Source of the DNA: a virus
Direction: 5' to 3' (one strand)
Length of the DNA: 29,631 nucleotides
IMG/VR virus record: IMGVR_UViG_3300009605_000088
Span: 1-29,631 of that record
This document shows positions 1-29,631 of this stretch, in pieces (the first letter of the stretch is position 1; each line of letters starts with the position of its first letter). The position numbers were made by a program, and so were the translations under genes. The notes under the pieces were generated by a model. It had not been told where the DNA came from, ran no database searches, and worked only from the letters and a program-made list of their open reading frames with translations.

Positions 1-1
1 A

Positions 2-808
2 ATAACAGGCAGCACTTTGATGGGGGGTACCTACGCCGGCGGTTTGAGTTTATCAGGCTCCAGGGTTATGGTCACAGGTAGCCTCCTTCCGGTAAGTGTA
101 TCTGCGTCTCTCAATGTTTCGGCCTCTTCCTTTTATGGCGCCCACTTATTTCTAGGGAGAGACGGCGGAAGTTATCCTGAAGTTAAAAGCCCCGATTCAG
201 CTCTTTATTTGAACGGCGACGGCGGCATCATCTTACGCGACGACACCGTCGCTTACGCTCAGTTCAAGAGCGGCAGTACCGATGGCGTACAAACATTCGA
301 AATATGGAGCGACATGGTCTCGAAGCCCATATCCTTTAATGCCACCTATTTCGGAGGGATCCAACATACACAACTTTTCCTAGATATGACCAATAGAATT
401 TCAACATTCTCGGGCTCTGTGAGGATTCACGATGATAACTCTTCGATGGCAGGACTCACAGTTACAGGGAGCACCCGGCTCAGTGGTTCTTTTGCGGGCG
501 GCTATCGTCGTATTACAACCGACTATGAAGTTAAAGACCATCTAGTATACAACTATATTATTGGCGTGTCGGGAGCGCTAAACAGTCAGATAAATATTAT
601 TCTCCCAAGTGCATCGGCGACAGATCCAGGTCACATACTAATCATTAAAGATGAATTTGCCCCGACGCGCACTGAACAATATGCGATCACGGCCAGCGTA
701 TCGTCCAGTACAGATTTGGTAGACGGCGAAAGCGCATATTATATTTATGGCACCATGGGAGCGATTACACTTTATTCAGACGGCATAGATAAATGGTTTG
801 TAGTGTAG
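2..808 (+). CDS. Tail-fibre-like protein, 5' end cut by window edge
   Basis: Probable receptor-binding or fibre subunit of the virion. The frame is open to the left edge; a TTG at 17 could start it, but the codons before it (ITGST) continue the same Gly/Ser/Thr-rich repeat style, so I treat the gene as truncated. The body is beta-rich with recurrent TGS/SGS turns. The last ~90 residues form a module seen again in the next three genes: a strand with ILPSASATDPG, then HILIIKDE, a Thr/Ser-rich strand, and an ending in an aromatic WFVV. In fibres such a C-terminal module is usually the trimer-forming or tip domain; that role is inferred here. It lies 24 bp ahead of the next fibre gene. Exact target unknown. 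Confidence 0.7.
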   Translation: MTGSTLMGGTYAGGLSLSGSRVMVTGSLLPVSVSASLNVSASSFYGAHLFLGRDGGSYPEVKSPDSALYLNGDGGIILRDDTVAYAQFKSGSTDGVQTFEIWSDMVSKPISFNATYFGGIQHTQLFLDMTNRISTFSGSVRIHDDNSSMAGLTVTGSTRLSGSFAGGYRRITTDYEVKDHLVYNYIIGVSGALNSQINIILPSASATDPGHILIIKDEFAPTRTEQYAITASVSSSTDLVDGESAYYIYGTMGAITLYSDGIDKWFVV

Positions 809-832
809 GCGATTTGAGGACATGGAAATCAG

Positions 833-1615
833 ATGGCATATAACGTTTTATCAGGAACAGTTGGCGCGCCTTCGAATACGGGTAGCCTTATCTATGGCAC
901 CTTTGTTGGCGATGGCTCTTCATTAATAAGCACCCCGGGCCCGAATGCAGTAGTTGCAGATTCGGCCGCCGACAATAGAGTAATAACTTTTACTTCCACG
1001 GACGGGAGCACCGTTCAGGGCGAAGAAAATTTAACATTTGATGGTACTGTACTTACAGTAACGGGACAACTAACCGCTAGTGTTGGTATTACAGGCTCGT
1101 CGATTAAAGTAGACGGGGTAGTCTCCGGCGGAGTATTCCTGGGCGATGGTTCGGGTTTAACGGGTGTTCAGACAGGGGGCTCTAGCGGCGGTATATTTAC
1201 AGAGATTAATGGCTCTACTGCTTATACCACCAGCAGTGTTAAGATCGGCGCTTCTGGCACGCCAGCCGCAAATTTACATGTCAGCGGAAACTACTCTACG
1301 CCGGCGGCTTATTTAAGCGGTGGCGTTAGATTTCGTCGGCGCGCAGTTAGCGGAGCCTATACTGCATCAGCAGGCGATTATTTTTTAGGAGTGGACACTT
1401 CAGCAGCAGTATCAATATCCTTAGATGCCACCTCTTTCGCTGATGGACAAGTGCTGGTTATAAAAGACGAAGCAGGAAGCGCCAGTACAAATGTTATAAC
1501 GCTTACTGCTGCTGTGGCTCAAACCATTGATGTAGATTATCGTTCGGTAGTTATTGAGTCTCCCTTCGGCGCGGTAAATCTTTATACGGATAGTACCAAC
1601 TGGTTTATTTTCTAG
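833..1615 (+). CDS. Tail-fibre-like protein with shared C-terminal module
   Basis: Likely virion fibre or fibre-associated protein, 260 residues. It starts MAYNVLSG, close to the MAYKFQ(T/S)GATIL start of the two genes that follow. It has two GDGS(S/G)L motifs (FVGDGSSL and FLGDGSGLTGV), which are common in phage fibres. The C-terminal ~70 residues repeat the module of the preceding gene: VLVIKDEAGSAS, then NVITLTAA, TIDVDYRS and a final NWFIF. The start at 833 is preceded by GAGGA at 816-820, slightly far. The family assignment rests on repeat style and neighbours, not on a recognised named fibre. A 146-bp gap follows. Confidence 0.7.
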   Translation: MAYNVLSGTVGAPSNTGSLIYGTFVGDGSSLISTPGPNAVVADSAADNRVITFTSTDGSTVQGEENLTFDGTVLTVTGQLTASVGITGSSIKVDGVVSGGVFLGDGSGLTGVQTGGSSGGIFTEINGSTAYTTSSVKIGASGTPAANLHVSGNYSTPAAYLSGGVRFRRRAVSGAYTASAGDYFLGVDTSAAVSISLDATSFADGQVLVIKDEAGSASTNVITLTAAVAQTIDVDYRSVVIESPFGAVNLYTDSTNWFIF

Positions 1616-1623
1616 TATTAATA

Positions 1624-1633
1624 GCTATTTAAA
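1624..1633 (+). promoter_or_regulatory. Recurrent CTATTTA motif (candidate late promoter element), weaker copy
   Basis: GCTATTTAAA lies in the 146-bp gap between two fibre genes, 129 bp before the next start. It shares CTATTTA with the copies at 4517, 7485 and 15974. Its long distance from the gene makes it one of the weaker members. A regulatory role is inference from recurrence alone. Confidence 0.2.
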
Positions 1634-1693
1634 AATTTAATGGTGTTTTAATCAGAATAAAAGCGGCTTTTTCTTCGTTGAGAAGCTATATGT

Positions 1694-1709
1694 TATGAGG
1701 AAACTCATA
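1694..1709 (+). other. RNA hairpin with GAAA tetraloop in fibre-gene leader
   Basis: A perfect 6-bp stem TATGAG/CTCATA closes a GAAA loop inside the 146-bp untranslated stretch 1616-1761. No U-run follows, so it is not a standard terminator; it would sit in the 5' leader of the fibre gene at 1762. The rest of the gap is AT-rich, with only a weak AAAAG-CGG-CTTTT inverted repeat near 1660-1675 and no convincing ORF. Confidence 0.35.
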
Positions 1710-1761
1710 TAACTAAACAGCCTAATGCATTGCATTTATATATTTGTGGAGGGTATAACTA

Positions 1762-2832
1762 ATGGCTTATAAATTTCAAACAGGCGCCACAATACTTTCA
1801 GGAAGTATTACTGGCTCGCAAACAATTACGGCCGACAATGGCTTTATCGGTGATGGATCTGCATTGCAGGGAGTTACCGGATCCGGCGGAATCACAGGCG
1901 GTATTTTCAGCGGTTCTATCCGAGTAGCCAGACTAGAGGTCGACAGCACTGCTGACTATATTGATGTGTCGACCGATCTACAGATTGTTGCTGCAGCCGA
2001 TGTTGCAATCAACGCTGGCGGCGGCAATGTTAAGCCTTCTGCAAATGATGGCTCTGCACTTGGAGTTAGTGGAACCGGCTGGTCCGATCTGTTCTTGGCC
2101 GACGGAGCTGTGATCAATGTTAATGCCGGCAACTCTACCCTTACAGGTGGTAGTGCCCTCTGGCAGTCAAATGTAGCCCTCCAGGCCACTAGACTAAGAA
2201 TTGATTCAGCTAGTGATTATATTGATGTTGATACCGATCTCATCGCCAAGGCGGCCGCCGATATCGTTCTTTCTGCATCCGGTGGTAATGTTAAACCAGG
2301 AGCAAACGACGAGTCTGCCCTTGGTGTGTCTGCTACCGCTTGGTCTGACTTGTTCTTGGCTTCCGGGGGGGTGATCAACTGGGATGAGGGGGATGTTACT
2401 CTAACTCATGCTTCAAACGCGCTTACCATCGCGGGCGGCTCCCTTAGTGTTAATGGCGGTGTTACTCTTGGAGGCAGTGGCGCCGATACTGTATCCGTGG
2501 AGGGTATCATGAGCTTTGATAATGGCTACTACGGCAACGTTAAAGTGACCGGCTCTACTACCGGTATTGTGTCGGCTGGAGACTTTATGATTCTTTGCAG
2601 CGGGTCGGCTGCCATGAATTTAAGATTGCCAGTGATTAGCTCTATGGGGTACAATGGTACGATACTGCACATTAAACGAGCTCGCGGCGAGGGCACGTTG
2701 GGGATGCAACATAATGTGACGATTAGCGGCTCTGGTAATAATACCATCGACGGTGATTCTTCCATTATTCTTGAATCCGATAACGCTTCGGTAACACTTA
2801 TAGGTAGCGGCAGCGTATGGAACGTCTATTAA
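1762..2832 (+). CDS. Tail-fibre-like protein with internal 87-residue repeat
   Basis: Probable fibre subunit, 356 residues. The start is well set by GGAGGG at 1748-1753. Residues 1-19 (MAYKFQTGATILSGSITGS) are nearly the same as the start of the next gene, which suggests a common attachment point. Two copies of a repeat run from about residue 57 to 123 and 144 to 210; each has R-L-x-(V/I)-D-S, D-Y-I-D-V, GGNVKP, SALGVS, W-S-D-L-F-L and V-I-N. A beta-rich linker follows. The C-terminal ~85 residues resemble the module of the two upstream genes (LHIKRA, NVTISGSG, TIDGDSS, ending in VWNVY). A rho-independent terminator lies 37 bp beyond the stop. Ligand unknown. Confidence 0.72.
   Translation: MAYKFQTGATILSGSITGSQTITADNGFIGDGSALQGVTGSGGITGGIFSGSIRVARLEVDSTADYIDVSTDLQIVAAADVAINAGGGNVKPSANDGSALGVSGTGWSDLFLADGAVINVNAGNSTLTGGSALWQSNVALQATRLRIDSASDYIDVDTDLIAKAAADIVLSASGGNVKPGANDESALGVSATAWSDLFLASGGVINWDEGDVTLTHASNALTIAGGSLSVNGGVTLGGSGADTVSVEGIMSFDNGYYGNVKVTGSTTGIVSAGDFMILCSGSAAMNLRLPVISSMGYNGTILHIKRARGEGTLGMQHNVTISGSGNNTIDGDSSIILESDNASVTLIGSGSVWNVY
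1930..2391 (+). repeat. Tandem coding repeat, two units, 261-bp period
   Basis: Unit 1 is 1930-2130 and unit 2 is 2191-2391, both within the fibre gene at 1762. The protein copies share D-Y-I-D-V, G-G-N-V-K-P, S-A-L-G-V-S and W-S-D-L-F-L. The nucleotides have drifted more than the protein, so this is an old duplication under selection rather than a fresh one. Confidence 0.75.
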
Positions 2833-2868
2833 GATAAGAATAGCTTTCTTTAAAGATAATAGCTTTAA

Positions 2869-2899
2869 GGGCGGGTATCACAAGATACCCGCCCTTTTT
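2869..2899 (+). terminator. Rho-independent terminator after fibre gene
   Basis: An 11-bp perfect stem, GGGCGGGTATC (2869-2879) with GATACCCGCCC (2884-2894), closes an ACAA loop and is followed by TTTTT (2895-2899). It sits between the fibre genes at 1762 and 2926 and should separate their transcripts. Confidence 0.93.
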
Positions 2900-2925
2900 C
2901 TATTTGAGATTCTACTTATAAAAGA

Positions 2926-2982
2926 ATGGCTTATAAATTCCAATCAGGTGCTACAATACTAACAGGTAGTATTACCGGCTCC
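2926..2982 (+). repeat. Copy of the 5' end of the fibre gene at 1762
   Basis: The first ~57 bp match 1762-1818 with only about eight differences, mostly at third codon positions. They encode the shared N-terminal module. This points to duplication of fibre genes with a conserved anchor and diverged bodies, and gives a place where the two genes could recombine. Confidence 0.8.
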
Positions 2983-3777
2983 TCAACTCTTACTGCGGGC
3001 GACATCTATAACAGAGGAGACGCCCAGGGTAATACATATCTAGACTGGGACGAAGACTACCTGGGGGTGGTGACCGCGGGAAATAATGTTTTAGTTGTGA
3101 GCGGGTCTACGGTAGGTATTGGTACAGCAAGTCCCGATTATACTCTTGATGTAGCTGGCGCTGTGGGCATCGACAGCTACATCTATCACAATGGAGATGC
3201 CGACACTTACCTAAAGTTCACGGGCAATGAAGTTAATATAGTTGCTGGTGCAAAGTCAATGATCACGCTTGATTATAATAATAACAGCAGCGACAAGATT
3301 ATATTAAATAATACTAACGCGGACATTGATGTCCAGATAATGGCAGACAATGGTGAAGCAGTTTTACATGCTGATGCAGGTACAAATAGGGTCGGCATCG
3401 GTCAGACGTCGCCCACCTCCACTTTTGAAATTAGCGGATCGCAGGCCGGAAACTATGCCCAGTCCACCGGAAACCTCACATTTAATGAAACTCATTATAT
3501 AGTAGACTATACGGGCAATGGAGATGCCACGTTCACCCTCCCAGACGTCAGTGGAATTACGGGAAGGGTATATCATATTTTATGTCACAATCAGTCGGGG
3601 GAGGACGTTAACCTTACTGTTACCGGATCTGGCGGAGAATTCCAGTCCCCCAGTTTTGAGTCGGGTGATCAAACCTCAATCCGCCTCGGCGGTAATACTC
3701 CACAGAGCATCACAGTGGTGAGCACTGGCGGTAATTGGTTTGTTCTTAATGATAACAGGTCCCAGCAGGAAGGCTAA
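2926..3777 (+). CDS. Tail-fibre-like protein
   Basis: Probable fibre subunit, 283 residues. The N-terminus MAYKFQSGATILTGSITGS matches the previous gene at all but two of 19 residues. The middle contains VGIGTASPDYTLDVAG and VGIGQTSPTSTFEISG, a phage fibre and tailspike repeat of the V-G-I-G-x-x-S-P-x-x-x-x-x-(V/I)-S-G type. The C-terminal ~85 residues carry the shared module again (TFTLPDVSG, YHILCHNQSG, VNLTVTGSG, ending NWFVLNDN plus a short tail). The start has little ribosome-site complementarity (AAAAGA only), unlike its neighbours. It directly follows the terminator at 2869-2899, so it needs its own promoter or read-through. Confidence 0.72.
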   Translation: MAYKFQSGATILTGSITGSSTLTAGDIYNRGDAQGNTYLDWDEDYLGVVTAGNNVLVVSGSTVGIGTASPDYTLDVAGAVGIDSYIYHNGDADTYLKFTGNEVNIVAGAKSMITLDYNNNSSDKIILNNTNADIDVQIMADNGEAVLHADAGTNRVGIGQTSPTSTFEISGSQAGNYAQSTGNLTFNETHYIVDYTGNGDATFTLPDVSGITGRVYHILCHNQSGEDVNLTVTGSGGEFQSPSFESGDQTSIRLGGNTPQSITVVSTGGNWFVLNDNRSQQEG

Positions 3778-3795
3778 ACAGCTTAGGAGTTCAAA

Positions 3796-4491
3796 ATGGC
3801 AATAAATGGCGCATATGTCTGCGATATAAAATCAGATCAAACGATCAAGGGCAAGAAAACATTTATTAAAGAAGTGGTAGCCCCTGCGTTTGTTTTAGAA
3901 GAAGGAACGAAAATAACAAAAACAAAAGATGGAGCTGTCAGTGTTAATGGCCCCCTGCGAGCCCACAAGTTTGAAGGAGACGCATCAGGCTTAAAAAACT
4001 TTTCTGTTAAAAATATGAATACTGACGAGATCCAGGCATCTATCGCCATAAATGGATTAGATTATCTTTTGGTACAAAAGATTTTAGATGGAGAAGGGGA
4101 ACTAAAGAAAATAAAAATCAATGATTTGTTAACCTTGATACCTTCTAAGAATGGCAGCCTCTTCAACTTTATTAACAACGGGACGAATAAGGGAGAAGGC
4201 GCCGAAGTATTTAAAAGACGGCATTCTTCCGGGCGTTCTCAAACTTTATATTTTAGAACATTAGCTGCCGGCCCAAACATAGAATTGGTTCAAAACGAAA
4301 ACGAAATCGACATAAATTTGAAGGACAATATTGTTGTATCAGGGATCAGTGCCGTTGAAAGTTTGACAGTCCCGTGTAAAAATATCGACAAAGTTAAAAA
4401 CCCTATTGATGGGATGATTATATATGATGAGAGAAATAAGCGGTTTTGTGGCCGCGCCGGCGGCAAGTGGGTACCCCTTCACAGCCTATAA
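3796..4491 (+). CDS. Probable fibre or fibre-associated structural protein
   Basis: 231 residues, the last gene of the fibre cluster. The start is supported by AGGAG at 3784-3788. It contains KFEGDASGLKNFSV, a variant of the G-D-G-S-G-L-x-x-(V/I) fibre motif, which also occurs in the gene at 833. It is more Lys/Asn/Ile-rich than its neighbours and lacks the shared IKDE-type C-terminal module, ending instead in CGRAGGKWVPLHSL. It could be a shorter fibre, a connector or a fibre chaperone. I do not recognise a named family; the structural role is inferred from the motif and position. Confidence 0.5.
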   Translation: MAINGAYVCDIKSDQTIKGKKTFIKEVVAPAFVLEEGTKITKTKDGAVSVNGPLRAHKFEGDASGLKNFSVKNMNTDEIQASIAINGLDYLLVQKILDGEGELKKIKINDLLTLIPSKNGSLFNFINNGTNKGEGAEVFKRRHSSGRSQTLYFRTLAAGPNIELVQNENEIDINLKDNIVVSGISAVESLTVPCKNIDKVKNPIDGMIIYDERNKRFCGRAGGKWVPLHSL

Positions 4492-4516
4492 AAAACTGCT
4501 TTTATCGATACTTATC

Positions 4517-4526
4517 ACTATTTATT
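4517..4526 (+). promoter_or_regulatory. Recurrent ACTATTTATT motif (candidate late promoter element)
   Basis: ACTATTTATT lies 41 bp before the ATG of the scaffold gene, in a short gap between the fibre and head genes. The identical 10-mer occurs at 15974-15983. Close versions are at 7485, 10266 and 14826. Placement ahead of a new functional group suggests promoter function; this is inferred. Confidence 0.35.
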
Positions 4527-4557
4527 TGTGAACACGTGTGAGATCAGGAGTAAATTT

Positions 4558-5589
4558 ATGTCTTCATTGTTAGAACAGGCCATTGTAGACGCTTCGGCGC
4601 TCAAGGAAGCAGCGCTTAAGAATGCCGAAAGCGCAGTGCTAGAGAAATATTCTGGAGAGGTAAAAAGTGCCCTGGATACTTTATTAGAACAGGATATGGG
4701 TATGCCCATGCCGATGCCAGCAGCAGCCCCGGTAGGTGTTGCGCCCGATACTTCTTTTATTGACGATGTACCCCTAGCTCATGAAGATTCGAGCCTGGGT
4801 GGTCCTGAAGATGAAGAAGTAATTGAAATCGATTTTGATGATTTGAGGGCGCGCCTTCATGCCGAAGAGGAAGAGGGAATTGAACCCCTCCCTTCTGAGA
4901 TGATGGGCTCAGAGGAGACAGCTGAAGAAATATTCGGCGCTGAGGAGGTTCCTGCTGGAGCAGAGCCACTCCCCGAAGTAGAACCTTTGGCAGAAGATAT
5001 TGAAATTTCTGATGAACTTTTAGATGCCATCGCAGAAGAGCTCACTGTCGACGTGTCGGCCCAGTTAGGTGGCTGGGCCCCCGTAGCGAGCGGGCTCACA
5101 ACCCCACATGTTAAAGAAATGGAAGCTGAAGAGGCTGCTGTTGCAGCGCAATCAGAAGAAGCTACCGAAGAAGAAGAAAAATATGTGGAACTTTATGAAT
5201 CACAACTAACTAACCTCCAAAGAGAGGTTGGTGGTTTGAGATCTTTGCTTGGAGAAGCAAAAGATCAATTAAATATTTTGATATTAGAAAACGCCAAACT
5301 TCTATATCAAAACAAGGCTTTGAATAGCGCCTCCTTGAATGAGCGACAAAAAGAAAAGATTGTCGAAGCTGTTCGTAACGCCAGTTCAGTAGAAGAGACG
5401 AAGATGTTGTTTGAAACGCTTCAAAGCGCAGTGGGCGGTCATAGGACTCGCCGTATAGAATCACTTCGCGAAGCTGTTAGTCGACCAACCACTTCGATGC
5501 TTCTAAGTTCAAACAGAAGCAGAGACGCTTCTACTACTGTTGATCCAAATATGGATCGAATGTTACGTTTGGCAGGTTTAAAACAATAA
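4558..5589 (+). CDS. Prohead core scaffold protein (gp22-like)
   Basis: Internal scaffold around which the capsid shell assembles; in T4-type phages it is degraded during head maturation. I chose ATG 4558 (343 residues) over an upstream GTG at 4528 because AGGAG sits at 4546-4550. The protein is strongly acidic, with a Met/Pro-rich linker and long Glu runs in the first half. A heptad-like helix follows around residues 205-265. The conserved-looking end contains EKIVEAVRNASSVEETK, SLREAVSR and RMLRLAGL, as in prohead core proteins of T4-like marine phages. It lies 25 bp ahead of the major capsid gene, as T4 22 precedes 23. The portal and protease genes, which T4 keeps nearby, are not in this window. 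Confidence 0.8.
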   Translation: MSSLLEQAIVDASALKEAALKNAESAVLEKYSGEVKSALDTLLEQDMGMPMPMPAAAPVGVAPDTSFIDDVPLAHEDSSLGGPEDEEVIEIDFDDLRARLHAEEEEGIEPLPSEMMGSEETAEEIFGAEEVPAGAEPLPEVEPLAEDIEISDELLDAIAEELTVDVSAQLGGWAPVASGLTTPHVKEMEAEEAAVAAQSEEATEEEEKYVELYESQLTNLQREVGGLRSLLGEAKDQLNILILENAKLLYQNKALNSASLNERQKEKIVEAVRNASSVEETKMLFETLQSAVGGHRTRRIESLREAVSRPTTSMLLSSNRSRDASTTVDPNMDRMLRLAGLKQ

Positions 5590-5614
5590 AACATATTAGG
5601 AGGTTATATAAAAA

Positions 5615-7423
5615 ATGTCTATTGTACAAAAGTTAACCGAAGGTATTATTAATCGTGACCTAGCTAAGGATGGTGCGGCTCTTGTCTCCAAGTGGGAAAA
5701 GACGGGCCTCCTTGAGGGTCTCGAAGGTGATAGTCTTCGAAACGGAATGGCCAGCTTGCTTGAAAACCAAGCCAAAGAGCTACTCCGTGAGTCTTCCACC
5801 ATGAGTGGTGGAGACGTTGAGGGTTTCGCAGCTGTTGCGTTTCCCCTGGTTCGTCGTGTATTCGGCAACCTAATTGCTAATGATCTAGTTAGCGTCCAGC
5901 CGATGAGTCTGCCTAGCGGCCTCATCTTCTTCCTTGACTTTACGGTCTCGCAGGAGATTGGTGACGGCGCAGGCCTCAATAATGGTCGACTAGGCTATCC
6001 TACTGCATCTTCTCTCTTCGGAGGCAATGTAGTTGGTAGCGAACTCACCGGTGGTGTTGATCTATCGGGCGTGTGGGCCGAACGTGGTCCTTACGGGATG
6101 AACAACGGCTATGCGTCGCCGACTGGCTCTACGGATATTACGTTGAAGGCTATTAATTATGCCGCCTCGCAGACCGCCGGTTGTCTTTTCCTGACAGGAA
6201 CTGTTGGTGGTTCGAACGTCGATCTTAACAGGTCGGTCATGTTCGATGCAGATCTGTCCGGCGCTGTTGTCGCTGTTGTCCAGCTTCCGCAGGCTCAGTT
6301 GACGAGCTCCGGCGGAGGTACATTAAATTTTGATGATCTGGTCACAGTCAACTTCAACCTTTACCGGGACACTGCTGTTACCGCTGGTGGTTTTGCCAGA
6401 ACGGCGGGATTCTCGGGCTCCCAGGTGCGTCGACTGACTCACTTCTCGGGCTCTGATCGTAACAACGATATCCTGTTGGTGTTCTCAGCCTCGTCTGGAG
6501 TCAATGCCGAACGCCTAGCGAACTCCCTAACGGGGGCAGACGGCGCCGGAACAGGTCTTGGTTGGAAAGTCACGATGCCGCTTGAAGACAACTTCAACGC
6601 GGGCGGAGCGATTGGTTCAGTTATTGGTGCTACACCTTGGGGCTTGGAAAACAACAAGAACATCCCCGAGATCGACATCAAGGTTGATTCGATTGCCGTT
6701 ACGGCAGTCACCAAGAAGCTCAAGGCCAAGTGGACCCCAGAGTTGGGACAGGATCTTAATGCCTATCACAACCTGGATGCCGAGGTCGAGCTTACTCAGA
6801 TTCTATCTGAGCAGATTGCTCTTGAAATTGATCGTGAGATCCTAGAAGATCTTATCGTGGGTGCAACTGGTGCTATTCGGTACTGGTCACGCGCACCTGG
6901 TCGATTCCTTGATCGCACTAACGGTAAGGAAGTGGGAGCCTCTACGGTTACCCCCGACTTCACCGGTAATGTGAGTGAGTGGTATGAAACCCTTATTGAG
7001 ACTATTAATGACGTCTCAGCCGTAATCCACCGTAAGACTCTACGGGGTGGTGCTAACTTCATCGTCTGCGGACCTGAAGTTGCTAATATCCTTGAGTTCA
7101 CGGCTGGTTTCCGTGCCAACGTTGCTGTTGACAGCGACAAGGGCACTGCTGGCGCCGTCAAGGTTGGTTCTCTGTCTAAGAAGTGGGACGTTTTTGTCGA
7201 TCCTTACTTCTTGCGGAACATCGTCCTGGTCGGTCGTAAGGGAAGCAGCTTCCTAGAGAGCGGATATGTTTACGCTCCCTACGTGCCGCTGCAGACCACG
7301 CCTACCATTTTCGGAGTAGAGGACTTCGTGCCCCGTAAGGGAGTCATGACTCGCTACGCCAAGAAGATGGTGCGCCCAGACATGTATGGCCTGGTGGTCA
7401 TTAGTGATCTGAACATCGGTTAG
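5615..7423 (+). CDS. Major capsid protein (gp23-like)
   Basis: Main shell protein of the head, HK97-type fold by family. 602 residues; T4 gp23 is 521. AGGAGG at 5598-5603 sets the start. The gp23 hallmark lies at residues ~76-97: PLVRRVFGNLIANDLVSVQP. The C-terminal third has GPEVANILE, VFVDPYF, YVYAPYVPL and VMTRYAKK, in the order known from gp23. L-R-E at 57-59 fits the L/I-x-E rule of the T4 prohead protease and is near T4's own cut after residue 65, so an N-terminal propeptide is likely; that is inference. A terminator follows the gene, consistent with separate high-level expression. Confidence 0.95.
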   Translation: MSIVQKLTEGIINRDLAKDGAALVSKWEKTGLLEGLEGDSLRNGMASLLENQAKELLRESSTMSGGDVEGFAAVAFPLVRRVFGNLIANDLVSVQPMSLPSGLIFFLDFTVSQEIGDGAGLNNGRLGYPTASSLFGGNVVGSELTGGVDLSGVWAERGPYGMNNGYASPTGSTDITLKAINYAASQTAGCLFLTGTVGGSNVDLNRSVMFDADLSGAVVAVVQLPQAQLTSSGGGTLNFDDLVTVNFNLYRDTAVTAGGFARTAGFSGSQVRRLTHFSGSDRNNDILLVFSASSGVNAERLANSLTGADGAGTGLGWKVTMPLEDNFNAGGAIGSVIGATPWGLENNKNIPEIDIKVDSIAVTAVTKKLKAKWTPELGQDLNAYHNLDAEVELTQILSEQIALEIDREILEDLIVGATGAIRYWSRAPGRFLDRTNGKEVGASTVTPDFTGNVSEWYETLIETINDVSAVIHRKTLRGGANFIVCGPEVANILEFTAGFRANVAVDSDKGTAGAVKVGSLSKKWDVFVDPYFLRNIVLVGRKGSSFLESGYVYAPYVPLQTTPTIFGVEDFVPRKGVMTRYAKKMVRPDMYGLVVISDLNIG

Positions 7424-7455
7424 TATAAACCGTTCGTTTACGGGTAAATAATATT

Positions 7456-7486
7456 GAAAGCCTCGGCTCCTAGAGCCGGGGCTTTC
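7456..7486 (+). terminator. Rho-independent terminator after major capsid gene
   Basis: A 14-bp stem, GAAAGCCTCGGCTC (7456-7469) with GAGCCGGGGCTTTC (7473-7486), includes one G-T wobble and a CTA loop. The downstream U-tract is short and broken (TATTTAT), so termination may be partial. It lies 33 bp beyond the capsid stop. Confidence 0.85.
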
Positions 7487-7494
7487 TATTTATG
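7485..7494 (+). promoter_or_regulatory. Recurrent TCTATTTATG motif (candidate late promoter element)
   Basis: This copy starts within the 3' base of the capsid terminator and ends 33 bp before the ATG at 7527. It shares CTATTTAT with the copies at 4517 and 15974. A promoter directly after a terminator would restart transcription for the neck genes. The overlap with the terminator's T-rich tail makes a chance match possible. Confidence 0.3.
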
Positions 7495-7526
7495 ATAGTG
7501 GCACTACTTAACATTGAGGGTAAGAC

Positions 7527-8792
7527 ATGGCAGTTCCCGTTTTAAAACCAGCTTCGACAACCAATACAAACGTGTTGGGTGTGACCGGATCATATAAGAA
7601 TGTGGCCGCGGCTCTTCCGTTTGGCATCTATGCGGGATCCTCAGACTTCCTTTCCGGCGCTGCAGACCAAGTAGCGTTCACTTATAAGAAGCTAGGTGGC
7701 GATGTTTTAGATATTGAGCTAGCAGAAGGAAACGTTTACGCCGCCTATGAAGAAGCGGTTTTAGAATATTCTTACATAGTTAATATTCATCAATCCAAAA
7801 ACTCTCTTTCTAGTTTTTTGGGCCACACTACAGCATCTTTTGATCAAGACGGAGAAATTAAATCTGGAGACACCCTCTCGGGATCTCAGATTGAACTAAG
7901 GTATCCAAAATTTGACTATGGATACATCCGACGTACCGCTGACAGGATGATTACCGAAACCGGCCTGGGAGGCACCCAGAACATATATTCGGGCTCCTTT
8001 CCGAGCGTCGCCAATCAGCAGGATTATGATCTCCAAAATATTATATCTTCCTCGGCAGCTACAGATACGGCTGTTCCTTATTACGGGAAGGTGGGGAATA
8101 AAAGAATTATTATTCGTAGAGTCTATTATAAGTCACCCGGCGCCATGTGGCGATTTTATGGGTATTATGGCGGCTTCAGCGTTGTGGGAAACCTCAGAAC
8201 CTATGGCCAATATGCAGATGATTCTACGTTTGATATTGTACCAGTTTGGCAGAACAAGCTACAAGCTATGGCCTACGAGGACGCCCTTAATACAAGGGTT
8301 TCTCACTGGTCGTATGAAATAAAAAACAACAAGATGCGCATTTATCCGAAGCCCACGGCCGCCAGTCCAAATAGGTTCTGGTTTCAGTTTACTGTTGAGG
8401 AAAACCCATGGGAAGAGTCCGCTTCGGATAGACTTTCTGGAGTAGAAGGGATTAACAATATGAACACATTACCGTTCAAAAATATTGCCTATGTAAGTAT
8501 TAACTCTATTGGCAAGCAGTGGATCCGACGCTTTGCATTGGCTTTGGCCAAAGAGATGCTTGGGCAGATACGAGGCAAATTTGCGACGATCCCAATCCCG
8601 GGCGAGTCGGTTACCTTAAACGCGTCCGACCTGCTGGCTCAAGCAAAAGCCGAACAAGATGCCTTACGAGAAGAGCTTAAAGCAACGTTTGATGAGCTTA
8701 CGTATGTCAAGCTTGCCGAGACAGACGGCCTAATAGGGGATAATGCGGAAAAAGTATTGGGCGATATACCAACCGGCATCTATGTAGGGTAG
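7527..8792 (+). CDS. Probable neck / head-tail connector protein
   Basis: 421-residue virion protein, probably part of the neck that joins head to tail. GAGGG at 7516-7520 supports the start. The body is aromatic-rich (for example YYGKVGNKR, MWRFYGYYGG). A C-terminal helical region contains ALALAKEMLGQIRGKF, TIPIPGESVTLN, and a helix with A-K-A-E-Q-D-A-L-R-E-E-L, a layout I associate with phage adaptor or neck proteins. It lies directly after the major capsid gene and opens a three-gene run before the tail sheath, matching the T4 13-14-15 positions. The gp13 equivalence is by position only; T4 gp13 is shorter (309). Confidence 0.5.
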   Translation: MAVPVLKPASTTNTNVLGVTGSYKNVAAALPFGIYAGSSDFLSGAADQVAFTYKKLGGDVLDIELAEGNVYAAYEEAVLEYSYIVNIHQSKNSLSSFLGHTTASFDQDGEIKSGDTLSGSQIELRYPKFDYGYIRRTADRMITETGLGGTQNIYSGSFPSVANQQDYDLQNIISSSAATDTAVPYYGKVGNKRIIIRRVYYKSPGAMWRFYGYYGGFSVVGNLRTYGQYADDSTFDIVPVWQNKLQAMAYEDALNTRVSHWSYEIKNNKMRIYPKPTAASPNRFWFQFTVEENPWEESASDRLSGVEGINNMNTLPFKNIAYVSINSIGKQWIRRFALALAKEMLGQIRGKFATIPIPGESVTLNASDLLAQAKAEQDALREELKATFDELTYVKLAETDGLIGDNAEKVLGDIPTGIYVG

Positions 8793-8796
8793 TTAG

Positions 8797-9294
8797 ATGG
8801 GTAACCCGAACGATAAATGGACTCAGCCAGCGGCTCCTCCCCCTCCCATGTTTTTTGGGAAGAAAGAGCGCGATCTTGTCAAACAAGTTAATGATGAATT
8901 AGCGGAACGTGTTATAGGCCAAACCATAGTCTATTATCCTGTTGACATCGACAAAACAAACTTTCATCCTCTGTATGGAGAAAGCGTTAATAAAGTATGC
9001 TTGCCTCCTGTTCGAGTATACGCCTATGTACAAGTAGAGAACGAGCAAACAAACGATAAATATTCGTATGAATACAAGACCAAGCTGTCGGTTCATTTTC
9101 ACTATAAGAGATTAACCGCCGATCAAAATTTAAATGTTCGCGCAGGAGATTTCGTCCAGTATGGCGATGTTTTTTATGAAATCATGAGGCTGTATGATGA
9201 TACCCGATACTACTTTGGACAGGTATATCATCAGTTTCAAGTAAGTGCCGAATGCCGAAAGGCAAGAAGGGGGAATTTCCGTGTCACCGCGTAG
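8797..9294 (+). CDS. Probable neck / head-closure protein
   Basis: 165 residues, starting 4 bp after the previous stop, so probably translated by coupling. A Pro-rich N-terminus (APPPPM) is followed by a helix (RDLVKQVNDELAERV), then VYYPVD, HPLYGE and LPPVRVYAYV, and a beta-rich second half with GDFVQYGDVFYEI. A small beta-rich protein with a Y-G-x-x-F-Y-E-I segment, set between the connector and the tail terminator, suits a head-closure or adaptor role. T4 gp14 occupies this position, but I cannot show homology to it. Confidence 0.5.
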   Translation: MGNPNDKWTQPAAPPPPMFFGKKERDLVKQVNDELAERVIGQTIVYYPVDIDKTNFHPLYGESVNKVCLPPVRVYAYVQVENEQTNDKYSYEYKTKLSVHFHYKRLTADQNLNVRAGDFVQYGDVFYEIMRLYDDTRYYFGQVYHQFQVSAECRKARRGNFRVTA

Positions 9295-10234
9295 TCAATC
9301 CATACAAACTCAAGAAGAGATCGAGAATCCGAAACAAAATACTTGGACTGGTGTTAAAGATCCTTCTATTATCCAAGAAATAGAGATGATGCCGTCCACT
9401 CTTGAAACCATAGACTTTGCGGTTTATGATTTTTTGAATGATAGGCTAGACTTATCAACCACCAGCAACGATGGGTTTAAAAAAGTGCCCATTATATGGG
9501 CCTCCACTGAGCGCTCTTTCCAGATTAAAGCAAATAAAAACCTGAGAGATAGAGATGAGACGCTTATTTTTCCTGCCATCACCCTCGAACGAAAAGGGGC
9601 CACTAAAGATATTACTAAGCGTGCTATTCCGTACGCTAACATTCCTCCCAGTAAAGACTATCCCGCTTATCGGGGGGGCACCATAACAATAGCGAGGCGC
9701 ATCAATCAGAAAAAGACTGCTGAGTTTCAAAACAATATATCTCTTCGAAGATATAGCGGCGGCGTGAGGTCTATTGGGAAAGGCCAGCCAACATTTCCCG
9801 GGATTGTTGATAAAAAGACAGTTTATGAAACTATAACCATTCCGTTGCCGGTGTGGGTGTCGGTAAAGTATGAAATCAGCCTACGAACCGAATACCAGCA
9901 GCAAATGAACGATCTAATAACACCTCTATTGCGACAAGGGGGAATGAATAGCATGCCTCGTCGCCTAGAGAGAGATGGACATAAGTTTGAGGCTTTTATT
10001 GCGGGGAGTTTTGTTAATAATTCCAACAGTAACGGGCTGCAAATGGAGCCTAGAAATTATGAAACCATTGTGAGTCTGGACGTGCTCGGATATTTAATTG
10101 GCGACGGCCCCAATGATGATCGGCCCAAAGTGGTTATTAGAGAAAACGCAGTAGAAGTTAAAATTCCTCGGGAGCATGTTATCTTGGGGGACATAGATGA
10201 ATATCTAGACGATCGTGGGTTTTACAGAGAATAG
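9281..10234 (+). CDS. Probable tail completion / sheath stabiliser (gp15-like by position)
   Basis: Likely the tail-terminator ring that caps tube and sheath and meets the neck. I prefer GTG 9281 (317 residues) over an earlier GTG at 9245, since the G-rich AGAAGGGGGA lies just upstream; it overlaps the previous stop by 14 bp. Near the N-terminus are ETIDFAVYDFLND, VPIIWAST and a strand leading to IFPAITLER, which recall the VP(I/L) and LP-x-x-(A/S)-F-E segments of gp15-type proteins. Later come LRTEYQQQMNDLITPL, DVLGYLIGDGPN and EVKIPREHVI. It precedes the sheath gene, as T4 15 does apart from the terminase genes. Moderately sure of the role, less of the family. Confidence 0.55.
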   Translation: MSPRSQSIQTQEEIENPKQNTWTGVKDPSIIQEIEMMPSTLETIDFAVYDFLNDRLDLSTTSNDGFKKVPIIWASTERSFQIKANKNLRDRDETLIFPAITLERKGATKDITKRAIPYANIPPSKDYPAYRGGTITIARRINQKKTAEFQNNISLRRYSGGVRSIGKGQPTFPGIVDKKTVYETITIPLPVWVSVKYEISLRTEYQQQMNDLITPLLRQGGMNSMPRRLERDGHKFEAFIAGSFVNNSNSNGLQMEPRNYETIVSLDVLGYLIGDGPNDDRPKVVIRENAVEVKIPREHVILGDIDEYLDDRGFYRE

Positions 10235-10265
10235 TAATAATAGTTGGACTTTGCTGCATCACTTT

Positions 10266-10275
10266 ACTATTTACT
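10266..10275 (+). promoter_or_regulatory. Recurrent ACTATTTACT motif (candidate late promoter element)
   Basis: ACTATTTACT lies 61 bp before the sheath start in a 101-bp AT-rich gap, one of the longer gaps here. It shares TATTTACT with 14828-14835 and ACTATTTA with 4517 and 15974. The gap contains no terminator or ORF. The sheath has a strong AGGAG ribosome site at 10321. Function inferred. Confidence 0.33.
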
Positions 10276-10335
10276 TAAAGAAAACTTGCAGAAAATTAAG
10301 TATTTAGTTTTTGATAAAAAAGGAGAAGCCATATA

Positions 10336-13308
10336 ATGCCTGTTGATAGATTTAGATTTGTTTCGCCGGGTGTTTTCATTAATGAAATCGATCAGTCACA
10401 AACGCCGCAACGCGGAGCAGTGCCACCGGGGCCTGCGATTATTGGGCGTAGCGCTCATGGACCCGCGATGCTTCCGACCACTGTTGGCTCGTTTGACGAG
10501 TTTGTTCAGCTATTCGGAAACCCTCTTCCTGGTGGCGAAGGCGGAGACGTTTGGAGAGATGGAAACAGGGCAGCCACTACTTACGCGGCATACGCTGCAC
10601 AGGCTTATTTAGCCAATAACGGCCCTGTCACTTTTGTGCGATTGCTTGGAGACCAAAGCCCAATCGCCTCCTCCGCTCAATACGCCAAAGCGGGCTGGCT
10701 CTATCCTAGCACCACCCAAGATACTGTTGGCGGCGTCTATGGTCTATTTATAACCAACTCAGGCTCAGTCTCCTCCCCGCACGTTTCCGGGACCCTGGCG
10801 GCTTTGTGGTATTTGTCTAGTTCCGCCACCATTGAACTTATAGGCCCAGGGCTAACCGGCGGCGCAGCCGGATCCATCGTTCAGGGCAACGCGCGTATGG
10901 TAAACACGACTAGTTTGAGTTCGGGCGGCTCAACTGCGCAAGAGTTTAAAGTAAAAATCAAGGCCGCCGGCTCTGTCCAGACGGAGACTACTTTTAACTT
11001 TGACGACACTAGTGGCCGATACATTAGAAAGGTTTTTAATACTAACCCCCAGATGGTTAATCCTAACATTACCACAACTACGAATAGGGAATACTATTTC
11101 TTAGGCGAAAGTTTTGAACGAAACATTAATGATTCGTTTAATTATGGAACCGATACGCTTTACGGTGTTATTTTGGGCTTGTCCGCTTCTTGTTCTGATT
11201 TTCGGACGTCCTTTAAGTTGCCGCAGACGCCCCCTATTATTGCACAAGATGGCGGCGCTAGCGGAAGCTTTAATATTAATAATAGTGAAAGAGAGCTTTT
11301 CGTAGTAGTTGCTCAGGACGAAGCTGAGTGGGCACAGAATAATCTTAAAATATCTATTACAGATATTAAAGACTCTCCCAACCCATCGTTTGAGCCATTT
11401 GGAACGTTCTCTCTTCAAGTGCGCGCCTTTGACGATAATGATAACAATCCGGTCGTTCTTGAAGAGTATAGCAGACTTAATCTCAACCCTAACTCGCCGA
11501 ACTATATTGCTCGGAGAATAGGAGACATGCACGTGACCTGGGACGATGTTAATAAGAAGTATAATCATCTTGGCCAATATGAAAACCAGTCCAAATACAT
11601 ACGCATGAATATGAACAATGATATTGATATGGGTCGCGGGGGTGAAGATTGGCTTCCCTTTGGTTTTAAGGGCGTTCCCAAGTATGAAGGGTTTAACTTC
11701 CGCACCGGCTCGACCGACTGGTCCGATTTGGATCTCAATGTATCCTCCTCTGGCGCCAAGAGTGTTATCGTGGAAGGAAGCGGCTCTATTATGAGCGCCT
11801 CCTGGGTCGACCCTGACTTCCCCCTTGTAGATGTTGGCGGCGACGGCACCTCCTCCCCCGGCACGATACATATCACTGCTAGCTTTCAGTTTCCGGTACT
11901 CCCACTGCGGGTATCTTCTTCTGACGGGGGCCTTTTGGACAAGACAAATGCATACTGGGGCCTGCAAACTACGAAGAGTCGTACCTCTTTGGTGCCCGAC
12001 AACTCTATCAAAGATATGTTGCGCATGCGTCCCGTCGCTTTTGGTCGGATAACCCCCACTAGTGTATGCGAGCGAGGCCCTGGGTTCTCTTTGGATAATC
12101 TTTGCTGGGACGTCTCTACCGCTCAGGTAGGATATAGCGGCAGCTTAACCCGCGGGTTCGTTGATGGAACCAGCGCTGCAGCCGTTAAAACTATCGGCGG
12201 CGGACGACGAGCCGGCCGGTCTATGACCGCGATTAGTAGCTCCTATACAGAACCTCTTAATCGTGGATACGATCGTTTTACGGTACCGATGTTTGGCGGC
12301 TTTGATGGCTTTAATATTAGTGATTCAGAGCCCTTCACCAACTCAACAACTTTGGGTGGTGAAGCTCCTTCGACTGCGCCGGAAGATAAAGACTACGCTA
12401 TGCTTTACACTGTAAAGAAAGCAATTGATACGATCGCAGATCCGGACATGGTGAATATTAACCTAGCCGCTGTTCCTGGCATGACCCCGCGAGCAGTTAC
12501 CGATCACTTATTGAATATGGCCCTGGATCGCGCTGACACTTTGGCAGTTATCGATCTGGAGGGTGGTTACACACCGGCTACGGAAAATTCGAGCAGCTTT
12601 GTCGACCGCATCGGAAGTGCCGCCACTACGATTACTAATATTAAGACACGTGCCTTAAACAATAGTTATGGCGCAGCTTACTATCCATGGGTGCAGATGC
12701 GTGATACTCTGGTGGGTACGCGCGTATGGCTCCCCCCCTCTGTAGCGGCTCTTGGTACCTATGGCTCCTCGGCGCGCTCATCAGAACTGTGGTTTGCGCC
12801 GGCTGGGTTCAATCGAGGCGGCCTAAGCCGCGGCTCTGCGGGTCTTCCCACGACTGCGGTTTTGGAAAGGCTTACAAGCAAACAACGAGATGATCTTTAT
12901 GAGGTTAACATTAATCCCATTGCATCATTTCCGTCCGAGGGTATTGTGGTGTTTGGTCAAAAAACCTTGCAAGCGACCCCATCGGCTCTCGATCGCGTGA
13001 ATGTGCGGAGGCTTCTGATCTTCTTGAAGAAGCAGATATCCAGGATTTCTACTAGGATCTTGTTTGATCCCAATGTTGATGTAACATGGAATCGCTTCTT
13101 GGGAGAGGTACAGCCTCTTCTGAGGTCAGTAAAAGCTCGGTATGGCTTGAGTGAATATAGGGTCATCCTAGATGAGACCACAACGACTCCCGATTTGGTT
13201 GATAGAAACATCATGTACGCCAAGGTGTTTTTGAAGCCTACTAGGGCTATTGAGTTTATCGCTTTGGATTTTATCATTACGCGCTCAGGAGCTTCGTTCG
13301 ATGATTAA
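10336..13308 (+). CDS. Tail sheath protein (gp18-like), enlarged
   Basis: Contractile sheath subunit that drives DNA injection. 990 residues against 659 in T4 gp18. The N-terminus has the usual VSPGVFINEID, then GPAIIGRSAHGP and SFDEFVQLFG. From about residue 686 the conserved core returns: YTVKKAIDTIADPD, LAAVPGMT, ALDRADTLAVID, and the strong C-terminal set GIVVFGQKTLQ, ALDRVNVRRLLIFLKK, ILFDPNV, TWNRFL and AKVFLKPTRAIEFI. The region between (~110-680) is a beta- and Ser/Gly-rich insertion, likely surface-exposed domains. AGGAG at 10321 sets the start. It is followed by the tube gene, as in T4. Confidence 0.95.
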   Translation: MPVDRFRFVSPGVFINEIDQSQTPQRGAVPPGPAIIGRSAHGPAMLPTTVGSFDEFVQLFGNPLPGGEGGDVWRDGNRAATTYAAYAAQAYLANNGPVTFVRLLGDQSPIASSAQYAKAGWLYPSTTQDTVGGVYGLFITNSGSVSSPHVSGTLAALWYLSSSATIELIGPGLTGGAAGSIVQGNARMVNTTSLSSGGSTAQEFKVKIKAAGSVQTETTFNFDDTSGRYIRKVFNTNPQMVNPNITTTTNREYYFLGESFERNINDSFNYGTDTLYGVILGLSASCSDFRTSFKLPQTPPIIAQDGGASGSFNINNSERELFVVVAQDEAEWAQNNLKISITDIKDSPNPSFEPFGTFSLQVRAFDDNDNNPVVLEEYSRLNLNPNSPNYIARRIGDMHVTWDDVNKKYNHLGQYENQSKYIRMNMNNDIDMGRGGEDWLPFGFKGVPKYEGFNFRTGSTDWSDLDLNVSSSGAKSVIVEGSGSIMSASWVDPDFPLVDVGGDGTSSPGTIHITASFQFPVLPLRVSSSDGGLLDKTNAYWGLQTTKSRTSLVPDNSIKDMLRMRPVAFGRITPTSVCERGPGFSLDNLCWDVSTAQVGYSGSLTRGFVDGTSAAAVKTIGGGRRAGRSMTAISSSYTEPLNRGYDRFTVPMFGGFDGFNISDSEPFTNSTTLGGEAPSTAPEDKDYAMLYTVKKAIDTIADPDMVNINLAAVPGMTPRAVTDHLLNMALDRADTLAVIDLEGGYTPATENSSSFVDRIGSAATTITNIKTRALNNSYGAAYYPWVQMRDTLVGTRVWLPPSVAALGTYGSSARSSELWFAPAGFNRGGLSRGSAGLPTTAVLERLTSKQRDDLYEVNINPIASFPSEGIVVFGQKTLQATPSALDRVNVRRLLIFLKKQISRISTRILFDPNVDVTWNRFLGEVQPLLRSVKARYGLSEYRVILDETTTTPDLVDRNIMYAKVFLKPTRAIEFIALDFIITRSGASFDD

Positions 13309-13367
13309 TAAAAAGAGGCTGATTTGGAATACTGCACTAATTAACGTAAACGGGAGTAACTAAGACA

Positions 13368-13931
13368 ATGGTGGGACAATTTTGGAATAACGCGGCCATG
13401 GAGCCAAAGCGAGCACACCGCTTTTTGGTTGAATTTAATCTACCGGGACCGGCCGGAGGAACTACGACGCAGATTTATGCTCGAAAAGTAACCAAGCCGG
13501 CCTACGATATTGGCCAGTCCGAACATAAGTTTTTGGGACAAACCTATTACTATCCCGGGGCCATTACCTGGAATGACGTGGGAATCACATTGATTAACTC
13601 CGCCACTCCTGATTTCGATCTGCTGTTGCAGATCCTACTAGAAAACGCAGGGTATGTTAACCCCGATGGTGTTTCGACTGCCCCGAGCGGTGTTACAGAT
13701 GCCAGCACTGTCAACAAATTTGATGCTACGAATGCGATAGGAAGAGTTTTGATTAAAGAGCTAAATGGCGACGGCGCCCCTATTGGAGAATATGAGCTAA
13801 ACAATGCCTGGGTTAAGGGCATTGCGTACGGCGATTTGGATTATGGCTCAGAAGAGCTTCTCACCGTCGACGTAACCCTGCGGTACGACTGGGCTACTTA
13901 TAATAATCAACCAGGCCGCGCTAGCGGGTAG
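13368..13931 (+). CDS. Tail tube protein (gp19-like)
   Basis: Subunit of the inner tube that pierces the envelope on contraction. 187 residues; T4 gp19 is 163. The N-terminal pattern FWNNAAMEPKRAHRFLVEF is typical of gp19-type tubes, which open with an aromatic/Pro-Lys stretch before the first strand. Also visible are ARKVTKPAYDIGQSEHKFLG, YYPGAITWNDVGITL and a late strand pair with WVKGIAYGDLDYGSEELLTV. It follows the sheath by 59 bp, and a longer paralogue begins 9 bp later. Confidence 0.9.
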   Translation: MVGQFWNNAAMEPKRAHRFLVEFNLPGPAGGTTTQIYARKVTKPAYDIGQSEHKFLGQTYYYPGAITWNDVGITLINSATPDFDLLLQILLENAGYVNPDGVSTAPSGVTDASTVNKFDATNAIGRVLIKELNGDGAPIGEYELNNAWVKGIAYGDLDYGSEELLTVDVTLRYDWATYNNQPGRASG

Positions 13932-13940
13932 GGTATAACA

Positions 13941-14798
13941 ATGCCTTTTTGGCAAGGATGGAGTGATCCTTACACAGAGCCAAAACGCCCTTTTCGGTTT
14001 GTGGTACCGATGCCGGTATTCGTTCCGTACCCGAGTGACCTAAGAAAAATAAGCGAGATCATAGGAGATGACGTCACCAGGGTCATTAATCCGACATACA
14101 ATGCGGCATATCCCGGCGACGCCTTCGGGTGGCCTGAATTTTTTGCCGTAAGCTGTACGAAGCCCGGCTTTAAAACAGATGTTTATAAATCTGATAATGT
14201 TCTTGATGGCTTCCCTAAGATTTTTCATGGACAAAAGACGATTTGGAATTTTGATCCTGTTACGGTAGAGCTTATTGACACATATGACCAGGACTTGGCG
14301 GCGACGCTCACAGCCTATCTCCTGGGGGGCGCCGGCGTGAAGCCCACTCATGATCATGGCAGTCAGGTGGCCCGCATCGAGGGTCAATTGATTCCTTTTT
14401 CGAATTGCATGACTGGGGAGTCTCGGTTTGAAATAATTGAACTATTAGAGCACACAGCAAACCCTACCAGGCCTCTTGAAAAGAAGTTTAAGGCTCGTAA
14501 ATATATTTTACATAATCCTTATATTAGTGAAGTAGATTTTGGAACGTTTAGCAACAACGATGATGATTTCACCAAAGTTAAAATTACGTTGATGTATGAT
14601 TCATATGATTACGAGTTTATTCATCACCGCGGCGGCTCGCTGTCGTCTTTGCGTGATAGAGTTCAGCTTCGACGCGAAGCGTTGCGCATTAGAAACGAAA
14701 GAAATCTTCAGAAGTATGAGCAACCCCCCCTTGAGGAAGAGCGCCCTCGTCGTGAAGGCGAGGTACCGTCTGTGGCGGAGCTCCTCAACGAGCTTTAA
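13941..14798 (+). CDS. Second tube-like protein (tube paralogue, possible tube initiator)
   Basis: 285 residues. The start MPFWQGWSDPYTEPKRPFRF parallels the tube gene just upstream. Later SCTKPGFKTDVYKSDN, TIWNFDPVTVELIDT and ISEVDFGTFSNNDDDF match tube strands in the same order, so this is a diverged tube-fold paralogue. It carries a longer internal segment and a charged helical tail (~residues 230-285, rich in Arg and Glu). T4 uses tube-fold paralogues (gp48, gp54) where the tube meets the baseplate; a tube-initiator role is the best guess. It could also be a second, less abundant tube ring or a tail-tip protein. Confidence 0.68.
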   Translation: MPFWQGWSDPYTEPKRPFRFVVPMPVFVPYPSDLRKISEIIGDDVTRVINPTYNAAYPGDAFGWPEFFAVSCTKPGFKTDVYKSDNVLDGFPKIFHGQKTIWNFDPVTVELIDTYDQDLAATLTAYLLGGAGVKPTHDHGSQVARIEGQLIPFSNCMTGESRFEIIELLEHTANPTRPLEKKFKARKYILHNPYISEVDFGTFSNNDDDFTKVKITLMYDSYDYEFIHHRGGSLSSLRDRVQLRREALRIRNERNLQKYEQPPLEEERPRREGEVPSVAELLNEL

Positions 14799-14825
14799 GG
14801 CGCTGTAGATTAATTTAAATAAAAA

Positions 14826-14835
14826 CTTATTTACT
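14826..14835 (+). promoter_or_regulatory. Recurrent TATTTACT motif (candidate late promoter element)
   Basis: CTTATTTACT sits 32 bp before the TTG start of the gp26-like gene. It is identical over TATTTACT to 10268-10275 but has CTTA in place of CTA at the 5' side. It lies in a 68-bp AT-rich gap. A weaker member of the set. Confidence 0.25.
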
Positions 14836-14866
14836 GTTATAATTACTAACGAAAGAGAGGTGACTT

Positions 14867-15742
14867 TTGTCAATCCGAAATAATGAAGATCGGTTTTCGG
14901 CGCCACAGCCGGATGCCGATCCCCCCGTACAAGCACTACAAGAGGAGGGAACGCCCAGCGACCCCTTTTCGTTTGTTGTGCCCACTGAGTTTGTAGAGCT
15001 TCCCAGCAGAGGAGAGTTTTATCCAAGCTCTCATGCGCTCCACAATCAGGAAACTATTGAAATCCGCTATATGACTGCCAAGGAAGAAGATATCTTAACT
15101 TCTCAAAGCTTGTTGGAAAAGGGGCTAGCCCTGGACAGATTGCTTGCTAATCTTATTGTAGATAAGCGTATCAAGCCAGAGGCTCTTTTAAGTGGTGATA
15201 GAAATGCTATTTTAATTGCTGCTCGAAAATCTGGCTACGGCGCAGACTACAATACAACAGTCGCGTGTCCCCATTGTGGAGAATCTGATACTTATTTTTA
15301 TGATCTCGAAAATGCTGAAGTGGTTTCTTCGCCCAGCGATGAAAAATTGAAAGATTTAGGAGTAATTCGCAATGAGGAAAATAACTTTGTGATCACCCTC
15401 CCCAATAATCCAGTGGAGCTCACTTTTAAACTCCTGACCGGCAAAGAAGAGAACATTCTCGCCAGGACGATTGAGAAGCGTAAGAGGAAAAAACAAGGAG
15501 ACCACCTTATTACCGATCAACTTAAGTTAATGATCGTCTCTATTAACGAGTACACCGATACCCCCCTCATTGATAAGTTTGCTGAGACTATGACATTGCC
15601 GGATGCAAGATTTTTGAGAGATATATATAGAAAAGTAACCCCCGCGATTGATTTGCGAAAGGAGTTCGTTTGTGACCAATGCAGTCACGTGGACGAAATC
15701 GACTTTCCCTTTACAGCCGACTTTTTTTGGCCTCAACAATGA
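14867..15742 (+). CDS. Baseplate hub assembly protein (gp26-like)
   Basis: Likely assembly factor for the baseplate hub; T4 gp26 is smaller (208 residues, this is 291). The TTG start is set by GAGAGG at 14855-14860. After a Pro-rich leader come TEFVELPSRGEFYP, IRYMTAKEEDILTSQSLLEK, LDRLLANLIVD and GDRNAILIAARKSGYG, the core pattern of gp26-family proteins. Two Cys pairs, C134/C137 (CPHC) and C269/C272 (CDQC), could bind one zinc. It sits between tube and tape-measure genes, where most tailed phages keep their tail-assembly chaperones. The next ORF is open through the end of this one in the +1 frame. Confidence 0.72.
   Translation: MSIRNNEDRFSAPQPDADPPVQALQEEGTPSDPFSFVVPTEFVELPSRGEFYPSSHALHNQETIEIRYMTAKEEDILTSQSLLEKGLALDRLLANLIVDKRIKPEALLSGDRNAILIAARKSGYGADYNTTVACPHCGESDTYFYDLENAEVVSSPSDEKLKDLGVIRNEENNFVITLPNNPVELTFKLLTGKEENILARTIEKRKRKKQGDHLITDQLKLMIVSINEYTDTPLIDKFAETMTLPDARFLRDIYRKVTPAIDLRKEFVCDQCSHVDEIDFPFTADFFWPQQ
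15722..15742 (+). other. Candidate +1/-2 frameshift or coupling zone
   Basis: The last codons of the gp26-like gene read TTT TTT TGG CCT CAA CAA TGA, with a run of seven T (15722-15728). The downstream small ORF is in the +1 frame and has no stop back to 15648, so slippage here would fuse the two proteins. Simple stop-start coupling to ATG 15747 is the plainer explanation. Confidence 0.3.
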
Positions 15743-15746
15743 ATAC

Positions 15747-15962
15747 ATGGAGAGCGTCTATGAGCAGTTCTTTGTCTTAAAATACCATGGAGGCTGGAGC
15801 TTTACAGAAGCATACAACTTGCCGGTCCAACTAAGAGAATGGTTTCTCAAGAGGCTTATTAAGCAGAAAAAAGACGAGCAAGAAGCGATGGAAGAGGCCT
15901 CCGGACCCGGCGCCTCCGGGCGCAACCAATTGGGCCCTGGCGTGAAGCCGCCGCGGCTTTAA
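15747..15962 (+). CDS. Small protein coupled to gp26-like gene (possible tail-assembly chaperone partner)
   Basis: 71 residues from ATG 15747, 4 bp after the upstream stop. It contains YEQFFVLKYHGGWSFTEAYN, then LPVQLREWFLKRLIKQKKDE and a Gly/Pro-rich tail. The first part looks like a small folded domain; the middle is a charged helix. There is no Shine-Dalgarno-like sequence before this ATG, and another ATG (15739) is in a frame that stops after 13 codons. Translation therefore depends on the gene before it, by coupling or by a frameshift. Position before the tape measure resembles the T part of lambda G/GT. The family is not recognised with certainty. Confidence 0.55.
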   Translation: MESVYEQFFVLKYHGGWSFTEAYNLPVQLREWFLKRLIKQKKDEQEAMEEASGPGASGRNQLGPGVKPPRL

Positions 15963-15973
15963 TTGATTTAAAG

Positions 15974-15983
15974 ACTATTTATT
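15974..15983 (+). promoter_or_regulatory. Recurrent ACTATTTATT motif (candidate late promoter element)
   Basis: Identical over 10 bases to 4517-4526. It lies 34 bp before the GTG start at 16008, in a 45-bp gap, ahead of the tape-measure pair of genes. The exact repeat at two gene-group boundaries is the best evidence that the motif is real. Confidence 0.35.
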
Positions 15984-16007
15984 TTGTATAACTGTGAGAG
16001 GCCTCCT

Positions 16008-16349
16008 GTGAATGATAAAAGTCTATCTCCGATAGTAGTTAATTTGAACGCCGTGAAGGAAGGAAACTTGAATGAAAGTTTCCTTACTATGTTTGGCGGT
16101 GCGATTGAAATGCTACTAACACGCATGTTTGGCGGCAGCGATATAACGGCGCCCCGCTGGGCCAGTGTTCGGGGCACCCCTTCGCAGATCGCGTCCTTTG
16201 GCGACGCGCTTTCTAGAGAAAAAAACTACATGGAAACCTTTATGAAGCACGGACTCAATGATCCTCGTAGTTTTCGTAGCCGACACGAGCTTGAAAAAGC
16301 AGTCGCGGGCTTTGAAAAAGAAACCGGCTTAAAATGGCCGTTTAAGTAG
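16008..16349 (+). CDS. Small conserved-looking protein before tape measure, function unknown
   Basis: 113 residues from GTG 16008, chosen because GAGAGG lies at 15995-16000; an upstream TTG at 15984 has no such site. It contains NESFLTMFGGAIEMLLTRMF, a hydrophobic helix with paired glycines, then GTPSQIASFGDALSREKNYM, and ends GFEKETGLKWPFK. I do not recognise a named family. Its place between the chaperone-like pair and the tape measure, 9 bp from the latter, suggests a tail-assembly or tape-measure-associated role. Confidence 0.6.
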   Translation: MNDKSLSPIVVNLNAVKEGNLNESFLTMFGGAIEMLLTRMFGGSDITAPRWASVRGTPSQIASFGDALSREKNYMETFMKHGLNDPRSFRSRHELEKAVAGFEKETGLKWPFK

Positions 16350-16358
16350 GGCTAAAGC

Positions 16359-18854
16359 ATGGTCGACCCCAAAGAAGTTACTTCGGCTGAACACCTCAAG
16401 GCCCTCGTGGATCAAATTAATGAGGGCCGCGGCCGAACCATAGCCTTATTAGAACAAGAGAAAGCATTTCTGGGAGAAACCCGGGCTTTCACAGAGTCGC
16501 AGCGAGAGCTTCTCAATATTAACCTCAACCTAGAACAGCAGCGTCTTCAAATTCTACAACAGAAGACAGCGAAGAGCGCTGAGGCGCTCTACAACCTAAA
16601 CTCACAGATCACCGCCATGGAGTTGCTCGTGAGAGAAGGCAAGAAACTCGGCCCCGCGCAGCAAAGCGCGCTCGTCTTCATGAAGGCGCAGTCGGCAGAG
16701 CTGCAGAAACAGGTCAGTCTGGAGATGGAGAACCTCCGCCTTAAAAAACAACAACAACAGACTGCCGCCAACCTCGCTAGCGCCCAACAGAACTTCTTTA
16801 AAACGACTTTGGGCGTAAGCGATGTTTGGAAGACCACCCTTACAGGGGCCATGTTCCAGTCTAAGGACGCCCTTCGACAGATGTGGAACAACACAAAGGG
16901 AATGCTTACCGTTAGTAATATGCTGGGCTCTACGTGGATGAAGATTGTAGAGATGACAATCACAGCGGCCAAAGAATATGACTCAATGGCGGCCAAGATT
17001 CGACAGATATCCCATGGGGGCACCGGCCTTAACAGCTTGCAACAACAAACGATGCGCGCACATATTTCAATGCGCGAATTCGGCGTAGCCATCCAGGATG
17101 CTGGCCAGTCAACCGAAGCGCTGCTTAGAAGCATGGCCTCTTTTTCAGTATCCTCGGCACAGAATCGCGAGGCTCTAATGCGCCAAACAAACCTTCTCCA
17201 GGAAGTGGGCGTTTCGGCACAAGGAACGGCTCAAGCATTTAACTTTATGGACAAGGGTCTAAATATGACGACCCAACAATCTATTCGATTATCAAATCGT
17301 CTGTTTGGTTTATCTAAGGCCCTTAAGCAGCCTCCGGATGTCATTTTCAAAGACTGGGAGCAGGCCTCTAATGAACTAGCCAAGTACGGTGATCGAATGT
17401 ATGAAGTGTTCGCCGGTCTTTCGGCACAGGCGAAGAACACCGGACTCGCCGTGAGTCAGCTTATTGGTATAGCAGCACAGTTTGATACATTTGATCAGGC
17501 CGGCCAAGCAGTAGGCCGACTTAATGCCATCCTCGGTGGCCCGTATCTTAGTGCTATTGAGATGGTGTATGCGACGGAAGCGGAACGCATAACCGCGTTG
17601 CGAGAGTCGATATCAGTCTCAGGTCGAGTATTTACCCAGCTTAGTCGACACGAACAACAGGCCATTGCAGCAGCTGCCGGTATTAGAGACATGGCCCAAG
17701 CCGCGCAGCTTTTTGGCGGGAGTGCACAAGCGTTTGACCAAGCCAGGGCCAGCCAAGAAGCCTTAGAGAAGAAAGCCAGAGAATCTCAAAGCGCCATGAA
17801 CAAGCTAAAGATGGCGGCTTATGGATTAGCAGTTAATGTGGCGCCTTTAGTAGAAAAGCTCGTAGGCTTGCTAGATGTATTAACAAAGATTGCCTCAAAT
17901 CCGATTGGTATGGTCTTCGGCGCTTTTATTATGACAATGGCGGCTGTGAATAAAGGGGTTGCTCTCTACAAATCCACCTTGCGTGGCGTCGACATGGTCA
18001 AGCGCGGCGCCACTGCCGCATCTAATTTCTTTAGCGCAGCCATGGGGCGCGAAACAGGCGCCCAGCTCACCCTCGACCTCGCCACGAAGAAAACATCGCT
18101 CACCCAGCGCATCGCTACGGGCATTACAAACACGTTAGCCGCGGCCAAACAGCGCCTCGCTGCAGCAAACGGTGTACTAGCCGGCAGCCTCGCCAGTGTC
18201 GGCGCCGTTCTCGGCGGCCTTGCGGCCGGCTGGATGATGGCTTCCATGGCCATTCGGAAGTGGGGCACCGCGGCCAGGGTTACGATTGGTATTGTTTCCG
18301 CGCTGGCCATCGCCTATGCTGCTCTACAGATGGCAAAAACTGCGTGGAATCCAGCAGCGCTGTTTGTGGCCAGCTTGGGCATCAGCGCCTTTGCCGCGTC
18401 ACTGATGGTTAGCAGAGGTAAGGCCGGCGTACCGCACTACAGGAAGGGAAAAAAGAGGGGAGAGGGTGCGATCGAAGAAGTGGCCTACGTCGGCGAGGAA
18501 GGCCCCGAGTTGCGCGTCATCAATAGGGGAGATCAGATTATACCCGCAAAAGAAACCAAGCAGATAGTAGCCGGCGCTCATGAGCCCGGTGAGCGGCCCG
18601 AAGTCGAAGCCGCGGCAGGGCCCCTCGCTGCGCCTAGGCCCGCCGCGGCCATGGTCGCTACACTGGATGCCTCCATGGTCCGCCAGGAGGGGCTGCTCCA
18701 ACAACTAGTGGCAAACACGGGCGCTACGGCCGCAGAGGGGGCAACTGCTCTCGGCCGCACCGAGCCGGTCCGCGCAGACATAAGACTCAACGAGGACGCC
18801 CTGAGATTCTTCATTCTCGATGAGGTCGCCGGCAAGCTAGAGGGGCTAGCATAA
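16359..18854 (+). CDS. Tape measure protein
   Basis: Sets tail length and is ejected with the DNA. 831 residues; T4 gp29 is 590. The N-terminal ~140 residues are Gln-rich coiled coil. A helical middle follows. Two hydrophobic helical stretches occur around residues 515-535 and 600-685 (Ala/Gly/Met-rich), as is usual for these proteins. Near residue 711 is VGEEGPELRVINRGDQIIPA, a signature common to phage tape measures (V-G-E-x-G-P-E). By the rule of ~0.15 nm per residue the tail would be near 125 nm; this is an estimate. The gene is visibly more GC-rich than its neighbours, above all in its last third. It is followed by the next start 1 bp after its stop. Confidence 0.92.
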   Translation: MVDPKEVTSAEHLKALVDQINEGRGRTIALLEQEKAFLGETRAFTESQRELLNINLNLEQQRLQILQQKTAKSAEALYNLNSQITAMELLVREGKKLGPAQQSALVFMKAQSAELQKQVSLEMENLRLKKQQQQTAANLASAQQNFFKTTLGVSDVWKTTLTGAMFQSKDALRQMWNNTKGMLTVSNMLGSTWMKIVEMTITAAKEYDSMAAKIRQISHGGTGLNSLQQQTMRAHISMREFGVAIQDAGQSTEALLRSMASFSVSSAQNREALMRQTNLLQEVGVSAQGTAQAFNFMDKGLNMTTQQSIRLSNRLFGLSKALKQPPDVIFKDWEQASNELAKYGDRMYEVFAGLSAQAKNTGLAVSQLIGIAAQFDTFDQAGQAVGRLNAILGGPYLSAIEMVYATEAERITALRESISVSGRVFTQLSRHEQQAIAAAAGIRDMAQAAQLFGGSAQAFDQARASQEALEKKARESQSAMNKLKMAAYGLAVNVAPLVEKLVGLLDVLTKIASNPIGMVFGAFIMTMAAVNKGVALYKSTLRGVDMVKRGATAASNFFSAAMGRETGAQLTLDLATKKTSLTQRIATGITNTLAAAKQRLAAANGVLAGSLASVGAVLGGLAAGWMMASMAIRKWGTAARVTIGIVSALAIAYAALQMAKTAWNPAALFVASLGISAFAASLMVSRGKAGVPHYRKGKKRGEGAIEEVAYVGEEGPELRVINRGDQIIPAKETKQIVAGAHEPGERPEVEAAAGPLAAPRPAAAMVATLDASMVRQEGLLQQLVANTGATAAEGATALGRTEPVRADIRLNEDALRFFILDEVAGKLEGLA

Positions 18855-18855
18855 C

Positions 18856-19950
18856 ATGGCTACCAGATCAACCCCCCAGGACGTCGTTAAGCTTTTTAGA
18901 AAAGTGGGCAAGGACGCAACTGCTACAACGATGGCTAGTGGTACCGGCTGGAACGGTTCTGTTACAATGTTTTCGTACGATGCTGTGTATGACGCGGTCT
19001 TCAAGGGTGGCTCCCTCCCTGGCTGTAAGATATCAAATCCCATCGTAAAAGGCTGGCTTAAGCGCGAACTTTTGCCACTACTAGCCGGTCAGGTTTCGAA
19101 CATCGGAGTTGCCGAGATCGACGCTATCAACAGCGACTTTCTCGAATTGGAGTATGTGGCATTAAAAAAGAAGATTAAAATACCGGGCAGCCTGGTGGTG
19201 TTTTCAGACAAATATGCACCTTCGTGGAATAAAGAAAGTGTTTATGGACGAATGGATCCTATAGCCACATTTCAAGGGACTGGTCGCAGCTTTGATCTTA
19301 CGTGGCAAATAAACATTGCAGGCCACAACAAATTAAGCCTACTTAAGGCCGTTTCAGATGTGGCTAAGTTTATGTATCCCATGTACGACACAATGCAGGC
19401 TAACCAAACGGGCACTGGCACAATGCGAGCCCCCCCGCTTCTTCGGTTTACACTAATTAGCGGTGTCGATGGAACCAATTTGTCTCTCATAAGAAACACT
19501 TTGGATCCACAACAGGGACTTTTGGGGATTGTGGATAGTTTTTCATACGGCTCCTTCGTGGCCGGCAAAGGAGGGGGCGGAGAAATTAATATGGGACGCA
19601 CACTGGTTGGCAATGAAATAATAGCCGCACCCACTCACACCGATCTTAATTTTAGTGTAACCGTACTTCATCAAGACGGCAAAGTGGGATGGACATGGTC
19701 TGACGACGGCACCTCGATTCATTTTGGACAAGGTAGAGGCTTTCCTTATGGCTACGGCACCACCGTATCGGGGCTGACGCTGGCGGCCTGGCAAACGCGC
19801 CCTCTCGATCCGGCGGCGGGCACTGTGCTAGCGGATGCCCGAGCACAGGATGATGCTGCAGCCGATGCGTCCGCCGAGGCAGAAGGAATTATTACTGATG
19901 CGTCCTTTCCAGGCGCCCACGTACATATTGAGGCGGACGATGATACTTAG
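18856..19950 (+). CDS. Baseplate / tail-tube-proximal structural protein
   Basis: 364 residues, starting 1 bp after the tape-measure stop. Readable segments are YGRMDPIATFQGTGRSFDLT, then a helix (KLSLLKAVSDVAKFMYPMYD), PPLLRFTLISG and GLLGIVDSFSYGSF. This strand-helix-strand layout (polar strand, helix, Pro-Pro-Leu strand, G-L-L-G turn) is what I associate with baseplate proteins encoded next to LysM-type wedge proteins. The C-terminus is Ala/Asp-rich and probably disordered. T4 gp48 has the same length but I see no sequence evidence for it. A role near the tube-baseplate junction is inferred from its place between the tape measure and the LysM-like gene. Confidence 0.6.
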   Translation: MATRSTPQDVVKLFRKVGKDATATTMASGTGWNGSVTMFSYDAVYDAVFKGGSLPGCKISNPIVKGWLKRELLPLLAGQVSNIGVAEIDAINSDFLELEYVALKKKIKIPGSLVVFSDKYAPSWNKESVYGRMDPIATFQGTGRSFDLTWQINIAGHNKLSLLKAVSDVAKFMYPMYDTMQANQTGTGTMRAPPLLRFTLISGVDGTNLSLIRNTLDPQQGLLGIVDSFSYGSFVAGKGGGGEINMGRTLVGNEIIAAPTHTDLNFSVTVLHQDGKVGWTWSDDGTSIHFGQGRGFPYGYGTTVSGLTLAAWQTRPLDPAAGTVLADARAQDDAAADASAEAEGIITDASFPGAHVHIEADDDT

Positions 19951-19974
19951 ATCGAGGAACAAAGGAAAAATATT

Positions 19975-20313
19975 ATGACTTCAAGATACGATGCAAGAAT
20001 AGTTTTTAAAAATAGAAATAATCTATATTATAATCTTTTAGAAGAGCGTGGTCTCAATCACATTGTTCAATATAACAGCCCTAGGTTCAAAAAACTAACC
20101 CGGGCGCAATATCGAAGCGTAGTGAGGACCGAACACATATGGACCATGGGAGATCGGTTTTACAAGTTGGCTGCAGAACACTATGGCGATCCCAAATTGT
20201 GGTGGGTAATCGCACGATTTAATATGAAGCCCACCGAATCTCATTTTAAGGGAGGGGATGTTATTTATATTCCTTTTCCTGTTGATCGTCTACTGGATTA
20301 TTACGGAGTATAG
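19975..20313 (+). CDS. LysM-like baseplate wedge protein (gp53-like)
   Basis: 112 residues. The second half is a LysM-like domain: TMGDRFYKLAAEHYGDPKLW, then WVIARFN, followed by FKGGDVIYIPFP. This is the layout of T4 gp53 and the P2 gpX type, which help tie the hub to the wedges. The N-terminal half is a basic, Tyr/Asn-rich segment with RTEHIWT just before the LysM part. AAAGGA precedes the ATG. The 1027-residue hub-like gene begins 2 bp after its stop, as hub genes follow LysM genes in many myoviruses. Confidence 0.8.
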   Translation: MTSRYDARIVFKNRNNLYYNLLEERGLNHIVQYNSPRFKKLTRAQYRSVVRTEHIWTMGDRFYKLAAEHYGDPKLWWVIARFNMKPTESHFKGGDVIYIPFPVDRLLDYYGV

Positions 20314-20315
20314 AT

Positions 20316-23300
20316 ATGGCAAAGAGCCCCTCAAGATCTTTCGAAAGAATGCAACGCGCCGGCCAGAACATGACGGGCGATTCTTTGGCAGCAACTCTCG
20401 CATTTAACGGTCAGTGTTTTTTGATTCAAAACATGTTTGATCTGGTGCCAAAAGCCGAGGAAGCTCTCAACCGCACGGGCCTTCCTGCGGAACGCTATAT
20501 CGAGTTGCTGCGCAAGGACATGCAGTCCGGAGCCTATAGGCACCGAGCAGGGGGAAATTTTAAGATGTCGGGACTTCAATATGTGGCGCCCATTCTTTCC
20601 AGTGCCACTATTAAGCCTTCGCAAACATATTCTAAAGTGGTTGGCGGCAAGAAGGCAGCGAAACTCTTAGACCTTACAACCGATAAAATGGCTATGTTGG
20701 TACCAAAGTTAAGGATTTTTAAAGTAGAATACGAGTCCATAGAAGATCTAGATGGTTTCTTGCGGCCAGACCACGAGCAGGCCCGGGATATAGAGGTAAT
20801 TTTTGATGACTTTGTAAAAAAAGAGTCGATAGAGAAAATGTTTGAAGTGAAGGGTGGCCGTTTGGGAGGTCATGGTATTAAAGGTTTTAAGTGGTCTCTG
20901 AAAGGAGTTAACCCGGCAGAAGTTGATGCCAATATAACTGCCGAACTCACTCTTCATTTTAATGACGTAGCAGATATATTTAAGAATGCGGACGGCACTG
21001 TAGTTTACAAAGCCGGGCGCCCAGGAAAGGCGACTTTTTTGGATTTAATCGTGCACGCACCAGCAAGCGTGAACCGCGTCACCCCCCAGAGCCCCCGATA
21101 CATGGTATATGATGGAAAGTTTTTTGAAATAAAAGCCGAAGTTGGGTGGGCGGTTCCACTCAGAGCCGGCACCGGTGAGCTTTTTACAGAAGATGAACGA
21201 GACGCAATCAAGGCGTCTCAAACGCCACTTTACATGCAGCTTACAAAGCATCAGTTTAACTTTAATCAGGATGGATCAGCAGATTTAGTCATTAACTATC
21301 GAGCCCGGTACGGTTATCGAGAAAACCAATTTGATCTCATAGGGCTTAGCGACTCTACCGCTGCTACGAGGGTAACGGAGATCGAAGAGCGAATAAAAGA
21401 ATACCAGGCCCAGGCCGAAGAACAAACAAACGAGACCGCTGAAGAACCTTATGAAGATGAGCTCGAAGAAGCTCAAGAACTTCTCGATGACGAATTACAT
21501 AAAAGATATAATAAACTGCTAGAAGCCTTGGTAGGCAGCGGCAACCCACCGAAACCGTGCAGGCTATTAGCAACCTATGCATCAGCTCTTCAGATGCGCA
21601 TGACGCAAGAGCACCAGGCCAGCAGCACAGACCCAAATATCAGTGGCTACGAGTGGGTCCCCAGAGAGATGACTGAACCGGAAGTTGCTCGATTTCTCAG
21701 CACAGCACGAGCCGGGAAACTCGGCCCTGATCCCGGTGAGTCTCCCGATCCCGAGGCTCCGCCCTACGATCCTCATAAGAGTTACTTGTACGGCGAAACT
21801 CACGTTCCAGCGTACGCCGGCGGACCCGCGACGCAACGGATGCCGGCCGTATCTACACGGGCCAGCTCGGAAGATTTTTTTATATCTCTTACTGGCGAGG
21901 AACCCTCCCACGGATCTATGGGTACGCGCATGCTGAATAGGTTCTTTGAACCGACTGACGTTTTGACATACCCCGAGTTTATTGCTCACCAGGGCACCCC
22001 CACAGCGGCGGGGCAGCCATCAGAGGGGGGCGGCGTGCCGGCAGACCCAGAACAATTAACCTATCGGCAGATTCAGCTAACACATGAACGCTACGATGAC
22101 GATGCGATCGCAAAGGACAAGATCGGTCAGGAGGTCGCGAGTAGCCGGATCGGCGGCACGGAACACTCGGAGACCGATTCCGGCTTAACCGACCAATCTT
22201 ACACGTCGATAAGGACTCCCCCCTACACCAGATGGGCTAACACCCCCGAGTCAGCCTACCCCAAGGGCGAAATAGGGGTTCCCTTCTTCCTCCTAGGAGA
22301 TTTAATCGATTCAGTCATTGAAGCGAACTATGACACCACAACGAGCCCACCGTCCGGCATTGCGCATGAAATCTACAAAGGGCGTTTAGCTTTGGCCACA
22401 TTGGATTTGCAATTTTTAAATTTAAAGTTGTTTTATAAGAACGCGGCCGCCCAACCCAGAGGCGGTGCACAACAATTCTTTAAAAAAATCAGATATCGAG
22501 AGTGGTCTTTTAGTGAAACAAACATGAACAGGCTTTACAAGCCTATTAATATTGCGTCGCTCCCAATCCAATATGATTTTTTTATGGAGTGGTATTTGAG
22601 AAAAGTGGTGAAACCCAAAAGACAAAGGTATTACTTTAACCATTTTATATCAGATCTCCTGACAGATGTAGTTGCCCCTATGCTATCAGCAAGATGTTTT
22701 TATGGGATTCCACAGACCCAAGCGCAGCTGTCGCAGCTTGATGTTTTGATTGACAAGAATAGTGATTTTAAAAAGAAACTGTGGCCCACTAGAGCAGTCC
22801 GCGGCATGGCCCATGGCATGCCGCGGAGTGCCCCTATCCAGGAGATGATGGATGATAGGCTATTGCCTCTAAAAGTCACGACGGCCGGCGAGCGAGCCCC
22901 GGGCCCGGCGCCCGATATCCATACAAATGTACGAACCATCATGATGACCACATTGGGTCTTGTTGCTTTGAGAGGAGACTATGTAGAGGACATGGCGAAT
23001 GGTATATACCATTTTAAAGTAGGCCTTAATCGGGGCCTCCTAAAAGAGGCCACCTTCGCGCGAACAGACGCTCCTTATTTGCGAGAAGCCAGGGTAAATC
23101 GAGATAAGTTTTTAGGCGCCGAACAACTTAGAGAACTTTATAATGTTACTTTGCGCCTATACGGATGCCCTCTTTTAAAGCCCGGGCAATACATATACGT
23201 AACTCCAGCACCTCTAGGGTTTGGAAATCCTGCCAACAAAAATTCACCGGCGCGCTTCTTGGGCATTGGCGGCTATCATTTAGTAACCGAGGTGACTTCC

Positions 23301-23399
23301 AAGATTGGAAGGGACGGCTATGAAACGACCGTTAAAGCACTTCACCAGGCAATGCCCTACATAGATCCGGACCCCGACGCAGATCTCTTGGTGTTGTAG
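20316..23399 (+). CDS. Large baseplate hub-like structural protein
   Basis: 1027 residues. By position (after the LysM gene) it takes the place of the gp27/gpD-type hub. The C-terminus supports this: LKPGQYIYVTPAPLGFG, FLGIGGYHLVTEVTSKIGRD, ETTVKALHQ is the G-Y-Y/H-x-V-x-x-V ending seen in hub and late-control proteins. The N-terminal ~340 residues contain a long beta-rich part (KLRIFKVEYES, FKWSLKGVNPAEVDANITAE). Between them are an acidic helix (~355-395) and a long Pro/Gly/Thr-rich stretch (~430-655) that is GC-richer than the flanks and looks disordered or inserted. It is far longer than T4 gp27 (391) and may combine several roles. The hub call is moderate. Confidence 0.6.
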   Translation: MAKSPSRSFERMQRAGQNMTGDSLAATLAFNGQCFLIQNMFDLVPKAEEALNRTGLPAERYIELLRKDMQSGAYRHRAGGNFKMSGLQYVAPILSSATIKPSQTYSKVVGGKKAAKLLDLTTDKMAMLVPKLRIFKVEYESIEDLDGFLRPDHEQARDIEVIFDDFVKKESIEKMFEVKGGRLGGHGIKGFKWSLKGVNPAEVDANITAELTLHFNDVADIFKNADGTVVYKAGRPGKATFLDLIVHAPASVNRVTPQSPRYMVYDGKFFEIKAEVGWAVPLRAGTGELFTEDERDAIKASQTPLYMQLTKHQFNFNQDGSADLVINYRARYGYRENQFDLIGLSDSTAATRVTEIEERIKEYQAQAEEQTNETAEEPYEDELEEAQELLDDELHKRYNKLLEALVGSGNPPKPCRLLATYASALQMRMTQEHQASSTDPNISGYEWVPREMTEPEVARFLSTARAGKLGPDPGESPDPEAPPYDPHKSYLYGETHVPAYAGGPATQRMPAVSTRASSEDFFISLTGEEPSHGSMGTRMLNRFFEPTDVLTYPEFIAHQGTPTAAGQPSEGGGVPADPEQLTYRQIQLTHERYDDDAIAKDKIGQEVASSRIGGTEHSETDSGLTDQSYTSIRTPPYTRWANTPESAYPKGEIGVPFFLLGDLIDSVIEANYDTTTSPPSGIAHEIYKGRLALATLDLQFLNLKLFYKNAAAQPRGGAQQFFKKIRYREWSFSETNMNRLYKPINIASLPIQYDFFMEWYLRKVVKPKRQRYYFNHFISDLLTDVVAPMLSARCFYGIPQTQAQLSQLDVLIDKNSDFKKKLWPTRAVRGMAHGMPRSAPIQEMMDDRLLPLKVTTAGERAPGPAPDIHTNVRTIMMTTLGLVALRGDYVEDMANGIYHFKVGLNRGLLKEATFARTDAPYLREARVNRDKFLGAEQLRELYNVTLRLYGCPLLKPGQYIYVTPAPLGFGNPANKNSPARFLGIGGYHLVTEVTSKIGRDGYETTVKALHQAMPYIDPDPDADLLVL

Positions 23400-23403
23400 A
23401 ACG

Positions 23404-24804
23404 ATGCCGGCACAAACCACAGGAAGTATGGTCCCATACACACCCCTAGAGATTTTGACTCCGCGCGGCTCTAATTCTTTAAGGAGTGAAGATGCTTTTT
23501 ATGAGCGTAAAAAATATAAAGAAACTCCGTATTTTGGGGGGCTCCCGAACCCCCTGAAATCGTGGTACGATAAGCTTTACTTTGGAAGAGTGGATACTAT
23601 TCAAAACGGTATCTTAGTTAAGAACGGCATGGTCAACCCACCGGGAATCATGAAGAAGATTGAAACTAAAACCGGAAACGTGTTTGTTTTAAACTTTGTC
23701 GCAGACGCTTTTACAGATTTGCGGGCTCATCTTAAAAGAGTATCTACCGTAGGCATCATTAATCAGAGCAGTCTTTACAATGAGATTGTTCCCGTTGAAG
23801 GCTATGGAGATTATACCCGCAACTTTAGAGGCCTTAATGACACATGGGGAAGGAGGTTTGCCACGCGCATCACCTCTAATAAACAAATAGCGGATCGAGT
23901 TTTGGATTTCAAAACCTATATGAAGGAGCTTCTAAACTATAGGGGATCAAAAGTAAACGAGATTCCCCTCACTCTCAGTGGCTATGCGGTTTCTAATTTT
24001 GCTTCGCCCATGGTCTCGGGTCTTGCCGTTACACTAGCAACAGAAAACTATGGAAATGATTTTATTAAGTTTGACAAGTATATTTTAGATCCCAACTTTC
24101 CATATTTTGTCGAAGCTGCGCGCAAGTATGGATTTTATGTGGACCGCAATGCTCCTTGGAAGCTCATCGCGGATCCTCTTTCGGAGCCCATGCTTGGCTA
24201 TCTGTCTCATTATCAATATCCACTAATGGAGGAGATTGTAGATCCGACCGATCCTGCATCGCCGAGCGGCGTTAATAAAGAAAACTTTTTTAGTGCCTAC
24301 TACCGAAAGACATACTTGTCGGATTTAGCGGAGTTACAAAATACGCTCTTAAATATGTACAATAATTTTGTCGACGACTATCCTCGAATAGTCAAAGAAA
24401 CCACTGGCACCACGCAGTGCCCCCCGCGCTCCAAAGGTGCTGGTTATAAAGAGATTATCTCTCGCCACACAATCAACATAGCAACGCTTGAGACGTATGG
24501 CGATTTATATTGGTTAAATATATATTTTAAAATTAGGATCCAAGAAGCAAACCTAGAGTACCCTCACTATAAACAAAAGTTTAATCAAGTAGCTCAAATC
24601 TATAAGGTATATGGCCTTGAACGAGCCACGCGTTATATAAATAACGAGATTAAACCTTATTTATATAATCTCCGGCTTGGCAAAAAAGGCTTGACACGAG
24701 ATGTAGGAGTTGTTACAATAGGTACAGTTAAAGATGCACCAACTGTGGTCGTGGGGGCTAGTGATTCTGGCGGAAGCGATATGGGTGGGGGCAGCTCTTA
24801 TTAG
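23404..24804 (+). CDS. Virion structural protein, probably baseplate, function unknown
   Basis: 466 residues, starting 4 bp after the hub-like gene. It is rich in Tyr, Phe and Asn and has no obvious enzyme motif, signal peptide or membrane segment. Notable stretches: RSEDAFYERKKYKETPYFGG, ILDPNFPYFVEAARKYGFYV, ISRHTINIATLETYGDLYWL. The C-terminal third is helical (EYPHYKQKFNQVAQIYKVYG). It ends in a Gly/Ser tail (SDSGGSDMGGGSSY). I place it in the virion because of tight coupling to the hub-like gene and because it is the last gene before replication genes. It could be a hub cap, wedge or internal tail protein. Confidence 0.5.
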   Translation: MPAQTTGSMVPYTPLEILTPRGSNSLRSEDAFYERKKYKETPYFGGLPNPLKSWYDKLYFGRVDTIQNGILVKNGMVNPPGIMKKIETKTGNVFVLNFVADAFTDLRAHLKRVSTVGIINQSSLYNEIVPVEGYGDYTRNFRGLNDTWGRRFATRITSNKQIADRVLDFKTYMKELLNYRGSKVNEIPLTLSGYAVSNFASPMVSGLAVTLATENYGNDFIKFDKYILDPNFPYFVEAARKYGFYVDRNAPWKLIADPLSEPMLGYLSHYQYPLMEEIVDPTDPASPSGVNKENFFSAYYRKTYLSDLAELQNTLLNMYNNFVDDYPRIVKETTGTTQCPPRSKGAGYKEIISRHTINIATLETYGDLYWLNIYFKIRIQEANLEYPHYKQKFNQVAQIYKVYGLERATRYINNEIKPYLYNLRLGKKGLTRDVGVVTIGTVKDAPTVVVGASDSGGSDMGGGSSY

Positions 24805-24812
24805 GAGGACCT

Positions 24813-26012
24813 TTGTATTTTCAAACGCTGGATAGCAAAAACGAGTGCATAGGGTATTACGCAAATAAGGAGCTTCATTATCAAGAGCTACCGTTAGATG
24901 CCGACAAGACGTGGGACTATTCTCCCTCCTTAAAAGATAGGCACGTAGAGTATGCCCGTATTTACAGCGGAGGCAAGACGCTCGCCGAAGTATGTCCCGA
25001 AGATCTTAAGCCAACGTGGGACAAGATTATAAAACAGCTTCATGCGTTCCTTAAGTCTTTCAAGACAGGTAAGATTAACCTCGATGAGATTTGTATTTAC
25101 AATCTGATCCCAGAGTTCTTTCTTTATGAGCTATGTGATGCTAAGAATGAGATTACAAAACACATTCTAAAGAGTTATGGGCGCCCCATCAATCATGATT
25201 TTATGGTGGATGTCATAAGGATGCTCTCAGATATTAAACAGCAGCCTTTGAATATAGATATTGATCCGATCAAGACAAAGCTCGTGTCCGTAAAAGGCAA
25301 AAACTTTCACAGGAAGCTCCAAAGGATTAGTCGCGTGTGCAGCTACAATCCGTTCGGCAGCATAACAGGCAGGCTTACAACAAAGCCCGGGACGTTTCCC
25401 ATTTTAACGATGAGCAAAGAATATCGCGGCTGCCTCCATCCGCAAAACGATTGGTTCTTGGAGCTGGATTACAACGCCGCAGAACTGCGTACACTTATTG
25501 CGCTTACAGGACAGGAGCAGCCCACGGGAGATATCCACGATTGGAACCTCAAGAATATATATCACGGGACTGGCACCAGAGATACGGCTAAGAAGAGGAT
25601 CTTTGCGTGGCTGTATAATCCCAAATCAGAAGACGACCTTTCAAATCGCGCTTACGATAAAGAACTAGTGAAAAATAAATATTGGGACGGATCGAATGTT
25701 CATACCGAATTCGGAAGAACAATAAAAGGGGTTGACAATCACCATGCCTTAAGTTATACTATACAAAGTACGACGAGTGATTTGGTTTTGGCGAAAGCAG
25801 TTGAGATCCACGATCGCCTAAGAGAGAAGGAAAGTAATATAGCTTTTATGATGCATGATTCAATCGTTATAGATTTGAAGCACGACGAGAGGGAACTAAT
25901 TCCAGAACTCATGAAGATTTTTGGTACCACCTCTTTCGGCGACTACAAGGTGAACGTAGCTCTTGGTAAAAACTTCGGAGACATGAAGGATTTAAATATC
26001 AATGGCGCGTAA
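24813..26012 (+). CDS. Compact family-A DNA polymerase-like protein
   Basis: Likely DNA polymerase related to the Pol I palm and fingers; 399 residues, well below a full Klenow-type enzyme. TTG start with AGGAGG at 24803-24808. After an unfamiliar N-terminal ~160 residues come SITGRLTT and PILTM (the T-x-R-L-S/T region). Motif A is LELDYNAAELRTLIAL (D219, E224, R226). Motif B is RDTAKKRIFAWLYNP (R256, K260, F264, Y268; the usual Gly after Tyr is Asn). A Q-rich helix IQSTTSDLVLAKA follows. Motif C is MMHDSIVID (H348, D349; Ser replaces the usual Glu). There is no 3'-5' exonuclease domain and little room for a thumb. Its stop overlaps the next gene by 11 bp. Whether it replicates the genome or does repair is open. 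Confidence 0.8.
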   Translation: MYFQTLDSKNECIGYYANKELHYQELPLDADKTWDYSPSLKDRHVEYARIYSGGKTLAEVCPEDLKPTWDKIIKQLHAFLKSFKTGKINLDEICIYNLIPEFFLYELCDAKNEITKHILKSYGRPINHDFMVDVIRMLSDIKQQPLNIDIDPIKTKLVSVKGKNFHRKLQRISRVCSYNPFGSITGRLTTKPGTFPILTMSKEYRGCLHPQNDWFLELDYNAAELRTLIALTGQEQPTGDIHDWNLKNIYHGTGTRDTAKKRIFAWLYNPKSEDDLSNRAYDKELVKNKYWDGSNVHTEFGRTIKGVDNHHALSYTIQSTTSDLVLAKAVEIHDRLREKESNIAFMMHDSIVIDLKHDERELIPELMKIFGTTSFGDYKVNVALGKNFGDMKDLNINGA

Positions 26013-26313
26013 AAAATACAACAAGCTAGTTCGGGACTTAATCCCTGAGATTATTGAACAATCTGGTAAGAAGTGCAAGTGGCACAAAGCTCGCGACGAG
26101 GCGTTGCCGTCTTACCTGGGTAAGAAGCTCGTAGAAGAGGCCGAAGAGTTTCAGAAGAACCCGTCAAACGAAGAACTGGCGGACGTGATGGAAGTTATTC
26201 GCACTATCGAAAAAGTTATGGGACTCAGTCGCTATGCCATGATGGGCCTTAAGGCCTATAACAGGGGCACTTTTGAAAATCATATTATTTTAGATTGGGT
26301 TGACGACCAATGA
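26002..26313 (+). CDS. HisE/MazG-like nucleoside triphosphate pyrophosphohydrolase
   Basis: Small all-alpha NTP pyrophosphohydrolase, 103 residues. The opening KKYNKLVRDLIPEIIEQSGK is the well-known start of this group. Metal-binding acidic residues appear in LVEEAEEF and ELADVMEVI (E-E-x-x-E, then E-x-x-D). Such enzymes hydrolyse NTPs or dNTPs to monophosphates; in phages they may clean the nucleotide pool or alter host signalling. The gene overlaps the polymerase by 11 bp and the tubulin-like gene by 4 bp (ATGA), so the three are probably co-translated. Substrate unknown. Confidence 0.85.
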   Translation: MARKKYNKLVRDLIPEIIEQSGKKCKWHKARDEALPSYLGKKLVEEAEEFQKNPSNEELADVMEVIRTIEKVMGLSRYAMMGLKAYNRGTFENHIILDWVDDQ

Positions 26314-27167
26314 ACATTATGGGCCTAGGAAAGGCCGGATGTGCGATCGCGGACTGTTTCTCAAAGTTTCCTCAATATCAAATCTACAAGTTTGATACGG
26401 ATCTTGTGGGAGAAAACTGTTTTAATATTCCGAAGAGAAAAACTCACGAAGCGTACGAAAAAACACCCCTAGACTTCAAAAAAGACTTGCAAAAGATATC
26501 AGGAGAAGTCATCTTCATTCTATGTGGCGCTGGGAGCATCACAGGGTGCACTCTGAGGCTCCTGGAGCAACTCTCAGACGTTTCGATATCTGTTTTGTAC
26601 GTGGAACCGGACGCGTCCTTTTTAAGCGAAACTGAGACGGCTCAGGAGAGGGTTGTAAGGAGCGTCTTGCAAGAGTACGCCAGGTCTGGAGTGTTTGAAA
26701 GAATCTATTTGGTTTCCAACACGCAGATAGAAAAAAGCATCGGAGACATCCCGATTATAAGCTACTACGATACAATAAATCAAGCCATTGTTAACACGAT
26801 TCATATGGTAAATGTCTTCAGCAACTCAGAGCCGGTCTTGGGCACATTTACAGAGCCCCATGAGATTGCCAGGATTTCTACGGTAGGGATTTTGAATATA
26901 GAAGAGGCCGAAGAAAAATGGTTTTATGACTTGCAATTGCCACGAGATGTGGTATACTATTATGGTATCAGTGAAGATGACTTAAAGACAGATGGAACTT
27001 TATTCAAGAGAATTAAAGAGTACATCAAAGACAAGCTTGAGGAAAAGATTAACGTGTCCTATGGAGTATACAAAACGAATTATGAACAGAAATATTGTTA
27101 TTGCGTTAAGTATAGTTCTGTGGTACAATCATACATAAATGAACTAGACGATCAGGATATTGGCTGA
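26310..27167 (+). CDS. Divergent FtsZ/tubulin-like GTPase
   Basis: 285 residues with the FtsZ/tubulin order of motifs. T1 is GLGKAG (5-10). YKFDTD (26-31) matches FtsZ's F-I-A-I-N-T-D. VIFILCGAGSITGCTLRLLE (67-86) takes the place of the GGGTGSG tubulin signature, with a changed loop. SVLYVEP follows (the V-T-x-P strand). N137 in YLVSNTQIEKS matches FtsZ I-P-N-D-K-L. ISYYDTINQAIVNTI is the helix after it. E182/E185 in TEPHEI fall at the T7-loop D-x-x-D positions. A short second domain ends in acidic residues, with no long tail. Phage tubulins such as PhuZ build filaments that centre DNA in the cell; whether this one polymerises is unknown. Confidence 0.72.
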   Translation: MNIMGLGKAGCAIADCFSKFPQYQIYKFDTDLVGENCFNIPKRKTHEAYEKTPLDFKKDLQKISGEVIFILCGAGSITGCTLRLLEQLSDVSISVLYVEPDASFLSETETAQERVVRSVLQEYARSGVFERIYLVSNTQIEKSIGDIPIISYYDTINQAIVNTIHMVNVFSNSEPVLGTFTEPHEIARISTVGILNIEEAEEKWFYDLQLPRDVVYYYGISEDDLKTDGTLFKRIKEYIKDKLEEKINVSYGVYKTNYEQKYCYCVKYSSVVQSYINELDDQDIG

Positions 27168-27201
27168 TCGTACTCTAACCCAACCATGAAAGGAAAACAA
27201 A

Positions 27202-27987
27202 ATGGGTATTAACTTAGATAAGATGAGAGCTAAGCTCGCCACTCTCAAAGGACAAGGCGGCGACAGGGACAACTTTTGGCGTCCCGAAGACGGGACTCAG
27301 GCAATTCGCATTGTCCCCACTCCCGATGGAGACCCCTTCAAGGAGAAGTGGTTTCACTATAACCTGGGAAACACGCCGGGATTTTTATGTCCCAAGCGCA
27401 ACTATAACGACGAGTGTTCGGTCTGCGAATTCGCCTCGAAGCTTTGGCGCGACGGCGTAGACAAGAACGATGATGAGAGTAAGAAGCTGGCTAAGAGTTT
27501 CTTCGTGCGTCCTCGTTTCTTTTCGCCCGTACTTGTACGTGGGGAAGAAGACAAGGGTGTACGTATTTGGGGCTATGGTAAGATGGCCTACGAGAACCTT
27601 CTCAGCCTCGTGCTTAACCCGGAATATGGTGATATTACCGATCCAGAGACAGGTACGGACCTTACGATGACCTACGGGAAGCCTCCCGGCGCTTCGTTTC
27701 CACAGACGAAGCTCGTGCCTCGTCGTCGAAGCTCTGAGTTGTGTGAGGACATGACAGCAGAAAGTTGTGCCGAGTTGCTGGAGAGCATTCCAGAGTTCGA
27801 TACGCTGTTCGAGCGCAAAACATCAGAAGATGTTACGGCGCTTCTAGATACCTTTATGAACTCGGGTGTAGAGGACCCCGAGGCGGTTTCGTCCGAGACC
27901 CAAAAGTTTGGTGGGACGACTTCTACGACCACCGACGAAGAGCCTAATGCGGTAGATGCTGCATTCGCTGAGCTGGGCGCTCTCTAG
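27202..27987 (+). CDS. Single-stranded DNA-binding protein (gp32-like)
   Basis: Coats ssDNA during replication and recombination. 261 residues; T4 gp32 is 301. The N-terminal segment is basic (DKMRAKLATLKG), as in the gp32 cooperativity domain. An OB-like core begins with FWRPEDGTQAIRIVPTP. A zinc site fits H52, C63, C72 and C75 (H-x10-C-x8-C-x2-C), close to the T4 spacing. FFVRPRFFSPVLVRG and VRIWGYGKMAYENLL continue the core. The C-terminus is acidic with Thr/Ser linkers (TTSTTTDEEPNAVDAAFAEL), like the partner-binding tail of gp32. AAAGGA precedes the ATG. It has its own 34-bp leader. Confidence 0.9.
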   Translation: MGINLDKMRAKLATLKGQGGDRDNFWRPEDGTQAIRIVPTPDGDPFKEKWFHYNLGNTPGFLCPKRNYNDECSVCEFASKLWRDGVDKNDDESKKLAKSFFVRPRFFSPVLVRGEEDKGVRIWGYGKMAYENLLSLVLNPEYGDITDPETGTDLTMTYGKPPGASFPQTKLVPRRRSSELCEDMTAESCAELLESIPEFDTLFERKTSEDVTALLDTFMNSGVEDPEAVSSETQKFGGTTSTTTDEEPNAVDAAFAELGAL

Positions 27988-28022
27988 CCCCCAGCCCTCC
28001 ACTCCCGCAGGGAGGCCCGGGG
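27988..28022 (+). other. GC-rich inverted repeat after gp32-like gene
   Basis: CCCC (27988-27991) can pair with GGGG (28019-28022) and CCTCC (27996-28000) with GGAGG (28011-28015); alternatively CTCCC (28002-28006) pairs with GGGAG (28010-28014). No U-run follows, so it is not a standard terminator. It could be a 3'-end stabiliser or a leader structure for the endonuclease gene. It is much more GC-rich than other gaps here. Confidence 0.4.
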
Positions 28023-28054
28023 TCATAGGGGTCTCAAATATACAAGGGACATAC

Positions 28055-28597
28055 ATGAGCGGAAAACATTTATCCAAGCGTGCCAACTGGCAGGCCGGCG
28101 CCAGGGTAACTGGCGACAAGGGTGAGAAAACCTTCCTCAAGAAGCTAAGGAAGGCTCTTCCCAAGCACTACGAAATAAGATCACAGCCGATTTTAGAAGT
28201 CATTAAGAACAAGAGAATAAGACTGGATGGTGTTGTTACAAATACGAAAACCGGTAAAAGTATTTTTATCGAATGCAAGACCGGAACACAAGGGGGCAAT
28301 GCGCATGAAAGAGTTTATAAGTTTGGTCTCCAAAAGTTAAAGAGGGCCGTTAGAAAGAAATATAATACTGCAGATGAGCCTTTCTTCTTGGTGTTTGCTG
28401 GAAGAACTTTTTTTGGTAAGCCTTTTTATATTGAAAGAAAAAACAAGAAGACAGGCAAAAAGACACGCACTCTCGTAGATCCTGGCAAATATCAAGCGGA
28501 AATGAAGGTTCTTCTAGAGAGAAAGAACTATGCAATCATGAAGCCTCGCTATGAAAACATTGCCGAGGTAGCTAAAAGGATTATGGAGCGAATATGA
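28055..28597 (+). CDS. PD-(D/E)XK endonuclease, restriction-enzyme-like
   Basis: Probable sequence-specific endonuclease, 180 residues. I start at ATG 28055 (with AAGGGA just upstream); an upstream extension to 27956 would run into the gp32-like gene and adds low-complexity residues. The catalytic core is RLDGVV (D58) then FIECKTG (E73, K75). It is followed by QGGNAHERVYKFGLQKLK, a segment I associate with EcoRI/MunI-type phage and bacterial restriction enzymes. E24 in DKGEKTF may be the first-helix acid. The rest is very basic. Its last 4 bp overlap the start of an adenine methyltransferase, the typical arrangement of a restriction-modification pair. Recognition sequence unknown. Confidence 0.7.
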   Translation: MSGKHLSKRANWQAGARVTGDKGEKTFLKKLRKALPKHYEIRSQPILEVIKNKRIRLDGVVTNTKTGKSIFIECKTGTQGGNAHERVYKFGLQKLKRAVRKKYNTADEPFFLVFAGRTFFGKPFYIERKNKKTGKKTRTLVDPGKYQAEMKVLLERKNYAIMKPRYENIAEVAKRIMERI

Positions 28598-29538
28598 AAC
28601 CTTTATTTATGTGGGCTGGTGGCAAAACTCGTCTTATTAAAAAGTATAAAGAGCGAGACGTTCTTCCGCGCACGATTGAACACTACGTCGAGCCTTTTAT
28701 GGGCGGCGGCGCTATGTTTGTTTGGGCTTACAATCGAAATAAAAATGCAACCTTTATTCTTAATGACTACAACAAGTATATTATGAGTATTTATAGAACC
28801 ATTCGGGGCGACTGTAATAACTTTTTAGCGAAGATGGACGACCTCGGGTCGCAATATCTGCCGCTCAATAATAAGAATGAAGTCTCCTACTGCCGCCTCT
28901 CGAAGCCCAACAAAGAATGTACAGGCGGAGAAAGAAAAAAGTTTTATTATAATCTTTTAGATGAATATATTCACAACCACAAACAATGGGGCGCCACCGA
29001 GGAAGACGCGGTGCTTTATTTTCTTTTAAAGACCGGCTTTAATGGGATTTGGCAGACTACCAAGGAGTCTGGAGACCGTTATGCTACTCCATCTGGCCTC
29101 TTAAATCACGACAAGAAGGTGTATGACAAAAATAACGTGCTTGAATGGCAAAAGGCTTTAAAAAACACTACGTTACTGGCTGGTGATTTTGGGAAAGTGT
29201 TGCCATATGTTAAGGAAAACTCATATGTTTTCCTTGATCCTCCGTACCGAGGGTCGTTTACCCAGTATGGGGTAGACTTTGATGATGTGTGGCAAGAACG
29301 AGTGATTAAATTTTTAAATGACTCGACAAAACTGGGTGCTTATGCTATGCTATCTAATAGAGTGGTTGAAGACGAAGAAGATGACTTCTTTGAAAGCCGC
29401 CGAGGAAAGAATGAGATACTCTACTTCGATGTTACATATACAGCCGGCCGTCGCAAGCAGGCAGGCGTCGACGAAGAGGGCAACACAATATTCGAAGCCA
29501 AGAAGGCGCGAGAAATACTAATGATTGGGAGAAACTAG
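28594..29538 (+). CDS. DNA adenine methyltransferase (Dam/DpnM, D12 class)
   Basis: Methylates adenine N6 using S-adenosylmethionine. 314 residues, near the family norm of ~270-300. It starts MKPLFMWAGGKTRLI, the conserved W-A-G-G-K opening. The SAM-binding motif VEPFMGGGAMF has G37-G39; the N-D-Y-N-K segment follows at ~57-61. The catalytic D-P-P-Y is at 215-218 in VFLDPPYRGSF. TGFNGIWQTT is typical of this class. The C-terminal part after ~255 is charged and slightly longer than Dam. It overlaps the endonuclease stop by 4 bp (ATGA). It probably protects phage DNA from the partner enzyme or from host restriction. Many phages carry lone Dam genes, so the link to the endonuclease is an inference. 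Confidence 0.92.
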   Translation: MKPLFMWAGGKTRLIKKYKERDVLPRTIEHYVEPFMGGGAMFVWAYNRNKNATFILNDYNKYIMSIYRTIRGDCNNFLAKMDDLGSQYLPLNNKNEVSYCRLSKPNKECTGGERKKFYYNLLDEYIHNHKQWGATEEDAVLYFLLKTGFNGIWQTTKESGDRYATPSGLLNHDKKVYDKNNVLEWQKALKNTTLLAGDFGKVLPYVKENSYVFLDPPYRGSFTQYGVDFDDVWQERVIKFLNDSTKLGAYAMLSNRVVEDEEDDFFESRRGKNEILYFDVTYTAGRRKQAGVDEEGNTIFEAKKAREILMIGRN

Positions 29539-29631
29539 TGGCAAAATCAAAATCGAAGGTAGGGACAGTATCCGTTGGAGATTTAAGATCCCTCATTAAC
29601 AAGGCTTCCGGAATGGAAGTCGCGTACAACC
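29538..29631 (+). CDS. Start of a possible RecA/UvsX-type recombinase, cut by right edge
   Basis: GTG 29538 shares its first base with the last base of the methyltransferase stop. The visible 31 residues begin with a Lys/Ser-rich stretch and read VGDLRSLINKASGMEVAYN before the window ends. This resembles the N-terminal helix of RecA-like recombinases of large myoviruses, ahead of the Walker A region, which is not included. A gp32-like gene nearby fits a recombination role. The assignment is a guess from a short N-terminus. Confidence 0.4.
   Translation, partial: MAKSKSKVGTVSVGDLRSLINKASGMEVAYN

What the first reader, a model, noticed from the sequence alone, without database searches (positions are those of the whole stretch)
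28055..29538. Overlapping endonuclease-methyltransferase pair resembling a phage-borne restriction-modification unit
A PD-(D/E)XK protein with a GGNAHERVYK segment like those of EcoRI/MunI-type enzymes overlaps a D12-class adenine methyltransferase by 4 bp. In a lytic phage such a pair could degrade host or competitor DNA while the phage's own DNA is methylated. GATC, GAATTC and CAATTG all occur in this window (for example GATC at 358 and 1243), so the phage has not removed these candidate sites and would need protection if one of them is the target.
Basis: partly seen in the sequence, partly recalled or inferred. Interest (0 to 1): 0.6.

Follow-up and report, generated by a model that had tools for sequence, protein, structure and literature searches.

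The report
Phage-borne AATT restriction-modification pair (predicted)
A T4-like marine virus of bacteria carries a predicted DNA-cutting enzyme next to a DNA-marking enzyme, both apparently aimed at the four-letter word AATT; close relatives keep the marker but exchange the cutter for different ones of the same superfamily, and phages with the pair tend to have purged AATT from their own genomes.

Summary
The pair is real: a 180-aa PD-(D/E)XK protein (28055-28597) overlaps a 314-aa D12 adenine methyltransferase (28594-29538) by 4 bp in a T4-like phage fragment. The endonuclease is a MunI homologue by sequence profile, predicted fold and GNAHER motif. All 47 IMG/VR loci found with it carry the methyltransferase directly downstream. 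Other copies of the methyltransferase have EcoRI-like partners; near-identical phages (98% in methyltransferase and upstream DNA) carry MunI-like versus EcoRI-like versions, so one methylase apparently serves both. Four carriers show little depletion. Cultured Synechococcus phages (S-RIM2, S-BM1, S-CREM2) carry the EcoRI-like version. Activity, target and role (attack on host or rival DNA) are untested.

The parts
28055..28597 (+). ORF E: MunI-like PD-(D/E)XK endonuclease, 180 aa (D58, E73, K75 catalytic; GGNAHER at 80-86 predicted AATT reader)
28594..29538 (+). ORF M: D12/alpha-class adenine-N6 methyltransferase, 314 aa, DPPY motif; EcoDam K9 and R124 equivalents are Met6 and Gln154
28594..28597 (+). 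ATGA overlap of the stop of E and the start of M
27202..27987 (+). gp32-like single-strand DNA-binding protein, conserved upstream neighbour (context)
29538..29631 (+). start of the UvsX/RecA-like recombinase gene, conserved downstream neighbour (complete in L001, 2018-3127) (context)

Best explanation
The two genes are a phage-encoded type II restriction-modification unit aimed at AATT. M methylates an adenine in AATT on the phage's own DNA; E, a small MunI-fold enzyme (acting as a dimer by analogy with MunI), cuts unmethylated AATT in other DNA present in the infected cell, that is the host chromosome and/or competing phages. Shown by computation: gene anatomy, fold and motif homology, strict pairing, exchange of nuclease types beside a nearly constant methylase, AATT depletion in many carriers. 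Inferred: catalytic activity, exact specificity, dimerisation, and who is attacked.
For: E family profile hits MunI at E 5e-10, the only credible PDB hit; AlphaFold model (pLDDT 86) best match MunI 1d02, Z 12.6, rmsd 2.2 over 134 residues, next Z 9.8. All 47 E loci have M overlapping or adjacent. Alternative partners at the same spot: group B, EcoRI-like (profile to EcoRI 1.8e-7; GNA[IV]ER), and group C (model matches only EcoRI below E 0.001; mostly NACER). L020 (E) and L049 (B): M 98.0% aa identical, upstream 895 nt 97.8% identical, nuclease regions without similarity. Window and L006: SSB, M, UvsX 96-97% nt identical, nuclease 45% aa. A tree of 114 methylases needs 26 partner changes. L185 encodes an in-frame nuclease-methylase fusion. 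EcoDam R124 is Gln in all 65 aligned methylases and K9 is Met/Ile; 78 of 82 rows in the cellular alignment keep K and R. AATT is the top-depleted word among 256, z -9.4 (next -3.8) in the window lineage and -17.9 (next -7.0) in cyanophages, in all flanking contexts and within the same uvsX and SSB genes.
Against: No activity data. Four carriers (G020, G022, G019, G021) show AATT o/e 0.87-0.95, so depletion is not universal. Sequences are related by descent, so the independent cases are few. Why a protected genome should purge its own site needs an extra step (transient unmethylated DNA, or attack by relatives). S-CREM2 and L192 keep Lys at the K9 position. The window's E is just under Pfam's MunI cut-off.
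Confidence: 0.75

Rival explanations
1. An R-M unit of the same build but with 6-bp specificity (CAATTG for E, GAATTC for group B), the methylase being an AATT enzyme or having relaxed specificity that covers both.
For: E is closest to MunI (CAATTG) and B to EcoRI (GAATTC).
Against: MunI R115 has no counterpart in E (alignment; its role in reading the outer C:G pair is from memory of the 1999 MunI structure paper, not held here). Depletion is in all NAATTN contexts; in the window lineage CAATTG (0.67) and GAATTC (0.65) are less depleted than AAATTC (0.29).
Confidence: 0.15
2. The methylase is a self-protection factor against host AATT restriction enzymes, and the adjacent nuclease is a homing-type or junction/flap nuclease whose association is incidental.
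For: About 30 IMG/VR relatives keep M without a recognisable E/B/C nuclease beside it; T4-like phages often carry free-standing endonucleases; weak RusA-like PHROG hit (E 0.16).
Against: Fold and motif are of restriction-enzyme type; no E locus lacks M; B and C replacements keep the NAxER motif; fusion; S-PM2, S-CAM1 and S-RIM8, recorded on the same host WH7803 as S-RIM2 and S-BM1, are not AATT-depleted; depletion is weaker with M alone (0.85) than with E plus M (0.72).
Confidence: 0.08
3. The methylase keeps Dam specificity (GATC) and the nuclease has an unrelated target.
For: NCBIfam names M a Dam-family enzyme above cut-off.
Against: R124 replaced by invariant Gln and K9 mostly by Met/Ile; GATC is not specifically depleted in carriers of the window lineage.
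Confidence: 0.05

Closest known systems
R.MunI (C^AATTG), Pfam PF11407, PDB 1d02
   Same: Fold; D..E.K active site; GNAHER motif; N-terminal LSxRxNWQ segment
   Different: Loop between active site and motif is shorter and MunI R115 has no counterpart; about 22% identity; encoded by phage; methylase of the D12 class
R.EcoRI / RsrI (G^AATTC)
   Same: NAxER motif reading AATT (EcoRI N141, A142, R145; PMC4081073); nearest relative of the swap partners B and C
   Different: Most phage enzymes are 65-110 aa shorter than EcoRI, with a short loop before the motif; depletion data suggest a 4-bp target
AATT restriction enzymes (MluCI, Tsp509I)
   Same: Same predicted target; PMC4081073 suggests possible mosaicism of EcoRI, MunI and MluCI
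E. coli Dam / DpnM (D12 alpha-class, GATC)
   Same: Overall family, DPPY, WxGGK and equivalents of the third-base-pair residues L122/P134 (PMC10073500)
   Different: R124 to Gln, K9 mostly to Met/Ile: the residues that read the outer G:C pairs
Chlorovirus and marseillevirus R-M systems
   Same: Virus-encoded complete type II R-M proposed to attack host or rival DNA (PMC7253447)
   Different: Those infect eukaryotes; marseilleviruses target GATC; here T4-like bacteriophages, AATT, exchangeable nucleases
Synechococcus phage S-CREM2 gp11, annotated 'restriction endonuclease EcoRI'
   Same: Group B nuclease plus M-like methylase about 0.9 kb apart
   Different: Annotation only; a search of its paper (PMC10665884) for EcoRI and restriction found no discussion of it

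Membership tests
Type II restriction-modification system | Sequence-specific endonuclease of a known REase fold with intact catalytic residues | tested here: met
   D58, E73, K75 invariant in 29 members; MunI fold; activity not assayed
Type II restriction-modification system | Linked methyltransferase gene | tested here: met
   47 of 47 E loci
Type II restriction-modification system | Nuclease and methylase share one target and methylation blocks cleavage | tested here: inconclusive
   Swaps, residue changes and AATT depletion agree; no biochemistry
MunI family (PF11407) | Pfam gathering score | tested here: not met
   23.7 bits against 25 for the window protein; 27 of 29 relatives match at E up to 0.1, best 2.8e-7. 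A homologue of MunI, not filed as a member
MunI isoschizomer (CAATTG) | Arg115, outer-pair reader (role from memory) | tested here: not met
   Gap opposite R115, preceding residue invariant Gly80
EcoRI/MunI superfamily | NAxER motif after the E-x-K strand | tested here: met
   E: NAHER or NATEER, core invariant; B: 87 of 88 with NA[IVC]ER; C: NA[CV][EQ]R
D12 class adenine methyltransferase | Pfam PF02086 and DPPY catalytic motif | tested here: met
   94.4 bits, cut-off 22; DPPY invariant
Dam with GATC specificity | K9 and R124 (read the outer G:C pairs, PMC10073500) | tested here: not met
   Met/Ile and Gln
Chlorovirus-type offensive viral R-M | Degrades host or competitor DNA during infection | not testable with these tools
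   needs infection experiments
Structure-specific (junction/flap) nuclease | Family or fold match to resolvases | tested here: inconclusive
   Only a PHROG RusA-like hit at E 0.16; best fold match is a REase

The most novel reading that the evidence does not exclude
T4-like marine phages carry a modular weapon: a constant AATT methylase acts as a shared immunity tag, and any EcoRI/MunI-superfamily nuclease that reads AATT can be plugged in upstream. Frequent replacement of the nuclease at a constant target suggests an arms race over the nuclease itself (for example inhibitors made by hosts or rival phages), and AATT purging marks lineages with long exposure to it.
Probability: 0.4. Interest if true: 0.8.

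Novelty: new variant of a known kind. Interest (0 to 1): 0.68.

Why it matters
Complete offensive R-M units are documented for viruses of eukaryotes; here they appear recurrently in T4-like phages, including dozens of sequenced S-RIM2 isolates in which the nuclease is labelled hypothetical. How such phages destroy host DNA or exclude rivals becomes directly testable in cultured Synechococcus phages. The system also offers small predicted AATT nucleases and a respecified Dam-family methylase with exact residue predictions, and a natural experiment on genome-wide site avoidance.

Tried and rejected
Direct tblastn of E against cultured phages: no hit. PADLOC and NCBIfam gave only weak or generic matches for E. 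Group C has no PDB sequence hit; its fold was needed to place it. hhalign of E against B or C gave low probability (26%, 3%), so E and B/C are linked only through MunI/EcoRI and the motif. GATC as target: rejected on residues and lack of specific depletion. Six-base targets: disfavoured because all NAATTN contexts are depleted. Literature searches for AATT methylomes in marine viruses, for MluCI methylases and for phage-encoded R-M in cyanophages found nothing directly relevant in the open-access library; the MunI structure paper is not held. Cellular scan: none of the 80 nearest bacterial/archaeal methylase loci carries an NAxER nuclease within about 3 kb.

Full report
What is there. The window is a 29.6-kb IMG/VR virus record of a T4-like myovirus: gp23-type major capsid protein, tail sheath and tail tube, gp32-like SSB and, in the overlapping contig L001, a UvsX-like recombinase. 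Its UvsX is about 31% identical to the best cultured phage, so the lineage is far from any isolate. E (28055-28597) and M (28594-29538) overlap by ATGA between SSB and UvsX.

The endonuclease. A profile of 29 homologues hits one credible PDB sequence, MunI, at E 5e-10, from the N-terminal LSxRxNWQ segment through D/E/K to GNAHER. The AlphaFold2 model (pLDDT 86) has MunI as best match (Foldseek 2.6e-6; Z 12.6, rmsd 2.2 A over 134 residues; next BstEII 9.8). From the alignment, E's D58, E73, K75, G81, N82, A83, E85, R86 correspond to MunI 83, 98, 100, 116, 117, 118, 120, 121; MunI R115 has no counterpart and E has an invariant Gly80 there. In EcoRI the same motif (N141, A142, R145) contacts the AT pairs (PMC4081073). 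That MunI R115 alone reads the outer C:G pair is from memory. E is under strong purifying selection (dN/dS 0.03-0.13 among window, L002 and L003).

The methyltransferase. M is a D12 alpha-class enzyme. In EcoDam K9 reads the first G, R124 the fourth pair, and L122/P134 the third pair (PMC10073500). In 65 aligned relatives R124 is always Gln, K9 is Met or Ile, L122 is Ile/Val and P134 is kept. In the cellular alignment 78 rows (EcoDam among them) keep K and R, and only the window and L217 have M/Q. Gln instead of Arg is expected to favour an A:T outer pair, hence AATT; this step is inference. S-CREM2 and L192 keep Lys with Gln, so the K9 change is not universal.

Pairing and swapping. Of 80 IMG/VR contigs with close relatives of M, 36 have an E homologue directly upstream. 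Searched from the E side, 47 of 47 E loci have M overlapping or adjacent. Other M loci carry a different nuclease in the same position: group B (EcoRI-like; profile to EcoRI 1.8e-7) or group C (hhalign to B 97.5%; model matches only EcoRI below E 0.001). L020 (E) and L049 (B) differ by 2% in M and upstream DNA but share nothing in the nuclease region; the window and L006 are 96-97% identical in SSB, M and UvsX but 45% in E protein, and L007 and L009 have C instead. A tree of 114 methylases needs 26 changes of partner state. L014 and L016 retain only the last 18 codons of E before M, and L073 a fragment, so some methylases without a partner are secondary losses. L185 has nuclease and methylase fused in frame; an assembly error cannot be excluded, but a functional fused R-M protein has been described (Eco29kI, PMC3039593, listed). 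From the B side most of 80 loci have M within the 2.5-kb flank; 18 rows do not, and in at least one of these (G007, L180) M lies elsewhere in the contig.

The target. If M protects against MunI-like and EcoRI-like enzymes alike, its site must lie in the shared AATT. An independent test used word counts. Against the ten nearest UvsX relatives without the pair (86-96% UvsX identity), window-lineage carriers have AATT o/e 0.50 versus 0.94 (bootstrap 0.42-0.57 versus 0.81-1.03), and AATT is the most different of 256 words (z -9.4; next -3.8). Cyanophages with group B have 0.27, 0.26 and 0.74 against 0.84-0.96 in eight without (Mann-Whitney p 0.006; z -17.9, next -7.0); three of the eight share the recorded host WH7803 with S-RIM2 and S-BM1 (hosts). 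The eight controls lack the B nuclease and have at most weak matches to M. The effect is seen in all ten flanking contexts and within single genes encoding near-identical proteins, with synonymous-codon shuffling as expectation (uvsX 0.12 versus 0.57; SSB 0.46 versus 1.01). Across groups: no system 0.93, M alone 0.85, E plus M 0.72 outside the window lineage. Counter-examples: G020, G022, G019 and G021 at 0.87-0.95. Related genomes are not independent, and S-RIM2 and S-BM1 count as one case.

How it probably works. M tags phage DNA; E cuts untagged AATT DNA in the infected cell. Shown: homology, pairing, exchange, depletion. Inferred: activity, specificity, dimer, victims. Precedents are chloroviruses (host DNA degradation) and marseilleviruses (exclusion of rival viruses) (PMC7253447). 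Purging of one's own site despite methylation may reflect unmethylated stretches during replication or attack by relatives; this is open.

Known or new. The parts are known kinds. In cultured phages the group B gene is annotated 'restriction endonuclease' in S-CREM2 and 'hypothetical protein' in the listed S-RIM2 records and S-BM1. I found no paper in the open library on AATT R-M units or exchangeable nucleases in T4-like phages; most subscription papers are not held, so absence is weak. Verdict: new variant of a known kind.

Noticed in passing
L063 558-1364, L068, L069, L072, L076: A second, different D12 methylase (LRYPGGK type) sits directly upstream of M in the place of the nuclease; L017 and L024 have one downstream.
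   Followed up: partly
L201 2474-3516: An EcoRI-like group B nuclease overlaps by 4 bp an MT-A70-type methylase (DPPW; named from its look) instead of the D12 enzyme, so the nuclease may also pair with another methylase class.
   Followed up: partly
L026 4262-4999: A 245-aa ORF without Pfam match, with a possible PD-(D/E)XK signature (KADFW..SVKM), ends just before M; possibly another nuclease type without the NAxER motif.
   Followed up: no
L131 1334-2389, L083 1949-2992 (S-RIM2): A ParB-like gene of about 1.05 kb (named from its look only) lies between nuclease and methylase in most S-RIM2 isolates and many IMG/VR contigs, but is absent in S-BM1 and a few isolates.
   Followed up: partly
S-RIM8 (W09) and several cyanophages: S-RIM8 has GATC o/e 0.19, and CCGG is almost absent in most cyanomyoviruses examined: other strong site avoidance.
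   Followed up: no
window 24813-26012: A family A DNA polymerase ORF of only 399 aa in an otherwise T4-like gene set.
   Followed up: no
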